Below are positions 1 through 64,000 of a DNA stretch of 64,000 nt, one piece after another. A program made the translations under genes and the position numbers. The stretch comes from Psychroserpens luteolus (GTDB lineage: Bacteria > Bacteroidota > Bacteroidia > Flavobacteriales > Flavobacteriaceae): the NCBI RefSeq assembly GCF_021032705.1, contig NZ_JAHVXI010000002.1, positions 372,001 to 436,000 on the forward strand. Direction: 5' to 3'. How positions within the stretch are numbered: position 1 is the first letter of the stretch; every line of letters starts with the position of its first letter. The notes below the pieces were generated by a model. The model did no database searches and was not told the origin of the DNA. It saw nothing but the letters and a program-made list of their open reading frames with translations.

Positions 1-1158
1 CAAATCTCTAAACGCATACAAAATCCAAAAAACTACAAAGAAATAAGATTAGATAACCTCCATGTATCTCAAGGCTGGTTTGATAGTAGTGTGAGTTTTG
101 GCGAACCCGGTTTTGAAGAACGTGAAACTATAGATAACGGACTCCAAACAGCCGCTTACTCAGGTTTTACAAGTATAGCAGTAAATGCCAATACAAACCC
201 TGTTATCGATTCATATGCTGATATTTCATTTTTAAAATCAAAAGCTGCAAAACATGCAGTAAACCTCTATCCTATTGGAGCTTTAACCAAAAACAGTGAT
301 GGTATAGAGCTAGCTGAGTTATTTGATATGAAAACAGCTGGAGCCGTAGCTTTTTATGATTACCAAAAACCTATTTCAAATCCGAATCTCATGAAACTAG
401 CCTTACAATATGCTAGTAACTTTAGTGGATTGGTGTGTTCATTTCCACAAGAATCAAAAATTAGTGGATTGGGAGTCATGAATGAAAATGTGACAAGTAC
501 GTCATTGGGACTAAAAGGAAATCCTGCCTTAGCAGAAGAATTACAAATAGCAAGAGACTTGTTTATTTTAGAATACACCGAAGGGAAACTCCATATTCCA
601 ACAGTATCTACTGCAAAATCTGTCGCGTTAATTAGAGCGGCGAAACAGAAAAAACTAGATGTCACTTGTAGTGTTGCTATTCATAATATCTTATATACAG
701 ATGAACAACTCAACACCTTTGACACCAACTATAAAGTATTACCTCCTTTGAGAACTCAAAATGATATTGATGCACTTGTTGACGGACTAAAAGACGGTAC
801 TATCGATATGGTGACTAGCGATCATAATCCTTTAGATATCGAGCACAAAAAAATTGAGTTTGATTATGCTAAATATGGTACCATTGGACTTGAAAGTGCC
901 TTTGGAGCTTTGAATTCTATATTCACAGTAAAGAAAACCATAGAATTATTGACTAAAGGTAGAGAACGGTTTGGTTTAACAACAACTCCTATTGCAGTTG
1001 GTAATGATGCTAATGTATCGCTTTTCAATCCAAGTGGAAATTATACCTTTTCAGATGACAACATCTTATCTACATCTAAAAACGCTATATACAAAGGAAA
1101 AGAACTCAACGGAACTGTATATGGTATTGTAGCAAATAACCAACTACTAATCAAATAA
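1..1158 (+). CDS. PyrC-like dihydroorotase homologue, 5' truncated by window, probably non-catalytic
   Basis: The reading frame is open from base 1, so the N-terminus lies outside the window; 385 codons are visible. The protein follows the cyclic amidohydrolase (dihydroorotase) fold: a GEPGFEER segment corresponds to the family's REPG region, and TSDHNP near visible residue 275 matches the conserved SDHxP. The usual metal-binding HxH in front of the REPG region is replaced by SVS (FDSSVSFGEPG), and the later TPHH-like stretch reads VAIHN. With the HxH ligands missing it is unlikely to bind the zinc pair of active PyrC. Non-catalytic PyrC-like proteins are known in other bacteria, where they support aspartate transcarbamoylase. 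The next gene starts 5 bases downstream, so an operon with the following three genes is likely. Confidence 0.85.
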   Translation, partial: QISKRIQNPKNYKEIRLDNLHVSQGWFDSSVSFGEPGFEERETIDNGLQTAAYSGFTSIAVNANTNPVIDSYADISFLKSKAAKHAVNLYPIGALTKNSDGIELAELFDMKTAGAVAFYDYQKPISNPNLMKLALQYASNFSGLVCSFPQESKISGLGVMNENVTSTSLGLKGNPALAEELQIARDLFILEYTEGKLHIPTVSTAKSVALIRAAKQKKLDVTCSVAIHNILYTDEQLNTFDTNYKVLPPLRTQNDIDALVDGLKDGTIDMVTSDHNPLDIEHKKIEFDYAKYGTIGLESAFGALNSIFTVKKTIELLTKGRERFGLTTTPIAVGNDANVSLFNPSGNYTFSDDNILSTSKNAIYKGKELNGTVYGIVANNQLLIK

Positions 1159-1163
1159 ATATA

Positions 1164-1496
1164 ATGACTGAAGATATCATAAAACAAGGAAAAACCTTGG
1201 CTTGCGTGAGCTACCTTCCTATTTTTGGAACTCTAATTGCTTATTATTTAAATGCAGATAAAAAAAACCCTTTCACTAGTTTTCATATAAGACAAGCGTT
1301 AGGCTTATGGTTGGCTTACTTGATATGTGCCATAAGTGTTAGCAACTTTGATTCTGCAACGTTGCGTATGTGCTTATGGGTGTTTTTTGGTACATTAGTA
1401 TTATATGGGTTCATTATTGCATTTTTAGGAAAACTTCAAACTATTCCTGTTTTAGGGCCTTATTTCCAAAAGTGGTTTTCAAACATAGGTAAATAA
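1164..1496 (+). CDS. Small multi-pass membrane protein (Tic20/DUF4870-like)
   Basis: A 110-residue protein with an N-terminal soluble stretch (MTEDIIKQGKTLACVSYLP) and three hydrophobic segments at about residues 18-30, 47-60 and 68-86. The motif NPFTSFHIRQALGLWL resembles the HxRQAL element of small Tic20/DUF4870-type membrane proteins. It starts 5 bases after the PyrC-like gene and ends 4 bases before the esterase gene, so it sits inside a tight plus-strand operon. Function is unknown; membrane location is inferred from hydrophobicity. Confidence 0.75.
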   Translation: MTEDIIKQGKTLACVSYLPIFGTLIAYYLNADKKNPFTSFHIRQALGLWLAYLICAISVSNFDSATLRMCLWVFFGTLVLYGFIIAFLGKLQTIPVLGPYFQKWFSNIGK

Positions 1497-1500
1497 CAAT

Positions 1501-2139
1501 ATGAAATTACATTATATCACTAGGCCATCATCGTTAAAAGAGAATGCTCCATTACTCATCATGTGCCATGGCTATGGTAGTGACGAGAATGATTTGTTTT
1601 CATTTGCGCAAGAACTTCCCGAAGAGTTGTTTATCATTTCTTTAAGAGCACCATACCCAATGCAACCTTTTGGAAATGCTTGGTATGCTATTAATTTTGA
1701 TGCACAACAAAACAAATGGAATGATGTCGAACAAGCTATCGAATCGCGAGATAAAATTTCAAGCTTTATCGATGAAGCTTGTGCAACCTATCCTGTTAAT
1801 AAAGAGAATGTTACCTTGTTGGGTTTTAGCCAAGGCACTATTTTAAGCTATGCGGTCGCTCTTACCTATCCAGAAAAAGTAAAAAATATTGTAGCCTTAA
1901 GTGGCTATGTTAGTGAAGATATGATCACAAATAGCCAAAACAGTGATTACTCACATCTTGATTTCTATTGTTCTCACGGAAGTGTAGACCAAGTCATTCC
2001 TGTAGATTGGGCAAGAAAAGCACCAAAATTCTTAGATCATCTTGGTATTAAGCATACCTATTCTGAATTTCCTGTTGGCCATGGTGTAGCACCACAAAAT
2101 TTTTATGAATTTAGAAGCTGGTTGGAACAACGAATTTAA
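1501..2139 (+). CDS. Phospholipase/carboxylesterase family alpha/beta hydrolase
   Basis: A 212-residue cytoplasmic serine hydrolase of the YpfH/carboxylesterase family. The nucleophile elbow GFSQG gives Ser110, Asp163 lies in SHGSVDQVIP, and His194 in GHGVAP completes the triad; HGYGSDEND near residue 23 forms the oxyanion-hole region. The length matches the family (about 210). There is no signal peptide, so an intracellular ester or lysophospholipid substrate is likely, but specificity cannot be read from the sequence. It is packed 4 bases behind the small membrane protein and 4 bases before the GNAT gene. Confidence 0.88.
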   Translation: MKLHYITRPSSLKENAPLLIMCHGYGSDENDLFSFAQELPEELFIISLRAPYPMQPFGNAWYAINFDAQQNKWNDVEQAIESRDKISSFIDEACATYPVNKENVTLLGFSQGTILSYAVALTYPEKVKNIVALSGYVSEDMITNSQNSDYSHLDFYCSHGSVDQVIPVDWARKAPKFLDHLGIKHTYSEFPVGHGVAPQNFYEFRSWLEQRI

Positions 2140-2143
2140 ACCT

Positions 2144-2677
2144 ATGAACTACCTTCTTACAGGCGAAGAAACAGAACGCTTATATTTTAGGTTAGTCACT
2201 AAAGATGACTTCAACAGTTGGCTACCTCTATTCAAAGAAGAACGTGTAGATGAGTTTTTAGGTATGCCTAAAGGATTATCACAGCAGGAACAATGTGAGT
2301 TTTGGTTCAATAAAGTGTTTCATAGATATAACAATAACCTTGGTGGTATGAATGCACTAATTGATAAAAGCACTGATAAGCTTATTGGTCAAAGTGGATT
2401 ACTTATTCAAACCGTTGAAGACGAAGAACGCTTAGAAATTGGGTATTCTATTCTTCCAGAGTATTGGGGAAAAGGTTATGCGCAAGAAGCTGCCATAAAA
2501 TGTAAAAATTTCTGTTTTCAACATGAATTAAGAAATAACCTTATATCCATGATGCATGTAGATAATATAGGTTCAGAAATTGTAGCTAAAAAAAACGGTA
2601 TGACTTTCGAGAAATTAGTAGATGTGTATAATGTCTTTAGTATTACCAGAGACACATGGTTAAAACAACACCAATAA
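2144..2677 (+). CDS. GNAT family N-acetyltransferase (RimJ/RimL-like)
   Basis: A 177-residue acetyltransferase. An in-frame ATG exists at 2105 inside the esterase gene, but ATG 2144 is preferred: it follows the esterase stop by four bases and begins MNYLLTGEETERLYFRLV, the typical start of this family. The acetyl-CoA loop is visible as YWGKGYAQEAA (Q/RxxGxG/A type) near residue 107, preceded by the beta strand RLEIGYSI. The C-terminal KKNGMTFEKL is the usual GNAT alpha4/beta6 segment. The acceptor is unknown. It is the last gene of the plus-strand run and converges on the gene ending at 2680, with only 2 bases between the stops. Confidence 0.85.
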   Translation: MNYLLTGEETERLYFRLVTKDDFNSWLPLFKEERVDEFLGMPKGLSQQEQCEFWFNKVFHRYNNNLGGMNALIDKSTDKLIGQSGLLIQTVEDEERLEIGYSILPEYWGKGYAQEAAIKCKNFCFQHELRNNLISMMHVDNIGSEIVAKKNGMTFEKLVDVYNVFSITRDTWLKQHQ

Positions 2678-2679
2678 AA

Positions 2680-3183
2680 TTAGGGTTGATACAATAAAGA
2701 CCCTAATTCTGTGAACTTGACATTTCCTTTTTCATCTAAATCATAACCTAAAAGCATTTCTCCAAAATATTTTCCATCTGTAAAATTAAGAATGATCCAT
2801 CTGTGGTTGAGCATTCTAATTTGATCGATACGCATTTTTTCACCAGACATCGATGCAAAAGGCACTAACGGATGATCTTCGGTATCATATTCGTTAAGAC
2901 TAATAAGTCCGTCTTTTATTGATGGGACAAATTCTGAGATCTTAAAACCTCTATTTTCCCAATACGTCATGGCATCGTCATTTGTATCAAACCTAAACGT
3001 ATACAGATCTTCAACGATGTTATCCTCCATCGTTCTAATAGAATCTCTAAGTTGTGTATTCACATCCTTATAACTGGTTAGTTGTCCGTCATATTCTTCT
3101 ATGATATTCTTTGAATTCACAAATTGAAAAATCACAAGCAACAATGTGAAAATAAACAGGTACATAAAAATTCTACTCTTCAT
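2680..3183 (-). CDS. Membrane-anchored protein of unknown function
   Basis: A 167-residue protein with one N-terminal hydrophobic segment (residues 5-22, FMYLFIFTLLLVIFQFV) followed by a short heptad-like region (residues 30-60). A compact, probably periplasmic domain follows, containing HRWIILNFTDGKYFGEMLLGYDL. I do not recognise the family. It lies 5 bases downstream of the MBL-fold hydrolase gene on the same strand, so the two are probably co-transcribed. Confidence 0.7.
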   Translation of the reverse strand: MKSRIFMYLFIFTLLLVIFQFVNSKNIIEEYDGQLTSYKDVNTQLRDSIRTMEDNIVEDLYTFRFDTNDDAMTYWENRGFKISEFVPSIKDGLISLNEYDTEDHPLVPFASMSGEKMRIDQIRMLNHRWIILNFTDGKYFGEMLLGYDLDEKGNVKFTELGSLLYQP

Positions 3184-3188
3184 AATAA

Positions 3189-3950
3189 TTATAATTCTAT
3201 TTGTAAGTTATCGTAAGCTAAATAAACGTTTTCTGGCAATCTTTGTTGTACGTCATCATGAAAACCTAAATAGTGACTAATATGAGTTAAATAAGCTGTT
3301 TCTGGTCTTACTTTTTCAATAAAAGCTAAAGCTTCATTAAGATTGAAATGAGAAATATGTTCTTTTTCACGTAAAGCATTAACAACTAAAACCTTAACTC
3401 CTATAATTTTTTCAATTTCTTCTTCAGCAACGGTCTTCATATCGGTGAGATATGCAAAATCTCCAAAACGGAATCCGAATACCTGCAATTTATGATGATA
3501 ACCATTTACAGGTACAACGTTTAAATTTCCTAGTAAAAAAGGTTCATTTTTAATTTCATGCTGAATTACACTTGGCACACCTGGATACTTATCTTCTGTT
3601 GTAAAAATATAATTGAAACGCTTAGCTAATTCTCCCAAAACACGCTTGTGCGCATAAAACGGAATATCCCCTTGACGAAAATAAAACGGACGAATATCAT
3701 CTAGACCTGCTGTGTGATCTGCATGTTCATGCGTAAACACTACTCCATCAATCTTACTACAATTAGCGTTTAGCATTTGTTGTCTAAAGTCTGGGCCACA
3801 ATCGATGACATAGGTGTAATTGTCCCACTCAATCAACACCGAAACCCGTAAACGTTTGTCCTTAGGGTTATTACTCAAACATACAGGGTGATCACTTCCA
3901 ACTACTGGGATACCTTGTGATGTTCCTGTGCCTAAAAATGTAACTTTCAA
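3189..3950 (-). CDS. MBL-fold metallo-hydrolase (PhnP-like)
   Basis: Metallo-beta-lactamase fold protein of the PhnP-like phosphodiesterase group. The N-terminus KVTFLGTGTSQGIP is the family signature and THEHADHTAGLDD gives the HxHxDH metal-binding motif. Further ligands are likely the His of NGYHHK, the Asp of YLTDMK and the His of HISHYLG near the C-terminus. No ATG lies at the start; the frame offers TTG at 3950 (start LKVTFLG, 253 residues) or TTG at 3971. The 3950 start is chosen because family members begin directly with the first beta strand. It is divergent from the gene at 4045. The substrate is not determinable. Confidence 0.82.
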   Translation of the reverse strand: MKVTFLGTGTSQGIPVVGSDHPVCLSNNPKDKRLRVSVLIEWDNYTYVIDCGPDFRQQMLNANCSKIDGVVFTHEHADHTAGLDDIRPFYFRQGDIPFYAHKRVLGELAKRFNYIFTTEDKYPGVPSVIQHEIKNEPFLLGNLNVVPVNGYHHKLQVFGFRFGDFAYLTDMKTVAEEEIEKIIGVKVLVVNALREKEHISHFNLNEALAFIEKVRPETAYLTHISHYLGFHDDVQQRLPENVYLAYDNLQIEL

Positions 3951-4010
3951 CTTTAATTTTATTTGCTGCAAAAATAAAACTTATTTTTTTAGTTTGAACA
4001 CCTATTTTAA

Positions 4011-4018
4011 TACCTTTG
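4011..4018 (+). promoter_or_regulatory. Bacteroidota -7 promoter element TACCTTTG
   Basis: TACCTTTG matches the TAnnTTTG consensus of the Bacteroidota primary sigma factor. It lies 27 bases before the ATG at 4045, in the divergent intergenic region. A TTTG at 3993-3996 could serve as the -33 element, but its spacing (14 bases) is short. Confidence 0.5.
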
Positions 4019-4044
4019 TATTGTTGACAAACCCAAAATAAAAG

Positions 4045-5496
4045 ATGGAGATAACCTTAAAAGGAGACAAAGAATTTGATGAGATTCCTTCGCTAAAAAC
4101 GAAATGTTTACGCATCAACTTAAATGAGAATATCTACGGAACATTTGCCGAGATTGGAGCTGGCCAAGAAACTGTTCGTCAGTTCTTTAGAGCTGGAGGT
4201 GCTTCCGGAACCATCGCAAAAGCAATGTCTGCTTACGACAAAGCCTTCAGTGATGCGATTTATGGTATTGAAAATGATAGACGTTATGTAACCGAAGCTC
4301 GACTTCGGAAAATGTTAGACCATGAAGTAAACTTAGTAGAAGAACGAATTAAGAGGGATGTACATCCAAATAAAATGTTCTTTGCCTATGCAAATACAGT
4401 AGCAACTATTGATTTTGCAAAGAAATATAAAGGACACGGCTGGGTTGGTATTAAATATCAAGTAGATCCAAATCAAGGCTATAACGAAATTGTATTGCAC
4501 ATTCGTTTTAAAGAGAATGATGCCAGACTGCAACAAGAGACATTAGGTGTTTTAGGAACTAATCTTATCTATGGTGCTTTTTATAAGTACAATGAACCAA
4601 GAAAGTTATTGCGCTACCTCTATGATCACTTAGATAAAGATCAAGTTGAAATAGATACCATCAATTTCTCTGGCCCTGTGTTTGAAGATGTCGATAACCG
4701 TTTAATGAGTTTACAACTTGTTAAAAATGGAATGACTGATGCGGTCATGTTTGCTCCTGACGGAAATAACGTATTACCAGCTAGAGTACTATACAAGAAA
4801 AACATCTTGACTTTACGCGGTAGTTTTAGACCTGTAACTAAAGTTAATATGGACATGTATAAGAAATCTTATGACATGTTTATTAAAGAAAATAAAGTTG
4901 ATCCCGAAAAAACTCAGGTGATTTTTGAAATTACTTTATCCAATCTTAGAGCTGAAGGAGAAATCGATGAGCAAGATTTTATGGATCGTGCACGACTATT
5001 ATGTTCTTTAGGTCAAACCGTTTTAATTTCAAATTTCCAAGAGTATTATAAACTTGTAGAATACTTCTCTCAATATACAAAGAGTAGAATGGGATTAGCT
5101 ATGGGCGTGAATAACTTAGTAGATATCTTTGATGAGAAATACTATCGTCACTTGAGTGGTGGGATTTTAGAAGCCTTTGGAAAACTATTCTTTAAAGACT
5201 TACGTGTTTACCTTTACCCTATGCAAAATGATGATGGTACATTAACAGATAGTGAAAACTTAAAAGTGCATCCTAGAATGAAAGAATTATACAAATTCTT
5301 TAAGTATAATGGTAAGGTTGTGGATATCACAGATTTCGATGAATCTATATTAAATGTGTTCTCTAGAACAGTATTAAAAATGATTGCCGAAGGAGAAGAT
5401 GGTTGGGAAAACATGCTTCCTGAAGGTGTTTCAACCCTTATCAAAGAAAAGAGTCTTTTTGGTTGTGAAACTGAGCAGGTACACTTAGGAGAATAA
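4045..5496 (+). CDS. Conserved-looking cytoplasmic protein of unknown function (483 aa)
   Basis: A 483-residue soluble protein without signal peptide or membrane segment. I do not recognise a catalytic family. Distinctive segments are an early Gly-rich stretch (GAGQETVRQFFRAGGASGTIAKAMSA, residues 38-63), a central VKNGMTDAVMFAPDGN, and a C-terminal LRVYLYPMQNDDGTLTDSE. Length, even composition and its own promoter indicate a genuine housekeeping-type gene. It is followed by a strong bidirectional terminator, and the convergent neighbour is bcp. A cofactor- or nucleotide-binding role for the Gly-rich segment is speculation. Confidence 0.8.
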   Translation: MEITLKGDKEFDEIPSLKTKCLRINLNENIYGTFAEIGAGQETVRQFFRAGGASGTIAKAMSAYDKAFSDAIYGIENDRRYVTEARLRKMLDHEVNLVEERIKRDVHPNKMFFAYANTVATIDFAKKYKGHGWVGIKYQVDPNQGYNEIVLHIRFKENDARLQQETLGVLGTNLIYGAFYKYNEPRKLLRYLYDHLDKDQVEIDTINFSGPVFEDVDNRLMSLQLVKNGMTDAVMFAPDGNNVLPARVLYKKNILTLRGSFRPVTKVNMDMYKKSYDMFIKENKVDPEKTQVIFEITLSNLRAEGEIDEQDFMDRARLLCSLGQTVLISNFQEYYKLVEYFSQYTKSRMGLAMGVNNLVDIFDEKYYRHLSGGILEAFGKLFFKDLRVYLYPMQNDDGTLTDSENLKVHPRMKELYKFFKYNGKVVDITDFDESILNVFSRTVLKMIAEGEDGWENMLPEGVSTLIKEKSLFGCETEQVHLGE

Positions 5497-5518
5497 GTTA
5501 TCTAAAAGATATATATAA

Positions 5519-5551
5519 AAAAGCCGCATATTAAATATTGCGGCTTTTTTT
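5519..5551. terminator. Bidirectional rho-independent terminator
   Basis: Perfect 8-bp stem AAGCCGCA (5521-5528) with TGCGGCTT (5539-5546), a 10-base loop, a T run on the plus strand and an A run on the other side. It sits between convergent genes ending at 5496 and 5573. Confidence 0.9.
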
Positions 5552-5572
5552 CGTATTTATATCCTATTTCTG

Positions 5573-6028
5573 TTATGCTTCTAAAATCTGGTCTGTATGA
5601 ATTTTGGCTTTTACTTTATCAATAACACGATCAACAACACCATCCTCATTAACAATAAACGTGATGCGGTGGATACCATCAAATTCACGTCCCATAAACT
5701 TTTTAGGTCCCCAAACTCCAAACGCATTGATTACTTCCTTTTCTGTATCTGCTAATAACGGATAAGGAAAATCAAATTTATTTTTAAAATTAGATTGACG
5801 CTTTTCAGAATCGGCACTTACACCTAAGATATCATAACCTGCATCTTGTAGAGCTTTATAATTTTCTCCCAAGTTACAAGCTTCTACTGTACATGTTGGC
5901 GTATTGGCTTTAGGGTAGAAAAAAACAACTAATTTTTTTCCTTTGTAGTCTGAAAGAGAGACCGCATTACCATCTTGATCATTGACTGTAAAATTTGGTA
6001 CTTTGTCTCCTGCTTTTAATGTCTTCAT
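5573..6028 (-). CDS. bcp: Thioredoxin-dependent peroxiredoxin, BCP/PrxQ type
   Basis: A 151-residue peroxiredoxin reducing hydrogen peroxide and organic hydroperoxides in the cytoplasm. The motif NTPTCTVEAC supplies the peroxidatic Cys46 and the resolving Cys51 five residues later, as in E. coli BCP. VFFYPKANTPTC and VSADSEKRQSNF are family blocks. The open frame extends to 6067, but the ATG at 6028 gives the normal MKTLKAGDKVPNF start. It is divergent from nth with only 31 bases between starts, so the two promoters must be very close or overlapping. Confidence 0.93.
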   Translation of the reverse strand: MKTLKAGDKVPNFTVNDQDGNAVSLSDYKGKKLVVFFYPKANTPTCTVEACNLGENYKALQDAGYDILGVSADSEKRQSNFKNKFDFPYPLLADTEKEVINAFGVWGPKKFMGREFDGIHRITFIVNEDGVVDRVIDKVKAKIHTDQILEA

Positions 6029-6034
6029 ATTGCT

Positions 6035-6042
6035 TATTTTTG
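6035..6042 (+). promoter_or_regulatory. Bacteroidota -7 promoter element TATTTTTG for nth
   Basis: TATTTTTG matches TAnnTTTG 17 bases before the nth ATG at 6060. It lies in the 31-base gap between divergent bcp and nth, so the rest of the nth promoter must overlap the bcp coding start. Confidence 0.5.
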
Positions 6043-6059
6043 TGATCAAATATACAACA

Positions 6060-6716
6060 ATGACCAAACAAGAGAAAGTAGATTTTGTTATAAGAACGTT
6101 AAACGAGCTTTACCCAACAATTCCAATTCCTTTAGAACATAAAGATCCCTATACCTTACTTATAGCAGTGTTAATGTCTGCTCAGAGTACCGATGTTCGC
6201 GTTAATCAAATTACGCCACTTTTGTTTGAAAAAGCTGATAATCCATATGATATGATTAAGCTTTCGGTTGAAGAGATAAGAGAAATCATAAAACCTGTTG
6301 GTCTGTCTCCTATGAAAAGTAAAGGCATTTATGGCTTATCACATATTTTGATCGACAAGCACGATGGTAAAGTACCACAAACCTATGAGGAACTTGAAGC
6401 ACTTCCAGCGGTAGGTCATAAAACTGCTGCTGTTGTATTGTCTCAAGCTTTCGGTATTCCTGCTTTTCCTGTAGACACACACATCCATCGTTTGATGTAC
6501 CGTTGGAATCTAACTAATGGCAAAAATGTGGTACAGACCGAAAAAGATGCAAAACGCTTATTTCCAAAAGAGTTATGGAATGATCTTCATTTACAAATCA
6601 TTTGGTACGGAAGAGAATATTCACCAGCTAGAGGTTGGAATCTAGATAAAGACATCATCACAAAGACTATAGGTAGAAAGTCGGTTCTAGATGATTATTA
6701 CAAAAAGCTGAAATAG
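6060..6716 (+). CDS. nth: Endonuclease III (HhH-GPD DNA glycosylase) lacking the Fe-S cluster motif
   Basis: Bifunctional DNA glycosylase/AP lyase of base excision repair, 218 residues. The helix-hairpin-helix is LPAVGHKTAAVV with catalytic Lys121, and the essential aspartate is Asp139 in FPVDTHIHR. MSAQSTD near residue 39 matches the conserved LSAQ-TD segment. The C-terminal C-x6-C-x2-C-x5-C iron-sulfur loop of E. coli Nth is absent: the region WYGREYSPARGWNLDKDI contains no cysteine at all. The true start is ATG 6060; the longer frame from 5982 would run antisense into bcp. Function as a glycosylase is still likely because both catalytic residues are kept. Confidence 0.9.
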   Translation: MTKQEKVDFVIRTLNELYPTIPIPLEHKDPYTLLIAVLMSAQSTDVRVNQITPLLFEKADNPYDMIKLSVEEIREIIKPVGLSPMKSKGIYGLSHILIDKHDGKVPQTYEELEALPAVGHKTAAVVLSQAFGIPAFPVDTHIHRLMYRWNLTNGKNVVQTEKDAKRLFPKELWNDLHLQIIWYGREYSPARGWNLDKDIITKTIGRKSVLDDYYKKLK

Positions 6717-6770
6717 GTAATAATCGTCTATTTGGTATAATAGTTGTGCATTAAAGAGGAAACTCTTTTT

Positions 6771-7325
6771 ATGAAATCAATCTACTATTTCGCGCTAATT
6801 ATATTAGTCACCTCATGTATACCTGTTAGAATAGCCCCAAAAATTAAAGACTAAAAATAATGGTCGCCAAAAAAGTTCAGACGTACACTACCAAAGGAAT
6901 ATGCCTTTATTTTTCAAGACACAAAAGAAGCGAATGAATTCTACAATTACATCAACACTAAGTTCCAATTAAACCATATAGATGTAGATTACGATGTCCC
7001 ATTCAAACTAAAGAACAAACAATATTTTCTATCTTTTTATGAAGCTGAAATTCCAAATAAAACACTCAACTTTGTACCTATCGTTGTCGATTTAGCTTTA
7101 GAAGCTAAAAATATAGGTTCGCAGTTGTCAGATTTTTATATGTCTAGGCATGACAATTGGTATATCGCTATAACTATTTGGGACAATGATTCTAATAATT
7201 GCCTAAAGCCCAATTATAACGACAGAGATGATATCATCAATTATTTAAAACGATTAAAACAGGAATACTTAACAACTAGTAATTATGTCGAAGTATTATT
7301 CAAGACACATGACATTGAAGATTAA
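6771..7325 (+). pseudogene. Lipoprotein gene interrupted by two compensating frameshifts
   Basis: An ATG at 6771 opens a lipoprotein signal peptide (MKSIYYFALIILVTSC, lipobox LVTSC with Cys16). After 27 codons the frame hits TAA at 6852 and again at 6858, then stays open in the same frame to 7325, giving a plausible soluble domain (EYAFIFQDTKEANEFYNYIN... to THDIED). Adding one base at 6852-6857 and removing one A from the A6 run at 6869-6874 yields a smooth KIKDYKIMVAKKFRRTLP join, so two opposite indels about 20 bases apart explain the break. It is either a recent pseudogene or a pair of homopolymer sequencing errors. Intact it would be about 184 residues, a periplasmic or outer-membrane lipoprotein of unknown function. 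Confidence 0.7.
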
Positions 7326-7352
7326 AAATATATACTAATTTGTGAAAAAGGC

Positions 7353-7390
7353 AAAAAAAAATCCTGAAGACTAACGATTCAGGATTTTTT
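7353..7390. terminator. Bidirectional rho-independent terminator
   Basis: 9-bp stem AATCCTGAA (7360-7368) with TTCAGGATT (7378-7386), a 9-base loop, a T run on the plus side and an A run on the left. It serves the lipoprotein remnant and the convergent 47-residue gene. Confidence 0.88.
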
Positions 7391-7395
7391 CAAAT

Positions 7396-7539
7396 TTAGT
7401 TTTGAAGTGCTTCAAACTTCAAATTATTATAATGTATAACACTTAAAGCCTTGGAATAATTCAAAAGAAAATCCACTGTCTCTTCTTTTGGGTTGAGGTC
7501 GTTTTGTTTTTGGGGACATTCTGAGTAAAGTTTTGCCAT
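7396..7539 (-). CDS. Small protein of 47 residues downstream of the sigma factor
   Basis: ATG at 7539 opens a 47-residue frame ending in TAA at 7396: MAKLYSECPQKQNDL at the start and HYNNLKFEALQN at the end. It is hydrophilic with one Cys and no membrane segment. Support comes from its position 58 bases downstream of the sigma factor gene on the same strand, a terminator immediately after its stop, and ordinary codon use. I do not recognise a family. It could be a small regulator or partner of the sigma factor, but that is inference from position only. Confidence 0.6.
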   Translation of the reverse strand: MAKLYSECPQKQNDLNPKEETVDFLLNYSKALSVIHYNNLKFEALQN

Positions 7540-7597
7540 TTTACGTTTTTTAGTTTGTTATCACCTTTGTAAACGCAACAAAACTTAACTTATTGTA

Positions 7598-8182
7598 TCA
7601 ATTGGTTAAAATAATATTATTCTTATCGATGACCTTTCTTAAATTAATGAGTGCATAACGCATTCTCCCCAAAGCAGTATTAATGCTAACACCCGTTCTG
7701 TCTGAGATTTCCTTAAAGCTCATATCCTTATACATACGCATAATCAACACCTCTTTTTGATCTTCAGGAAGTTCTTCTATAATACGTCTTAAATCACATT
7801 CCACCTGGTCTTTAATCAAACGTTTTTCAGCATTCATAGCCGAATCACTTAACACAGAAAAAATATTAAAATCACCCGAATTATCAAATTTTGGCATTCT
7901 GTTGTTCTTTCTGAAATGATCAATTACCAAATTATGAGATATACGCATCACCCAAGGTAAAAATTTACCTTCTTCATTATACTTCCCAAGTTTTAGGTTC
8001 TTAATAACCTTAATAAAAGCATCCTGAAATATGTCTTCAGTGATATCTCTATCAAAGACTTTTGAATAAATAAAACTGTAAATTTTCTGTTTGTGTCTGT
8101 GGATAAGGACAGATAGAGCGCTTTCGTCTCCATTCATGTAGTTTTTTACTAAAACAGCGTCCGTGATAAGTTCGTGTCTCAT
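7598..8182 (-). CDS. RNA polymerase ECF-type sigma-70 factor
   Basis: A 194-residue sigma factor. Region 2 spans about residues 22-92, with the core-binding DAFIKVIKNLKLGKY block and the -10 recognition segment FLPWVMRISHNLVIDHFRK. Region 4 spans about residues 135-188 as a helix-turn-helix, LPEDQKEVLIMRMYKDMSFKEISDRTGVSINTALGRMR. No anti-sigma factor gene is adjacent: downstream lies only a 47-residue protein, upstream the divergent uvrA. Its target promoters are not known from this sequence. Confidence 0.93.
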   Translation of the reverse strand: MRHELITDAVLVKNYMNGDESALSVLIHRHKQKIYSFIYSKVFDRDITEDIFQDAFIKVIKNLKLGKYNEEGKFLPWVMRISHNLVIDHFRKNNRMPKFDNSGDFNIFSVLSDSAMNAEKRLIKDQVECDLRRIIEELPEDQKEVLIMRMYKDMSFKEISDRTGVSINTALGRMRYALINLRKVIDKNNIILTN

Positions 8183-8381
8183 AATTATTACTTTAAGGGC
8201 AAAGAATTTAATCTAAGCTTGGGGTTACATTTTTTAAAGTAATATTACAATATAGGCAACTCGGTTTTAACTGTTTATGTTCTCAAATATAACAACAATC
8301 ATTCCGGAATTCCAAAAAAAAGTATAAAACTTTAACATTTTAATGAACAATAATTCATTTTCTAAGCTTGATCAAAAGACG

Positions 8382-8389
8382 TATCTTTG
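8382..8389 (+). promoter_or_regulatory. Bacteroidota -7 promoter element TATCTTTG for uvrA
   Basis: TATCTTTG is an exact TAnnTTTG match 25 bases before ATG 8415. Its position downstream of the earlier in-frame ATG at 8343 argues that 8415 is the true uvrA start. Confidence 0.6.
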
Positions 8390-8414
8390 CACTTTCTTAT
8401 TCGCTACAACTCCT

Positions 8415-11198
8415 ATGAACAGTAACATTTTAGACCTAAACCCTAAAGAAAATATCATCATAAAAGGTGCAAAATTGCACAACCTAAAAAATATTGATGT
8501 CGTTATTCCAAGGAATAAATTAGTGGTAATTACTGGTTTATCGGGTTCTGGAAAATCAAGTTTAGCTTTTGACACCCTATATGCTGAGGGTCAGCGTCGT
8601 TATGTAGAGAGTTTATCTAGTTATGCACGTCAATTCTTAGGAAGGCTCAATAAACCAAAAGTTGATCTTATCAAAGGTATTGCTCCTGCTATTGCTATTG
8701 AACAAAAAGTAAATAGTACTAATCCGCGTTCTACTGTTGGAACTACAACTGAAATCTATGACTATTTAAAATTACTGTTTGCAAGAATCGGGAAGACTTA
8801 CTCGCCTATTTCCGAAGAGTTGGTTAAAAAGCATCGTACCAAAGACGTCTTAGACTTAGTAAAGTCTTTTGATGATCGTGACAAACTATTGCTCCTCTCT
8901 CCTATTATTTTGGAAGACGGACGTACAATGGATGATAAACTAAATGTTTTAAAGCAACAAGGATATGCTCGAGTTCAGTATAATGAAGAAGTCTTAAGAA
9001 TTGATGATGCTATCGAGAAGCGTATAAAAAAAGATGTATTCTTAGTTGTTGACCGAATTGTAGTTAAACATGAAGAAGACTTTTATAATCGATTGGCAGA
9101 TGCTATCGAAACTGCTTTCTTTGAGGGAAAAGGGACTTGTACTATTGAATCCCTTTCTGATCAAAAGCGTACAGAATTCAATAATCGTTTTGAATTGGAC
9201 GGAATGACCTTCTTAGAGCCCAATCCACATCTCTTTAGCTTTAATAATCCTTATGGTGCGTGTCCAAAATGTGAAGGCTATGGCGATGTTATTGGTATTG
9301 ATGAAGATTTGGTGATCCCAAATACTGGGCTATCGGTATATGAAAATGCAATTTTTCCTTGGCGAGGTGAAAGCATGAGTTGGTATCGCGATCAATTAGT
9401 CAATAATTCTCATAAGTTTGATTTCCCAATTCACAAACCATTTTTTGAATTATCAGACGAACAAAAACAATTGGTTTGGACTGGCAATGACTATTTTGAA
9501 GGCTTGAACTCATTCTTTGCCGAATTAGAGTCTAAAGCCTATAAAATTCAAAATCGCGTGATGCTATCGCGCTATCGTGGAAAAACAAAATGTAATGTCT
9601 GTAAAGGAAAACGATTACGAGAGGAGGCCAATTATGTGAAAATTGCAGGTGTCACCATTACTGATCTAGTAGAAATGCCTCTTGATAATCTAGCAATTTT
9701 TTTCAAGCAATTAGAACTAGATGATTATGATACAAGTATTGCCAAGCGGTTGCTTAAAGAAATCAACAACAGATTGTCATTTTTAAGCAATGTTGGATTA
9801 GACTACTTAACCTTAAACCGAAAATCGAATACTTTATCTGGTGGTGAAAGTCAACGTATTAATTTGGCTACATCACTTGGAAGTAGCTTAGTAGGATCAA
9901 TGTATATACTAGATGAACCAAGTATTGGACTTCACCCTAAAGACACTGAGAAACTAATTAAAGTATTACAGGCACTTCGTGATTTAGGTAACACTGTTAT
10001 TGTTGTTGAACATGATGAAGATATTATGAAAGCGGCAGATGAAATTATTGATATTGGACCAGAAGCCGGGACATTTGGTGGAGAAGTTGTCGCTACTGGA
10101 ACCTATCAAGATATTTTAAATTCGGAATCATTAACAGCACAATACCTCAATGAAACACTAGAGATTGAACTGCCTAAAAATAGAAGAACCTCAAAATATC
10201 AAATCGAAATTGTTGGTGCCAGAGAACATAACTTACAAAATATTGATGTGACTTTCCCTTTGGAAATGCTCACCGTTGTTACTGGCGTTTCGGGTAGTGG
10301 AAAAAGTACACTAGTTAAGAAAATTCTTTTTCCGGCTATTCAAAAACAACTTACAGGATTTGGTGATAAACCTGGACAGTTTACCGAATTAAAAGGAAAC
10401 TATAAAAGCATTAAACATATTGAGTTTGTAGATCAAAATCCTATTGGTCGTTCATCACGCTCTAACCCTGTAACCTATATTAAAGCATATGACGACATAA
10501 GAGCATTATTTTCGAGTCAAAAATTGAGTAAGATTCGTAATTATCAAGCTAAGCATTTTAGCTTTAATGTCGATGGTGGTCGATGCGAAACTTGCAAAGG
10601 CGATGGAGAAGTGACTATTGAAATGCAATTTATGGCCGATGTGCATTTAACCTGTGAAACCTGTAATGGAAAGCGTTTCAAAAAAGATGTTTTAGAAGTC
10701 ACCTTTGAAGGCAAAAACATTGACGATATTTTAACTATGACCATTGATGATGCTATAGCTTTTTTTGATCAACATAACATTTCAAAAATTAAGAACAAAT
10801 TGCAACCATTGCAAGATGTTGGTCTAGGTTATGTGGCTCTAGGTCAAAGTTCTTCTACGCTTTCAGGAGGGGAAGCACAACGTATTAAATTAGCGTCATT
10901 TCTTGGAAAAGGATCCAAAAGTGATAATGCGCTATTTATTTTTGATGAACCTACAACTGGTTTACATTTTCATGATATTAAAAAACTGCTGAAATCATTC
11001 CAAGCATTGATTACTAAAGGACATTCCATTATTGTAATTGAACACAATCTCGATCTTATAAAATGTGCCGATTATGTCATCGATTTAGGACCTGAAGGCG
11101 GAAATCGTGGTGGACAGCTCATAGCAGAAGGTACTCCGGAAGATGTGGCAAAAACTAAAGCTTCAATTACCGGACAATTTTTGAAAGACAAATTATAA
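8415..11198 (+). CDS. uvrA: Excinuclease ABC subunit A (UvrA)
   Basis: Damage-recognition ATPase of nucleotide excision repair, 927 residues, the normal size. It has two ABC modules: Walker A GLSGSGKSS (about residues 41-49) with signature LSGGESQRINLA, and GVSGSGKST (about 629) with signature LSGGEAQRIKLA. Zinc-binding CxxC pairs are seen in ACPKCEGYG, CNVCKGKR, RCETCKGDG and CETCNGKR. The frame is open from 8343, but ATG 8415 follows a TATCTTTG promoter element and gives the conserved NIIIKGAKLHNLKNID start. uvrB and uvrC are not in the window. A TTG-started small membrane protein gene follows after 4 bases. Confidence 0.96.
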   Translation: MNSNILDLNPKENIIIKGAKLHNLKNIDVVIPRNKLVVITGLSGSGKSSLAFDTLYAEGQRRYVESLSSYARQFLGRLNKPKVDLIKGIAPAIAIEQKVNSTNPRSTVGTTTEIYDYLKLLFARIGKTYSPISEELVKKHRTKDVLDLVKSFDDRDKLLLLSPIILEDGRTMDDKLNVLKQQGYARVQYNEEVLRIDDAIEKRIKKDVFLVVDRIVVKHEEDFYNRLADAIETAFFEGKGTCTIESLSDQKRTEFNNRFELDGMTFLEPNPHLFSFNNPYGACPKCEGYGDVIGIDEDLVIPNTGLSVYENAIFPWRGESMSWYRDQLVNNSHKFDFPIHKPFFELSDEQKQLVWTGNDYFEGLNSFFAELESKAYKIQNRVMLSRYRGKTKCNVCKGKRLREEANYVKIAGVTITDLVEMPLDNLAIFFKQLELDDYDTSIAKRLLKEINNRLSFLSNVGLDYLTLNRKSNTLSGGESQRINLATSLGSSLVGSMYILDEPSIGLHPKDTEKLIKVLQALRDLGNTVIVVEHDEDIMKAADEIIDIGPEAGTFGGEVVATGTYQDILNSESLTAQYLNETLEIELPKNRRTSKYQIEIVGAREHNLQNIDVTFPLEMLTVVTGVSGSGKSTLVKKILFPAIQKQLTGFGDKPGQFTELKGNYKSIKHIEFVDQNPIGRSSRSNPVTYIKAYDDIRALFSSQKLSKIRNYQAKHFSFNVDGGRCETCKGDGEVTIEMQFMADVHLTCETCNGKRFKKDVLEVTFEGKNIDDILTMTIDDAIAFFDQHNISKIKNKLQPLQDVGLGYVALGQSSSTLSGGEAQRIKLASFLGKGSKSDNALFIFDEPTTGLHFHDIKKLLKSFQALITKGHSIIVIEHNLDLIKCADYVIDLGPEGGNRGGQLIAEGTPEDVAKTKASITGQFLKDKL

Positions 11199-11202
11199 CT
11201 AT

Positions 11203-11808
11203 TTGGACATATCTGATTTAGAACATATAAAAAAAGAAACTTCTGTAAGCCCTATAGCAAAAGGAGGTTCAAACTTTGAAATTCAAATCTTATATAAAGT
11301 ATCGAATCATAAATTTCAAATTAAACCTACCTTAGGATATTCTCTTTTTTGTGGCGTATTTGTCTTGATTCCTGCAGTAATTATTGGTTTTGGAATACAT
11401 AAGTACTTAGAAACTGGCAACTTCGATTTTCTAATTGATGAATGGTTCATGGTGCTGTGGCTTATTCTTTTTTCAACCGCTACTATTAAGATTCTTATTA
11501 ACTTCTTCACTCCTATTGTGTTTGATAAATCTATAAATCGCTTCTATAAAGGGTTTCACAAGGATAAAACCAAAATAAGAAAAGATCTTATTAGACTATC
11601 AGATATCGTAGCCATTCAAATAATTGGTGAAATTATCGAGGATGACGATTCTAAATTCAATAGTTTTGAACTAAATATAGTCTTGTCTAATACAAGTCGG
11701 ATTAATATTACAGACCATAACAACTTGAAGGGTATTATTGCTGATGCAGAAACCTTGAGTAAATTTTTGGATATTCCAATATGGCATGCCGCATCTAATA
11801 AAACATAA
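11203..11808 (+). CDS. Two-TM membrane protein of unknown function
   Basis: A 201-residue protein with soluble N-terminus (about 45 residues), two hydrophobic helices (about residues 48-66 and 83-105) and a C-terminal cytoplasmic domain of about 95 residues that looks like a PH-type membrane domain (KSINRFYKGFHKDKTKIRKDLIRLSDIVAIQIIGE). No ATG is available; TTG at 11203, 4 bases after the uvrA stop, is the only sensible start. Translational coupling to uvrA is likely. The 3' end overlaps the convergent DUF3667 gene by 14 bases. Function unknown. Confidence 0.7.
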   Translation: MDISDLEHIKKETSVSPIAKGGSNFEIQILYKVSNHKFQIKPTLGYSLFCGVFVLIPAVIIGFGIHKYLETGNFDFLIDEWFMVLWLILFSTATIKILINFFTPIVFDKSINRFYKGFHKDKTKIRKDLIRLSDIVAIQIIGEIIEDDDSKFNSFELNIVLSNTSRINITDHNNLKGIIADAETLSKFLDIPIWHAASNKT

Positions 11809-12874
11809 ACGAGAACATGCCAACCACAAACAAGGCTAAAGGCGCTACGAATAATAAAAATAAAAACGTCGCTACACCGCTTTTAAACCAACTTAAAAAC
11901 CATCCTTGCCTATAAAACCGTTTGACGGCTATCATCAAATAAAAGAACGTAGAAAAGAATAATAACCAATCAATCCAATCTGGAATATCTACAATAAGAT
12001 TTATTAAATACAAAACACAAAACGCCGTAAATAAAAAGGAAAAGAAGTATAAACTAAAGACCAAATGATGAGAATAGGGTCCTCTTCTAAAATACAAGAT
12101 CTTCAAGATGAGCGCAAAAATTGGTAACAAGAAGAATAAAGCTATTGGCAAACTGTTATATAATGTAAGTAAGATGGTACCTACACCTTTTTCTTTATAG
12201 AGTTTTAGCATTTGTGTGTAGAACTTTCGCTTTACAAACCCAGCATCTTCGGGCATTCCCATAGCCCTAACAATGTCATCCTCTTTAGCGTCGATCTTAA
12301 TCAACGAGTCCACCTTTTTTTGGTCAAAATCAAAGGTAAGCGCAGTATTTCTAGAATCCTTATTGGCCTCACTTTTTATAATAGAATCAAGCGCCTTTAC
12401 ATCTTCATCTTTAATACCTAATGCCTTTTTATTGTCTTTTATGGGTTTGGTAATTCGCTCAATTTGCAAAGAATCCAATTGAGGTTTCTGCATACTATCC
12501 AACGGTATACCTCCAAGAGTAACATTATCATGTTTTTGAAGCTTTTTATTTAGGACATCTGTATTTTCAGTAACCGTAAATGAAAACACGAAAAAGAAAA
12601 TAAAAGCAACAAATAAATACATCTGCCCTGGATGCAAATACACCAAGCGCTTACCTTCGATAAACTTTTGAGGTAAAAAACCTGGCTTGAACATCAAAGG
12701 AATAAAGCCTTTTAAAAAACGTGCATCAAATGAAAAGTAATTACTAATCGTATTGTAAAACAGCACACCCATGGTAAGATTTTCTTCTGTTTTCTGACCA
12801 CAGTTTGGACAAAATTCAAACTGCTCTTTTAATTCGGAATCACAGTTTAGGCATTTAGATGTTTGATCTTCCAT
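11795..12874 (-). CDS. DUF3667-type zinc-ribbon membrane protein
   Basis: 359 residues. An N-terminal zinc ribbon (KCLNCDSEL at residue 8 and FCPNCGQK at 22) is followed by the DUF3667 pattern in which a Phe-rich amphipathic region (FSFDARFLKGFIPLMFKPGFLPQKFIEGKRLVYLHPGQ) precedes transmembrane helices. Hydrophobic helices lie at about 89-102, 235-256, 268-292, 300-315 and 330-358, separated by a charged loop of about 110 residues rich in Asp and Lys. Such proteins are common in Bacteroidota and uncharacterised. The gene is divergent from the repeat protein at 13089 and overlaps the convergent upstream gene by 14 bases. Confidence 0.8.
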   Translation of the reverse strand: MEDQTSKCLNCDSELKEQFEFCPNCGQKTEENLTMGVLFYNTISNYFSFDARFLKGFIPLMFKPGFLPQKFIEGKRLVYLHPGQMYLFVAFIFFFVFSFTVTENTDVLNKKLQKHDNVTLGGIPLDSMQKPQLDSLQIERITKPIKDNKKALGIKDEDVKALDSIIKSEANKDSRNTALTFDFDQKKVDSLIKIDAKEDDIVRAMGMPEDAGFVKRKFYTQMLKLYKEKGVGTILLTLYNSLPIALFFLLPIFALILKILYFRRGPYSHHLVFSLYFFSFLFTAFCVLYLINLIVDIPDWIDWLLFFSTFFYLMIAVKRFYRQGWFLSWFKSGVATFLFLLFVAPLALFVVGMFSFMFY

Positions 12875-13001
12875 AAATTGGATTGGTTAGTTAGATAAAA
12901 GTAATAAAAAAATTGAAGTCAGGAGTTTCTTTTTATACATCAGAATTTATAAACCTTTATGAAAATTAATATAATCACCTAAAAATCAGACAATTAAAAC
13001 T

Positions 13002-13018
13002 TTGGCACACATATTGGT
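13002..13018 (+). promoter_or_regulatory. Sigma-54-like -24/-12 promoter (TTGGCAC-N5-TTGG)
   Basis: TTGGCAC at 13002-13008 and TTGG at 13014-13017 have the exact -24/-12 spacing of RpoN promoters (GG at 13004-13005, G at 13016). The -12 base is G instead of C. The same arrangement with the same spacing precedes the paralogous gene at 16460. The gene begins 71 bases downstream. Confidence 0.5.
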
Positions 13019-13088
13019 TTATCCTAAGCATATAGCGTAAGCCGAAAAGCTACAATTATGAGTAGGCAAAATTAAAACCTTATTTACT

Positions 13089-13772
13089 ATGAAAAAATTA
13101 GTACTATTATTTACAGGTTTGTTGATGGGATTAACAACTGTAACAGCAGCAGAAACAATAACTGCAACACAAGGAATTGATTTTAATAATTCACGCTATC
13201 GTTTTGCAGAACCAATAGTGTTCATTGAGCGTGGTGTAGAATTTTTAATCTTTCCTGACGGAAGTTTCGATTTCAATACAGAATTCGGAAACACCGTTTC
13301 AGAAACCTACTACAGAACCACAAGAACTCGTAGAGGTTCTGTTAACACTACTTATGGAGCACCAGGTTCAGTAAACAGAGTTCACTACTCTACACCAAGA
13401 CCAAGAGGTGTTATCATTACACACGACAGCTATGGCAAAGTACGTAGAATTGGTAATGTATTTATTAACTACGACAGACGAGGCCGAATTAAACGTGCTG
13501 GCTCTGTTTATATGAGTTACCAAAGAGGAAATGGATTTCTTCGTCAAGTAGGCGGACTTAGAGTTAACTATAACAGATGGGGAGAGATTGTCCATATTAA
13601 TGGTATCGTAAACCATAACAATGCAACACTAAACTGTGGTGTAGGGTCTGGAATTGGAGGACACCAATATGATGACTATGGTTATGATGGAGATTTTGAT
13701 GATGACTTCTACTACTATAGAAAGAATGGTAAAATCAAAAAACAAAAAAAGAATAAAAAATACAGAGACTAA
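13089..13772 (+). CDS. Secreted protein with four 16-residue NY(x)RGR-type repeats
   Basis: 227 residues with a signal peptide (MKKLVLLFTGLLMGLTTVTA-A, cleavage near 20-21). A conserved module FIERGVEFLIFPDGSFDF (45-62) precedes four tandem repeats at 113-128, 129-144, 145-161 and 162-176 of the form YGKVRRIGNVFINY. The C-terminus is Asp/Tyr-rich, then Lys-rich (KNGKIKKQKKNKKYRD). It is paralogous to the protein encoded at 16460: same IFPDG module, same repeats, similar upstream element. The repeats resemble short YD-type beta repeats. Periplasmic or surface location is likely; function unknown. Confidence 0.8.
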   Translation: MKKLVLLFTGLLMGLTTVTAAETITATQGIDFNNSRYRFAEPIVFIERGVEFLIFPDGSFDFNTEFGNTVSETYYRTTRTRRGSVNTTYGAPGSVNRVHYSTPRPRGVIITHDSYGKVRRIGNVFINYDRRGRIKRAGSVYMSYQRGNGFLRQVGGLRVNYNRWGEIVHINGIVNHNNATLNCGVGSGIGGHQYDDYGYDGDFDDDFYYYRKNGKIKKQKKNKKYRD

Positions 13773-13824
13773 ACAATCTTGATTTTTTTAGTTGGTTGTT
13801 CACATTATAAGTGAACATATATAG

Positions 13825-13860
13825 AATCCCGATGTGCTTCCCCAAGCCTTCGGGATTTTT
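13825..13860. terminator. Rho-independent terminator
   Basis: 8-bp stem AATCCCGA (13825-13832) with TCGGGATT (13850-13857), a 17-base loop and a T run. It lies between the convergent genes ending at 13772 and 13880. A smaller hairpin GTTCAC/GTGAAC lies just upstream at 13798-13816. Confidence 0.85.
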
Positions 13861-13879
13861 AAATTATACAAACTTGCGT

Positions 13880-15589
13880 CTATTGATGTTCGAAAACAAA
13901 ACCATTACTTTTTAAAATTTCCTCAAGAATAATTACTTCAATTTTTATATGTGTAGAAGGTGTGTCCAAAAAGTATTTTTTTTCACCATTAGCTTCATTA
14001 TGAATTTGAAAATTACGGTTAGAATCTTCGGCTGTGGAGTGAATAACAGAGTTGTTTCTTATATTTTCATCTTTATTCCAACATAATAACCATCTAATAT
14101 TATTAAATGTATGATTAAAACTTTTTCGAAGAATATGTTTTAGTTCTACATAATAGAATTCCGAATCAAAAACTGAAACTCCTCCGTCCTTAGAATACGC
14201 CAACATGTCTATTCCTGTTGATGTATTATAATCGATAGGTTCAAATGGGAACCACTCGGGTTTTTGAGAATAAAGAGACATGAAAAACCCGAATAATTCA
14301 GCTTCATTATCTGGCTCAAAATAGGTTCTCCCATCGATCTTTAATATCTTCTTTTGTCTAATTTTTTCTTGCCTCCTTCTATATTCGGCAATTTCCATAT
14401 TCTTGGTTTTTTCAAATTTTATTATTTTATTGAGCTCATAAAGCCCTTCTTCATACATTATAACATCTATTTCATCAATAAAATTTTTCACAACTCCTTG
14501 TAACTGTCTTAAAATTTTAGGATTAGTATTTGCAACAGTCCCTCTATTCGCCGTTAATTTTAAATCTTGGCAATTAATAAAACCATGAAGTAATAAAACA
14601 GCATTAGATCCCCCTCCAAAACCACTTACCCATTCATTTTTTCTTTCAATAGGTATAAAATCTTTACATAAATAAATACCGTATCTGTCTTGTGATCGAT
14701 ACGAACCAACTTTTGCCCTTACACCTCGTCTTTTCAATAACGGATTTATAGACTCCTTTGCCTTTTGTCCCTCAATATAAATGACTATGTCGTAATGCAC
14801 ATCGGGACTTTCTTCTAATTCTCCACTTAATTGAAATTTCCTTACGTACATTCCATATGCATCATTGCCATATTCGTCATAAAGACTATTAATATCTTTA
14901 GTCTCTTCGGGAAAAGAATGTCCTATAGAAATGCTTTTAAAATTTTCTTCATTAAACGATTTTAAAAATACCTGAAAATTCTTTAACCTCTCGTCTTTAA
15001 GTTCTATAAATTCATTTTTAACAGTACCAACTATAGTAAACCATTTTAAGTAATCTTTTATTTGATCAAAAGTAAAAGCTTTTTTTTCATTTAAATTGTA
15101 TCCAACAATTCTAATTTTAGTGCCTTTATAACCATTAGTATTTGGTAGGTGTTTTAATCGTACTGTATGAACTTCGCCATTATTTAACGCCTTAAATGGG
15201 TTTAAACATGAAGCTATATAACATTTGTCTTCACAATATGTTGTTACCTCTACTTTTTCTGACCTCAAATAAATTTTCGTTCCATGACCTTTTTCGCCAA
15301 TGTTATTAGCTTCATCAATTGATGCAGAATTTCCTAAATCCCAGAAGTTTTGTCTAATTTGGTTAAGGTTCATCCCTTGACCATCATCAGTTATTTCAAT
15401 GACTAATTTTTTTTCTCCATCTATCTCTTCAGCACCAACGTCAATTTTAACTTCAGTTGCTCCCCAATCATAAGAGTTATGTATAGCCTCTCTAAAAATC
15501 TCTAATGGGTTACCAAAATCCCATGAAATTTCTTTAAACTCTTTAGCTACGTTAACGCTTGGTTGAAAATCTTCACTTTTTTTTTCCAT
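13880..15589 (-). CDS. GHKL (MORC-like) ATPase with probable PD-(D/E)XK nuclease C-terminus
   Basis: 569 residues. The N-terminal GHKL ATPase is clear: N-box FREAIHNSYDW (Glu34, Asn38), G1 box TDDGQGM (Asp68-Gly72) and G2 box GEKGHGTKI (98-106). The middle has the S5-like NPLLKRRGVRAK and LTANRGTV segments. A coiled stretch (about 385-420) leads to a C-terminal domain with Glu429/431 in DNEAEL, Asp461 in GIDML and YYVELKH (Glu482-x-Lys484), the E...D...ExK pattern of PD-(D/E)XK nucleases. MORC-like ATPases with nuclease domains are known from restriction-type defence loci. ATG 15589 is preferred over TTG 15601. The gene stands alone between core genes, behind a palindromic upstream site. Antiphage function is inference. 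Confidence 0.8.
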   Translation of the reverse strand: MEKKSEDFQPSVNVAKEFKEISWDFGNPLEIFREAIHNSYDWGATEVKIDVGAEEIDGEKKLVIEITDDGQGMNLNQIRQNFWDLGNSASIDEANNIGEKGHGTKIYLRSEKVEVTTYCEDKCYIASCLNPFKALNNGEVHTVRLKHLPNTNGYKGTKIRIVGYNLNEKKAFTFDQIKDYLKWFTIVGTVKNEFIELKDERLKNFQVFLKSFNEENFKSISIGHSFPEETKDINSLYDEYGNDAYGMYVRKFQLSGELEESPDVHYDIVIYIEGQKAKESINPLLKRRGVRAKVGSYRSQDRYGIYLCKDFIPIERKNEWVSGFGGGSNAVLLLHGFINCQDLKLTANRGTVANTNPKILRQLQGVVKNFIDEIDVIMYEEGLYELNKIIKFEKTKNMEIAEYRRRQEKIRQKKILKIDGRTYFEPDNEAELFGFFMSLYSQKPEWFPFEPIDYNTSTGIDMLAYSKDGGVSVFDSEFYYVELKHILRKSFNHTFNNIRWLLCWNKDENIRNNSVIHSTAEDSNRNFQIHNEANGEKKYFLDTPSTHIKIEVIILEEILKSNGFVFEHQ

Positions 15590-15614
15590 ATGGACATGCA
15601 AATATTTTATTTTG

Positions 15615-15622
15615 CCACAATA
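15615..15622 (-). promoter_or_regulatory. Weak -7-like element TATTGTGG of the MORC-like gene
   Basis: Read on the minus strand, TATTGTGG partly matches TAnnTTTG. It lies 22 bases downstream of the TTG that abuts the palindrome at 15648-15663 and about 25 bases before the ATG at 15589. The match is imperfect, so this is a tentative assignment. Confidence 0.3.
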
Positions 15623-15644
15623 TCATTTTTTTTATTGATAGAGT

Positions 15645-15663
15645 CAATACGTAGTACTACGTA
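15645..15663 (-). promoter_or_regulatory. 16-bp perfect palindrome TACGTAGTACTACGTA next to TTGA: candidate operator
   Basis: 15648-15663 is a perfect palindrome. On the minus strand it runs straight into TTGA (15647-15644), a possible -33 element of the MORC-like ATPase gene, which starts 59 bases away. A nearly identical site, TACGTAGTCCTACGTA followed by TTGA in the same register, lies upstream of the SIR2-TPR gene at 42162-42177. The position suggests an operator bound by a dimeric regulator. Confidence 0.6.
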
Positions 15664-15698
15664 ATTATTGTATTGTTTTAGGAATTCTGTTTAAGAAT

Positions 15699-16301
15699 TT
15701 AGAGACCGTTCTCAATGAGTAAGCGTAAATTCTCATTAGGAATCATATCAATGGTCAAATTCACGCGTTCTGTATCTCCAGAATTCACAACACGATGCGC
15801 ATCAGTTAGTTTTAGATACCAGCATTCTCCTGGTTCCATATCAACAGGTGTACCATTTAAATAAAATGTAACTCCTTTATTTTTTATAATGGGTATGGTT
15901 AATCGAATTACCGACCGCTCTACCTCCAATCCTAATGTTGGATCTGTGTGTTCCTTAACTTCCGATTTTGGTGCTAATCTTAGTAACCTAACCAAAGTTA
16001 CTGTAGTAATTTCTTTAAATGAATTGATAATCTCTTTGAGATATGGTGAGCTATTTAATTCCTTTGCATCTGACCATTCTGTCCAAGAACCATCAGCATA
16101 ATCTTTTGCAGGAGGTGGTATTGGTAATGATGGATCTACGATGTGGGATGGCGCTCTTAATTGAATGACATTATAATATTCAAAATCAGAAGCTTGTAAT
16201 GCTAAATATTCTTTAAGCATTTTATTAGCATCAAATTGAAATGGTAATTTTACACGATCATTTCGCACTTCAGAATCCTTGATTGCAATCATATCTATCA
16301 A
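15699..16301 (-). CDS. Aspartyl/asparaginyl beta-hydroxylase family dioxygenase
   Basis: A 200-residue 2-oxoglutarate/Fe(II) oxygenase. VKEHTDPTLG gives the HxD iron ligands and DAHRVVNSGDTERVNLTIDM gives the distal His and the Arg that binds the 2-oxoglutarate carboxylate. PGECWYLKLTD is a typical family strand. A second ATG at 16292 would remove three residues. The substrate could be a protein side chain or a small metabolite and cannot be told from the sequence. The MORC-like gene begins 110 bases further along the same strand, separated by the palindrome, so they may be independent units. Confidence 0.82.
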   Translation of the reverse strand: MIDMIAIKDSEVRNDRVKLPFQFDANKMLKEYLALQASDFEYYNVIQLRAPSHIVDPSLPIPPPAKDYADGSWTEWSDAKELNSSPYLKEIINSFKEITTVTLVRLLRLAPKSEVKEHTDPTLGLEVERSVIRLTIPIIKNKGVTFYLNGTPVDMEPGECWYLKLTDAHRVVNSGDTERVNLTIDMIPNENLRLLIENGL

Positions 16302-16408
16302 TTTAAATTAACTATACTAAAATAAACTTCCTCCTTCTCATACATATAGGTAGATTTACCTGTTTTTTAAACAACTCGAAAACAAACACTTAAATCTATT
16401 AACATTTT

Positions 16409-16425
16409 TTGGCACGCTAATTGTT
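16409..16425 (+). promoter_or_regulatory. Sigma-54-like -24/-12 promoter (TTGGCACG-N4-TTGT)
   Basis: TTGGCACG at 16409-16416 is the full -24 consensus, and TTGT at 16421-16424 has the -12 G in the correct register with T for C. Spacing is the same as at 13002-13018 in front of the paralogous gene. The ATG lies 36 bases downstream of the -12 element. Confidence 0.55.
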
Positions 16426-16459
16426 TTATAAAGTTTGTAATCAAAAAACACTTACAATT

Positions 16460-17728
16460 ATGAAATCAAAGATTAACAAATTCGAAAGAAAAATGAAAAT
16501 GACGAGTAAACGCATTTTATCATTTTTTGCAGTATTGCTCCTAGTAGGAACAACAGTTAATGCAACAACCACCAACACAGTAGAGTCAAACACGTCATAC
16601 AACTATGTTAGAGGTTATGGTAATTCTTTCATATTTGTAGAAGGTGGAATAGAGTTTTCTATTTTTCCTGATGGTCAATTTGATTTCTATATGCAAAATT
16701 ATGGACCAAACGTTAATGTAGGCATTAATACTAGAAATGTTTCAATTAGTTTCAATAGTGGTTATGACTATAATCCTTATGTTCAATATGACGATTATGG
16801 TGCTATTATTCAAATTGAGAACACTCCTATCTACTACGATTACTATGGACGTGTTACTCAAATAGGAAACATTAATATAAACTATAATAGTTATGGTCGT
16901 GTTGCTCGTTTAGGAGGATTATACGTTCATTATAACAGATATAGAACATTCACACACTGTACTGGGTTTATCAATGTTTATAATAGAGCATATGTGTTCA
17001 GACCATGGCATTCATATTATGTAATTCCACCTGTAAACTACTGTGTTGTATATGCAAGACCTTACAGACAATTTTATACGCCAGTTAGACATACATATTA
17101 TAGACCTTATAGAAACAATGTAAGACAAACTGTAAGAGTTGGTAGTCGAAGAGGTACTGTTGCAACTACAGGTCGTAGAGCAAACGAACGCTACAGACAA
17201 GAAGCTACTACAACAAGACGTGGTGGTGATAGAAATGTATCAAGTACAACTAGACGTGGAACTAGAAACGTATCATCTGGTACTTCTAGCACAAGAGGAA
17301 ATAGAGGAACGACGAGATCAAATTCTAGAATCACAAGAGATGATAATAGAGTAAACTCTGGAACAAGAGGCACAAGAGCTAATACAAGAACTGTTAGAGA
17401 TAATAGTAGAGCAAATACAAAGACGAAAAGAGATACTAGAATAAGAACAACTAATCCTAGATCAAATTCAGGAACTAGAAATGTGACCAAATCACCTAGG
17501 TCTGTGTCTAATAATAAAACGACAACTAGAAGCGTTAGAAAAAATACGAATGTTAGAAAACCAAACACACCTAATACTCGTATATCTAGTAACAAACGAA
17601 GCAACAAATCTTCTTCAACTGTAAAGCAGTCTAGAAGTAGAAAACAGTCTTCGGTAAGAACATCAAGTTCTAGAAGTTCTTCTAAAAGTAGAAGTTCAAG
17701 AACATCAAGAGGAAGATCACGATCGTAA
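16460..17728 (+). CDS. Secreted repeat protein with Arg/Ser/Thr-rich tail
   Basis: 422 residues from ATG 16460; the TTG at 16421 lies inside the promoter. A signal peptide follows a basic start (hydrophobic core at 19-34, cleavage near TVNA-TT). The IFPDG module FVEGGIEFSIFPDGQFDF (59-76) and four 16-residue repeats (111-126, 127-142, 143-158, 159-175) match the protein encoded at 13089. Residues 180-210 are rich in aromatic residues, Pro and Arg. Residues 210-422 are low-complexity Arg/Ser/Thr/Asn (many RGTR, TTRR, SRSS strings) and almost free of acidic and hydrophobic residues. The tail could bind polyanions such as extracellular DNA or LPS; that is inference. Confidence 0.8.
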   Translation: MKSKINKFERKMKMTSKRILSFFAVLLLVGTTVNATTTNTVESNTSYNYVRGYGNSFIFVEGGIEFSIFPDGQFDFYMQNYGPNVNVGINTRNVSISFNSGYDYNPYVQYDDYGAIIQIENTPIYYDYYGRVTQIGNININYNSYGRVARLGGLYVHYNRYRTFTHCTGFINVYNRAYVFRPWHSYYVIPPVNYCVVYARPYRQFYTPVRHTYYRPYRNNVRQTVRVGSRRGTVATTGRRANERYRQEATTTRRGGDRNVSSTTRRGTRNVSSGTSSTRGNRGTTRSNSRITRDDNRVNSGTRGTRANTRTVRDNSRANTKTKRDTRIRTTNPRSNSGTRNVTKSPRSVSNNKTTTRSVRKNTNVRKPNTPNTRISSNKRSNKSSSTVKQSRSRKQSSVRTSSSRSSSKSRSSRTSRGRSRS

Positions 17729-17760
17729 CAATATAAATTTTTTGGTTGGTTAGTAGAATG

Positions 17761-17800
17761 TCCCATAAGCCGTATGCCTCAAAGCACCTTATGGGATTTT
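17761..17800 (+). terminator. Rho-independent terminator
   Basis: 9-bp stem TCCCATAAG (17761-17769) with CTTATGGGA (17788-17796) followed by TTTT. It terminates the repeat-protein gene. Confidence 0.8.
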
Positions 17801-17830
17801 CTCGTTTAAAAAAATTAAAAGAATTCAATT

Positions 17831-18047
17831 ATGAAATCTAAACTATGCATATCCTAAAAATAGAAAACCTAAAAGATGGTGTGGAAATGAGCTTTCTAAG
17901 AAAGGAAAAAAATCAGACTGGGTTTTAGATGAAGTCAACCATATTCTAACGCTGTATCCAAGACACACAGCTCTAACACAGCATTATAAAATTAACACCA
18001 TAAAAGAGAACACTTTAGTTCTCGAACTGATAAGAAACAAAAAATAA
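17831..18047 (+). pseudogene. Small conserved-looking frame without a start codon (probable 5' frameshift)
   Basis: From 17835 to 18047 a 70-codon frame is open and reads as a coherent basic protein (NYAYPKNRKPKRWCGNEL, then KKSDWVLDEVNHILTLYPRH and ending IKENTLVLELIRNKK). It has no ATG, GTG or TTG near its beginning. An ATG at 17831 in another frame (MKSK) would give a natural start if a single-base indel lay at about 17835-17843. It is therefore a recently broken gene or a one-base sequence error. The family is unknown to me; the Trp-Cys-Gly centre and helical C-terminus suggest a small soluble protein. Confidence 0.5.
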
Positions 18048-18052
18048 GCGCA

Positions 18053-19516
18053 TTATTTTTTTAATCTTAAATACTTCATCATCATTGTAGAAATATCTTC
18101 GGAAACATTAAGCTTTAAAATTAAAATCCCATATACAATTGCTATTATTATAGATTTCAGGGCAATATTTACAAAAGGATTAAAAGGGAAATCCCAAAAG
18201 TAAAACCCTAATACAATAAATAATAATACTATCGAAATCTTTAAAGTTTCCGAAGTAAAAGGAAGCATACCAAATTTTTGATTTACAAAATAAACCTTTA
18301 TGGTATTATAAACAACAATAGCTATAAACGTAGCTAAAGCCGAACCGTTTATACCATAAAGCGGTATTAGAATTAAGTTTAATACAATGGCAAGTACAGC
18401 CAAAATAACACCAAACAACAATACAATACGATAATAGTCACTGTTAAACAAAATGGCATTATTATTCCCTAAAAGATTATCATACAATTTAGCGACACTA
18501 ATTAAAAACACGACAATTAAACCTCCGCTAAATTCGGGTGGAATTATGTCATAAAGTTCATTAATGTTTAAAACAATCAGCAAAAAAATAAATCCGCTAA
18601 TCACATAGAGCGTTAACGAACTACGCTGATACAAATCTTTGAGCTCTGTCTTATTGTTTTCATTTAAGAACTTCGCAGTTAAAGGCAATAAAATTTGATG
18701 CATAGCACGTTGTGGCACAGCAATTACTGTAGCAATAAAAACTGCAACGCTATAATGCGCAACTACTGAAATGGGCTCTATAAAGTTATTAAGCATCACT
18801 TTATCCAAGTCTAAAATAAGCGTTGCTATTGAACCAGCGATAATAATAAGTGACGAATACTTTAAAATAGAACTCAATTTGTCGATTTTGTTAAATCGAA
18901 ATACTGGTAAGCGCTTTGTAAACGCATATAACATCATGATAAATGCTCTTAATACGTATACACCAACAATTCCCATTAAAAATTGATCTATAGTAATCAC
19001 ATTGAAATACACCAAAAACAAAAGCGTCATGGCTCCAACACGATGAAATATCTCCTTCATAAAATTTCCAAATACCGTTTGCATTTGAACTTTCATCCAT
19101 GCATAGAACACTTCAAAGTAAGACATCGATATCGCTGTAATAAAAATATACCAGAGATAACTACGCACAATCTCATTTTTTTGAGACAGAATATCTGCGA
19201 TTGCATCATAAGCCAAATATCCTACAATAGCTACTGGAATAGATAAAACCAAAGGCAAAAGCAGCATGAGAGTAAGAAAACTATTAAGCGAATTTTTAGT
19301 TTTAAATGTGGAGTAAAACTTAACGATAGTGTTATGAGCACCAAAAGCCATAAGTGGCATCATGATGTTTGCTGCCGAAAGAACATAGGCAACTAATCCA
19401 TAATACTCATCTGTAATAAAATTGGTGTACAGAAAAAGTGCATTTATGGCTCCAATACCGAAACCTAAATACGTCGTTATAGTGTTTTTAAAGGATTGAT
19501 TTATAACAATTCCCAT
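18053..19516 (-). CDS. Polysaccharide flippase (Wzx/MATE-like membrane protein)
   Basis: A 487-residue polytopic protein with 12-14 predicted helices, of the polysaccharide-biosynthesis/oligosaccharide flippase family. The N-terminus NQSFKNTITTYLGFGIGAINALFLYT and the FGAHNTIVKFYS segment are typical. It should move lipid-linked glycan units across the inner membrane. Its start shares base 19516 with the stop of the upstream glycosyltransferase gene, which implies translational coupling. The following YfhO-like gene in the cluster is also glycan-related. Confidence 0.85.
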   Translation of the reverse strand: MGIVINQSFKNTITTYLGFGIGAINALFLYTNFITDEYYGLVAYVLSAANIMMPLMAFGAHNTIVKFYSTFKTKNSLNSFLTLMLLLPLVLSIPVAIVGYLAYDAIADILSQKNEIVRSYLWYIFITAISMSYFEVFYAWMKVQMQTVFGNFMKEIFHRVGAMTLLFLVYFNVITIDQFLMGIVGVYVLRAFIMMLYAFTKRLPVFRFNKIDKLSSILKYSSLIIIAGSIATLILDLDKVMLNNFIEPISVVAHYSVAVFIATVIAVPQRAMHQILLPLTAKFLNENNKTELKDLYQRSSLTLYVISGFIFLLIVLNINELYDIIPPEFSGGLIVVFLISVAKLYDNLLGNNNAILFNSDYYRIVLLFGVILAVLAIVLNLILIPLYGINGSALATFIAIVVYNTIKVYFVNQKFGMLPFTSETLKISIVLLFIVLGFYFWDFPFNPFVNIALKSIIIAIVYGILILKLNVSEDISTMMMKYLRLKK

Positions 19517-20793
19517 TAGATAATCTCAGACAAAAGTTTGGTTAGCGACTTTCTACTATACTGCTCCAATCCTATAGCACTTACGACTAATGAATCGGAT
19601 TTATATGCATCAAAATACGATAAAATTTGAGATTTCATGCGTTCCTTTTTGTCGTAGTAGAAATAATAACCTGTATTTGTGGCCTTTAAGATAGCCTCAA
19701 CATCAGAGTCCGTTGGGCCAACAGCAATAATAGGAGTACCAGACGCCATATATTCAAATAATTTTCCAGGAATGATCACTTTAGTATCTTCTGAATCAAT
19801 TTCTACCAATAATAATACTCGTGACGCCATTTGTTGTCTCAACGCTTCCTCATGCGTTACATAGCCTAAATTATTGATGTACCCTTCTAATCCGTAGTTT
19901 TTCATCGTTTGCAATACATCTTCGCTTACAACACCAATAAGTTTTAACTGAAACGCACTTCGGAAATCGTCATGCTCTTGAATAAGCTCACTAATAGCTT
20001 CCCATAAGTGTGTTGGATTGCGCTCTGAGAGCAAAGATCCTATATGTGATAAAGTGAACTTTTCGTCTTTTGGCGGCCGTTGAATATGATGCCTATCATA
20101 ACCATTTGTAATGACAGATATCGGAGTGTCTGTTTGAGACTCAAATTCTCGTTTTGTATTAGCACTGGTAACTATAATTTCATCTGCAAAATTAAGGACA
20201 GAGACTTCTAGCTGTTTGTGCTTTTCTTGTGAACGTTTCGTAAGTTTCAACTCTTTATGATATCCAATAGATGTCCACGGATCTCTAAAATCGGCCAACC
20301 ATTTTACATTCAATTGTTTTTTTAACTGAAATCCTATCAAGTGTAAACTATGTGGCGGACCAGTAGTTACAATCGTATCAATATGATGAGTTTTAATATA
20401 TTCTGCAAGAAATTTAACCGAAGGTTTTACCCAATTTTTACGAGCATCAGGAATAAAGAAGTTACCACGTACATACAATAACAGTTTCTGAATAAAAGAT
20501 TGTTTTTTTTGTTTTGGAATCACTCCTGAACTTATCTGCTTGACACCTTTTTTAGAAAGCATTTTTGCAAAACGATAGGGTTCATTAATAGGCTGCTTTA
20601 TTACTCGTAGATCTGCCGAAACTTCATGCAATAAACTCTCATCTACCATAGGATAGCTTGGGTTTTCTGGGCAATATACAATAGGTTCGATATCAAACCC
20701 TGGTAAATACTTGACAAATTTCAACCATCGCTGTACACCTGGTCCTCCTGCTGGTGGCCAATAATATGTGATGATAAGGATTTGCTTTTTCAT
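19516..20793 (-). CDS. Glycosyltransferase family 4 protein
   Basis: 425 residues, GT-B fold. The acceptor-side N-terminus is ITYYWPPAGGPGVQRWLKFVKYLP. The nucleotide-sugar side shows VITNGYDRHH, TLSHIGSLLSERNP, and KLFEYMASGTPIIAVGPTDSDVEAIL, the ExxxxxxG/E-type GT4 motif. It is likely a cytoplasmic transferase for an exopolysaccharide or LPS sugar. It overlaps the flippase gene by one base and is separated by 24 bases from the YfhO gene upstream on the same strand. Confidence 0.88.
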   Translation of the reverse strand: MKKQILIITYYWPPAGGPGVQRWLKFVKYLPGFDIEPIVYCPENPSYPMVDESLLHEVSADLRVIKQPINEPYRFAKMLSKKGVKQISSGVIPKQKKQSFIQKLLLYVRGNFFIPDARKNWVKPSVKFLAEYIKTHHIDTIVTTGPPHSLHLIGFQLKKQLNVKWLADFRDPWTSIGYHKELKLTKRSQEKHKQLEVSVLNFADEIIVTSANTKREFESQTDTPISVITNGYDRHHIQRPPKDEKFTLSHIGSLLSERNPTHLWEAISELIQEHDDFRSAFQLKLIGVVSEDVLQTMKNYGLEGYINNLGYVTHEEALRQQMASRVLLLVEIDSEDTKVIIPGKLFEYMASGTPIIAVGPTDSDVEAILKATNTGYYFYYDKKERMKSQILSYFDAYKSDSLVVSAIGLEQYSRKSLTKLLSEII

Positions 20794-20817
20794 TCGATTA
20801 AATTTTATGACTAAAAA

Positions 20818-23244
20818 TTAATCTTTGCGCTGCCTCAATCCAAACCAGAATCCGCCAACCAATAACAAGCCAAACACAATAGAACTTCCCAATGAGATCA
20901 TGCTTCCAGTCTGCACTACTTGAGGTTCAAATTTAAAAATAATCTTATGCTCTCCTGCTGGCACTTCAAGTCCGCGTAAAGCATAATTTACGCGCTGTAT
21001 TGGGACTTCGTTTCCATCAATTGTAGCTTGCCAGCCACTACCATAGTACATTTCAGAAAAGATTGCAAATCCATTATTTTTATTGGTCGATTTATACTCT
21101 AAATAATTTGGTTGATGCTTGGTTAACGTAATGTGGGCTAAAGAATCTACAACAAAACGCTGTGAAGACAAATTAGATACAGTAGTGACAGCTTTTATAG
21201 CTGTTTGTAAACTATCAAGTGCTTTTATTTCTTCATTTGCAGTTTGTATTTTCTCTAATTCTGAGATGAACCATGCATTACCATTAGCATCTTCGTTCAC
21301 AAAAGGGAATATTTGCCCTTCTTCTTCGGCAATAATATATTTCGTGTTAAGCATATTAAGCACGTTCATATTATTTCTTGCAATATGAAAATCAAAGAGT
21401 TCGTCAAATCGTTTCAACTTAGCAGCGTGATAACCACTTAAAGAATTATGGAAATAAGCGGCTCGAGCTGGTAAGCTCTGACCTTCACTAGACACATCCA
21501 ATACTCTAAAATGCCCTTTATCCTGCATAATTTCCTTATCTGCAGCATTGGCTTGATATGGTTTATTCACTTTAACTGCAGAAATAAAGTTCTCTGTATT
21601 CACATAACGACGATCAACTCCAACAAGATCAAATAAAATTAATCCTGCAAAAATGATAACAACTAGCGTTTCTGATAGTTTCTTTTTTAGGAACATAAAG
21701 ATCGTTCCAGCAGATAACAGCACCAAAATGAGTGTTCTCAATATATCTTGGGTAAAAAAGCCTCTTCGATCATCTCGCAAAGCGTCGATATAACCTTCAC
21801 CGTAATCGCCATAAAGCTGTCTATAGTAACCATCATTACTACCTGCAAAGTCAAAAGATCCTTTAAATACTAAAAATAACAAAGCCAATCCGCCAGCAAT
21901 TGCTACTGAAATCTTGAGCGCTTTAAGTTTACGTTCGTCCTTGTCAAAATCATTAAACAAGCGTGCCAAACCAAAAATTGCCAATACAGGAATACATAGC
22001 TCCAATATGACTTGAATGGAACTAACAGCTCTAAACTTATTGTATAAAGGCACATAATCGATAAAGAAGTCGGTTAAAAATCCAAGATTCTTTCCGTAAG
22101 ACAATAATAGCGATAAAATTGTACCACCAACAAGCCACCATTTAAGACGACCTCTCACTAAAAACAACGCAAAAACAAATAAGAAAATCACTACTGCTCC
22201 AACATAGGCAGGTGCTTCAACTATAGGTTGATCTCCCCAATATGTTGGTGCATTTTCAGATTCTTGCCTAGCTTGAGCTGGTGTTGCTCCAAGGTTTCTA
22301 AAAAACTTATAAATTTCAGAATCCTTACCTACATCCTCCCTATTTCCACCACCATATAACCTAGGAACATAGAGGTTGAAGGTTTCCATTTTTCCATAGC
22401 TATATTGAGTGATGTACTCTCTACTAAGTCCTGAATTTGCTTCCTTAGGTGAACCATCTGGATTAATGGTAAGTTCACTCTTTCCTCGTGTACTTTCTTT
22501 AACGTATTCTTGTGTTGCTAGAATATTAGTTGCATTAAGACCTATGGCTAATACAAGGGCTACTACCATCATTCCTACTGACTTAAAGAAATGTGGTAAC
22601 ATTTGTTTTTTATAGGCATCAATGAGATAACAAACACCTAAAACGAGTACCAATAGCATCAAATAATAGGTCATTTGAAAATGATTTGCGCCAATTTCTA
22701 AAGCTAAAGCTATAGCCGTGAGCAAAAAGCCAAAAATGTACTTTTGCCTGAACGTGAGTACAATTCCAGCTAGTACTAAAGGCATATAAGCTATGGCATG
22801 TGCTTTACTATTATGTCCAACACCAAGTATAATAATGAGGTAAGTGGAAAAGCCAAATGCTAAAGCTCCCAAAGCCGCAAGTTTAAAGTCAACCTTCAAT
22901 ACCAATAACAAGATGTAAAACCCTAAAAAATAGATAAATAGATAATCTGCAGGTCGTGGCAGAAATCGCAAAACTGAATCTAGTTTTTTAACATAATTAT
23001 GTGGATATCTGGCGCCCAATTGATAGGTTGGCATTCCTCCAAATGCACTATTGGTCCAGTAGGTTTCTTCACCTGTAGCAGCTTTAAAATCTTTTTGTTG
23101 CTGAGCCATACCAATATAATGCATGATATCACTTTGCTTGATTTGTTTGCCTTGTAAAACAGGACTAAAATAGGCTAATGAAATAACCACAAAACCAACA
23201 AGAACTAATAGGTGTGGTAAAAAATTTTTAAATGAAAATTGCAT
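20818..23244 (-). CDS. YfhO family polytopic membrane protein
   Basis: About 808 residues with about 13 hydrophobic helices and a large C-terminal extracytoplasmic domain. It matches the YfhO family: an early Asp-containing loop (QIKQSDIMHYIGMAQQ), the FGGMPTYQLGARYP loop, and the C-terminal EMYYGSGWQATIDGNEVPI...NYALRGLEVPAGEHKIIFKFEP block. YfhO proteins are GT-C-like enzymes that decorate cell-envelope polymers with sugars using lipid-linked donors. ATG 23244 is chosen; the longer frame begins at a TTG (23262). It is probably the first gene of the glycan operon after DUF4834. Confidence 0.85.
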   Translation of the reverse strand: MQFSFKNFLPHLLVLVGFVVISLAYFSPVLQGKQIKQSDIMHYIGMAQQQKDFKAATGEETYWTNSAFGGMPTYQLGARYPHNYVKKLDSVLRFLPRPADYLFIYFLGFYILLLVLKVDFKLAALGALAFGFSTYLIIILGVGHNSKAHAIAYMPLVLAGIVLTFRQKYIFGFLLTAIALALEIGANHFQMTYYLMLLVLVLGVCYLIDAYKKQMLPHFFKSVGMMVVALVLAIGLNATNILATQEYVKESTRGKSELTINPDGSPKEANSGLSREYITQYSYGKMETFNLYVPRLYGGGNREDVGKDSEIYKFFRNLGATPAQARQESENAPTYWGDQPIVEAPAYVGAVVIFLFVFALFLVRGRLKWWLVGGTILSLLLSYGKNLGFLTDFFIDYVPLYNKFRAVSSIQVILELCIPVLAIFGLARLFNDFDKDERKLKALKISVAIAGGLALLFLVFKGSFDFAGSNDGYYRQLYGDYGEGYIDALRDDRRGFFTQDILRTLILVLLSAGTIFMFLKKKLSETLVVIIFAGLILFDLVGVDRRYVNTENFISAVKVNKPYQANAADKEIMQDKGHFRVLDVSSEGQSLPARAAYFHNSLSGYHAAKLKRFDELFDFHIARNNMNVLNMLNTKYIIAEEEGQIFPFVNEDANGNAWFISELEKIQTANEEIKALDSLQTAIKAVTTVSNLSSQRFVVDSLAHITLTKHQPNYLEYKSTNKNNGFAIFSEMYYGSGWQATIDGNEVPIQRVNYALRGLEVPAGEHKIIFKFEPQVVQTGSMISLGSSIVFGLLLVGGFWFGLRQRKD

Positions 23245-23274
23245 AGAATGATTGACTTTCAATAGACTCGAAAA

Positions 23275-23550
23275 TTAGTCAATTTCTTCGTAATCTATGT
23301 ACTCTCCTACTTTTTTATTTGAAGTTGCTTTATCGTTTGGTATTTTATCAATAACTGTTTCGCCTTCTTTATGCTGCTGTTTTTGTTGATGCTGCTGAAA
23401 TTGGCCTTCAAATTTCTCTTGCATTTTTTTCGACATATATCGTACCATATAAGGTGCAAATAAGCGCGTTAGGATTTTTATTCCGTAGTACACCAAAAGT
23501 ATAATAAGAATGGTTCTTACAAAACCATATAATGATGCTTCTTGTAACAT
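23275..23550 (-). CDS. DUF4834 family small membrane protein
   Basis: 91 residues from ATG 23550; the longer frame starts at TTG 23568. One transmembrane helix (about residues 13-31, VRTILIILLVYYGIKIL) is followed by LFAPYMVRYMSKKMQEKF, a Gln/His-rich linker and the acidic C-terminus VGEYIDYEEID, which are hallmarks of the Bacteroidota DUF4834 family. It precedes the YfhO gene by 30 bases on the same strand and is divergent from the barrel protein at 23653. Function unknown. Confidence 0.82.
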   Translation of the reverse strand: MLQEASLYGFVRTILIILLVYYGIKILTRLFAPYMVRYMSKKMQEKFEGQFQQHQQKQQHKEGETVIDKIPNDKATSNKKVGEYIDYEEID

Positions 23551-23627
23551 TAAATTAAATTTATTCAAAAATACAATTATCTGTATTGAAAAACAGTTAT
23601 AAATACTTAAAAAAAATATAAAATCTC

Positions 23628-23635
23628 TATATTTG
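23628..23635 (+). promoter_or_regulatory. Bacteroidota -7 promoter element TATATTTG
   Basis: Exact TAnnTTTG match 17 bases before the ATG at 23653. Confidence 0.5.
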
Positions 23636-23652
23636 ACTTAAATCGATAGCCT

Positions 23653-24633
23653 ATGAACCTTGCTAAAAAAGCGCTTTTATTTACAACTTTGTTAATCACC
23701 CAGTTAACATTTTCTCAATACACCGAAGTAATTAATTCTAACAGACCAGGCGTTTCTCGAAGTGCGTTTTCTGTAGGAACAAATGTAGCTCAAATTGAAG
23801 TTGGTCCTTACATTTTAAAAGAAGAACATACACCTTTACAATATGAAGTATCTGGATTTGGTGCAGATTTTTCATTACGCTACGGTTTACTTTTTGAACA
23901 ATTAGAAATAAACTTAGAGGGTACCTATCAAAATGACACCTTTACAGATAACCGTTCTACTATAGCTGTAGAAGACAAACGCTCAAATTTCAAGAATTTT
24001 ACCTTTGGTGCAAAATATTTGGTATATGATCCTTATAAAAATGCAGAAGAAGACAAACCAAATTTGTACAGTTATCATGCTAATCGCTCATTTAAATGGA
24101 AATCATTAATTCCTGCAGTTGCTGTCTACGCTGGAGCAAATTTTGATTCTAAGAACAATCCTTACACTGCACCAGGAGTTGAAGGTTTTAGTCCTAAGAT
24201 CATGATTGCAACGCAAAACAATTTTTCTGGTGGTTGGGTTTTAGTACTTAACCTTATTAAAGATCGTATTGGAACAGACTATTCAGATTTTCAGTACATC
24301 ATCACGTTAACACATTCATTCAGTCCACAGTGGGTGATTTTTGGTGAAACGCAAGGGATTCAGAGTGATTTTTATGCCGATAATCTATTTCGATTTGGAG
24401 GTGCTTATTTATGGAGTAAAGATTTTCAATTAGACACTGCATTAACCTTTAACACAAAGGATACACCTTCTGTTTTTAGTGTGAACTTCGGAATGTCTTA
24501 CCGTTTTGATTTCCATAAAGATAAAGAAACAGACAACGGAACTTCTCGAAGTGATGCTGATAATAGAAAACCTAAAAAGAAGAACAAGAAAAAGAAAAGA
24601 AATGATGATTTTGATGATGACGGAAGTCTTTAA
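23653..24633 (+). CDS. Outer-membrane beta-barrel protein (MetA/phenol-degradation transporter-like)
   Basis: 326 residues with signal peptide (MNLAKKALLFTTLLITQLTFSQ). The mature part opens with NSNRPGVSRSAFSVGTNVAQIEVGP, the start typical of the transporter family PF13557, and alternates amphipathic strands such as FSLRYGLLFEQLEINLEG and WVIFGETQG, ending in VNFGMSYRFDF. Unusually, a tail of about 45 residues rich in Lys, Asp and Asn (KPKKKNKKKKRNDDFDDDG) follows the last barrel strand. It is probably an outer-membrane channel or surface protein with unknown substrate. The GNAT gene follows after 12 bases. Confidence 0.78.
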   Translation: MNLAKKALLFTTLLITQLTFSQYTEVINSNRPGVSRSAFSVGTNVAQIEVGPYILKEEHTPLQYEVSGFGADFSLRYGLLFEQLEINLEGTYQNDTFTDNRSTIAVEDKRSNFKNFTFGAKYLVYDPYKNAEEDKPNLYSYHANRSFKWKSLIPAVAVYAGANFDSKNNPYTAPGVEGFSPKIMIATQNNFSGGWVLVLNLIKDRIGTDYSDFQYIITLTHSFSPQWVIFGETQGIQSDFYADNLFRFGGAYLWSKDFQLDTALTFNTKDTPSVFSVNFGMSYRFDFHKDKETDNGTSRSDADNRKPKKKNKKKKRNDDFDDDGSL

Positions 24634-24645
24634 GCCTTGCTCTCT

Positions 24646-25767
24646 ATGATTACTGTAAAAGAAATTCACTCTAAAAAAGACTTAAAGGCATTTGTCAAAT
24701 TTCCTTTTAAACTAAACAAAGACTCTAAATCTTGGGTACCTCCTATTATAAAAGAAGAAGTTAGAACCTTTGATAAAAACGTAAACCCAGTATTTAATGA
24801 TGCTGAAGCACGTTTTTTCTTGGCCTATAAAAACGATACCATTGTTGGTCGTGTTGCAGCTATTATTAATTGGCTCGAGATTAAAGGAAAAAATGAAAAG
24901 AAAATGCGTTTTGGTTGGTTTGATGTCATAGATGACATTAATGTTACTAAGGCCTTATTAGAAAAAGTACATGAGATTGGTAAAGCTCAAAACTTAAAGT
25001 ATGTTGAAGGTCCTGTTGGGTTTTCAAATTTAGACAAAGTAGGCATTCTTACTGAAGGCTTTGATCAAATAGGTAGTATGATTACTTGGCATAATCTTCC
25101 GTATTATGCATCTCATTTTGAAGAATTAGGCTATGAAGTTGCTAAACGCTATTCTGAAAATGTGATGGAGTTTAAAAATATTCTTCCTGAATTTTTCTCC
25201 AGAGTCCAAACATTAATAAAAAAACGATATGAGCTTCGTGCTTTAAATTTCAATAAGAATAAAGATATAATGCCTTATACAGATGAAATGTTTGAGGTAT
25301 TTACCAAATCGCATGCTGTGTTATCGTCCTTTGTTGAGATTAATGATGAGCAGCGTGAATATTTCAAGAAAAAATTTATTGGTTTCCTAAATCCCGAATA
25401 TGTAAAGTTCGTTTTAGATAAAAATGATAAACTCGTTGGATTTGGAATTGTAACTCCATCCTATGCGAAAGCCCTTCAAAAAATGAAAGGCAAGTTATTT
25501 CCATTTGGAATTCGCCATTTATTACATGCAAAAAAGCACGCTAAGACCGTTACGTTCTATTTAATTGGTGTATTACCTGAATATCAAAATAAAGGTGTGA
25601 CAGCCATCTTATTCCACGAATTTCACAAGACATTTTCTGAAAAGGGCATAAAGTTGTGCATAAGAGGTCCAGAATTGGATGATAATGAAGCAATCCATAA
25701 ATTATGGAAGAATTTCAAGCCTGTTACTAATAAACGTCGTTGTACGTTTAAGAAAGACATTGTATAA
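24646..25767 (+). CDS. GNAT-like acetyltransferase family protein (373 aa)
   Basis: 373 residues. ATG 24646 is preferred to TTG 24637. The C-terminal half carries the GNAT features VTFYLIGVLPEYQNKGVTAILFHEFHKTF (acetyl-CoA loop QNKGV) and ELDDNEAIHKLWKNFKPV. The N-terminal half (KSWVPPIIKEEVRTFDKNVNP, FFLAYKNDTIVGRVAAI) is a second GNAT-like fold, so the protein may be a tandem GNAT. No signal peptide; the substrate is unknown. It is 12 bases behind the barrel gene, so both probably share the promoter at 23628. Confidence 0.78.
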   Translation: MITVKEIHSKKDLKAFVKFPFKLNKDSKSWVPPIIKEEVRTFDKNVNPVFNDAEARFFLAYKNDTIVGRVAAIINWLEIKGKNEKKMRFGWFDVIDDINVTKALLEKVHEIGKAQNLKYVEGPVGFSNLDKVGILTEGFDQIGSMITWHNLPYYASHFEELGYEVAKRYSENVMEFKNILPEFFSRVQTLIKKRYELRALNFNKNKDIMPYTDEMFEVFTKSHAVLSSFVEINDEQREYFKKKFIGFLNPEYVKFVLDKNDKLVGFGIVTPSYAKALQKMKGKLFPFGIRHLLHAKKHAKTVTFYLIGVLPEYQNKGVTAILFHEFHKTFSEKGIKLCIRGPELDDNEAIHKLWKNFKPVTNKRRCTFKKDIV

Positions 25768-25800
25768 AAAAATCCGATTCAAAATTGAATCGGATTTTTT
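25767..25800. terminator. Strong bidirectional terminator
   Basis: Perfect 16-bp inverted repeat: left arm 25767-25782, 2-base centre, right arm 25785-25800 (core AATCCGATTC / GAATCGGATT), with A and T runs at the ends. It separates convergent genes. Confidence 0.92.
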
Positions 25801-25819
25801 ATATGAATATATCTATTTC

Positions 25820-27079
25820 CTACTCACCCATTGCTGCCATAACAGCTGCAGATAAGCGTTTGTATGTTCCATTTTCTAAACGATCTCTAATGGCATCAAA
25901 AGCGTCTAAGGTTTCTTCTACATCTTTTAAAGTATGCGTTGCTGTTGGTATCATTCTTAATAAAATCAAGCCTTTAGGAATTACTGGGTACACAACAATA
26001 GAGCAAAAAATACCGTAGTTTTCGCGTAAATCTCGTACTAAAGCCATGGCTTCAGGAATACTTCCTTTCAAATATACTGGAGTTACACAGCTTTGTGTAG
26101 TACCAATATCAAAGCCTCGCTCTTTTAATCCAGATTGTAAGGCGTCCACGATTGTCCAAAGATTCTGCTTAAGTTCTGGCATGGTCTTTAACATTTCTAA
26201 ACGTTTTAACGCACCAATTACCAGCTGCATTTGCAACGATTTTGCAAACATTTGTGAACGTAAGTTATATTTTAAATAATCAATGATTTCTTGGTCTGCA
26301 GCAATAAAAGCACCTGTACTCGCCATAGATTTGGCGAATGTTGCGAAGTATACATCTATATCATCCTGTACACCTTGCTCTTCTCCTGCTCCTGCTCCTG
26401 TTTTTCCTAAGGTTCCAAACCCATGAGCATCATCAACAAATAATCTAAAATTGAATTTTTTCTTTAAAGCAACTATTTCTTTTAAACGTCCCTGTTCTCC
26501 TCTCATTCCAAAGACACCTTCAGAAATAACTAAGATTCCTCCTCCTGTTTGTTCTGCCATTTTAGTGGCACGTTCTAAGTTCTTTTCTAAACTTTCAACA
26601 TCATTATGCTTATAAGTAAAGCGTTTTCCCATATGAAGACGTACACCATCAATAATACAAGCGTGTGCATCAACATCATAGACAATAATATCATCTTTAG
26701 ATACCAAAGCATCTACAGTAGACACCATTCCTTGGTAACCAAAATTCAATAAATATGCAGCTTCTTTGCTTACAAATTCAGCAAGTTCGTTCTGTAATTT
26801 CTCATGAAGATCTGTATGTCCAGACATCATTCGCGCTCCCATTGGGTAAGCAGAACCATATTGAGCAGCAGCCTCAGCATCTACCTTACGAACTTCAGGG
26901 TGATTAGCTAAACCTAGATAGTCATTGATACTCCAGGTAATCACTTCTTTCCCTTGAAACTTCATTCTATTAGAAATCTGTCCTTCCAGCTTTGGAAATA
27001 CAAAATATCCTTCAGCCTGAGAAGCCCATTTTCCTAATGGTCCTTTATCTTTGTATATCTTCTCAAATAAATCCTTCAT
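25820..27079 (-). CDS. Alpha-oxoamine synthase, probable cysteate/serine acyltransferase of sphingolipid-like (capnine) synthesis
   Basis: A 419-residue PLP enzyme of the glycine C-acetyltransferase / serine palmitoyltransferase / AONS family. DDAHGFGTLG holds the PLP-ring Asp and His, and TFAKSMASTGAF the Schiff-base Lys. In Flavobacteriia this family includes the acyltransferase that condenses cysteate with a fatty acyl donor on the way to capnine sulfonolipids, which matter for gliding. The neighbouring gene upstream is a cysteine-synthase-like enzyme that could supply cysteate, which favours that role. Serine palmitoyltransferase or Kbl-type activity remain alternatives. It has its own promoter element at 27112-27119. 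Confidence 0.8.
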   Translation of the reverse strand: MKDLFEKIYKDKGPLGKWASQAEGYFVFPKLEGQISNRMKFQGKEVITWSINDYLGLANHPEVRKVDAEAAAQYGSAYPMGARMMSGHTDLHEKLQNELAEFVSKEAAYLLNFGYQGMVSTVDALVSKDDIIVYDVDAHACIIDGVRLHMGKRFTYKHNDVESLEKNLERATKMAEQTGGGILVISEGVFGMRGEQGRLKEIVALKKKFNFRLFVDDAHGFGTLGKTGAGAGEEQGVQDDIDVYFATFAKSMASTGAFIAADQEIIDYLKYNLRSQMFAKSLQMQLVIGALKRLEMLKTMPELKQNLWTIVDALQSGLKERGFDIGTTQSCVTPVYLKGSIPEAMALVRDLRENYGIFCSIVVYPVIPKGLILLRMIPTATHTLKDVEETLDAFDAIRDRLENGTYKRLSAAVMAAMGE

Positions 27080-27111
27080 TAAAGCGAGTTTTTAGTCTTA
27101 ATTAGTTGGGA

Positions 27112-27119
27112 CAAAATTA
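27112..27119 (-). promoter_or_regulatory. Bacteroidota -7 promoter element TAATTTTG
   Basis: Read on the minus strand, TAATTTTG matches TAnnTTTG 32 bases upstream of the ATG at 27079. Confidence 0.5.
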
Positions 27120-27181
27120 GGTAATTATATTATCACAGCATAATATTTTTATGAACCAATGTTTATATCCTCATTAAACAT

Positions 27182-27210
27182 AAAAACCTACCACGATTAA
27201 ACGTGATAGG
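27182..27210 (-). terminator. Rho-independent terminator, minus strand
   Basis: On the minus strand, CCTATCACG (27210-27202) pairs with CGTGGTAGG (27195-27187) with one G-T pair, followed by TTTTT (27186-27182). It separates the cysteine-synthase-like gene from the acyltransferase gene downstream. Confidence 0.7.
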
Positions 27211-27236
27211 AGTTTTGTATGCGTTGTACTATTATT

Positions 27237-28274
27237 TTATTTTATATACTGAATTTTCTCTGCAACTTCTCTTTGACTATCAAAGAAACCTTGGTCTCCC
27301 ATCCATTTATCACTATATACTTTACTCATATAGCGTGATCCATGATCTGGAAACACAACAACAACTTTATCTCCAACTTTAAACTCCCCTTCTTCATTAA
27401 GTTGTTTTAAAGCTTGCATCGCGGCACCACTAGTGTAACCAACAAACAAACCTTCTGTTCTCGAAATTTCTCTTGCGGTGTGAGCACTTTCCTCATCAGT
27501 AACTTTAACAAACTTATCTATAAGATCAAAATCTGTCGCTGTTGGAATTAAGTTTTTACCTAAACCTTCGATTCGGTAAGGGTAAATCTCTTTATCATCA
27601 AACTCACGTGTTTCGTGATACTTTTTTAATACAGAACCATAAGCATCAACACCAATTACCTTGACATCTGGGTTTTGCTCTTTTAAATATTTAGAAATTC
27701 CTGAAATTGTTCCTCCTGTTCCACTACAAGCAACCAAATGCGTGATTTGACCTTCAGTTTGCTCCCAAATTTCTGGGCCAGTAGTATGGTAATGTGCATC
27801 AAGGTTTAGTTTATTAAAGTACTGATTGATATAAACAGAACCTTTAATTTCGTTATGTAAACGCTTTGCCACTTGATAATATGAACGCGGATCGTCTGCA
27901 CTAACATTAGCAGGACACACATACACATGAGCTCCCATCGACTTTAACATGTCAATTTTATCTGCAGAAGATTTGGAACTTACTGCTAGAATACACTCAT
28001 ACCCTTTAATAATACTCACCATGGCAATACTAAAACCTGTATTTCCTGATGTTGTTTCTATAATAGTATCACCTGGATTTAAGATGCCTTGTCTCTCGGC
28101 CTCCTCTATGATGTGAAGTGCAATTCTATCTTTTGACGAGTGACCAGGATTAAACGCTTCAACTTTAGCAAAGAAGTCGCCTTTATAGTCCTGAGCCATT
28201 TTATTTAATCTGATAAGAGGGGTTTTACCTATTAACTGTAAAACATTATCAAACACTTGGATGTCTTTTTTCAT
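27237..28274 (-). CDS. PLP-dependent cysteine-synthase/CBS family enzyme, possible cysteate synthase
   Basis: A 345-residue fold-type II PLP enzyme. The lysine motif is NPGHSSKDR (commonly NPGGSVKDR in O-acetylserine sulfhydrylases), TTSGNTG is the substrate loop, and [10 protein letters not shown] the phosphate-binding loop. The C-terminus is short, with no CBS regulatory domains. Candidate reactions are cysteine, cystathionine or cysteate (sulfite-dependent) formation. Adjacency to the alpha-oxoamine synthase favours cysteate for sulfonolipid synthesis. The altered lysine motif is in line with a non-canonical nucleophile, but this is inference. Confidence 0.8.
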
Positions 28275-28325
28275 AAATGCTATTTATCAGTTTCCTATTG
28301 ATTCAATGTGAAACATAAAACCTCG

Positions 28326-28333
28326 CAAAATTA
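28326..28333 (-). promoter_or_regulatory. Bacteroidota -7 promoter element TAATTTTG
   Basis: On the minus strand, TAATTTTG lies about 50 bases upstream of ATG 28274. It is the same octamer as the element in front of the downstream acyltransferase gene. Confidence 0.45.
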
Positions 28334-28348
28334 AGATTTTTTTTAGAA

Positions 28349-30409
28349 TTAGCAAGTAATTCCCTCTAAGTCTAGTAAAAATGCAAATTCTTGAGCATCT
28401 TCCTTTAAAGCTTCAAATCGCCCAGAAGCTCCGCCATGACCAGCTTCCATATTGGTTACTAAATACAATTTGTTGGTATCTTGTTTATAAGTTCTGAGTT
28501 TTGCAACCCATTTTGCTGGTTCCCAATATTGTACTTGAGAATCATGCAAACCAGCCGTTATCATTAGGTTAGGATACGATTGTGCCTTAATATTATCATA
28601 TGGAGAATAACTTTTAATATAGTTGTAATAGGTCTCATCGTTAGGATTTCCCCATTCATCATATTCTCCTGTTGTTAAAGGGATAGTATCATCTAGCATA
28701 GTGGTCACAACATCAACAAAAGGGACTGCTGCGATGATGCCATTGTAGAACTCTGGCGCCTCATTGGCAATAACACCCATTAATAAACCTCCTGCGCTTC
28801 CTCCCATAGCATACAAATGCTTAGAAGATGTATAATTTTCAGCAATTAAATGCTTCGAACAATCAATAAAATCGGTAAAACTATGTTTTTTGTTCAGTAA
28901 TTTTCCATTTTCATACCATTGTCTTCCCAAGTACTCTCCTCCTCTAACATGAGTAATAACATAGATAAAGCCACGATCTAACAGGCTTAGTCTAATTGTA
29001 GAAAAATAAGGGTCAATGGTAGACCCATAGCTTCCGTAGGCATATTGCAAAACAGGAGCATTACCGTCTAATTTTGTATCTCTTCGTCTCACTATAGACA
29101 TTGGGATCTTAGTGCCATCCTGAGCAGTGGCCCAAATACGCTCGGAAGTATAATTGTTTTTATCGAAATTAGGATCTAAAACGGCTTGCTCTTTTTTTAT
29201 ATCCTTTTGCTTTGTTTTCATATTGAAATCAATCACTGAAGACGGATTTGTCAAAGAATTATAACTATAGCGTAAGGTTTCAGTATCAAAATCTACATTA
29301 TTTCCCGTATTGGCTGTATAGGTTTCGTTATCAAATGGTAAGTAATAATCGTCTTGGCCATCCCAGCGCTTGATTCTAATTTGGTTGAGTCCATTAGTAC
29401 GTTCACTTATAACTAAATAGTCCTTAAATATGTCAATATCCTCCAATAGTACATTATCTCGATGCGCCATGACCTCAACCCAATGCTCTAATCTTGTATG
29501 ATGCTCAGGGGTTTTCATGAGCTTAAAATTGGTTGCATTATTATGATTGGTCAATATATAAAAATGATCTTCAAAATGCGAAATACTGTATTCTAATCCG
29601 CGAATACGTGGTTGAAATAACGTGAAGTCAGCATCTGGTGTATTTGCATTTAAGATATGAAACTCATTAGTGAGTGTACTGTAACAGGCAATAATTATAT
29701 ATTTTCTTGATTTCGACTTAAATACTGCTGCACCAAAGGTATCATCCTTTTCGGTAAAGATAAGTGTATCCTTATCTTCAGTATCTCCAATTTTGTGTTT
29801 GTAAATTTTATTAGACCTAAGCGTTAGTTCATCCTTCTTCGTATAGAATAAGGTCGAGTTGTCATTAGCCCAAGTGGAAGAACCAGTTGTGTTTTCAATA
29901 GTATCTGAAAACACCTCATTTGTAATTAGGCTTTTAATCTGTAATGTATACTGCCGCCTACCAATAGTGTCAACTCCAAAAGCGATCATTGTATTGTCTG
30001 GACTCACACTCAACCCAACTAATCTAAAGTAGCCATGACCTTCTGCCATCTGATTTCCATCAAATAATAATTCTTCTTCGGCGTCTAAAGTTTCCTTTTT
30101 TCGAGTATATATAGGGTAATCCTTCCCTTTCTCATAACGAACAATATACCAATAGCCATTGTATTTATAAGGAACAGACGAATCGTCTTCCTTAATTCTC
30201 GATTTCATTTCTTCAAAAAGCGATCTTTCAAAATCTTTGGTATGTGCCGTTTCCTGTTGATAAAATTCGTTTTCAGCATTGAGATAATCCAATACATTTT
30301 GGTCATCACGTTGGTTTAACCAAAAATAGTTATCGATTCTTATATCGTTATGTTTTTTTAATTCTTTCGGAATTTTTCTGGCAATAGGAGCTTCAATAGT
30401 CGTTTTCAT
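28349..30409 (-). CDS. ptrB: Oligopeptidase B (S9A prolyl oligopeptidase family)
   Basis: A 686-residue serine peptidase with no signal peptide, the normal length for oligopeptidase B, which cleaves peptides after basic residues. The N-terminal beta-propeller region runs to about 400. The catalytic domain has the nucleophile motif GGSAGGLLMG, the upstream block YAYGSYGSTIDPYFS, RGGEYLGRQWYENG, the Asp segment TAGLHDSQVQYWEP and the His in EAGHGGASGR. It is divergent from the YbaB gene at 30502, with 92 bases between starts. Confidence 0.9.
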   Translation of the reverse strand: MKTTIEAPIARKIPKELKKHNDIRIDNYFWLNQRDDQNVLDYLNAENEFYQQETAHTKDFERSLFEEMKSRIKEDDSSVPYKYNGYWYIVRYEKGKDYPIYTRKKETLDAEEELLFDGNQMAEGHGYFRLVGLSVSPDNTMIAFGVDTIGRRQYTLQIKSLITNEVFSDTIENTTGSSTWANDNSTLFYTKKDELTLRSNKIYKHKIGDTEDKDTLIFTEKDDTFGAAVFKSKSRKYIIIACYSTLTNEFHILNANTPDADFTLFQPRIRGLEYSISHFEDHFYILTNHNNATNFKLMKTPEHHTRLEHWVEVMAHRDNVLLEDIDIFKDYLVISERTNGLNQIRIKRWDGQDDYYLPFDNETYTANTGNNVDFDTETLRYSYNSLTNPSSVIDFNMKTKQKDIKKEQAVLDPNFDKNNYTSERIWATAQDGTKIPMSIVRRRDTKLDGNAPVLQYAYGSYGSTIDPYFSTIRLSLLDRGFIYVITHVRGGEYLGRQWYENGKLLNKKHSFTDFIDCSKHLIAENYTSSKHLYAMGGSAGGLLMGVIANEAPEFYNGIIAAVPFVDVVTTMLDDTIPLTTGEYDEWGNPNDETYYNYIKSYSPYDNIKAQSYPNLMITAGLHDSQVQYWEPAKWVAKLRTYKQDTNKLYLVTNMEAGHGGASGRFEALKEDAQEFAFLLDLEGITC

Positions 30410-30466
30410 ATAGTATGCTTCGGAAATAAGCTTTGCTTTTTTCTTTTTAAAAGTGTGGCAATTTAG

Positions 30467-30474
30467 TAATTTTG
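30467..30474 (+). promoter_or_regulatory. Bacteroidota -7 promoter element TAATTTTG
   Basis: TAATTTTG matches TAnnTTTG 27 bases before ATG 30502. It overlaps the TTG at 30472, which would otherwise extend the downstream frame, so it supports the later start. Confidence 0.5.
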
Positions 30475-30501
30475 CCTTTCATAATTTTAATACTTAACAA
30501 T

Positions 30502-30825
30502 ATGTTTGGAGATATGATGGGAATGATGGGCAAACTTAAAGAAACCCAAAAGAAAGTTGAAGCGACTAAAGAGCGCTTACATAGCGTTCTAATTGACATG
30601 AATAGTCATGACGAAAAGTTAAAAGTTACTATTACCGCAAATAGAACGATTAAGTCTATCGCTATAGATGATGAATTACTCCAAGACAAGGACATGCTAG
30701 AAGATTATCTCATTCTTACGATTAATAAGGCAATTGCTCGTGCTACAACAGTTCATGAAACTGAAGTTGCTGCTGTTGCAAAAGAAGGTATGCCAAATAT
30801 TCCCGGAATGGATATGTTTAAGTAG
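30502..30825 (+). CDS. YbaB/EbfC family nucleoid-associated protein
   Basis: 107 residues from ATG 30502 ([20 protein letters not shown]). Family features: a Met-rich start, a long helix, the [23 protein letters not shown] beta element, and a C-terminal helix with a Gly/Pro/Met-rich tail ([12 protein letters not shown]). YbaB proteins are small dimeric DNA-binding proteins, often beside dnaX and recR elsewhere; here neither is present. The gene ends 3 bases before the convergent threonine aldolase stop. Confidence 0.9.
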
Positions 30826-30828
30826 GTT

Positions 30829-31848
30829 TTAAAAATTATTCAAAATTTCTAAAAGACGCTCATGCATTGCATTGGTATAATCTAAATGTGTAACCATTCG
30901 CAATTTATTACTTCCCATTCCAATAATGTGAATCTTTTGATCTGATAATTGTTTTAAAAACTCACTTTCATCAACATGAGATTCTAATTCAAAAATGACA
31001 ATGTTGGTTTCTATAGGTTCTACCTTTTTAATTATTGATAAGTCTTCTAGAACTTCTCCAATCTCTTTGGCTTTTTTATGATCCTCTCCTAGTCGATCCA
31101 AATGATGATCAAGCGCATATAAACCTGCTGCAGCAACATAGCCTACTTGACGCATACCTCCACCTAATATTTTTCGTACTCGTATTGCGCCTTGCATGAG
31201 TTCTTCATTTCCAATAAGCACAGATCCCATAGGACAACCAAGCCCTTTACTTAAGCAAACAGAAATTGTATCGAATATTTGTCCGTAGTCTTGAGCTGTT
31301 TCATTAGTATTTGCTAATGCATTCCATAATCGTGCACCATCTAAATGATATCCTAAGTTATGATGATCACAAACAGCTTTGATACGTTTTAATTCTTCAA
31401 AATCCCAACAAGCTCCTCCTCCTTTATTGGTCGTGTTTTCAACTTCGACTAAAGTGGTTAACGGACTATGATAAAAGTCGGGCGGATTTATAGATTCTGC
31501 AACCTGAGCTGCATTAAACATGCCTCTGCTTCCATCTATCAACTTACAAGAAATCCCACTATTAAATGATGCGCCTCCACCTTCATAATTGTAAATATGT
31601 GAGTATTTATCGCAAATAACTTGCTCACCAGGATTGGTATGTAATTTTAAAGCCGTTTGATTGGCCATACTTCCTGTTGGAAAAAACAAAGCTTGATCTT
31701 TTCCAAACATATTGGCCAAACGACGCTCCAGAGCATTCACTGTAGGGTCTTCTTTATAGACATCATCACCAACATTAGCTGTCATCATGGCGTCTAACAT
31801 GCCTTTGGTTGGCTTGGTAACCGTATCACTTCTTAAATCTATAATCAT
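30829..31848 (-). CDS. ltaE: Low-specificity L-threonine aldolase
   Basis: A 339-residue PLP enzyme cleaving threonine and allo-threonine to glycine and acetaldehyde. IDLRSDTVTKPT at the N-terminus and GDDVYKEDPTVNALE are family signatures, LDGARLWNA holds the PLP Asp, and CLSKGLGCPMGS the Schiff-base Lys. The length is standard. It starts 3 bases after the stop of the metalloprotease gene upstream on the same strand, so the two are probably co-transcribed. Confidence 0.92.
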   Translation of the reverse strand: MIIDLRSDTVTKPTKGMLDAMMTANVGDDVYKEDPTVNALERRLANMFGKDQALFFPTGSMANQTALKLHTNPGEQVICDKYSHIYNYEGGGASFNSGISCKLIDGSRGMFNAAQVAESINPPDFYHSPLTTLVEVENTTNKGGGACWDFEELKRIKAVCDHHNLGYHLDGARLWNALANTNETAQDYGQIFDTISVCLSKGLGCPMGSVLIGNEELMQGAIRVRKILGGGMRQVGYVAAAGLYALDHHLDRLGEDHKKAKEIGEVLEDLSIIKKVEPIETNIVIFELESHVDESEFLKQLSDQKIHIIGMGSNKLRMVTHLDYTNAMHERLLEILNNF

Positions 31849-31851
31849 ATG

Positions 31852-34278
31852 TTAATTTTGGTTGTAATTACAATAATCGCTTCCAATTGGAGAACCATCT
31901 GGTATTTTTGGGGTATTCTCTATTTTAAATTTTTCTGGATGTTCTCTAAATTCTTTAATCATCATTTTATATTGCTCAACATAGCTTGAATGCTTAGCCC
32001 AATGTTTTGGAAGTTTTTTATTAATAGTAAGTTCAAGTTGTAATTTAAGTATCGCCTCATTTACTTTTGCTTTAACTTGAAAAAACGATTGATTATTTAC
32101 CGCTAGGTTCATCAAGTGCAGTAAAACACGTTCATTTATTAATTGTTGAACCTCATCTAGGTAGTTGTCTTTATGTTGTTTTCCGAAGGAATTATCTAAA
32201 AGCTGCTTCAATAACTCATCAAAACTTAACTGACTATCATCTAAGCTTTTCTGCTGTATCATTCTATTCGCACGCTGTGGATGCAACAATAATTTCAAGG
32301 TCATATCACTAGCAGTAACTGCTGCACTCATAGGGTCAAAGGCAACACCTGCTTTTCCAGAGAAGGACTCACGACCTCTACCATAGGCAAATGCCCTAGG
32401 TGGAAAAAGTTCTAATTTTTCCTTTGGAATCGCTAAAGCTTCAGCAGAAATTGTGTTAAAAATTGTTTTCAGCGCGTCTCGTTGCGTCTTTGCATCAATT
32501 GGCTCTACTACACTCTGACCATTCCCTTTTACCGCATAGTTATAATCTAAACCACCAACCACTTTTGTCGCCGCTTCTGTTTGATAACGATGGAAAAAAT
32601 ACAATGGTACAAATACATCCTCTAATACTGAGTAAGGCTCTCCTTGACGAATATTATCTTTTGAAAAATTTGATATCGCTTTGGCTCTTACCTTCAATAC
32701 ATTATCTAATTCTTCTGAAGCGCTTTTACCATTATCCCAAAGGTGTGCTAAAGCATGAGCGCCTCCTTGTGCTCTGGCATCGGCATCAGTTATAAAACGC
32801 AAACCTTTATTTTTTGCTGCATCTAAAACAGAATTCAAAGCTTGTTTTTCATCAGCATTCGCATCAAATTCAGAATAACTATAAGCCACAGTAACTTTAT
32901 CCCACTCACCTATACCAACAGCATAAGCGTCACTAAAATCAATGTTTCCATTTTTTATGGTAATTGTTGGATGCGGATAATCCATCACAGAAGCTCTTCC
33001 GTTGGTACTCGCAGCAAAATTATGTGCAAAACCAATTGTATGACCGACTTCATGTGCACTCAACTGACGAATTCTTGCCAATGCCATTTCAAGCATAGGT
33101 TGGTAATTATCATCACGTTCTGCAAATGGCTTATTCATCAAGGCTTGGGCTATCATAAAATCTTGCCTGATACGTAAACTTCCTAAGCTTACATGTCCTT
33201 TTATAATTTCTCCTGTTCTTGGGTCAACAACACTGCCCCCATAGCTCCATCCGCGAGTGGAGCGATGTACCCATTGAATGACATTATAACGGCAATCCAT
33301 AGGATCGGCATCTGCAGGCAACATTTTTACTTGAAATGCATCTTTAAACCCAATAGCTTCATAGGCTTGATTCCACCAACGCGCACCTTCCAACAATGCC
33401 GAGCGTACTGGTTCTGGTGTTCCTGGGTCTAGATAATAAATGATAGGTTCTTTGGCTTCACTCATTGTAGCATTGGGATTCTTTTTCTCCAAACGATGAC
33501 GAATAATATAACGCTTTCTTATAGGCTCCTGGATTGGTGTAGCATAATCTAAATATGACATAGAAATAGCACCACTACGTACATCAAATGCTCTCATCTT
33601 ATAACCATCGTCAGGTAATTCGATAAAACTATGGTGTTGGATCACACTCACTAAGGAAGACGTTGGAGTCACACTTCTAATATTTCGACCTTTAGGCTGC
33701 CCTTTAAATGTTAGTAAGGCTTCAAATTCAACATTTTTAGGAAAGGCTTTCGTTCTATCTAATGACAATGCGCTCTTTGTAAGATCTACTTTATAAGTGC
33801 CTTCAGATTTTAATCGGTTGGCTACACCATGTGCGTCAAGCATCAAGAAAGGTGTTAAATCAATAACATAAATACCATCCTTATGCTCTAAAATTTTAAA
33901 TCCGTATAACACAGACTTCGCAAATGCTTGTTCAATACTTTTCTTCTCTAGTTCATTATCGGTAATTGCTCGATAACTCAAATTAGGTTGAACCAATAAC
34001 AACTTGTTACCTGCTTTTTCAAATTTCACTAGACGTTCTTGCCCTAATTGTCCTCTATCTAAACCAATATCATTTGAACCAATACCTGTAGCTAGTGAAT
34101 TTACATATAGAAAATCTTTATTCAGATCTTTGACTTCTAAATATATTTTATCTTTAGATTCATCATAATGAAAATCAAAAAAGCCAGTTTGCTTTTTTAA
34201 GTCCTTCTTATCTAAAACCTGTGAATATGAGAATGTTACGCAACAAAAAAGCATAACATAAAACTTGATTTGTTTCAT
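31852..34278 (-). CDS. Exported zinc metalloprotease (DUF5117-type gluzincin)
   Basis: 808 residues with a signal peptide (MKQIKFYVMLFCCVTFSYSQ). The zinc site is LSAHEVGHTIGFAHNFAAS, HExxHxxGFxHN, at about residue 405. N-terminal blocks such as ASSLATGIGSNDIGLDRGQLG-like segments and the C-terminal helical region fit large Bacteroidota zinc-dependent proteases with DUF5117/DUF5118 domains. Periplasmic or surface location is likely. The substrate is unknown. ltaE follows after 3 bases. An 11-base sequence ACTACGTAATT lies 22 bases upstream of the start. Confidence 0.85.
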   Translation of the reverse strand: MKQIKFYVMLFCCVTFSYSQVLDKKDLKKQTGFFDFHYDESKDKIYLEVKDLNKDFLYVNSLATGIGSNDIGLDRGQLGQERLVKFEKAGNKLLLVQPNLSYRAITDNELEKKSIEQAFAKSVLYGFKILEHKDGIYVIDLTPFLMLDAHGVANRLKSEGTYKVDLTKSALSLDRTKAFPKNVEFEALLTFKGQPKGRNIRSVTPTSSLVSVIQHHSFIELPDDGYKMRAFDVRSGAISMSYLDYATPIQEPIRKRYIIRHRLEKKNPNATMSEAKEPIIYYLDPGTPEPVRSALLEGARWWNQAYEAIGFKDAFQVKMLPADADPMDCRYNVIQWVHRSTRGWSYGGSVVDPRTGEIIKGHVSLGSLRIRQDFMIAQALMNKPFAERDDNYQPMLEMALARIRQLSAHEVGHTIGFAHNFAASTNGRASVMDYPHPTITIKNGNIDFSDAYAVGIGEWDKVTVAYSYSEFDANADEKQALNSVLDAAKNKGLRFITDADARAQGGAHALAHLWDNGKSASEELDNVLKVRAKAISNFSKDNIRQGEPYSVLEDVFVPLYFFHRYQTEAATKVVGGLDYNYAVKGNGQSVVEPIDAKTQRDALKTIFNTISAEALAIPKEKLELFPPRAFAYGRGRESFSGKAGVAFDPMSAAVTASDMTLKLLLHPQRANRMIQQKSLDDSQLSFDELLKQLLDNSFGKQHKDNYLDEVQQLINERVLLHLMNLAVNNQSFFQVKAKVNEAILKLQLELTINKKLPKHWAKHSSYVEQYKMMIKEFREHPEKFKIENTPKIPDGSPIGSDYCNYNQN

Positions 34279-34503
34279 AATATTTAATTATCCCATAAAA
34301 CTACGTAATTTCGTTCAAATAATATTTGTGACTTCCTTATAGAAATGGTGTCTTATTATTGAAAAACTTATAGTTGCAGATGTGAGTTTGTCTCTATAAT
34401 AATAAATGTTATACTGAAAGCCCTAGTTAACAGATTAAAAATAATCCTCATACTCATTAAAGATGGAAACTTCAAACCCATCCTTGATGGTATTTCAACG
34501 CGC

Positions 34504-35082
34504 TTGTATTCTAAAGTAAATTCCTATGGCCTTGAGGTCAACTTGAAAGATTTGAACTCTGTAGATTCAAAAGTTGATTTATCTATTAGATTATTTGAAG
34601 ATTCAGATGTTAATGCTCTTGATGAAGGTATGCGTCACGCCAGACTTGTACAGGAAAATATTCCCAACTGTTATGTTGCTGTCACAAAAGACAATACAAC
34701 CATATACAGACAATGGCTATTTAAGCACCAACAAAACAATCAAGTTGCCAATTATTTTGGTAATTTATTTCCAAGCCTGAAAGAAGACGAAGCCCTTATT
34801 GAAGGTGTGTTTACACATCCTGATTACAGAGGGTTACGTGTAATGTCAAATGCTGTTTACAAGACGTTGATCCAAGATCAATATAAAGGTATAAATAGAG
34901 TTATAGTTTTCGTAGATGAAAACAACATTCCGAGTTTAAAAGGGTTTCATCGAAACGGATTTAGACCCTACATTACTCGACAAGAAAAATGGTTCTTGTT
35001 TTATAGAAGAGTATCCTTTATTCCTATGACTACTAAACTAGAATACAATTATTTAAATTTAGCTTCAGCAACAAAGCTATAA
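34504..35082 (+). CDS. GNAT-type acetyltransferase-like protein, 5' end uncertain
   Basis: 192 residues from TTG 34504. The acetyl-CoA region is LIEGVFTHPDYRGLRVMSNAVYKTL and the C-terminal block is NNIPSLKGFHRNGFRPYITR, as in GNAT proteins. The same frame stays open upstream to 34363 and from about 34411 reads like protein (LKALVNRLKIILILIKDGN...), but contains no ATG, GTG or TTG. An ATG at 34406 is out of frame by one base. Either the gene has lost its natural start by an indel or it uses a rare start. It is placed upstream of prfB on the same strand. Confidence 0.6.
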   Translation: MYSKVNSYGLEVNLKDLNSVDSKVDLSIRLFEDSDVNALDEGMRHARLVQENIPNCYVAVTKDNTTIYRQWLFKHQQNNQVANYFGNLFPSLKEDEALIEGVFTHPDYRGLRVMSNAVYKTLIQDQYKGINRVIVFVDENNIPSLKGFHRNGFRPYITRQEKWFLFYRRVSFIPMTTKLEYNYLNLASATKL

Positions 35083-35100
35083 ACATCCTAAGATTTTTAT

Positions 35101-35130
35101 TTTGTCTAACGAATATATATGTTAATTTCG
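35101..35130 (+). promoter_or_regulatory. Promoter for prfB (TTTG-N18-TAATTTCG)
   Basis: TTTG at 35101-35104 and TAATTTCG at 35123-35130 (7 of 8 to TAnnTTTG) with an 18-base spacer, 17 bases before ATG 35147. Confidence 0.5.
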
Positions 35131-35146
35131 CTGAAAACTTTTTGCC

Positions 35147-36257
35147 ATGATTACATCAGATCAAATTAAAGATCTAAATACACGCCTTGATAAACTAAGG
35201 CACTACCTTTGACATAGATGCCAAACTGATCGAAATTTCAAACGAAGAAGAGCAAACATTTGATCCAAATTTCTGGAACGATTCTAAGCAAGCCGAAATC
35301 GTAATGAAATCACTTCGAGAGAAAAAAAGTTGGGTACAGGATTACAATACTTCTAAAACCCTTGTTGAGGATCTTGAAGTGATCTACGAATTTTTCAAGG
35401 AAGAAGAAGCCTCTGCAGAAGATGTTCAAAATAGATACGACAAGGCATTACTTCTTATTGAAAAATTAGAATTCAAAAACATGCTATCTGAAGAAGGTGA
35501 CTCATTAAGTGCTGTTCTTCAAATTACAGCTGGTGCTGGTGGTACCGAATCTTGTGATTGGGCAAGCATGCTTATGCGTATGTATTTAATGTATGCCGAA
35601 AAAAGCGGATTCAAAGTAAAAGAACTCAATTTTCAAGAAGGTGATGTGGCTGGTATCAAAACTGTGACTTTAGAAATTGAAGGCGATTATGCTTTTGGTT
35701 GGCTTAAGGGTGAAAATGGTGTACATCGTTTGGTGCGCATCTCCCCTTTTGATAGTAATGCCAAACGTCATACCAGCTTTGCTTCGGTATATGTATATCC
35801 TCTAGTTGATGATACCATAGAAATTGATATCAATCCTGCCGATATAGAAATTACAACAGCACGCTCTAGTGGAGCTGGTGGCCAAAACGTTAATAAGGTA
35901 GAGACCAAAGTACAATTGACTCACAAGCCTACAGGTATTCAAATTTCTTGTTCTGAAACACGTTCTCAGCATGATAATAGAGCTCGAGCAATGCAAATGC
36001 TGAAATCACAACTCTATGAAATAGAATTGCAAAAGCAGATGGCACAGCGCGATGATATTGAAGCAGGTAAAATGAAAATTGAATGGGGAAGTCAAATTAG
36101 GAACTATGTGATGCATCCTTACAAATTGGTAAAAGATGTGCGTTCTGGTCACGAAACAGGTAACGTAGATGCTGTAATGGATGGTGACATCGAACCTTTC
36201 CTAAAGTCGTATTTAATGATGATGGGACAAAAAGAGGATAATCCTAACGAACTATAA
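35147..36257 (+). CDS. prfB: Peptide chain release factor 2, programmed +1 frameshift
   Basis: Release factor recognising UGA and UAA. ATG 35147 opens 21 codons ending ...LRHYL, then an in-frame UGA at 35210-35212. A +1 shift at CTT-T-GAC (35207-35213) joins the frame that continues [15 protein letters not shown] to the stop at 36255, giving 369 residues. The catalytic GGQ is in [24 protein letters not shown] is the classical autoregulatory site: low RF2 stalls at UGA and raises frameshifting. A frame starting at 35304 alone would lack the N-terminal domain, so it should not be annotated as the full gene. Confidence 0.95.
35198..35213 (+). promoter_or_regulatory. prfB programmed frameshift signal (AGG-N6-CTTTGAC)
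   Basis: The slippery CTT-TGA-C is at 35207-35213. The upstream Shine-Dalgarno-like element is only AGG at 35198-35200, six bases before CTT. E. coli has AGGGGG three bases before CTT, so the stimulator here is weak or displaced. Confidence 0.85.
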
Positions 36258-36267
36258 TTCTAAACAT

Positions 36268-36609
36268 ATGATTAAAATATACCACAACCCAAGATGTAGC
36301 AAATCAAGAGAAGGATTTTCGCTTTTAGAAAATTCTGGCAAAGATTTTGAGGTTATAAAGTATCTTGACGAGCCAATTTCCGAAGCAAAATTAAAAGAGA
36401 TCATTTCGCTTCTTGGAATAAAACCCATAGATTTGGTACGTAAAGGTGAAGCAATCTGGAAATCAGATTATAAAACAAAAGAACTAACAGATGATGAAGT
36501 AGTCAAAGCCATGACCAAACATCCAAAATTGATCGAGCGTCCTATCGTAATCAATGGAAAGAAAGCGGTAATTGGCAGACCATCATCCATCATATTAGAT
36601 ATTATTTAA
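36268..36609 (+). CDS. arsC: Arsenate reductase (ArsC/Spx family)
   Basis: A 113-residue thioredoxin-fold protein. NPRCSKSRE places the catalytic Cys at residue 10, RPIVINGKKAVIGRP supplies the conserved Arg residues, and the length is that of the glutaredoxin-coupled ArsC family. No ars operon genes are nearby, so arsenate as physiological substrate is uncertain; YffB- or Spx-like roles are alternatives. It lies 10 bases after prfB and 1 base before the next gene. Confidence 0.85.
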   Translation: MIKIYHNPRCSKSREGFSLLENSGKDFEVIKYLDEPISEAKLKEIISLLGIKPIDLVRKGEAIWKSDYKTKELTDDEVVKAMTKHPKLIERPIVINGKKAVIGRPSSIILDII

Positions 36610-36610
36610 C

Positions 36611-37078
36611 ATGAAAAAGATTTTTTTAACCTTAATGGTGTTTAGCTTATTTGTAAGCTTTTCTGATGCCCAAATCAGAAATCGTAGACAACAACGACAA
36701 GCACCAAGAGTTGTAAACGAAGAAAAGGAAAAAGAGAAGTACGAAGCAAAGGTCGAAGAAAAGAAAGTCACATACATCAACGATCTTATTGCAACGCTTA
36801 ATGTAGATGATTTTCAAAAAGAGATTATCTATCAAACCATGTATAGCTATTTTGACGAACTCACAAAGATCAATAAGCTTGGCCTTAAGAAATTCGAAAG
36901 AGAGACAGAAATAGAACGTCTAGACAAAATGCACTTTAGAGATGTAAAAGCTATGGTTTCTGAAGAGGTTATGGGCAAAATCATGGATGCCTTAAAAGGG
37001 AAATGGGATCAAAAAGAGGAAAAGAAGAAGAAAAAAAAGAAAAAGAAGAAAAAAAAGAAGGATAAAGACAAAAACTAA
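36611..37078 (+). CDS. Exported protein with poly-lysine tail
   Basis: 155 residues with a signal peptide (MKKIFLTLMVFSLFVSFSDA-Q). The mature part starts Arg/Gln-rich, then a Lys/Glu-rich helix, a compact helical centre (INDLIATLNVDDFQKEIIYQTMYSYFDELTKI), and ends in a tail of about 20 residues, nearly all Lys with terminal Asp/Asn. The coding strand there is an almost pure purine tract (about 37012-37072). Function unknown. It is last in the prfB-arsC run and followed by a terminator. Confidence 0.7.
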   Translation: MKKIFLTLMVFSLFVSFSDAQIRNRRQQRQAPRVVNEEKEKEKYEAKVEEKKVTYINDLIATLNVDDFQKEIIYQTMYSYFDELTKINKLGLKKFERETEIERLDKMHFRDVKAMVSEEVMGKIMDALKGKWDQKEEKKKKKKKKKKKKKDKDKN

Positions 37079-37092
37079 AGCACTATACCAAA

Positions 37093-37133
37093 TGGCTTAA
37101 GCTCTTTTAGAAGGTTTTAAGCCATTTTTTTTT
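37093..37133 (+). terminator. Rho-independent terminator
   Basis: 8-bp stem TGGCTTAA (37093-37100) with TTAAGCCA (37117-37124) followed by nine T residues. Confidence 0.88.
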
Positions 37134-37169
37134 AACACAAGATTAACCAAATCCTAGTGCAAGGAATTC

Positions 37170-37177
37170 TAATTTTG
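37170..37177 (+). promoter_or_regulatory. Bacteroidota -7 promoter element TAATTTTG
   Basis: TAATTTTG matches TAnnTTTG 35 bases before ATG 37213. Confidence 0.5.
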
Positions 37178-37212
37178 TTCATCTAAAGACTAACACAAGA
37201 TAAAACCATCAT

Positions 37213-39639
37213 ATGAAATTAAAATTACTTTCATTAGGATTCATGCTTTTTATGGGTATAATCGGACTGGCACAAAATGAAGTGACTATCTCAGGAACTG
37301 TTATTGATGCTGACGATAAAGCGCCTTTAGAATATGCAACAGTTTCATTTTTCAGTAAAACAGAAAACAAGATCATTACAGGTGGTATAACCGATAATAA
37401 AGGTGCCTTTAAAATCGAAGTCCCTTCTGGAACCTATAACGTGTCTGTAGAATACTTGTCCTACAAGACCAAAACGTATGAAGACCGAACACTATCTACC
37501 GATATGAATTTAGGAACCGTCTCTCTGGCTCTCAATTTGGAAGCTTTAGATGCTGTTGAAGTCGTAGCCGAAAAAACAACTGTAGAAATAAAACTTGATA
37601 AAAAAATATATAACGTAGGACGCGATCTTACGGTTAGAGGCGGAACTGTAAGTGATGTTCTAGATAATGTACCTTCGGTATCTGTGGATGTAGAAGGAAA
37701 TGTAGCTTTACGAGGTAATGAGAATGTTAGAATCCTTATTAATGGAAAACCATCTGGATTAGTAGGTTTAAATTCTACTGATGCCTTGCGTCAGTTACCA
37801 GCCGAATCGATTGAACGAGTAGAAGTGATTACCTCTCCTTCTGCACGCTATGACGCTGAAGGAACAGCCGGAATACTAAACATAATTTTAAGACGTAGTA
37901 AACTTCAAGGTCTTAATGGCGCAGTTACCCTTAATGCTGGAGATCCAACACAAGCTGGTGTTTCAGGAAATATCAATTACAGAACTGGCGACTTTAATTT
38001 CTTTAATACGTCTGGTTATCGCTATAGAGAATCTCCAGGAAATGCAACCACAAAAACCGAATTCTTTAATGATGATGATCCTAACACCTTTTTTAATGAG
38101 TTTAGAACATTTGATAGAAAAAGTAGAGGTTTTAACACCAATGTAGGTGTTGAATGGTATGTCAATGAAACGTCTTCAATCACTGCTTCTTTTTTATACC
38201 GCGATAGTGATCAAAACAATGACAATTCTAATGTAATTAGAGAATTTGACAGTAATAGAAATTTAATTAATGAATCCATTCGTTTAGATCCAGAGGAAGA
38301 AACCGATATTACTAGACAGTATTCTTTTAACTACGATAAGCAATTTGGAGGTGACAGTCAGCATCGTTTGACTTTCGATTTTCAGTATGAAGATAATGGC
38401 GAGGTTGAACAATCACTTATTGCACAAGATGGTGATGCTGCCGAACGTGTGCGTACTGCTGAAACTCAGGATGAAGTCTTATTACAAATGGATTACACCA
38501 GACCCATTGGTGAACAAAGTAATTTTGAATTTGGTTATCGCGGAACTTTCGAAGAGCTGGATACCGATTACACCTTAGAATTTAATGAGAATGGTACGTT
38601 TGTGCTAGATACCGATCAAAGCAACAACTTGGTATTTCGTCAATATGTAAATGCTGTATACTCACAATTTGGAAGCAAGATTAAAGATAAGTTTTCTTAT
38701 TTATTAGGGCTTCGTATGGAAAGTACACGTATCACAATTGATCAGGTCACTACTGGAAGTTTAGATCGTAAAAATTATACAGGCCTCTTCCCTACTGTAA
38801 ATTTGGGGTATGAGATTTCTGAGAAGCAAAGTATCACTTTAGGGTACAATAGAAGAATTCGTCGTCCGCGATCTCGTTTTATCAATACTTTCCCTTCGCG
38901 AAGTAGTGCAACTAATCTATTTCAAGGAAATCCAGATTTAGATCCGAGTTACTCAAATACTGTAGACTTAGGCTATTTAAATCGCTTCGGAAAGATGACA
39001 CTCAACTCATCGATCTACTATACAAGAGCTACAGACGTCTTTACCTTTGTGAGTTTGGACACAGGTGACACAGCTATCGTTGGTGGAACAGAAGTGCCAA
39101 TTATTAGACGTTCGCCAATTAACTTGGCAACTAACGATCGTTACGGATTTGAATTCACCTTAACCTACAGACCATCGAAAAAATGGAATGTAAACGGAAA
39201 CCTGAATTTATTTAAATCGGTTACTGAAGGGTTTTTTGAAGGCACCGATTTTGGTGCAGAGAACTTTAGCTGGTTTGCAAGAATTAATAATAAATACACT
39301 TTACCAGGTAGTATCGATTGGCAAACGCGACTCTTTTATCGTGGACCAAGTGAAGACGCACAAACCGTTCGTGAAGGTATATTTTCTATGGATCTAGCAT
39401 TTAGTAAAGATTTGCTTAAAGACAAAGCATCTTTAGCAGTGAATGTGAGTGACGTATTTAACTCAAGAAAACGAAAATTTACATCGACAACACCAACGTT
39501 TATTGCTGATGGTGAATTTCAATTTAGACAACGTAGTTTTAACCTTACCTTTACCTACCGCTTTAACCAACAGAAACAGCGTCAACAACAAAATGGTGGA
39601 CGTAATGGTGGTGGCGATGATTTTGATTTTAGTGGCTAG
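37213..39639 (+). CDS. TonB-dependent outer-membrane receptor with CarboxypepD-regulatory N-domain
   Basis: 808 residues. Signal peptide (MKLKLLSLGFMLFMGIIGLA-Q), then a carboxypeptidase-regulatory-like beta-sandwich (about 24-112, SGTVIDADDKAPLEYATVSF), a plug domain (about 125-225, VSDVLDNVPSVSVDVEGNVALRG and RVEVITSPSARYDAEGTAGILNI) and a beta-barrel to about 785. The C-terminus is a short Gln/Asn/Gly/Asp tail (QQNGGRNGGGDDFDFSG) after the last strand LTFTYRF. It belongs to the flavobacterial outer membrane beta-barrel/TonB receptor group. No SusD-like partner is adjacent, so it is probably not a polysaccharide-uptake pair. The ligand is unknown. Confidence 0.88.
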   Translation: MKLKLLSLGFMLFMGIIGLAQNEVTISGTVIDADDKAPLEYATVSFFSKTENKIITGGITDNKGAFKIEVPSGTYNVSVEYLSYKTKTYEDRTLSTDMNLGTVSLALNLEALDAVEVVAEKTTVEIKLDKKIYNVGRDLTVRGGTVSDVLDNVPSVSVDVEGNVALRGNENVRILINGKPSGLVGLNSTDALRQLPAESIERVEVITSPSARYDAEGTAGILNIILRRSKLQGLNGAVTLNAGDPTQAGVSGNINYRTGDFNFFNTSGYRYRESPGNATTKTEFFNDDDPNTFFNEFRTFDRKSRGFNTNVGVEWYVNETSSITASFLYRDSDQNNDNSNVIREFDSNRNLINESIRLDPEEETDITRQYSFNYDKQFGGDSQHRLTFDFQYEDNGEVEQSLIAQDGDAAERVRTAETQDEVLLQMDYTRPIGEQSNFEFGYRGTFEELDTDYTLEFNENGTFVLDTDQSNNLVFRQYVNAVYSQFGSKIKDKFSYLLGLRMESTRITIDQVTTGSLDRKNYTGLFPTVNLGYEISEKQSITLGYNRRIRRPRSRFINTFPSRSSATNLFQGNPDLDPSYSNTVDLGYLNRFGKMTLNSSIYYTRATDVFTFVSLDTGDTAIVGGTEVPIIRRSPINLATNDRYGFEFTLTYRPSKKWNVNGNLNLFKSVTEGFFEGTDFGAENFSWFARINNKYTLPGSIDWQTRLFYRGPSEDAQTVREGIFSMDLAFSKDLLKDKASLAVNVSDVFNSRKRKFTSTTPTFIADGEFQFRQRSFNLTFTYRFNQQKQRQQQNGGRNGGGDDFDFSG

Positions 39640-39671
39640 AATTTAAGCGTAACATAACAATAAGACATAAA

Positions 39672-39698
39672 AAAAGGAAACCATTTAGGTTTCCTTTT
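39672..39698. terminator. Bidirectional rho-independent terminator
   Basis: 11-bp stem AAAAGGAAACC (39672-39682) with GGTTTCCTTTT (39688-39698) and a 5-base loop, between convergent genes. Confidence 0.88.
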
Positions 39699-39719
39699 AT
39701 ATTTTAAATAGCAACGAGC

Positions 39720-39896
39720 TTAGTGTGTTGCTCGCTTTGCTTTCTTTTCTTCTTTAATCTCATTTAAACGCTCAATAAGCGAACCACCAATCCAATAAGG
39801 AATAACAAACGTTAATAAAAATATCATTAACCAGAATCCTATCGTTAAGATGGTTAAAAATGCTAAAAATCCTAAATATTGGTCAAATTCGAACAT
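39720..39896 (-). CDS. Small single-pass or two-pass membrane protein (58 aa)
   Basis: 58 residues from ATG 39896 (MFEFDQYLGFLAFLTILTIGFWLMIFLLTF), with one long hydrophobic stretch that may make a hairpin, then a charged tail LNEIKEEKKAKRATH. The frame is open to 39947, but a strong promoter (39917-39947) occupies that stretch, so ATG 39896 is the start. Function unknown. Confidence 0.7.
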   Translation of the reverse strand: MFEFDQYLGFLAFLTILTIGFWLMIFLLTFVIPYWIGGSLIERLNEIKEEKKAKRATH

Positions 39897-39916
39897 GTGG
39901 TTTTTTTTTGTTGGCA

Positions 39917-39947
39917 CAAAGATATAATAAAGCCAATTGTTTTGCAA
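39917..39947 (-). promoter_or_regulatory. Bacteroidota promoter TTG-N20-TATCTTTG
   Basis: Minus strand: TTG at 39947-39945, a 20-base spacer, and TATCTTTG at 39924-39917. The spacing is near the -33/-7 consensus. It drives the 58-residue membrane protein. Confidence 0.65.
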
Positions 39948-40048
39948 TAGTAAATTTGAGATTTATTAACAGGTTGTGAAGAATATTAATTAGTTCGTAG
40001 AAAGAAATGTAACAATTAATTAATTGCAGGTTTAGTGGTTAATCTTTT

Positions 40049-42052
40049 TTAGTTTTTGTTCGTAGTTATTCTTTTTGCAAATTCTTTCAGTTTATCCGGA
40101 TTAGGATGTCCATTTTTTAATGCAAAATCCACATTTTGATCAAAACTCCATCCTACAGCCCTAATACCTTCACTTAACAACTCTTCGATCCTATTTTCTG
40201 AGTCATTGATAGAATCATAATAATGTGCATATTTATAAAACCACAATTCAATTAACAAATCTATTTTCTCATTATTATTCAAAAGAAATGCTTTCTCTAA
40301 ATATCCTGTAGCATCATCTTTTTTATTTGAGATTAATAGAAAACGTGCATAATTACCATTAATATTGGCATCATTAGGATTAATTGAAAGTGCTTTTTGA
40401 TAAAATTTTTCCGCTTTCGGATAGTCCTCTCTTATATCACATAAGAAGTTTGCATAATTTCCGTTTTTAATTAAACTTTGAGAGTCTATAGATAAAGCTT
40501 TTAGGAAATGCTTTTCCGCTTGATCGTGTTTTCCTCTTATTTTATATAAAAAAACAGCATAATTTACATTAACATTGCTTTCTTCAGGATCTAAGGATAA
40601 AGCTTTTAGAAAATACTTTTCAGCCTTATCGTAATCTTTCCTAATGAAATGTAAAAAGGCAGCATAGTTTCCATTAGTGTTTGCATGTTCAGGATTACTA
40701 GATAAGGCCTTAAGATAATACTTTTCAGCGTTATCATAGTCATTTCTTATTTTATAGAGAAAATTAGCATAGTTTCCATTAGTAAATACGCTTCCTGGAG
40801 CAATCGATAATGCTCTAACATAATATTTCTCTGCATTTTCATAGTCTTCCTTTATTTCATGCAAAAAGATTGCATAATTCTCATTGTTGTTTGCATTTTC
40901 AGGATCAACAGATATGGCTTGTTGATAATATTTTTCCAAATTGACATGATCCTTTTTTATGAAATGCAAGAAAAAAGTGAATTCATTCCATAACCATGCA
41001 GTTTTAGGAAAAGCCTCTAAAGCTTCAAGGTAAATAGTTTTACGTTTTTCATAATCCTTTTCACTCTTTGCTACACTAGAATATTCAAACGCAGAAAGTT
41101 CTTTTTTTACTGTAGAGTCTAAGATTTCTGATTTAGCCTCAATGTTCATTTCTTTTAATTGTATATCCATTGCTTCAATCCGACTCTTTGTTATATCATC
41201 TAGTTCTTCTTTTATAGGTTTAATTTCATCAAACACCCAAAGTAATTCTTGCATCATTTCATCAAACCCATCAATTTCAATATAAAACCCATTCATTTTT
41301 TTTATCAATTTTTCAACACGCTTTGTAGGCTTAGATTCTTTGTGTCCGCACCAAAAAAAGTTACTCGGCTTATTCATCTTTTCAAAATAATCCATCAAAC
41401 TTCCATCATTTCCTCCATATCCGATAACAATTGGGATATGTCCGCTAAAAATATTATCTAATGGTTCTTTCCATCCTTCATCAAGTCTATTTATTTCATC
41501 TGGATCACTTTTAGGAGATAACAAAAGATCACGATGAATTTTTATTATTAATGGATGGATGTTAGAAGGTCTAGCATAACCACTTAAGGATTCGTGCCCA
41601 CAAACCAATGGTGTTCTATCTGTATATTGATAAATTGAGGATTCAATTAAACTGTCGAAATTCGTTGTAAGAATACAGTTCCCGGGTGCCTTTGTCAATA
41701 TTTGAGCAAGAACAATATGTCCAAATGTAGGTTTTGCTGATCGCATGGCCTGTACTAAAAATTCATATCCAGAAGTTTTGTCACTTTCAAACCGTTTTCT
41801 ATAAATGGCACCATAATGAGTAGCTATATCTTTTTTATTTAATTTTACTTCTTTAATCCACTCTTCTATTTCCAAATCGGAATATCGCTCTTCTATTTCG
41901 GCAAACCATTTTTTTGCTAATTGACCACCTGTTGGAATACCACTTTTATAGCTTGCTCCTGCTCCAATGATGAAGCAGAATTTCCTACTTTCGGTATTTG
42001 TATGAATGTCTCTAAGCGTATGCTTGAAATTATGAAGACTGATTGTTTTCAT
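40049..42052 (-). CDS. SIR2-like NADase domain fused to TPR repeats, candidate defence protein
   Basis: 667 residues. The N-terminal SIR2-like domain (about 20-270) shows GAGAS (30-34), TTNFDSL (129-135, Asn131), KIHRD (His173) and GYGGNDGSL (211-219), the NAD-binding and catalytic positions of SIR2 effectors such as those of Thoeris and DSR systems. A helical linker (about 275-330) leads to seven tandem TPR-like units with an exact 35-residue period (about 355-598), each carrying NYAxFL and DYxxAEKYYxKALS. The gene stands alone on the minus strand with its own promoter and an upstream palindrome. SIR2 proteins of this type deplete NAD on infection; that role here is inference. Confidence 0.82.
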   Translation of the reverse strand: MKTISLHNFKHTLRDIHTNTESRKFCFIIGAGASYKSGIPTGGQLAKKWFAEIEERYSDLEIEEWIKEVKLNKKDIATHYGAIYRKRFESDKTSGYEFLVQAMRSAKPTFGHIVLAQILTKAPGNCILTTNFDSLIESSIYQYTDRTPLVCGHESLSGYARPSNIHPLIIKIHRDLLLSPKSDPDEINRLDEGWKEPLDNIFSGHIPIVIGYGGNDGSLMDYFEKMNKPSNFFWCGHKESKPTKRVEKLIKKMNGFYIEIDGFDEMMQELLWVFDEIKPIKEELDDITKSRIEAMDIQLKEMNIEAKSEILDSTVKKELSAFEYSSVAKSEKDYEKRKTIYLEALEAFPKTAWLWNEFTFFLHFIKKDHVNLEKYYQQAISVDPENANNNENYAIFLHEIKEDYENAEKYYVRALSIAPGSVFTNGNYANFLYKIRNDYDNAEKYYLKALSSNPEHANTNGNYAAFLHFIRKDYDKAEKYFLKALSLDPEESNVNVNYAVFLYKIRGKHDQAEKHFLKALSIDSQSLIKNGNYANFLCDIREDYPKAEKFYQKALSINPNDANINGNYARFLLISNKKDDATGYLEKAFLLNNNEKIDLLIELWFYKYAHYYDSINDSENRIEELLSEGIRAVGWSFDQNVDFALKNGHPNPDKLKEFAKRITTNKN
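40259..40990 (-). repeat. Seven 105-bp tandem repeat units encoding 35-residue TPRs
   Basis: Encodes the TPR array of the SIR2-TPR protein. The NYA tripeptide or its equivalent recurs at residues 392, 427, 462, 497, 532 and 567, exactly 35 residues apart. Canonical TPRs are 34 residues. Confidence 0.8.
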
Positions 42053-42130
42053 TAATCACCTTTATTTAATTTATATTACAACTAATAAGTTTTATATGAT
42101 TTAATTTCAATAAGCCATATTCAACTCTAA

Positions 42131-42161
42131 CAAAACTAATTTTTATACGTTCACCAATCAA
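42131..42161 (-). promoter_or_regulatory. Promoter TTG-N20-TAGTTTTG of the SIR2-TPR gene
   Basis: Minus strand: TTG at 42161-42159 (part of TTGA), a 20-base spacer, and TAGTTTTG at 42138-42131, an exact TAnnTTTG match. The -33 TTG abuts the palindrome at 42162-42177. The ATG is at 42052. Confidence 0.6.
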
Positions 42162-42178
42162 TACGTAGTCCTACGTAT
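42161..42178. promoter_or_regulatory. Palindrome ATACGTAG-TC-CTACGTAT, candidate operator
   Basis: 8-bp perfect arms around a 2-base centre, directly upstream of the -33 element of the SIR2-TPR gene. It differs by a single central base from the palindrome upstream of the MORC-like gene (15648-15663), and the flanking TCAA is the same. Confidence 0.6.
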
Positions 42179-42179
42179 A

Positions 42180-42647
42180 TTAGCGCAACCATTTCCGCAT
42201 CTTTGGAAACTCTGCCTCCTCGCAAAGTCCCATCCAACTTAGTAAAGGCAATCCCATATAAGTTCCGCTTGAAAATTGCTCAATAAACCAAGGCGAAGCA
42301 TTTTTATAACCATGCTCATGAAAGACAATACTTGGGTCGAGTTGTAAATGCTGTACTGCCGCATAAGACCATAAAATGGCGACGATCTCATCACCTTGTG
42401 TCGGCCAGTCTGCTTCCATCTTATCTGTACTAATATGTGGTCGCAACTTGGCTTCAGTAACAGCTATATGTCCGGCTTCATGCAACAGGTCTCCTGGATA
42501 TTTGAGTTTGGTCTCATCTATTAAAATGCATTGCCCTTGCAACTGTATACCTGGTAAAAAAGTATCGTCATCTAAGTTGGTCTTGACGACCTGAATATCT
42601 ATCGATTCTAAAAATCCAATAATGTGCTCTACAAGTTCTTTAGCCAT
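42180..42647 (-). CDS. HExxH metalloprotease-like protein (possibly ImmA/IrrE-like)
   Basis: 155 residues. LLHEAGHIAVTEAKL contains an HExxH zinc motif at about residue 56, in a small soluble protein, which resembles the ImmA/IrrE peptidase arrangement. The surrounding TKLKYPGDLLHEAGH and WSYAAVQHLQLDPSIVFHEHGYK do not give a firm family call. It is 6 bases behind the phosphoesterase gene on the same strand and so probably co-transcribed with it rather than with the SIR2-TPR gene, whose promoter lies just after its stop. Confidence 0.65.
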   Translation of the reverse strand: MAKELVEHIIGFLESIDIQVVKTNLDDDTFLPGIQLQGQCILIDETKLKYPGDLLHEAGHIAVTEAKLRPHISTDKMEADWPTQGDEIVAILWSYAAVQHLQLDPSIVFHEHGYKNASPWFIEQFSSGTYMGLPLLSWMGLCEEAEFPKMRKWLR

Positions 42648-42653
42648 ATATCT

Positions 42654-44021
42654 TTATTTCTGGAATATCACATCCAAAGCGAGGTCAAAATCAAATTTTT
42701 CGGTTGGACGCTTATCATTAGAATTCACATATAAAATCTGCTTGGTATAGGCATTAATAATATGACGATGCTGCATCCCATTAATCGCAGAAAAGATGGT
42801 CATCTTTGGATCTTTAATATCATAGGTTTCTTTAAACGTATATGATTTTGATTGGTATTTAAAATCTTGGTCCTCATAATGATGGTTTCCAGATTTTGCT
42901 GTTGGTTCGGCATAGTAAGTCGTGAAATCGATCAAATCAAAATTGCTTATGTCATAACTAAAAGATTTGAACCCTGGGTTATTACTGTGATATACTGAAA
43001 TTCCAGGTGTAGATATACTTAAAGCCACCATATCTTTCTTATAAAAGGTATCATCAGCATACAGACGTCTTAAACCATCCAAGTGCGTATGGCTGGTTAG
43101 CATACCTCTTAGCTTACCTTTGTTATTACCCAACACTCTTAAAAAGTTATTTTGTACGCGATAACTTACCGAGTCTTTATTTTTCACATACAAATCATCA
43201 TTCCACATTTTTCCCTGGCCATAACCATCATATCCTGGTGGAATATGCATCACGATCATCACATGATCTTTAGCTCCATAACTATCCAGTTTCTTTTCAA
43301 ACCATGAAAATTGCTTTTGTGCAGCTTTTTGTTGCGTTACGTTATCGTCATCTATATATTGATGAGTACTTGTAGGTTCACAAAAAATCACCGAATTGAG
43401 TGCTATCACATGTAGTGTTTCAGTACCAACGATTAAATCGACAGCATAAAACCCAAACTGCTTGCTGAAATCCAAATTGTTCACTTTGGTTGTCGTCGAA
43501 TTCCTATTGATAATTGGCCAAGGATCTGTAGTGCTTTTATCCAATGAAAAAACATTGACTCCGTTAGGATTAGGTGCATCTTGAAACGAATGGTAATCAC
43601 CCTCCATAGTATCATTATTTCCTGGTAAGAATAAAATTGGATAATCTCCTTTTAAAGTTCTTAAGTCCTTAAACACTTTTCTAATATTACCTGTTGTATT
43701 ATCAAAATAATTGGGCACATCACCTAAGTACACCATAAATTTTGGTTGTACAGTTGCTGCAACCGTATTGATCTCTGTAAGTGTTCTATTCCAAATATCA
43801 ATACCTGTACTGTTGATATCACCATAAGGTACATTCTTCTGTGACTTATCGAGGTGCACATCAGACAATGTTAGAAAGTTAGCGGTCTTAAATAAGCTAG
43901 ATGTTATGTCTTCTTCGATATTGGGTTTGTCAATATTCGGTTCAGGTATTTTTTTATCATCCTTACAACTGAATGACACAAAACAGAACAAGCAAAAGGC
44001 AAAAAGATAAACGGATTTCAT
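42654..44021 (-). CDS. Lipoprotein metallophosphoesterase (acid sphingomyelinase-like)
   Basis: 455 residues with a lipoprotein signal (FCFVSFSC, Cys at about 19). Calcineurin-like metal motifs are in order: LSDVHLD, YLGDVPN, LPGNNDT, VMHIPPG and LTSHTHLDG. This matches the acid sphingomyelinase-like phosphodiesterase group. It is likely anchored at the periplasmic or outer-membrane face and may hydrolyse phosphodiesters or phospholipid headgroups; the substrate is not evident. It is followed by the HExxH gene after 6 bases. Confidence 0.82.
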   Translation of the reverse strand: MKSVYLFAFCLFCFVSFSCKDDKKIPEPNIDKPNIEEDITSSLFKTANFLTLSDVHLDKSQKNVPYGDINSTGIDIWNRTLTEINTVAATVQPKFMVYLGDVPNYFDNTTGNIRKVFKDLRTLKGDYPILFLPGNNDTMEGDYHSFQDAPNPNGVNVFSLDKSTTDPWPIINRNSTTTKVNNLDFSKQFGFYAVDLIVGTETLHVIALNSVIFCEPTSTHQYIDDDNVTQQKAAQKQFSWFEKKLDSYGAKDHVMIVMHIPPGYDGYGQGKMWNDDLYVKNKDSVSYRVQNNFLRVLGNNKGKLRGMLTSHTHLDGLRRLYADDTFYKKDMVALSISTPGISVYHSNNPGFKSFSYDISNFDLIDFTTYYAEPTAKSGNHHYEDQDFKYQSKSYTFKETYDIKDPKMTIFSAINGMQHRHIINAYTKQILYVNSNDKRPTEKFDFDLALDVIFQK

Positions 44022-44195
44022 AATAAGCGTATTTAAAATTTATATGTTGTAAAACTAATAGCTACGCTTCAACTATTTTAAGGTAGAAATACCTGATTTG
44101 CAATCGAGTATATGCTATAAACACAAATTAGAAATTAGCTAATATTTCCGAAGGAATAAAACCAAAAACCATTCGAAAAAACGTATCAAAAATCG

Positions 44196-44203
44196 TAACT
44201 TTG
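44196..44203 (+). promoter_or_regulatory. Bacteroidota -7 promoter element TAACTTTG for fumC
   Basis: TAACTTTG matches TAnnTTTG 27 bases before the fumC ATG at 44231, and lies on top of the upstream in-frame ATG at 44201, which argues against that earlier start. Confidence 0.55.
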
Positions 44204-44230
44204 CAGGACGATAAACACACACAACCACAT

Positions 44231-45628
44231 ATGGAATTTAGAATAGAAAAAGACACGATGGGCAACGTTAATGTGCCTGCAGATAAATTGTGGGGCGCAC
44301 AAACCGAACGCTCTCGAAACAACTTTAAAATTGGTGCCGCAGGATCAATGCCACTTGAAATTGTTTATGGCTTTGCTTACCTTAAAAAAGCAGCTGCTTA
44401 CACGAATGCTGAATTGGATGTTCTAGACGATAACAAGCGTGACCTTATCGCTCAGGTTTGTGATGAAATTTTAGAAGGCAAACATGACGATCAGTTTCCA
44501 TTGGTAATTTGGCAAACCGGTTCTGGAACTCAGAGTAATATGAATGTGAATGAAGTTATTGCTAATAGAGCACATCAAATTGCTGGAAAAGTAATTGGTG
44601 AAGGTGAAAAAACCATTCAACCAAATGACGATGTAAATAAATCACAATCGTCAAATGATACTTTCCCTACTGGAATGCATATTGCTATTTATAAAAAGGT
44701 GGTGGAAACAACGATTTCTGGAATCAACAAACTAAGAAATACACTTCATGAAAAATCGATTGCTTTTACTGAAGTGGTAAAAATTGGTCGAACTCATTTA
44801 ATGGATGCAACGCCTTTAACTCTCGGACAAGAATTTTCGGGTTATGTATCACAACTCGATCATGGTTTAAAAGCCTTAGAAAACACCTTACCTCACCTTG
44901 CAGAATTAGCACTTGGTGGAACAGCTGTTGGAACTGGACTTAACACACCTGAAGGTTATAGCGAGCTTGTAGCAGACTATATTGCGAAATTCACAGGATT
45001 ACCATTTATTACGGCAGAGAATAAATTTGAAGCCTTAGCTGCCCATGATGCGCTTGTGGAGACACATGGTGCTTTAAAACAAATTGCAGTATCATTGAAT
45101 AAAATAGCTAATGATATTCGTATGATGGCTTCTGGTCCAAGAAGTGGTATTGGTGAAATTATCATTCCGGCAAACGAACCAGGAAGCTCTATTATGCCTG
45201 GAAAAGTAAACCCAACACAATGTGAAGCTTTAACTATGGTTTGTGCTCAAGTGATGGGTAATGATGTAGCTGTAACCGTTGGAGGTACACAAGGGCATTA
45301 CGAACTCAACGTCTTTAAACCTATGATGGCTGCCAATGTCTTACAATCGGCACAATTAATTGGTGATGCTTGTGTAAGCTTCGAAGAGCATTGTGCTTCT
45401 GGTATCGAGCCTAACCACCATGTAATTAAAGAATTATTAAACAACTCCTTAATGTTGGTCACTGCTTTAAATACAAAAATTGGATATTACAAAGCTGCTG
45501 AAATTGCGAACACAGCTCATAAAAATGGTACGACTTTAAAAGAAGAAGCGATCAATCTTGGCTATGTTACTGCCGAAGAATATGACGCTTGGGTAAAACC
45601 AGAAGATATGACTGGTAATTTAAAATAA
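44231..45628 (+). CDS. fumC: Fumarate hydratase class II
   Basis: TCA-cycle enzyme interconverting fumarate and malate; 465 residues as in other FumC. Signatures: [39 protein letters not shown], the active-site segment [17 protein letters not shown], and [16 protein letters not shown] (mobile SS loop). ATG 44231 gives the canonical [16 protein letters not shown] start; the longer frame begins inside the promoter. Followed by a terminator. Confidence 0.96.
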
Positions 45629-45644
45629 CGATAAAACGTATATA

Positions 45645-45679
45645 AACATCGACAAAAAACCAATTTGTCGGTGTTTTTG
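45645..45679 (+). terminator. Rho-independent terminator of fumC
   Basis: 12-bp stem AACATCGACAAA (45645-45656) with TTTGTCGGTGTT (45664-45675), including one G-T pair, then a T run. Confidence 0.75.
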
Positions 45680-45709
45680 TATATATTAGCCTGCATAAAC
45701 AAAACAATT

Positions 45710-47137
45710 ATGAAGAAAACTTTACGCTGTGTTATTTGCTTAACTTTTTTTAGCTCACTTATGTTTGCCCAACCTTTTGCTGCTGTGCAAACCATTGATC
45801 CTAGTACTGGAACTGATCCTTATGAATTTGCATCAGGCGATCTTGATGGTGATGGTGATATAGATTTAGTGATGGCAACATATGATTTTAATGGAGGAAC
45901 TCCAGCTCAAGATTATATTAAATGGTACAAAAATGATGGTAGTGGAAATTTTACAGTTGAAACTGAAGTATCTACAACCATACAGTATGTTGACGGACTT
46001 ACCGTTGCCAATATTGATGGTCAATTTGGATTAGATATCATAGCTACATCAGCTAACCAAGACAAATTAGTATATTTTCTTAGTGATGGTGTTGGTGGTT
46101 TTGGTTCTGAAGTCGTTATAGATGGAGCGCTTATAGGACCTGGCGAAGTTGTAGCAGGAGATATTAACTTAGATGGTCATACAGATATTGCAACCATATC
46201 ATTTTCAAATAGTAGAACGCAATGGTATTCTGGTGATGGCGCTGGAAACTTTACTGCTGAAGCAGATATTGAGAATGGTACAGGAAACTCTACACTATAT
46301 ATCAATCTTGCAGATTTAGATGGTGATACAGATCTAGATGCTGTGGTTACTTATTATGGCAATCAATCTATTGAAATTTTTTATAACCAATATATTGAAA
46401 GTGGTTCTACTGCTGTGACATGGATTAAAGATACCGTTACTGTAGACAGCGGATCAACAGCAACTAATTTTATATTTAATGTGATTACTGGAGACGTTAA
46501 TAATGATGGTAATTTGAATATTGTCATGGTTGATAATTTTTCTGGAGATGTGGTTTGGTATGACAAAGTTAAAAATGGAGCCTCTACAGCTAATGCTATT
46601 TCTGATGATAGTATTATTGATAGACCAGCAGTTGCAGTTGTCGCAGATATCAATAATGATGGAGAAAATGATGTGCTTTTAACTGATGGAGGTTCAGTAG
46701 ATGATGCTATTATATGGTTTCAAGGTGCAGACAATGCAGCTCCGAGTGCAACACCACAATTAGTTGCCGATAACAATTTCCAAATGTATGACTTCACTGT
46801 AGATGATTACGATGGTGATGGTGACAAAGATATTGCATCTGTAGGTTTTTCAAATGACACTGTGTTTTGGTATGAAAATGAACTGATTACACTAAGTGTT
46901 TCCGAATCTGAGAATAATGAATTAATCCTATACCCTAATCCAGCACATACACATATTGCTTTAAAAGGTAATTTTAACGAGACACTAGACATGACTATTT
47001 TGAATACTTTAGGCCAAGAAGTGATGAATGCTAAGGTAATGAATGATGAACGTGTAGATATTTCTCAATTAAAAACTGGTGTTTACATCATTAAATTAAA
47101 GGACAATACAACTAGCTATAAGTTTGTGAAAAACTAA
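45710..47137 (+). CDS. Secreted FG-GAP/VCBS repeat protein with T9SS type A sorting domain
   Basis: 475 residues from ATG 45710 with a signal peptide (MKKTLRCVICLTFFSSLMFAQ). The body is FG-GAP-like beta-propeller repeats carrying calcium-binding DxDxDG loops: GDLDGDGDIDLV, GDINLDGHTDIA, ADLDGDTDLDAV, GDVNNDGNLNIV, ADINNDGENDVL, DDYDGDGDKDIA. The C-terminal about 75 residues form a T9SS type A sorting domain (ILYPNPAHTHI to GVYIIKLKDNTTSYKFVKN). It should be exported across the outer membrane by the type IX system and released or attached. Ligand unknown. Confidence 0.9.
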   Translation: MKKTLRCVICLTFFSSLMFAQPFAAVQTIDPSTGTDPYEFASGDLDGDGDIDLVMATYDFNGGTPAQDYIKWYKNDGSGNFTVETEVSTTIQYVDGLTVANIDGQFGLDIIATSANQDKLVYFLSDGVGGFGSEVVIDGALIGPGEVVAGDINLDGHTDIATISFSNSRTQWYSGDGAGNFTAEADIENGTGNSTLYINLADLDGDTDLDAVVTYYGNQSIEIFYNQYIESGSTAVTWIKDTVTVDSGSTATNFIFNVITGDVNNDGNLNIVMVDNFSGDVVWYDKVKNGASTANAISDDSIIDRPAVAVVADINNDGENDVLLTDGGSVDDAIIWFQGADNAAPSATPQLVADNNFQMYDFTVDDYDGDGDKDIASVGFSNDTVFWYENELITLSVSESENNELILYPNPAHTHIALKGNFNETLDMTILNTLGQEVMNAKVMNDERVDISQLKTGVYIIKLKDNTTSYKFVKN

Positions 47138-47154
47138 CCAACTAGTCGACAAAA

Positions 47155-47194
47155 TAAAAAAGCTGCCTTTTCATGACTTTAGGCAGCTTTTTTT
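47155..47194 (+). terminator. Rho-independent terminator
   Basis: Stem AGCTGCCT (47161-47168) with AGGCAGCT (47181-47188), extended by flanking A and T runs, with a 12-base loop. Confidence 0.88.
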
Positions 47195-47241
47195 ATGCTA
47201 AAGATTTATATATTTATATCGTCAATCATTATATCATCTAA

Positions 47242-48477
47242 ATGACGTTGCTCATTACAAATATTAAAGAACTACTTCAGGTAAGAGAACACAATGTTAC
47301 CATTGTAAAAGGTGATGATATGAAAGTGTTGCCAGTATTGAAAAATGCTTATGTTTTAATAGAACATGATACCATTGTGGAGTATGGCAGCATGGATGAT
47401 TTTGATGATATTGAGGCCGATGAGATTATTGACGCTACAGGAAAAATTGTATTACCAACTTGGTGTGATTCGCATACACATATTGTTTATGCAGGAGATC
47501 GCACTCAAGAATTTGTAGATCGCATCAACGGTTTGTCCTATGAAGATATTGCTAATCGTGGTGGTGGCATTTTGAATTCTGCAGAAAAACTACAAAACAC
47601 TTCAGAGGACGATTTATACGAACAAGCAGCCAACCGACTCACTCAAGTTATTAAATCAGGAACAGGAGCTATTGAGATAAAGTCTGGCTATGGTTTAACG
47701 GTTGAAGCCGAATTGAAAATGCTTCGAGTAATTAAACGCTTGAAAAAAGAGTTTCCTATCAAGGTTAAATCTACCTTATTAGCAGCGCATGCTATTCCAA
47801 AGGACTATAAAGACAATAAAAAAGGATTTATAGATTTGGTAGTCAATGAGATGATTCCGGCTGTGGCCAATGAACATTTAGCCGAATACATTGATGTGTT
47901 TTGTGAAAAAGGGTATTTCGATTTAGAAGATACTGAGCGTGTTTTAAAAGCAGCAAAAGAGCATCATTTGATTCCGAAAATACATGTAAATCAATTCAAT
48001 GCCTTTGGAGGTGTTGCACTTGGTGTTAAATATAACGCCTTATCTGTGGATCATTTAGAAGAATTGAACCCAGAGGATGTTTCAGTATTAAAGGATACAA
48101 CGACCATTCCTGTGGCTTTACCATCATGTTCTTACTTTTTAAGTATTCCATATACACCTGGTCGCACAATTATTGATGCAGGTTTACCGTTAGCATTAGC
48201 GAGCGACTATAATCCTGGGTCAACACCTAGCGGAAATATGAACTTTGTGGTATCTACAGCGTGTATTAAAATGAAACTCACACCAGAAGAAGCCATCAAT
48301 GCAGCAACAATAAATGGTGCCTACGCCATGGGTGTTTCTAATATTTACGGAAGCATCTGCAGAGGAAAAAAAGCGAATTTAATATTAACCAAGGACATTC
48401 CCAACTACTACTATATACCTTATGCCTTTGGAGATGACCTCATAGATAAAGTCATTATCAATGGAGAAATCTTTTAA
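47242..48477 (+). CDS. hutI: Imidazolonepropionase
   Basis: Histidine degradation enzyme hydrolysing 4-imidazolone-5-propionate to N-formimino-L-glutamate; 411 residues. CDSHTHIVYAGDR gives the HxH metal ligands (His78, His80), KSGYGLTVEAELKMLRVI the substrate loop, and LASDYNPGS the conserved Asp. The downstream gene overlaps its end by 17 bases. A formimidoylglutamase gene, the next step of the pathway, is at 50078 on the same strand; hutH and hutU are not in the window. Confidence 0.94.
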   Translation: MTLLITNIKELLQVREHNVTIVKGDDMKVLPVLKNAYVLIEHDTIVEYGSMDDFDDIEADEIIDATGKIVLPTWCDSHTHIVYAGDRTQEFVDRINGLSYEDIANRGGGILNSAEKLQNTSEDDLYEQAANRLTQVIKSGTGAIEIKSGYGLTVEAELKMLRVIKRLKKEFPIKVKSTLLAAHAIPKDYKDNKKGFIDLVVNEMIPAVANEHLAEYIDVFCEKGYFDLEDTERVLKAAKEHHLIPKIHVNQFNAFGGVALGVKYNALSVDHLEELNPEDVSVLKDTTTIPVALPSCSYFLSIPYTPGRTIIDAGLPLALASDYNPGSTPSGNMNFVVSTACIKMKLTPEEAINAATINGAYAMGVSNIYGSICRGKKANLILTKDIPNYYYIPYAFGDDLIDKVIINGEIF

Positions 48478-49024
48478 TTTATCTGGACGTCAGCCACTTT
48501 CAAAAGTATGCTTAGACCGAGGACTCACCGATTTTAAATCGGTATTTAACTATGTGAAACAACTACCTTATGGTAGAACAACCAACCGAAGTGATTATAG
48601 ACAAGTTCTAAAGGAACTAAAAGGTACTTGCTCAACAAAACACGCCTTACTAAAAGCTATTGCCATAGAAAATGGAATAGACGACATTCAGCTCTACTTG
48701 GGTGTTTTTGAGATGAATGCAAGAAACACACCTAAAATTAAGACTGTACTTAAGGAGTACAAATTAGATTATATTCCCGAAGCCCATTGTTATTTAAAAC
48801 TTAACGGTGAGATTTTAGATATTACCTTCAATAATGATTACACACCAAGTTTTGAGAATACATTGATATATGAGGTTGCTATTGAGCCTGAACAAATAGG
48901 TGATTATAAGGTCGATTTCCACAAATCCTTTTTAAAGACATGGATTAAGAATGAAAATTTGCGAATTAGTTTTAATCAATTGTGGAAAATAAGAGAGGCC
49001 TGTATCTTAGCGATTTCAGAATAA
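48461..49024 (+). CDS. Transglutaminase-like protein of unknown function
   Basis: 187 residues, no signal peptide. GTCSTKHALLKAIAIENG (Cys56) resembles the nucleophile helix of transglutaminase-like papain folds, followed by PEAHCYLKLNGEILDIT with a candidate His (about 108) and Asp (about 119). The start lies within hutI (17-base overlap), suggesting coupling. A role in histidine breakdown is not evident; it may be a peptidase or amidase-type enzyme. Confidence 0.7.
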   Translation: MEKSFNLSGRQPLSKVCLDRGLTDFKSVFNYVKQLPYGRTTNRSDYRQVLKELKGTCSTKHALLKAIAIENGIDDIQLYLGVFEMNARNTPKIKTVLKEYKLDYIPEAHCYLKLNGEILDITFNNDYTPSFENTLIYEVAIEPEQIGDYKVDFHKSFLKTWIKNENLRISFNQLWKIREACILAISE

Positions 49025-49031
49025 GGCATAA

Positions 49032-49062
49032 AAAATCCGGAGACTAAAGTGCTCCGGATTTT
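49032..49062. terminator. Bidirectional rho-independent terminator
   Basis: 11-bp stem AAAATCCGGAG (49032-49042) with CTCCGGATTTT (49052-49062) and a 9-base loop, between convergent genes. Confidence 0.9.
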
Positions 49063-49085
49063 AACTAACCTAAACCATTGTTTCT

Positions 49086-49967
49086 TTACTTCAGTGTAAA
49101 TTCTGAAGAAGACACTAGTTCTTTATTGTTGAAAACGTTAACGACATATCGTCCTTTTTCAAACTCTTCATTTGGAGCCACAAACTCACAAATGTTTAAA
49201 TTTCTATTTTCGTAGTTAAACTTACTAATCAAACTGTAATTCAATACTGTATCATCAAATTGAATTTGCTCATTAGCGCCTAAAACATTGTTTTTTGGGT
49301 CCAACACTTGAACATATAATTCTTTATCTCCTGCTCCAACTAATCTGTTCTTAGCCACTGTATAACATACTCTAATTTTGTCACTACGTCTTGCTCTTTC
49401 TGTAGGAATTAATTTCCCAGAACTTCTTTCAATCACACCAAATCCTTTAAGATCTGTTGTTTGCAATACTGCTGCATTCTCTACAACTTCAGCCAACTGT
49501 GTGTTCTGTACTAAAAGTGAATCTGTGAATACAGTACGCTCAGCTAGTTGCACATTTGTACTATCTAATGTAGATGCTAATAAAGAGTTCTCTACCTTAA
49601 GTTTATCGTTTTCAGCCATAAGTACATCCATTTCGTCCTGTAGTGCTAAAAACTTCTTTTTATATCTCCATAAGCTGTTCACACTATTTTGAGATATTTT
49701 TAAAGAATCCATTAAGCCTTGAATACGTTCTCTAGCGCCTAACAATTTCTCGTTAGCAACTTCGTTTTCACCAATAGCAACATCATACTGCTTTGCCATT
49801 GTGCTTAAATCGGCCATTACCTGCTCCTTTTCGCGTGTTAATGTCGCCTCGTTTTCTTTTTTCTCATTGTACAGTTTTGATGTATAAAAACCTGTACCTA
49901 AAAATAATGCTAAAAGGATTCCTAAAGCAATTTTTAATCCTGTACTCTTACTGTTTGAATTGTCCAT
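49086..49967 (-). CDS. Single-pass membrane protein with coiled coil and C-terminal beta domain
   Basis: 293 residues. A transmembrane helix (about residues 11-28, LKIALGILLALFLGTGFYT) is followed by a coiled coil to about 160 rich in Glu, Lys, Gln and Leu, and a C-terminal domain of about 120 residues with beta character (KIRVCYTVAKNRLVGAGDKELYVQVLDPKNNVLG). Topology suggests a periplasmic coiled coil. Family not recognised. It stands alone between two terminator or promoter regions. Confidence 0.75.
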   Translation of the reverse strand: MDNSNSKSTGLKIALGILLALFLGTGFYTSKLYNEKKENEATLTREKEQVMADLSTMAKQYDVAIGENEVANEKLLGARERIQGLMDSLKISQNSVNSLWRYKKKFLALQDEMDVLMAENDKLKVENSLLASTLDSTNVQLAERTVFTDSLLVQNTQLAEVVENAAVLQTTDLKGFGVIERSSGKLIPTERARRSDKIRVCYTVAKNRLVGAGDKELYVQVLDPKNNVLGANEQIQFDDTVLNYSLISKFNYENRNLNICEFVAPNEEFEKGRYVVNVFNNKELVSSSEFTLK

Positions 49968-50077
49968 AAGTTTACGTTTTGTTTACTAGTTATTTTAAAG
50001 TTAATTCTTTCAATTTTATTTGAAGCCAGAAATAAAAAACTGTACTTTTAATACATCAAAATTAATCAATTTTGTAA

Positions 50078-51100
50078 ATGGAACACTTAAAACCTTTTAC
50101 GAATTCAGAATTAAATAACATTCTGAACAAACGTCTTAAAGAGACCAAATTTGGAGAACACATCTTGTTACTTCCAGACTTCTCCAATATATACGAACAA
50201 CTATTAAAATTAGATGTCTCCTATGTTATTTTTGGTATAAAAGAAGACGTTGGAGTTTTCGCTAATTACGGTAATACTGGGACTTCCAAGGCTTGGGATG
50301 CTGCAATTAATATTTTGTTAAACGTGCAAAGTAATGCCTATACACATGCAGAAAAAGTAGTGATTTTGGGTCATTTGGAATTTGATTCTTATCAAGAAAA
50401 GCTAAAAAAATTAGATCAGAATAAGAAAAAAGACATTCAAAAAGCTCGGAAAAAAGTATCAAAAATAGATGAATCTGTGGCTTATCTCGTTTCACAAATT
50501 GTGAGTGCAGGTAAAATCCCTATTATTATTGGTGGTGGTCATAATAATGCCTACGGAAACATTAAAGGTACTTCATTGGCACTTAAAAAGGCTATAAATG
50601 CTGTAAACTTTGATGCACATCACGATTTTAGAGCTGAAGAAGGCCGACATAGTGGTAACGGATTTAGTTATGCTTATGCTGAAGGTTTCTTGAAAAATTA
50701 CTTTGTTTTTGGTTTGCACGAAAATTATACATCTGATACGAGTTTTAAAACCTTAAAAAAACTGAAGAAAATACAATACAGCACATTCGAAAGTATGATG
50801 ATTAGGCGAGATACTAACTTTGATATTGAAATGGAAAATGCTTCAAATCATGTCTCTGACAAGCCATTTGGTTTAGAAATTGATTGTGATGCCATACAGA
50901 ATATACCTAGCAGCGCCATGACTCCTAGCGGTTTTTCTACAAATAAAGCCAGAGCTTTTGTGCACTACTTCGGAAAGCAGGAACAGGTGTCGTATCTTCA
51001 TATATGTGAAGCTGATCCTACTCGAGAACAGTCCACTCAAGTTGGTAAACTTATCTCCTATTTAATTACTGACTTTATAAGAGCGCGGGAAACCTTTTAA
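50078..51100 (+). CDS. hutG: Formimidoylglutamase-like ureohydrolase (arginase family)
   Basis: 340 residues. Arginase-family manganese motifs: GGGHNNAYG (His155), NFDAHHDFR (Asp179, His181, Asp183) and LEIDCDAIQNIPSSAMTPSGF. Hydrolysis of N-formimino-L-glutamate to glutamate and formamide is the likely activity, given hutI 2.8 kb upstream on the same strand. A Lys-rich helix insertion (about 108-127, KLKKLDQNKKKDIQKARKK) is unusual. Other ureohydrolase activities cannot be excluded. Confidence 0.82.
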   Translation: MEHLKPFTNSELNNILNKRLKETKFGEHILLLPDFSNIYEQLLKLDVSYVIFGIKEDVGVFANYGNTGTSKAWDAAINILLNVQSNAYTHAEKVVILGHLEFDSYQEKLKKLDQNKKKDIQKARKKVSKIDESVAYLVSQIVSAGKIPIIIGGGHNNAYGNIKGTSLALKKAINAVNFDAHHDFRAEEGRHSGNGFSYAYAEGFLKNYFVFGLHENYTSDTSFKTLKKLKKIQYSTFESMMIRRDTNFDIEMENASNHVSDKPFGLEIDCDAIQNIPSSAMTPSGFSTNKARAFVHYFGKQEQVSYLHICEADPTREQSTQVGKLISYLITDFIRARETF

Positions 51101-51117
51101 TTTTATTAAATATTTTT

Positions 51118-51125
51118 TATATTTG
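51118..51125 (+). promoter_or_regulatory. Bacteroidota -7 promoter element TATATTTG
   Basis: Exact TAnnTTTG match 28 bases before ATG 51154, immediately followed by the palindrome ATAAGTACTTAT. Confidence 0.6.
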
Positions 51126-51126
51126 C

Positions 51127-51138
51127 ATAAGTACTTAT
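51127..51138. promoter_or_regulatory. Palindrome ATAAGTACTTAT, candidate MarR operator
   Basis: A perfect 12-bp palindrome placed at the expected transcription start, one base after the -7 element and in front of a MarR-family gene. Autorepression is the likely use. Confidence 0.55.
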
Positions 51139-51153
51139 ATAAATACATATACA

Positions 51154-52107
51154 ATGGATGCGTTAAGAGGTTTTAGCGAGTTAGCTTTGGGATCCCGATT
51201 AAAGAGATTAAGTGATTTCATTATGAAAGAGGTTCAATATACTTATGACCATTTTAATATCGATTTTGACCCATACTTATTTCCTGTTATAAAAATAATT
51301 CAAAACAAAAAGGGCGTGACTAATGTGGAAATCAAAAAAGCTTTAAAACTGTCTCAACCAGCAGTAACTCAGGCAGTGAATAAGCTTATATCTAAAGATC
51401 TGCTCAAACTAGAAAATGATAAATTAGATAAAAGAAAAAAGATATTAACCTTGTCAAAAAAAGGAGAAACTCTGGTCGTTCGTATGAAACCTCTATGGAA
51501 AGCTATTGACATAGTTGTAAAAGATTACACCTCACATTCGTCCAATTCGCTAACAGAACATCTCAACAAGATGGAAGATAAATTGCAACATAACAGCTTA
51601 AGTGAAGCCATTATTAATATGGCTAAAAAAGAAGTCTCCAACAATTTTGAGATTATTAATTATGAGGTTCAATATGCTCAAAGCTTTTATGATTTAAATA
51701 TAGAGTGGCTTAAAACCTATTTCTACGTAGAGCCTTTCGATGAAGAAGTCTTGAGCAAACCTGATAAATACATTATTAACAAAGGAGGTCATATCTTTTT
51801 TGCCAAACGCGACACGATCATTTTAGGAACTGTTGCTTTAATGCCTACTAAAGATCCTTTGGTATATGAATTAACAAAAATGGCTGTTTTACCTAATCAA
51901 CGCGGACAAAAAATTGGGCAGCACTTAATGCAACATTGTATTGACTTTGCGAAAGCCAATAACTTTAAAGCACTTATGCTCTACTCTAACACGATATTGG
52001 AAAATGCCATATATATTTATAGAAAATATGGGTTTATAGAACTAGAATTAGAAAAAGACAGTCCTTATGAACGTGGTAATATTAAAATGGAATTGAGACT
52101 AAAGTGA
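51154..52107 (+). CDS. MarR family winged-helix regulator fused to GNAT acetyltransferase
   Basis: 317 residues. A MarR-type winged helix occupies about 1-140: recognition helix LSQPAVTQAVNKLISKDLL, wing DKLDKRKKILTLSKKGE. A GNAT domain at about 165-317 has the acetyl-CoA loop MAVLPNQRGQKIGQHLMQHC and the C-terminal block ENAIYIYRKYGFIE. MarR-GNAT fusions are a known architecture in which a ligand or CoA may control DNA binding. An operator-like palindrome sits in the promoter. The 3' end overlaps the convergent gene by 9 bases. Confidence 0.9.
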   Translation: MDALRGFSELALGSRLKRLSDFIMKEVQYTYDHFNIDFDPYLFPVIKIIQNKKGVTNVEIKKALKLSQPAVTQAVNKLISKDLLKLENDKLDKRKKILTLSKKGETLVVRMKPLWKAIDIVVKDYTSHSSNSLTEHLNKMEDKLQHNSLSEAIINMAKKEVSNNFEIINYEVQYAQSFYDLNIEWLKTYFYVEPFDEEVLSKPDKYIINKGGHIFFAKRDTIILGTVALMPTKDPLVYELTKMAVLPNQRGQKIGQHLMQHCIDFAKANNFKALMLYSNTILENAIYIYRKYGFIELELEKDSPYERGNIKMELRLK

Positions 52108-52593
52108 ATGACTTAATATCGTATCCAAATCATCACAATAGGTATTTCCATCCTTGCACAAAGTACTAAGCGTTTCAACTAGTAACTGATACAAATGCTC
52201 ATTTTCAGGATCAATAGTATAGGCCAGCTTAAACTCTGAATATGCACCTTGCAAATTATTCCCTTTCAACCTTTTAGTTCCAGACGATACTAAAAATTGA
52301 AATGCCTCATTGTCTCTACTTTGATTATAGGCTTGCTTCTGTGCACTCATCTTATTGGAGTGTTCGACAAAATCTGGTGCTCTAAAATAAAACCCAGACA
52401 ACAACAATCCAAGAAGAATTAAGCTTATGACTATATAAAAATGACCTGTTTGTTTTGAAGGTTGAAGTTTAAATTGGCGACTATAAGTAGGCAATGTATT
52501 GCATGTAGGTTTGCTTTTCTTTTTAGAAAAAGCTTTCTGCGGACGCTGAGTGTAAATCCACTTCGCCATTCCAAATCCCATGTAACCACCCAT
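52099..52593 (-). CDS. Single-pass membrane protein with TPR-like segment
   Basis: 164 residues. A basic N-terminus (about 50 residues), one transmembrane helix (about 52-70, FYIVISLILLGLLLSGFYF) and a C-terminal TPR-like segment (EAFQFLVSSGTKRLKGNNLQGAYSEFKLAYTIDPENEHL). Cys residues at the end (LCKDGNTYCDDL) may form a disulfide. ATGs at 52581 and 52569 are possible alternatives. It lies 114 bases downstream of the AAA+ gene cluster and could be its last member. Confidence 0.65.
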   Translation of the reverse strand: MGGYMGFGMAKWIYTQRPQKAFSKKKSKPTCNTLPTYSRQFKLQPSKQTGHFYIVISLILLGLLLSGFYFRAPDFVEHSNKMSAQKQAYNQSRDNEAFQFLVSSGTKRLKGNNLQGAYSEFKLAYTIDPENEHLYQLLVETLSTLCKDGNTYCDDLDTILSHSL

Positions 52594-52706
52594 AATAAAC
52601 TTTATATATAGGTCTGAAAATTAAAGTGTTTGTTACATATCTATTGATGTATCTGTAAAGAACCTTAGGTACCCAATAGTAATGGTATCATAAGTAGAGT
52701 GATAGG

Positions 52707-54425
52707 TTAATTACCATCCAAAGCTTGCAATGAATCTAATTTTCTTTTGAGACGTTCAATTTCAGCTTTATTCTTATCAATTCCCTCATTATGAGCACTG
52801 GTGTCAATGGCTTTAAATTTTTCTTGTATTTGCTCTTGTAGAATATCAACATCTGTTTTGTCTTCTTGAAAATAATAGCCAATACCTTCACTAGAGCGCC
52901 ACGCCTCACCTAATTGTTCGTAAATAGTTTTGTCCCATGTGCTTGGGTGTTTGACATCAATCCAAATCACATCACGATACTCACTGTCTACAAGTGCTAA
53001 ATCTGGTGTTGCCGAACCATCAAATTGCCCTTCTTTATTGATTGCAGAGACGGTTCCTAAAAAGAACAATCGTTTACGACCTGCAATATCTTTAATATAA
53101 GGTCTAAACTCTACAGGCTTATTGGCATCCCAATCAAATTCTTTTCGAGATTCTATCATTTTTAAAGGCATAGCAGATACACCTGCATACCCTTGTTTTT
53201 TTGCAGCATGATCGTAGTAATACAACTTATCTGTGCCATCGGCAGGAACAAACACGCTGTAACTTAAACTTGTACGCTCTAGGCCAACAGGTTCTAATCC
53301 AAACCAATGATATAATCCACTATACGCATCACTTTCAGAGTCTGCAAAATCAAAATCGGTAACAAAAGGTTGTTGATTTTGGTCTTCTGGCATTACCGGA
53401 ATTTTCACCGCTGTTTCCATATTCCACGGCAAGGGATCACTAAATCCACCCAGAAATTTCAATGATTCTGCTTGCAATCGTGATACTTTTTCGGCAAGCG
53501 TATTTTGTTTGGTGAGATAAGGATAGTTCTTCATCTCCTCTGGAGCGATAAATGTACCCTTTCCAATAGCGATGCGTTCTAAGTAGTCATTAAAATCATG
53601 CTCTCCATTTTCTATAACCATCACACCTCCAAATGTTGGGTAAGGAAAGAAAAAGCCTTTCCATTTGATCAAACTTACGACTTGAACCCATTCTCCTGAA
53701 TCGTTCTTAATATAAAATGTATCACTAGGTTCGTAATTAAACAACATCCATGGATTGAAACGTTGCACTACAGCGTTATAGGTGTTTCGGCTGAATTTTA
53801 AGGATTCTCCAATGGAAAATGTTACTGGAATTCGGTTTTCGGCAGAAAAACGCGGAAAAGGCGTCGTACTAGACACTGCAAATACTTCTTCGGTATTATC
53901 GCTAATACGCTGCATGATATATTTTTCAGAAGGCTGAATAGCCATTGTCCATTTATTTTCATTGTCAACACGCACCAAATGTGGTAAGGATACATCTTTG
54001 GTCTCGCCTACACTTTCGTTGGCCATCGAAAAGATATTACGAAGCGGCTGAATGCGCTCATTTTGAGTTAATGGCAATTCGTTGATTTCTACTTTATTTA
54101 AATCGTTGAACACATTATAGGTCTTCATGTAATCGTATAACTCAATATTCTTGTACCAACCTAAAAAAGACAGGAGACCAAAGAACACTAAAAGAACTCC
54201 TAAAATTCCAAGGCGTTTTCCTGTGCTTGCGGTTTTTCGAAATTTTCTTAAACCAAAATATAGCACCACCAAACTCAATATGATGATAAATATGAATTTT
54301 CTAAAAAACAATAATGCCGGTTGATAGTCATCACGAAGCACAAACAATGCAATGAGCAAGATAATACCAACTATAATTGTTATAGTTTTTTGCTTCTTTC
54401 CTTTATTCCAGTAAGATTTAATCAT
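52707..54425 (-). CDS. Membrane-anchored large protein of unknown function, last gene of AAA+ cluster
   Basis: About 572 residues from ATG 54425 (MIKSYWNKGKKQKTITIIVG); an upstream ATG at 54461 would add 12. Three hydrophobic helices lie in the first 105 residues, then a large soluble domain of about 440 residues with blocks such as GVMVIENGEHDFNDYLERIAIGKGTFI and FVTDFDFADSESDAYSGLYHWFGLEP, ending in a coiled coil (KNKAEIERLKRKLDSLQ). The soluble part is probably extracytoplasmic. Not recognised. It is 41 bases behind the neighbouring cluster gene. Confidence 0.72.
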   Translation of the reverse strand: MIKSYWNKGKKQKTITIIVGIILLIALFVLRDDYQPALLFFRKFIFIIILSLVVLYFGLRKFRKTASTGKRLGILGVLLVFFGLLSFLGWYKNIELYDYMKTYNVFNDLNKVEINELPLTQNERIQPLRNIFSMANESVGETKDVSLPHLVRVDNENKWTMAIQPSEKYIMQRISDNTEEVFAVSSTTPFPRFSAENRIPVTFSIGESLKFSRNTYNAVVQRFNPWMLFNYEPSDTFYIKNDSGEWVQVVSLIKWKGFFFPYPTFGGVMVIENGEHDFNDYLERIAIGKGTFIAPEEMKNYPYLTKQNTLAEKVSRLQAESLKFLGGFSDPLPWNMETAVKIPVMPEDQNQQPFVTDFDFADSESDAYSGLYHWFGLEPVGLERTSLSYSVFVPADGTDKLYYYDHAAKKQGYAGVSAMPLKMIESRKEFDWDANKPVEFRPYIKDIAGRKRLFFLGTVSAINKEGQFDGSATPDLALVDSEYRDVIWIDVKHPSTWDKTIYEQLGEAWRSSEGIGYYFQEDKTDVDILQEQIQEKFKAIDTSAHNEGIDKNKAEIERLKRKLDSLQALDGN

Positions 54426-54502
54426 TTGATAAGTTTTGACATTCTGCTTTGTGAGCAGCATTATTTATAATTCGTAAGGACTCTATATCAATTTTGGAGT
54501 AA

Positions 54503-55045
54503 CTACATTAGTCCCTTATCTTTCAATCGGTCGCGAGCCGACTTCTCATTTACTTTAGGTTCAGGTTCCGTTTGTATATCCTCACTTGTATCTTCGACTA
54601 CTTTAGTATCTCTAGTTTTTAGATCGTCAATAAATTCCTTTCCTTTTTCAACTACATTTTCAAATTTATCTTCTAGAGATTCGCTTTGCTCTTCAATGAC
54701 TTTGCTTGACTTAATAACGATATTAGCCAAATATGTTCCTAATAAAGAGCCTGCTGCGAAAGACGCAAATGCCGACACACCATAATAACTTGCAAAGACT
54801 GAAATAGGTGTTAAAAACTCGAGAATTAGTGCGGCAATCAAGACAATAGACACAATAAAAATTAATCGTGGAATGAATGCTTGCTTATAAACAAACCCTT
54901 TTGGATTATCGGCACTCATTTGTAGTTCTTTACTGTTGACTATTTTATTAATAAAGCGATATGCACCATTACCATTAGACTCTCGCCAATAGATAAAAAT
55001 TCCGAATAGAACGGCTACGATAAATATGATAATATCAGTTCCCAT
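54503..55045 (-). CDS. Membrane protein with acidic/coiled C-terminus, AAA+ cluster
   Basis: 180 residues with an N-terminal helix (5-20), two central helices (about 57-77 and 84-110) and a charged C-terminal cytoplasmic or periplasmic tail of about 65 residues (EEQSESLEDKFENVVEKGKEFIDDL, then Glu/Pro-rich and SARDRLKDKG). Length and order in the cluster suggest a small membrane subunit. Not recognised. Confidence 0.72.
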   Translation of the reverse strand: MGTDIIIFIVAVLFGIFIYWRESNGNGAYRFINKIVNSKELQMSADNPKGFVYKQAFIPRLIFIVSIVLIAALILEFLTPISVFASYYGVSAFASFAAGSLLGTYLANIVIKSSKVIEEQSESLEDKFENVVEKGKEFIDDLKTRDTKVVEDTSEDIQTEPEPKVNEKSARDRLKDKGLM

Positions 55046-55089
55046 AGTTGTGGTTTTAGTTGATGCTTTATAAAGTTAGTCTAAATTTC

Positions 55090-56325
55090 TTAAATATTGT
55101 TACTAATCGTTTCAATAACCCAGTCCTGTAATGAGTCGTCCCAAGTATCATACTGCTTGTAAAACTCTTGTTTATCGTACCAATACATAAAGAGCACATC
55201 CTTTGGTGCTATATTAACCAATAGTTTCCAAATAAGATCTTGGTGTTTAGGATGCAAGCTTGAGTGTGGCTCATGCATCGCCTCAAACAAATCCTCATCA
55301 ACAATATCTGAAATTTTATACTCGTTACTTTTTTCGAGTTTCTCCAAGTAACGTTCTACACTCATCACTTTCTTTCTCGTTTTAATATCGACCTTATTTA
55401 AATAACTTTTAAAGAGCAATTGATTATTTAAAATCTCTTTAATTGGATGCTTGGTATCCTTTAAATATTGAGCAAATTCGAATTTTTTAATACGTTCGTA
55501 GCGCTTCGTATTAACAATGTCTTCCAAATCATAAGCAATGATGATGTGATCTCTAAGTTTTTCCATCAATTGCGGTTGTTTGATATGAAAAATAATCACT
55601 TCATGTACAGTATCTTTAATAGCTTCTTTGTACCATTTCTTATTTTCAAAAACAACAATTGGAGAAATAAAATCTCTTAATACATATACACCACCAAAAG
55701 ATTTAGTGTAAAACGAATCTGTTTGAAATTTGATATCCTCCAAATTGAGATCACGTTCTCTTAAATCGCCATATTTATTAGCCGATTCAAGAAGCTGATT
55801 GTGAATGTCCTCATCGATAAAGTTATTACCATGTTTAAATTTTTCGATGAGTTGTAATTGCTCTTCTCTTACATCATCAAGATTGTCAATCAAATGAAAT
55901 CGGATGGTAACAATTTCGTACCTCAATACATCTAATGGTTCATAAAATGCATCAATATTTTGATCAAAGTCTATACAAATTGCCGAGTCTCGTGTAATGT
56001 CATTAATCTTATCACCATGCGTTTTAAACACTTGCACCATCATGTCTCTGTCGAAGGTATGGTATGGTAAATAGACCGGTTTTTTATTTTGCAAAGGGGA
56101 AATAATAATACCATGCGGATTAGACTCGCCATTGCACAAGTAATTCTCATCATTCTTTTCTTCAGCTACTTCAGGGCTCCAACCAATACCATCCACATGA
56201 AAATGGGTAAGTGTAGTTTCGGTAAAGCCTAGTTTAAGTAAGCATTTATTATAACGTTCTACCAGCTTTCCAGATATTGGAATGAGTTCACTTCGATATA
56301 GATTTGCTGCTTTTAGCTTGTTCAT
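55090..56325 (-). CDS. DUF6638-like protein, AAA+ cluster
   Basis: A 411-residue soluble protein without signal or membrane segment. Distinctive segments: FHVDGIGWSPEVAEEK, NPHGIIISPLQNKKPVYLPYHTFDR, and a helical C-terminal half ending VLFMYWYDKQEFYKQYDTWDD. I associate it with the Bacteroidota family DUF6638 from memory, with moderate certainty. It starts 5 bases after the AAA+ ATPase gene, so the two are translationally coupled and likely form a complex. Confidence 0.7.
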   Translation of the reverse strand: MNKLKAANLYRSELIPISGKLVERYNKCLLKLGFTETTLTHFHVDGIGWSPEVAEEKNDENYLCNGESNPHGIIISPLQNKKPVYLPYHTFDRDMMVQVFKTHGDKINDITRDSAICIDFDQNIDAFYEPLDVLRYEIVTIRFHLIDNLDDVREEQLQLIEKFKHGNNFIDEDIHNQLLESANKYGDLRERDLNLEDIKFQTDSFYTKSFGGVYVLRDFISPIVVFENKKWYKEAIKDTVHEVIIFHIKQPQLMEKLRDHIIIAYDLEDIVNTKRYERIKKFEFAQYLKDTKHPIKEILNNQLLFKSYLNKVDIKTRKKVMSVERYLEKLEKSNEYKISDIVDEDLFEAMHEPHSSLHPKHQDLIWKLLVNIAPKDVLFMYWYDKQEFYKQYDTWDDSLQDWVIETISNNI

Positions 56326-56330
56326 GACAC

Positions 56331-58289
56331 TTATATTTTCCCAAACTGTTCTCTAGCTTCCGTTTCAATATTCAACTGGTTAATTCTCGCATCTACTTTT
56401 CGCTTAAAGTCGGTATCAGCAATAGTTGCCACATTATCTAAGTATCGCACCACTTCCTGACGACGAATTTCAGAGAAATCTAAACCTTTCATATTTGCTC
56501 GCATTAACTCCTGAAGCATGTTAAATTTTGTTTCATAGTCTTTTTGAAAGTAGATCTCTGGATTCTCAAACCAGTCTTTTTCCAAGTCGAAGTCGGTTAA
56601 ACGCAATGACACCGCACTTTGTATATTACGCACATCACGAGATGAGAAAAATGGAAATAGTTTCTGAATTTCTTTATACAGATTAGCATAGAACAAATGT
56701 TCTGTAGATTTAAATTGCTTCTCTACTTTATCGTAGGCCTCTAATACGCGTTCTTCAGTAGGTTTGTCGGATACTTTTAAGATTTCTCCCATATTTTTTG
56801 CTAAACCTTGATCTTGAAGATATTCATAATCATTAGGTCCTTGCATATTCACAAAATCTGGCATGGTTGTATCTAATTTTCGCCACCACAAATGATCTTG
56901 ATCTAAAAAGTCATGTTCGGTACGTGCACCATCAATTTTAAAACGACCTTGTACACGAGAAATAACAGCCTTATCTAACATTTCTGGTAAGTTGGTAAAC
57001 AAGCCAATTGAGCTATTTCCGTAGTTTACCGCATAAGCGCCTTCCGTATATCTTAAAAACACACCAATCACCTCTTTTACACCAGCAGAAACTCCTTGAG
57101 CCGTACGTTCTTGTAAATTATTCTCGGCATCATCAATTGGTGCAAATATCAATTTAGAAGGATCTTGTAATGGTTTCATCCATTCTACCATTTTCTCAGC
57201 TGATCCACCTTGGAAGGTTGAAATGAGTGTGTCTGGCATTGGGTGAAATAAAAACGGGATATCTAAATTATCACAATGTTCTTTTAGTCGTGTTGCAATA
57301 GCTGCAATCAACATACTTTTCCCTGTCCCCGGAATTCCATAACCCATAAATACTGGCATAAAACCACCCAATTCTTGAAACGGATTTTTCTTAGCATCAA
57401 AATCGTAGCTCAGCATGCGCTCTGTTAAACGACGTGCGAAATGTTTTGCATCTCTATTACCTACAATTTGTTCAAATTGAATTTTATTAAATTCGACACT
57501 TTTTGCCGCACCTTGAAATACATTATCCCAACCTGATACTGCAAAATCTGACTTCTCTAGCTTATAAGTTCTATCCGTAACTGTTTCGGTATACTCCAAG
57601 CTGCTTTTACGCATTTGAATCTCTGCAATTAAAGCTTCAAAATAAACCACTGTAAAATCGATGACATCCTTATCCGATTTGATGATTTCTGGATGTCCTA
57701 AATATTTATCATAGTAAAATAAAGCACATGATATTCCTTTTAATGGTGACATAATGGACACTTCCGGAATCCCTGCAAATTTATTTTTCATCACACTAAG
57801 GTCGTCCGATGCAACCGTTTTTAAATCATGTAAAATCTTATACGCAGTGGCAAACAACATAAACGCTGTACCAGTCTGCATTTTACTTTCATACTCACGT
57901 CGACCAGCATTATCCAAAGCCGATTTGTTCTCTGCTAAGCTTGACAATCCGGAAGCGTCATAATAACTATCTTTGATCCAAATCCCTAATGTTATTCCTT
58001 CTTGAACAGCATACAGTGTTTGATTAAGATGCAGTGGAATAGCAATCGACTCAGGTAACAGTCTTTTTTTAAGTTCTAATATGGTTTTGGATACTGATGT
58101 TATTTCGGCTCCACCATTTCCTTTAGCTCGAGACAAATACAATAATATAGACTCATCTTTAGCGTCTTTATCTTTATTTTTTGCACGTTGCCCTTGTTCC
58201 CACTGAATACTTTTAATGTAGGACGTTGCTTCGTCACGAAGCATATCGAGTTCATTTTGTTTTATAGGAAATGTTGAATTGTGTTCCAT
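56331..58289 (-). CDS. AAA+ ATPase with degenerate Walker B, core of unknown-function cluster
   Basis: 652 residues. A helical N-terminal half (1-260) precedes one AAA+ module: Walker A GIPGTGKS (318-325), Walker B LIFAPIDDAEN (380-390) in which the usual DE is DD, sensor-1 FTNLP (431-435), and arginine-finger candidates in ISRVQGRFKI (Arg445, Arg449). The region after 500 is helical. It resembles AAA+ remodelling ATPases but no specific subfamily. Neighbours on both sides are 20 and 5 bases away, all on the minus strand, so it is the centre of an operon that also encodes a coiled-coil protein and membrane proteins. Confidence 0.82.
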   Translation of the reverse strand: MEHNSTFPIKQNELDMLRDEATSYIKSIQWEQGQRAKNKDKDAKDESILLYLSRAKGNGGAEITSVSKTILELKKRLLPESIAIPLHLNQTLYAVQEGITLGIWIKDSYYDASGLSSLAENKSALDNAGRREYESKMQTGTAFMLFATAYKILHDLKTVASDDLSVMKNKFAGIPEVSIMSPLKGISCALFYYDKYLGHPEIIKSDKDVIDFTVVYFEALIAEIQMRKSSLEYTETVTDRTYKLEKSDFAVSGWDNVFQGAAKSVEFNKIQFEQIVGNRDAKHFARRLTERMLSYDFDAKKNPFQELGGFMPVFMGYGIPGTGKSMLIAAIATRLKEHCDNLDIPFLFHPMPDTLISTFQGGSAEKMVEWMKPLQDPSKLIFAPIDDAENNLQERTAQGVSAGVKEVIGVFLRYTEGAYAVNYGNSSIGLFTNLPEMLDKAVISRVQGRFKIDGARTEHDFLDQDHLWWRKLDTTMPDFVNMQGPNDYEYLQDQGLAKNMGEILKVSDKPTEERVLEAYDKVEKQFKSTEHLFYANLYKEIQKLFPFFSSRDVRNIQSAVSLRLTDFDLEKDWFENPEIYFQKDYETKFNMLQELMRANMKGLDFSEIRRQEVVRYLDNVATIADTDFKRKVDARINQLNIETEAREQFGKI

Positions 58290-58309
58290 ATGATAGGTTA
58301 AATTTTATT

Positions 58310-59347
58310 TTATTTTAAATCTGCTATCTGAATAGGCGCTTTTGCCAACTTATTCATAATCTCAGGTGTCTTGTTATATAATAATTGTATGATTCGGTGT
58401 GGTGCAAACACATAGCGTTGTCTAAACACTGCATCCCAATTTTGAAAGGTTTGTTTGCTAAAGAAACTTCCTTCTTTAAATTCGCTCTTTGAACTAACTT
58501 CGTCAATTTTAAATGAGATGGCATACGATTCTAAAGGAATGGTTTTTTTCGCTATTCCATCGAGAATGGCATGCGTAATTTCATTCTCGTCTTTTGCGAA
58601 AACGTTATGTATTGGTCCGAGATCAACACGCTTCACTAGCTTAGGCAATACTTTTGGTAAACGTTTATCAATAGCATAAGCCATCATATCCATAGCCAAT
58701 TCGCGATCTGCTACTGTTTTTAAAGCATAGTAAATATCGTCTCTGTCTTTATGAGGATTACTACCATCGTAATCAAAATACATATAGCAAATAAAGGGTC
58801 TGTTATGTGATACTTCATAAAAGCTCCAGCTTACTAAATATTGTCCAGGTGAACCTTGAGGCGCTTCTATAATCTTGCCTTGTACAAAACGGTTAAAGAT
58901 GTACTCTTTTTTAGCAGAAGTGTAATACACTATAGAAGAGGCTTGAAATAACTTTCGTTGCGCTATTGGTTCTTTTTTTCTCAATAGCGTGTCTAGAAAT
59001 TCTTCTTTTAAAACATCTATATTGGTAAGCTTGCCCAAATAATCTTCGCGCAAACCAAGATCATTAAATAAATAGCGAAACTCTAAATAGTTTGGAAAAC
59101 CAGAATCTGTTAAATCTACCTTCATGTTTTCCTCATCGTCATACATATATTTCACACGCATGGCTTCGATTGAATATAATAGTAAATCACAATACTGCTT
59201 AAACAAGAGTACTTCTTGCTTTGTAAGTATCTGCTTTTGTTGTACCGCAACGATTAGCTCTTTAAGTGTAAAGTCTATCATCTTATGATAGAAGACATAC
59301 TGCTCTTTAGAGTCTAATATTGCTGAATCTAATGGAGTTACAATCAT
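58310..59347 (-). CDS. Unknown soluble protein, AAA+ cluster
   Basis: A 345-residue protein with no signal peptide or membrane helix. Segments: SPGQYLVSWSFYEVSHNRPFICYMYFDYDG (beta-rich centre) and LPKVLPKLVKRVDLGPIHNVFAKDENEI. It is 20 bases upstream of the AAA+ gene and belongs to the same operon. Not recognised; likely an adaptor or structural partner by position. Confidence 0.72.
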   Translation of the reverse strand: MIVTPLDSAILDSKEQYVFYHKMIDFTLKELIVAVQQKQILTKQEVLLFKQYCDLLLYSIEAMRVKYMYDDEENMKVDLTDSGFPNYLEFRYLFNDLGLREDYLGKLTNIDVLKEEFLDTLLRKKEPIAQRKLFQASSIVYYTSAKKEYIFNRFVQGKIIEAPQGSPGQYLVSWSFYEVSHNRPFICYMYFDYDGSNPHKDRDDIYYALKTVADRELAMDMMAYAIDKRLPKVLPKLVKRVDLGPIHNVFAKDENEITHAILDGIAKKTIPLESYAISFKIDEVSSKSEFKEGSFFSKQTFQNWDAVFRQRYVFAPHRIIQLLYNKTPEIMNKLAKAPIQIADLK

Positions 59348-59370
59348 ATTTTAGATATACATTCTATGAT

Positions 59371-59550
59371 TTATAAATTGAATTTCTCTTTACAAATGTG
59401 TGTTTCGGTTGTCACCTTTTCACCATTTTCATTGTAAGTAATTTCAGTTGCCAATTCACATTCTGAATGATCATTGGAAAAATAGATGAATGAGATGACA
59501 CCTGCACAAACAACTACTATTGCTAGAGAGGTTAAAACAAATTTTTTCAT
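59371..59550 (-). CDS. Small exported or membrane-anchored protein (59 aa) in the AAA+ cluster
   Basis: ATG 59550 opens a 59-residue frame ending at TAA 59371. A hydrophobic N-terminal segment (KKFVLTSLAIVVVCAGVISF) is followed by a short domain with two Cys (SECELATEITYNENG and THICKEKF), which could form a disulfide outside the cytoplasm. It lies between the coiled-coil gene and the 345-residue gene with 23 bases to the latter. Not recognised. Confidence 0.65.
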   Translation of the reverse strand: MKKFVLTSLAIVVVCAGVISFIYFSNDHSECELATEITYNENGEKVTTETHICKEKFNL

Positions 59551-59560
59551 AATTGTATTC

Positions 59561-59653
59561 GCGTTAAGGATAGAGCACCTGTTGGAGCTCCTCGTAGAGA
59601 GCGACTTGTGATAGCCTGACCCTCTGTAGCTTTTTAGCGAAAGAGGGTAACGC
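59561..59653. repeat. REP/MITE-like palindromic intergenic element
   Basis: A 93-base block bounded by GCGTTA (59561-59566) and TAACGC (59648-59653). Inside are a 7-bp stem ACCCTCT (59619-59625) with AGAGGGT (59642-59648) and the self-complementary GGAGCTCC. The block is visibly richer in G and C than the AT-rich surroundings. It has the look of a REP-like element or a small non-autonomous insertion. Confidence 0.5.
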
Positions 59654-59663
59654 CATCATTATT

Positions 59664-61004
59664 TTAAGACAACAAATCGTCGTCGTTAGATTCTGGTTTT
59701 GGTTCGCCTTCTGGTTCACCTCCATCTGCTGGTGCATTTGGGTCTGCCTTATAGTACTCATCGAAAATTTCTTTCATATCAATACCATAACGATCAGCAA
59801 AGTTTTTCTGGATTTCAGAATCTTTTGTTCTTATTTCTTTTAATGCTTCTGCATAACTGCCATACACACCTTGCATCACTTTTTCATGAACTGGAATATT
59901 ATCCATCATCTCTTGACGTGCTTTAGCACTTGCTGTATGCATTGCTGCTAAAGTTTCTCCAATATGCTCATCGGTCTTTACACCCAAATGCTCTAAAATC
60001 GCAGCAAACTCTTGATCTGTACGTGCTTTTAAGGCCACTACATAACCGTCATAATATTTTAAACGCTCATCGGTATCACTCTTAAGTTTTGCACGATGCG
60101 TTTGTAAGTTACTACGCAAAGAGGTTAATACTTTAATAGTTAAGTTATGCTTGTGTACAAAACTATCTTTAGACGCTGCTAAAGTTGTGTAAGCATTTTT
60201 AAGTCCTTCAAGTTCTTCTACTTTTTGTTCAAGCTGTGTTACTTTTTCAAGCGCTTCAGAGTACTCAGTAGATTGCTTATCTGCCACTTCTTCTAAAGCC
60301 TGACGTGCTTGCTTTAAAAGGGCGTATTGTTCTTCAAGCTGTGCTTCTACTTGTTTTTTCTTTTCTAAAGCTTTGGTATGATTATTACTAGCTTCAACAA
60401 TAGCAGTTTTTAAACTCTCTTCAACTTCTTTGATTTCAAGTTCTCTATCTTTTAAACGCTTAATGGCTGCCTGACTTTTAAATGACAATTCATTTAACAA
60501 CGTTTGCACATCTGCACTTTCTATACGTTGTTGGAATAATGCTTTTGCTTTATTATCTGAAGCATCACGTTCTTTTTGAGCTAATGCTAATTCATCTTCT
60601 GCTTTTTTAATCTTGCTTTTTCGTCCCCAAAGGTTATTCCACCAAGTATCAGGAGTATTTTTAGCGTCTTCTAATTCTACCTTAGCACGTTCTAAACGTT
60701 TGATAGCATCATCTATAATTTTTTGTTCTGCAGCGTTTAATGCCGAAAAACCTTCGAACATAATACCAACCTCATCTTGATAATCGGTAAGATCTTTAAT
60801 TGCATCTAATAATGTAGACCTATCTTTTTCGGCCATATCTACAACATTATCTAATGTCGCATTTAGGATCTTCTGACGACTTTCTGGATCATCCTCCTGT
60901 GCCAATTTAGACTTCATTTGGTCTATGGCCTTTCCCCAATTAACATCTACTTTCTCAGTTTTTTCGTTGGAATTCGTTTCTAATAAATCAAAATCATCAG
61001 ACAT
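59664..61004 (-). CDS. Coiled-coil protein, first gene of the AAA+ cluster
   Basis: 446 residues from ATG 61004 (MSDDFDLLETNSNEKTEKV); the frame is open to a TTG at 61031. Long coiled-coil regions occupy about 70-110, 120-150 and 190-290 (e.g. LEKKKQVEAQLEEQYALLKQ), rich in Glu, Lys, Ala and Gln. The C-terminus is acidic and Pro/Gly-rich (DPNAPADGGEPEGEPKPES). No signal peptide. It resembles TelA-like or PspA-like stress proteins in general shape only. It heads the minus-strand cluster. Confidence 0.75.
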   Translation of the reverse strand: MSDDFDLLETNSNEKTEKVDVNWGKAIDQMKSKLAQEDDPESRQKILNATLDNVVDMAEKDRSTLLDAIKDLTDYQDEVGIMFEGFSALNAAEQKIIDDAIKRLERAKVELEDAKNTPDTWWNNLWGRKSKIKKAEDELALAQKERDASDNKAKALFQQRIESADVQTLLNELSFKSQAAIKRLKDRELEIKEVEESLKTAIVEASNNHTKALEKKKQVEAQLEEQYALLKQARQALEEVADKQSTEYSEALEKVTQLEQKVEELEGLKNAYTTLAASKDSFVHKHNLTIKVLTSLRSNLQTHRAKLKSDTDERLKYYDGYVVALKARTDQEFAAILEHLGVKTDEHIGETLAAMHTASAKARQEMMDNIPVHEKVMQGVYGSYAEALKEIRTKDSEIQKNFADRYGIDMKEIFDEYYKADPNAPADGGEPEGEPKPESNDDDLLS

Positions 61005-61176
61005 ATTATGTTGTGTATTAAAGTTGAACAATATTTAGGACAAGCAATTTCGTTAAAAAATATGATTTTAAAAACTTAATCTGCCTAAAATATGAGTAGT
61101 AAAACATAATATTTTGTTACAAACTTTATTCGCATTCGATTTGTAATTATCTTTAAGTTTTCAAAAATGATATCCT

Positions 61177-61974
61177 ATGAAATATTTGAATCTTTTATTA
61201 ATTGTGACTTGTTTCTCTGTTTTTTCATGTAAAACAGACTCAAAAGAAGGTAATAATCAAACTTCAGAAGCCGATAACAGCGAACTTGTTGCTGAAAATT
61301 CTGATAAAGAAAAGGTATTAGACATACATCCTATTTCTCATGCCACCATGGTATTATCCTATGGAGATATTGATATTTATGTTGATCCTACAGGAGGAGC
61401 GAAAGCCTTTGCTTCATTCTCTAAGCCAGATTTTGTTATAATTACTGATATACATGGTGATCATCTCAATTTAGAAACATTAAAAGCCTTAGATTTATCT
61501 GATGCCACGATCATTGGTCCAAAAGCCGTTATAGGTAAATTACCTGAAGATTTAAAAGCTAAGGTGCACATGACTATAAATAATGGTGACTCGGCAACTT
61601 TAAATGGTTTTGATGTTGAGGCTATACCAATGTACAATTTAAGAGAGGAAGCTTTACAGTTCCACACTAAAGGAAGAGGTAATGGTTATGTGTTAACAAT
61701 TGGAAATGAACGTATATATATTTCGGGAGATACAGAGGATATTCCTGAAATGAGAGCTCTCGAAAATATTGATAAAGCCTTTGTATGTATGAACCTTCCT
61801 TGGACAATGACGGTTGATAAAGCTGCAGAAGCCGTATTAGAATTCAAGCCAAAAGCCGTTTATCCTTATCATTATCGTGGAAAAGATGGTATGAGCGATG
61901 TCTCAAAATTTAAGACTTTAATCAATCAAGGCGATGAGGATATTGACGTTGTGCAATTGGATTGGTATAATTAA
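61177..61974 (+). CDS. Lipoprotein MBL-fold metal-dependent hydrolase (UlaG-like)
   Basis: 265 residues. Lipoprotein signal MKYLNLLLIVTCFSVFSC with Cys18, then a Ser/Glu/Asp/Asn-rich linker (to about 48). The MBL fold starts at HPISHATMVLSYGDIDIYVDPTGG; TDIHGDHLN is the metal motif (D-x-H-x-D-H form), ISGDTEDI and YPYHYRG supply further ligands. It belongs with UlaG/RomA-like cytoplasmic hydrolases by sequence but carries a lipid anchor, so it acts in the periplasm or outer membrane. Substrate unknown. Confidence 0.85.
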   Translation: MKYLNLLLIVTCFSVFSCKTDSKEGNNQTSEADNSELVAENSDKEKVLDIHPISHATMVLSYGDIDIYVDPTGGAKAFASFSKPDFVIITDIHGDHLNLETLKALDLSDATIIGPKAVIGKLPEDLKAKVHMTINNGDSATLNGFDVEAIPMYNLREEALQFHTKGRGNGYVLTIGNERIYISGDTEDIPEMRALENIDKAFVCMNLPWTMTVDKAAEAVLEFKPKAVYPYHYRGKDGMSDVSKFKTLINQGDEDIDVVQLDWYN

Positions 61975-62022
61975 CACACATCAATTTTATCGATTAAGTG
62001 TAACTTTTTATAGATAAATAAC

Positions 62023-62050
62023 TTGTTTTTTAAATATTATTGTATATTTG
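62023..62050 (+). promoter_or_regulatory. Promoter TTG-N17-TATATTTG
   Basis: TTG at 62023-62025, a 17-base spacer and TATATTTG at 62043-62050, 28 bases before ATG 62079. Confidence 0.5.
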
Positions 62051-62078
62051 AACACCAAATCAAGACAAACTTAGTTTA

Positions 62079-62315
62079 ATGCTAACTACTTATACTTCAA
62101 ATATTTCCCTTGTAAGCACGATGCAACTTACCATAGTTCTTATCGTGACCGCTTCTATTTTTTTAATATTCATTGCTATAGCTATTATAAAAATGTATAA
62201 GTTAAAGGCAGAAAACAAAAGATTAACAGATAACAGTTTTTATAAATCTGAAATAGATAAAAGCTATCAAGATTTCACTGATGGTCATTTATATGACAAT
62301 AATGACAACAGCTAG
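62079..62315 (+). CDS. Mini membrane protein with charged coiled tail (78 aa)
   Basis: 78 residues. A transmembrane helix (about 12-33) is followed by IIKMYKLKAENKRLTDN, a charged segment of heptad type, and an acidic tail (DFTDGHLYDNNDNS). It is followed after 3 bases by a 47-residue protein with the same layout and the similar motif LVKVYSLKKENEKLKKQ, so the two look like tandem paralogues. Function unknown. Confidence 0.6.
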   Translation: MLTTYTSNISLVSTMQLTIVLIVTASIFLIFIAIAIIKMYKLKAENKRLTDNSFYKSEIDKSYQDFTDGHLYDNNDNS

Positions 62316-62318
62316 AAG

Positions 62319-62462
62319 ATGGATACCAATCTTTCGAAAATTACTACAATATTATCCATAGCCATAGTTACTATACTAGGGTTATTAATTTTAAACCTCG
62401 TTAAAGTTTATTCATTAAAAAAGGAAAACGAAAAACTTAAAAAACAAATAAAAGAGCAATAA
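62319..62462 (+). CDS. Mini membrane protein (47 aa), paralogue of its neighbour
   Basis: ATG 62319 to TAA 62460, 47 residues: a transmembrane helix (about 8-28, ITTILSIAIVTILGLLILNLV) then VYSLKKENEKLKKQIKEQ. The segment LK-K-EN-K-L mirrors the neighbouring 78-residue protein. It is 3 bases downstream, in the same operon, and is followed directly by a terminator. Confidence 0.6.
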   Translation: MDTNLSKITTILSIAIVTILGLLILNLVKVYSLKKENEKLKKQIKEQ

Positions 62463-62492
62463 AAAAAGCCAGCAACAACTGCTGGCTTTTTT
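62462..62492 (+). terminator. Rho-independent terminator
   Basis: 13-bp stem AAAAAAGCCAGCA (62462-62474) with TGCTGGCTTTTTT (62480-62492) and a 5-base loop. It overlaps the stop codon of the 47-residue gene. Confidence 0.88.
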
Positions 62493-62520
62493 AGTTTTAT
62501 AGGATAGATATAAAGTGTAT

Positions 62521-64000
62521 TTATCTTACTAATTTTTTATACTTGATACGCTTAGGCATTAAATCACCTCCTAAACGTTTCTTTTTATTCTCTTCATAAT
62601 CTGAGAAACTTCCTTCAAAGAAATAGACTTGACTATCCCCTTCAAAAGCTAGTATGTGTGTGCAAATACGATCTAAGAACCACCTGTCGTGAGAAATCAC
62701 CACAGCACATCCTGCAAAATTTTCTAAGCCTTCCTCTAGCGCTCTTAACGTATTGACATCAAGATCGTTAGTTGGCTCATCTAAAAGTAATACATTACCT
62801 TCTTCTTTAAGCGTCATTGCCAAATGTAAGCGGTTACGTTCTCCTCCTGACAGCAAACTTACTTTCTTATTTTGTTCGCTACCTGAGAAATTAAAACGAC
62901 TTAGATACGCTCTAGAATTCACCTGTTTTCCACCCATCATGACCAACTCCTGCTCATCACTAAAGTTTTGCCAAATTGTTTTTTCCGGGTCAATATTAGA
63001 GTGCGATTGATCAACGTAAGCAATTTTTGCTGTTTCACCAACCTCAAACTCTCCTTTATCTGGTGTTTCTTCACCCATTATCATTCTAAAAATAGTGGTT
63101 TTACCAGCACCATTTGGTCCAATGACACCAACGATTCCAGCTTGAGGCAAATTAAAGTTTAGGTCTTCATATAATAGCTTATCATCATAGCCTTTACTTA
63201 CACCTTTAGCTTCAATAACATTTGTGCCCAATCGTGGTCCGTTTGGAATATAAATCTCTAATTTCTCATCAAGCTGTTTTTGATCTTGACTCATGAGTTT
63301 ATCATAATTCTTTAAACGCGCTTTTTGCTTCGTCTGTCGACCTTTAGCACCTTGTCGTACCCATTCTAACTCTCGCTCTAAGGTTTTTTGGCGCTTAGAT
63401 GCAGTTTTACTTTCCTGAGCCATACGTTTGGATTTTTGATCTAACCAAGACGAATAGTTGCCTTTCCATGGAATACCTTCTCCTCTATCCAACTCTAAAA
63501 TCCATCCAGCAACATTATCTAAGAAATATCTATCATGAGTAACAGCAATTACAGTTCCTTTATATTGTGCTAAATGGTGCTCTAACCAATGTACAGATTC
63601 TGCATCTAAATGGTTGGTAGGCTCGTCTAATAGCAACACATCTGGTTCTTGTAGTAATAAACGACATAAAGCAACACGTCGACGTTCACCACCAGATAGC
63701 ACAGCAATCTTTTTGTCACCATCTGGAGTTCGTAAAGCATCCATAGCAATTTCCAACTTGGTATCTAATTCCCAGGCATTAGCCGCATCAATTTGATCCT
63801 GAAGTTCGGCTTGACGATTCATGAGTTTTTCCATTTTATCTGGATCGCTGTAGACTTCCTCCAAACCAAACTGATCATTAATGCTATTATACTCATCAAG
63901 AATAGCTACCGTTTCCGCAGCACCTTCACGAACCACATCCATCACTGTTTTTTCATCATCAAGTTTTGGTTCTTGTTCTAAGTATCCAACAGAATAATCT
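62521..64000 (-). CDS. ettA: Energy-dependent translational throttle protein EttA (ABC-F), 5' part outside window
   Basis: The frame is open to the end of the window, and the segment before the annotated GTG (DYSVGYLEQEPKLDDEKTV) is typical EttA, so the N-terminal ATPase Walker A lies beyond 64000. Visible: end of the first ABC domain with LSGGERRRVALCRLL and LLDEPTNHLDAE, the second domain with GPNGAGKTT, SLLSGGERNRLHLAM and LLDEPTNDLDVNT, and the C-terminus KKRLGGDLMPKRIKYKKL. EttA is a soluble ribosome-associated ABC-F ATPase that gates entry into elongation according to the ATP/ADP ratio. Confidence 0.94.
   Translation of the reverse strand, partial: DYSVGYLEQEPKLDDEKTVMDVVREGAAETVAILDEYNSINDQFGLEEVYSDPDKMEKLMNRQAELQDQIDAANAWELDTKLEIAMDALRTPDGDKKIAVLSGGERRRVALCRLLLQEPDVLLLDEPTNHLDAESVHWLEHHLAQYKGTVIAVTHDRYFLDNVAGWILELDRGEGIPWKGNYSSWLDQKSKRMAQESKTASKRQKTLERELEWVRQGAKGRQTKQKARLKNYDKLMSQDQKQLDEKLEIYIPNGPRLGTNVIEAKGVSKGYDDKLLYEDLNFNLPQAGIVGVIGPNGAGKTTIFRMIMGEETPDKGEFEVGETAKIAYVDQSHSNIDPEKTIWQNFSDEQELVMMGGKQVNSRAYLSRFNFSGSEQNKKVSLLSGGERNRLHLAMTLKEEGNVLLLDEPTNDLDVNTLRALEEGLENFAGCAVVISHDRWFLDRICTHILAFEGDSQVYFFEGSFSDYEENKKKRLGGDLMPKRIKYKKLVR

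Follow-up and report, generated by a model that had tools for sequence, protein, structure and literature searches.

The locus described here raises the question of whether two unlinked candidate defence genes of Psychroserpens luteolus answer to one regulator and, if so, to which. The window, a 64,000-nucleotide stretch of contig NZ_JAHVXI010000002.1, carries the palindrome TACGTAGTACTACGTA at 15648..15663 and the near-palindrome TACGTAGTCCTACGTA at 42162..42177 (neither assigned to a strand), the proposed operators of a MORC-like gene and a SIR2-TPR gene, respectively. A preliminary description had located both sites correctly and in the same register. Both genes lie on the minus strand, on which TTGA directly follows each palindrome. 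The reported 59-nt gap to the MORC-like gene (13880..15601) fits a probable start at the ATG at 15589, the listed open reading frame (ORF) opening with TTG at 15601; the SIR2-TPR gene (40049..42052) starts 109 nt from its palindrome. The proposal that one dimeric regulator serves both sites is supported, in that the palindrome family tracks a single NarL/FixJ-type response regulator and the site is embedded in a promoter of fixed spacing. The TTGA at the palindrome edge has to be shortened: TTG is kept, but the final A is not conserved, other units of the same genome reading TTGA or TTGT. Comparison of sequences makes it very likely that the palindrome is the operator of a response regulator conserved among flavobacteria. 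In our main reading, to which we assign a probability of roughly 0.8, this dimeric regulator would drive a core of small RNAs and a membrane peptide, and distal genes, including the MORC-like and SIR2-TPR genes, would have been recruited to its promoter.

The promoter has a rigid order of palindrome, TTG, exactly 20 nt and (T/G)AnnTT, seen in both window genes and in five units on contig C11. Upstream of the MORC-like gene, a -33-type TTG (15645..15647, minus strand) abuts the palindrome and the -7-type element GATATTGT (15617..15624, minus strand) lies 20 nt past it. The SIR2 promoter has the same layout, with TTG abutting the palindrome at 42159..42161 (minus strand) and, 20 nt on, the element TAGTTTTG (42131..42138, minus strand), an exact match to TAnnTTTG. 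The MORC -7 element is poor, and those of the array units in the P. luteolus genome read GAnnTTT(G/A). The fifth C11 unit has a degenerate palindrome, with 9 of 12 half-site bases, yet keeps the promoter spacing. The TTG at -33 is part of the Bacteroidetes housekeeping promoter, and a centre near -43 is the position of a class II activator. Placing the -7 box at -12 to -5, where passages of a Flavobacterium psychrophilum study map the consensus TAnnTTTG (PMC9723704), puts the predicted centre of the MORC palindrome near -43. A class II promoter dependent on a response regulator has its operator immediately upstream of the core promoter at a set spacing, as is seen here, and the constant distance at which the site abuts the -33 element favours an activator position over a repressor or terminator reading. 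The position of the site by itself would thus suggest activation rather than repression.

Chance is ruled out as the source of the palindrome. The window holds seven matches with up to three mismatches on both strands, against a shuffle mean of 0.86, and none of 100 shuffles reached seven. Across the 3.84-Mb genome, TACGTAGTNCTACGTA occurs exactly at nine places, against 0.009 expected from composition (GC measured on 214 kb of sequence); allowing up to two mismatches raises the count to 14 on the forward and 16 on the reverse strand, compared with five and four for the reversed control pattern. Four of the nine exact sites are clustered in ~600 bp on contig C11, two are in the window and three are single sites on C43 and C53. 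The edge TTG is missing from three of the nine, one having TTT in register and two not fitting the register; the palindrome at C43:309118, with TTT for TTG at the same spacing, lies before a gene of 1065 aa whose product, by eye, has leucine-rich repeats. Many random or coding copies, as in a dispersed repeat, were not seen: no exact copy lies inside an ORF of at least 90 aa, except for an overlap with the stop codon of the response regulator gene.

The C11 cluster is flanked on one side by what looks like odhB (by eye) and on the other by the gene of a 211-aa response regulator with REC and GerE domains (L018:9067-9702, contig C11, minus strand), whose stop codon is overlapped by the first palindrome. 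The regulator protein shares 100% identity with its counterpart in an uncultured Psychroserpens record. The two domains, PF00072 at 2.1e-26 and PF00196 at 5.5e-15, make up the NarL/FixJ architecture; the receiver residues are canonical by eye, and solved relatives include DesR, VraR and NarL. Among the ORFs of the surrounding 19 kb, no kinase gene was recognised by eye. Adjoining the regulator gene is one for a retropepsin-like aspartyl protease (L018:9769-10251, minus strand), a homologue of which lies beside the array in G040, G197 and G207.

The association between regulator and palindrome extends across the family. The strict pattern TACGTAGNNCTACGTATTG was found in 17 of 199 family genomes (reversed control, 0), and in many of the 199 the best match to the regulator is directly upstream of a palindrome. 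A palindrome-blind sample was formed from all 83 genomes (82 genera) among the 199 whose best regulator match had E <= 3.7e-54, and half-site bases, out of 12, were scored over a stretch opening 12 nt before the regulator stop and closing 400 nt past it. All 12 were present in 37 genomes, at least 11 in 65 and at least 10 in 76, where the other 223,112 positions of the same loci give expectations per stretch of 0.004, 0.017 and 0.033; for palindromes of at least 11 of 12, this means 65 of 83 observed against about 1.4 expected. Seven loci (L251, L258, L267, L277 at a contig end, L294, L296 and L297) have no palindrome of even 10 of 12. A further 11 of 11 regulator orthologues fit, their genomes having been chosen for carrying the promoter. 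When the central bases may vary and the -7 element must be present, the promoter is found in 72 of 397 family genomes (reversed control, 0), and the full promoter pattern is exact in all 23 of 23 Psychroserpens genomes (reversed control, 0). An orthologue of the regulator at E <= 1e-55 is found in 37 of 42 promoter-positive genomes versus 45 of 157 promoter-negative ones (Fisher p 2e-12).

On the main reading, the response regulator would be phosphorylated by some kinase, and its dimer would bind TACGTA-N4-TACGTA directly upstream of the -33 TTG, activating housekeeping RNA polymerase at the weak -7 element in the class II manner. Beside the regulator gene, its conserved targets would comprise a membrane protein and a handful of promoter units, from each of which a short structured RNA ending in a separate terminator would be made. 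Distant genes would be recruited lineage by lineage, the promoter arriving with the gene, as proposed for MORC, or the gene settling behind a resident promoter, as proposed for SIR2.

The adjacency could instead be mere synteny, with another LuxR-type protein or an unrelated dimer binding the palindrome. The array is retained beside the aspartyl-protease gene in G040, G197 and G207 without an orthologue of the regulator, promoter matches occur without one in G069, and G048, G117 and G196 are promoter-positive without an orthologue at 1e-55, so the link between regulator and palindrome is not absolute; the recurring order of aspartyl protease, regulator and array also makes the adjacency partly inherited synteny. 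Congeners of G040, G069 and G197 keep regulator and palindromes adjoining, which suggests that the regulator was lost. The paralogues bear on both sides. Three of four at 44-45% identity have a palindrome of at least 11 of 12 bases at loci of their own, the miss being in G197, and those at 40% identity in G028 and G029 likewise have their own palindromes; at 29-31% identity one of five has such a site and four do not. The G197 miss and the distant 31% regulator of G040 break the simple pattern, whereas the sites of the closer paralogues, the lack of them at most distant ones and the presence of the regulator in all of the match-rich genomes G221, G366, G388 and G130 argue for the regulator itself, and we consider binding by some other dimer improbable. 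Still less credible, and largely refuted, is the reading of the site as a dispersed repeat or mobile promoter that no dedicated regulator serves. It would fit the repetition of promoter and 5' UTR before unrelated genes in G366, where near-identity reaches 99% over 145 nt, and likewise in G221 and G130; copies elsewhere, however, share the palindrome and promoter register and not the flanks, the central bases tend to agree inside a genome and differ between clades, and the site adjoins one regulator gene in most of the 83 genomes, which span 82 genera, as a neutral repeat would not.

What the regulator gene is conserved with is not defence: the conserved core of the regulon is the small-RNA array and a ~35-aa membrane protein beside it. 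Each C11 unit runs, on the strand of the regulator gene, from a promoter through a short stretch to a terminator-like hairpin. Requiring CTATT within the first 22 nt yielded 159 units, spread over 81 of the 107 loci analysed; 60 loci have a unit with AGGGAG, the further requirement for the aligned set. Alignment of one unit per locus from 47 of the 60 (13 were left out for badly cut ends or near-identity) gave the consensus CAnTGCTATTAATTAGTTCTTAGGGAGAATTATAGAAAGCTCTGAATTGTAATGATTTAGAGCTTT, in which the invariance of CTATT and AGGGAG is by construction, both having been required in selection, whereas that of the surrounding sequence is not. Eleven of the 13 pairs of the terminator stem show compensatory changes. 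With their own promoter, an intrinsic terminator and conserved sequence, the units have the marks of small RNAs, which would be expressed from the array and would have regulated targets. An RNA model of the units has three matches in the P. luteolus genome, all in the array. An order-wide search with this model matched 11 of 196 genomes at E <= 0.001, seven of them in the family; the four out-of-family matches, at 6e-4 to 9e-4, are weak, three of the seven family matches are weak too, and the stricter filters of such a search lose weak matches. Rfam gave two tRNAs above the gathering score and nothing else over seven array loci, and over L018 a tRNA alone reached gathering, with the array unmatched by any Rfam family.

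The P. luteolus array ends with the gene of the ~35-aa single-pass membrane protein (L018:8190-8300, minus strand; METMKNKQSLTNKIFIAGLIFSAILIISINILVNFF). Of the 81 loci, 72 have hydrophobic ORFs of 22-80 aa among the units or after them, and 66 have ORFs with a short motif ending N-[ILVF]; 70 of the 77 motif-bearing ORFs are 31-39 aa long, and the few shorter ones are spurious. Forty-six align with a mean column identity of 45%, the invariant N being due to selection. In many genera of the family, small-RNA units and membrane protein recur together as a conserved module, of which we found no description: among the matches listed from the open-licence PMC literature (titles and starts of abstracts), none describes the operator, the RNA or the module, and four spellings of the palindrome 16-mer are absent from that literature.

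The MORC-like and SIR2-TPR genes are, by comparison, patchy in occurrence. The MORC-like protein has the GHKL domain HATPase_c_3 in Pfam (HATPase_c falls below its cut-off) and, by eye, a C-terminal GID...ELK motif that suggests a PD-(D/E)xK nuclease; no PADLOC model of a catalogued defence system matches it. HATPase_c_3 is shared with the paraMORC ATPases, whose genes, as passages of PMC8011034 state, mostly have restriction-modification, nuclease and helicase genes around them; those passages concern other proteins, and they contain neither the word 'promoter' nor 'palindrom' and describe no operator. At E <= 1e-20, the MORC-like gene is present in one of 23 Psychroserpens genomes and one of 397 family genomes. 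Three relatives were found among plasmids, the best, at 39% identity, on a Caballeronia plasmid and two on haloarchaeal plasmids, and the MORC promoter region had no match in the phage collection. Alignment of L333 to the window revealed that the segment 13876..15711 (no strand assigned), with both gene and palindrome, is absent from the sister genome G217; as both are missing together, the operator came with the insert, or left with it. The upstream neighbour, an Asp/Asn beta-hydroxylase-like gene (PF05118; 15699..16301, minus strand), has a match in 13 of 23 Psychroserpens genomes.

The SIR2-TPR protein scores 28.4 bits for PF13289 (cut-off 24.5) and has TPRs besides. Its SIR2 part matches the PADLOC SIR2 and Argonaute-linked (pAgo) models, down to 2e-35, so that the protein joins a SIR2-like domain to a sensor part, as in anti-phage SIR2 proteins. 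It too is found in one of 23 Psychroserpens genomes at E <= 1e-20. In G217 the segment 39984..42156 with the SIR2 gene (no strand assigned) is absent and 38 nt stand in its place (L324 alignment); the palindrome belongs to the flank common to both genomes and is decayed to TAATTAGGACTACGTA in the sister. Upstream of the SIR2 gene lies a 155-aa neighbour with no Pfam match (42180..42647, minus strand). In G216 a homologue of the 155-aa gene is followed by the palindrome TACGTAGAGTTACGTA and then by a different, 444-aa gene; seven genomes have the 155-aa gene, and the four besides P. luteolus, G217 and G216 show no full palindrome there. The decayed site in G217 and the different gene in G216 indicate that an operator can stay resident while the gene behind it changes. 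As recruits, the MORC-like and SIR2-TPR genes, both probably encoding defence effectors, would respond to whatever signal turns on the small RNAs.

Distal targets were defined as sites that do not adjoin the regulator or array and are followed within 450 bp by the start of an ORF of 60 aa or more. The 102 sources gave 70 such sites, a sample drawn from the promoter matches listed, and ten more without such an ORF, one of which (L143) is an array remnant. Pfam was run on 62 of the 70 targets and on 22 upstream neighbours; 29 of the 62 had no match. Domains above the curated cut-off include SIR2_2 in the window SIR2-TPR protein, DUF4231/SLATT in L094, TIR in L148, L214 and L238 (the last two also with SEFIR), DUF4062 in L208, AbiH in L209, NB-ARC in L228 and PLDc_2 in L207; L095 has AAA_21 with an HNH-like region below its cut-off. 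Leaving out MORC (HATPase_c_3) and L097 (PHP), and with families chosen post hoc, immune-type domains occur in 10 of 62 distal targets versus 0 of 22 neighbours (one-sided p 0.04), and one neighbour has HNH_3; the other 52 targets have no counted domain. For PADLOC, 20 of the 70 were chosen as the most defence-like or unfamiliar, and ten matched at 1e-5 or better, with the remainder, including MORC, SLATT and NB-ARC, unmatched. The matches are to PtuA/PtuB (3e-215), PDC-M49A (8e-291), bSEFIR twice (2e-92 and 3e-79), PDC-S66/ThsB (5e-60), PDC-S60, AbiH and an LmuA-like model. In 60 neighbours six models matched, each in one member, and hence in one to six proteins. At 1e-5 the contrast is 10 of 70 targets versus 4 of 60 neighbours (p 0.13, the 4 assuming that three IetA models are one protein), and at 1e-8 it is 9 of 70 versus 2 of 60 (p 0.05). 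The other distal targets include a contractile sheath (L141), an Hcp/TssD protein (L211), a non-specific nuclease (L146) and an amidase (L218), and many further ones are lipoproteins or of no assigned family. Defence enrichment among the distal targets is thus modest.

One protein of the Psychroserpens genome G045 (L095:5598-7859) matches both the PtuA and PtuB models of Septu and lies directly behind a regulator promoter. A ~60-aa membrane protein ending PTGS is found behind such promoters in four genera (L092, L096, L223 and L231), and metallo-beta-lactamase-fold proteins in three genomes (L087, L145 and L233); the fold is assigned by Pfam for L087 and L145 and from the N-terminal sequence alone for L233, and L087 is close to the LmuA/RTasMBL/Avs1a models.

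The suggestion of a small defence regulon therefore survives in part: defence genes are over-represented among the distal targets, whereas the conserved copies of the promoter stand before small RNAs and the membrane protein. A regulon truly devoted to defence, in which the regulator senses infection to switch on defence genes and the small RNAs serve that response, would be in keeping with the immune-type domains and the strong PADLOC matches listed above. Against it, the conserved core has no known link to defence, most distal targets are lipoproteins, secreted or of no assigned family, the domain list was drawn up post hoc and the PADLOC contrast weakens at 1e-5; we think such a regulon unlikely. 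WYL-type regulators such as BrxR and CapW are dedicated to single defence systems, are encoded inside the locus and mostly repress. They resemble the present case as dimeric regulators acting upstream of defence genes and differ in that, here, a chromosomal response regulator at a distance would control many unrelated genes.

The SIR2 leader has a 5'-UTR element (42077..42141, minus strand) resembling one of ~65 nt that is repeated after distal promoters in several genera (alignment of 13; L225, L227, L229, L148 and others have it). Related elements without a palindrome also lie between co-oriented genes in G366. Integron cassettes can carry defence genes, and the co-oriented genes of G366, with repeated boundary elements after a regulator promoter, are cassette-like in this respect. 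A loose attC-like core pattern occurs in 16 of 70 distal leaders, compared with 3% of random windows. Unlike attC sites, these elements fold no better than shuffles, the bottom-strand hairpins of five elements giving z from -0.3 to -1.0. The element is possibly a gene-cassette boundary, attC-like by eye only. In L214 (G366:C1:2343000-2354000), a row of co-oriented unrelated genes is partly parted by related boundary elements, and two genes of the row lie behind near-identical regulator promoters.

We tentatively suggest, as a speculative extension that is itself doubtful, a signal-gated platform, in which the response regulator would keep promoters with a cassette-like boundary ready, and incoming genes, defence genes prominently, would stay silent until a signal, perhaps envelope stress, arrives. 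If true, acquired immunity genes would, from the moment they arrive, belong to a single chromosomal stress circuit shared with a small-RNA family not described before. The fitting of horizontally acquired defence genes into host regulation is largely an open question; here the sequence gives access to the operator, its likely regulator, the core targets and separate recruitments, and the sister species provides a natural pair with and without the genes.

Among known systems, NarL/FixJ class II activators of the DesR/VraR type share with the present regulator the REC and GerE domains and a dimer-type palindrome just upstream of the promoter core; the regulator described here differs in having no recognised adjoining kinase gene and in its targets, small-RNA arrays and acquired genes. 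The Qrr RNAs of Vibrio and LhrC of Listeria are multicopy small RNAs under one regulator. As in those systems, there are several sibling RNAs, each with a promoter of its own that would depend on the regulator; the phylum, RNA sequence and regulator class are different, and the units here are in tandem after the response regulator gene, with a membrane peptide. Rfp18 and other small RNAs of F. psychrophilum resemble the array RNAs as conserved flavobacterial small RNAs with a stable fold (PMC9723704). Passages of that study predict Rfp18 to pair through its third stem-loop and report effects on protease mRNAs, whereas the array units have one conserved terminator stem. These passages do not support the identity of Rfp18 with the array RNA, and 'response regulator', 'LuxR' and 'palindrom' are absent from the main text of that paper.

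Paralogues and a fragment of the regulator were also seen. The P. luteolus genome has a paralogous response regulator, 48% identical, near position 9343 of L025; a sensor-kinase-like gene precedes it (by eye), and the degenerate palindrome TACGTGTCACTACGTA lies two bases after it. In L071 and L072 (G028 and G029), a second regulator, ~40% identical, has palindromes with the centre GACC/GGTC and lies near long secreted proteins, that of L072 with beta-helix matches. Lastly, G303 contains a fragment of the regulator, the HTH part alone (residues 143-208; G303:C2:690903-691100), near a promoter copy at 690708-690752 that is identical in sequence to the copy at 509186, apparently a partial duplication of the junction between regulator and array.
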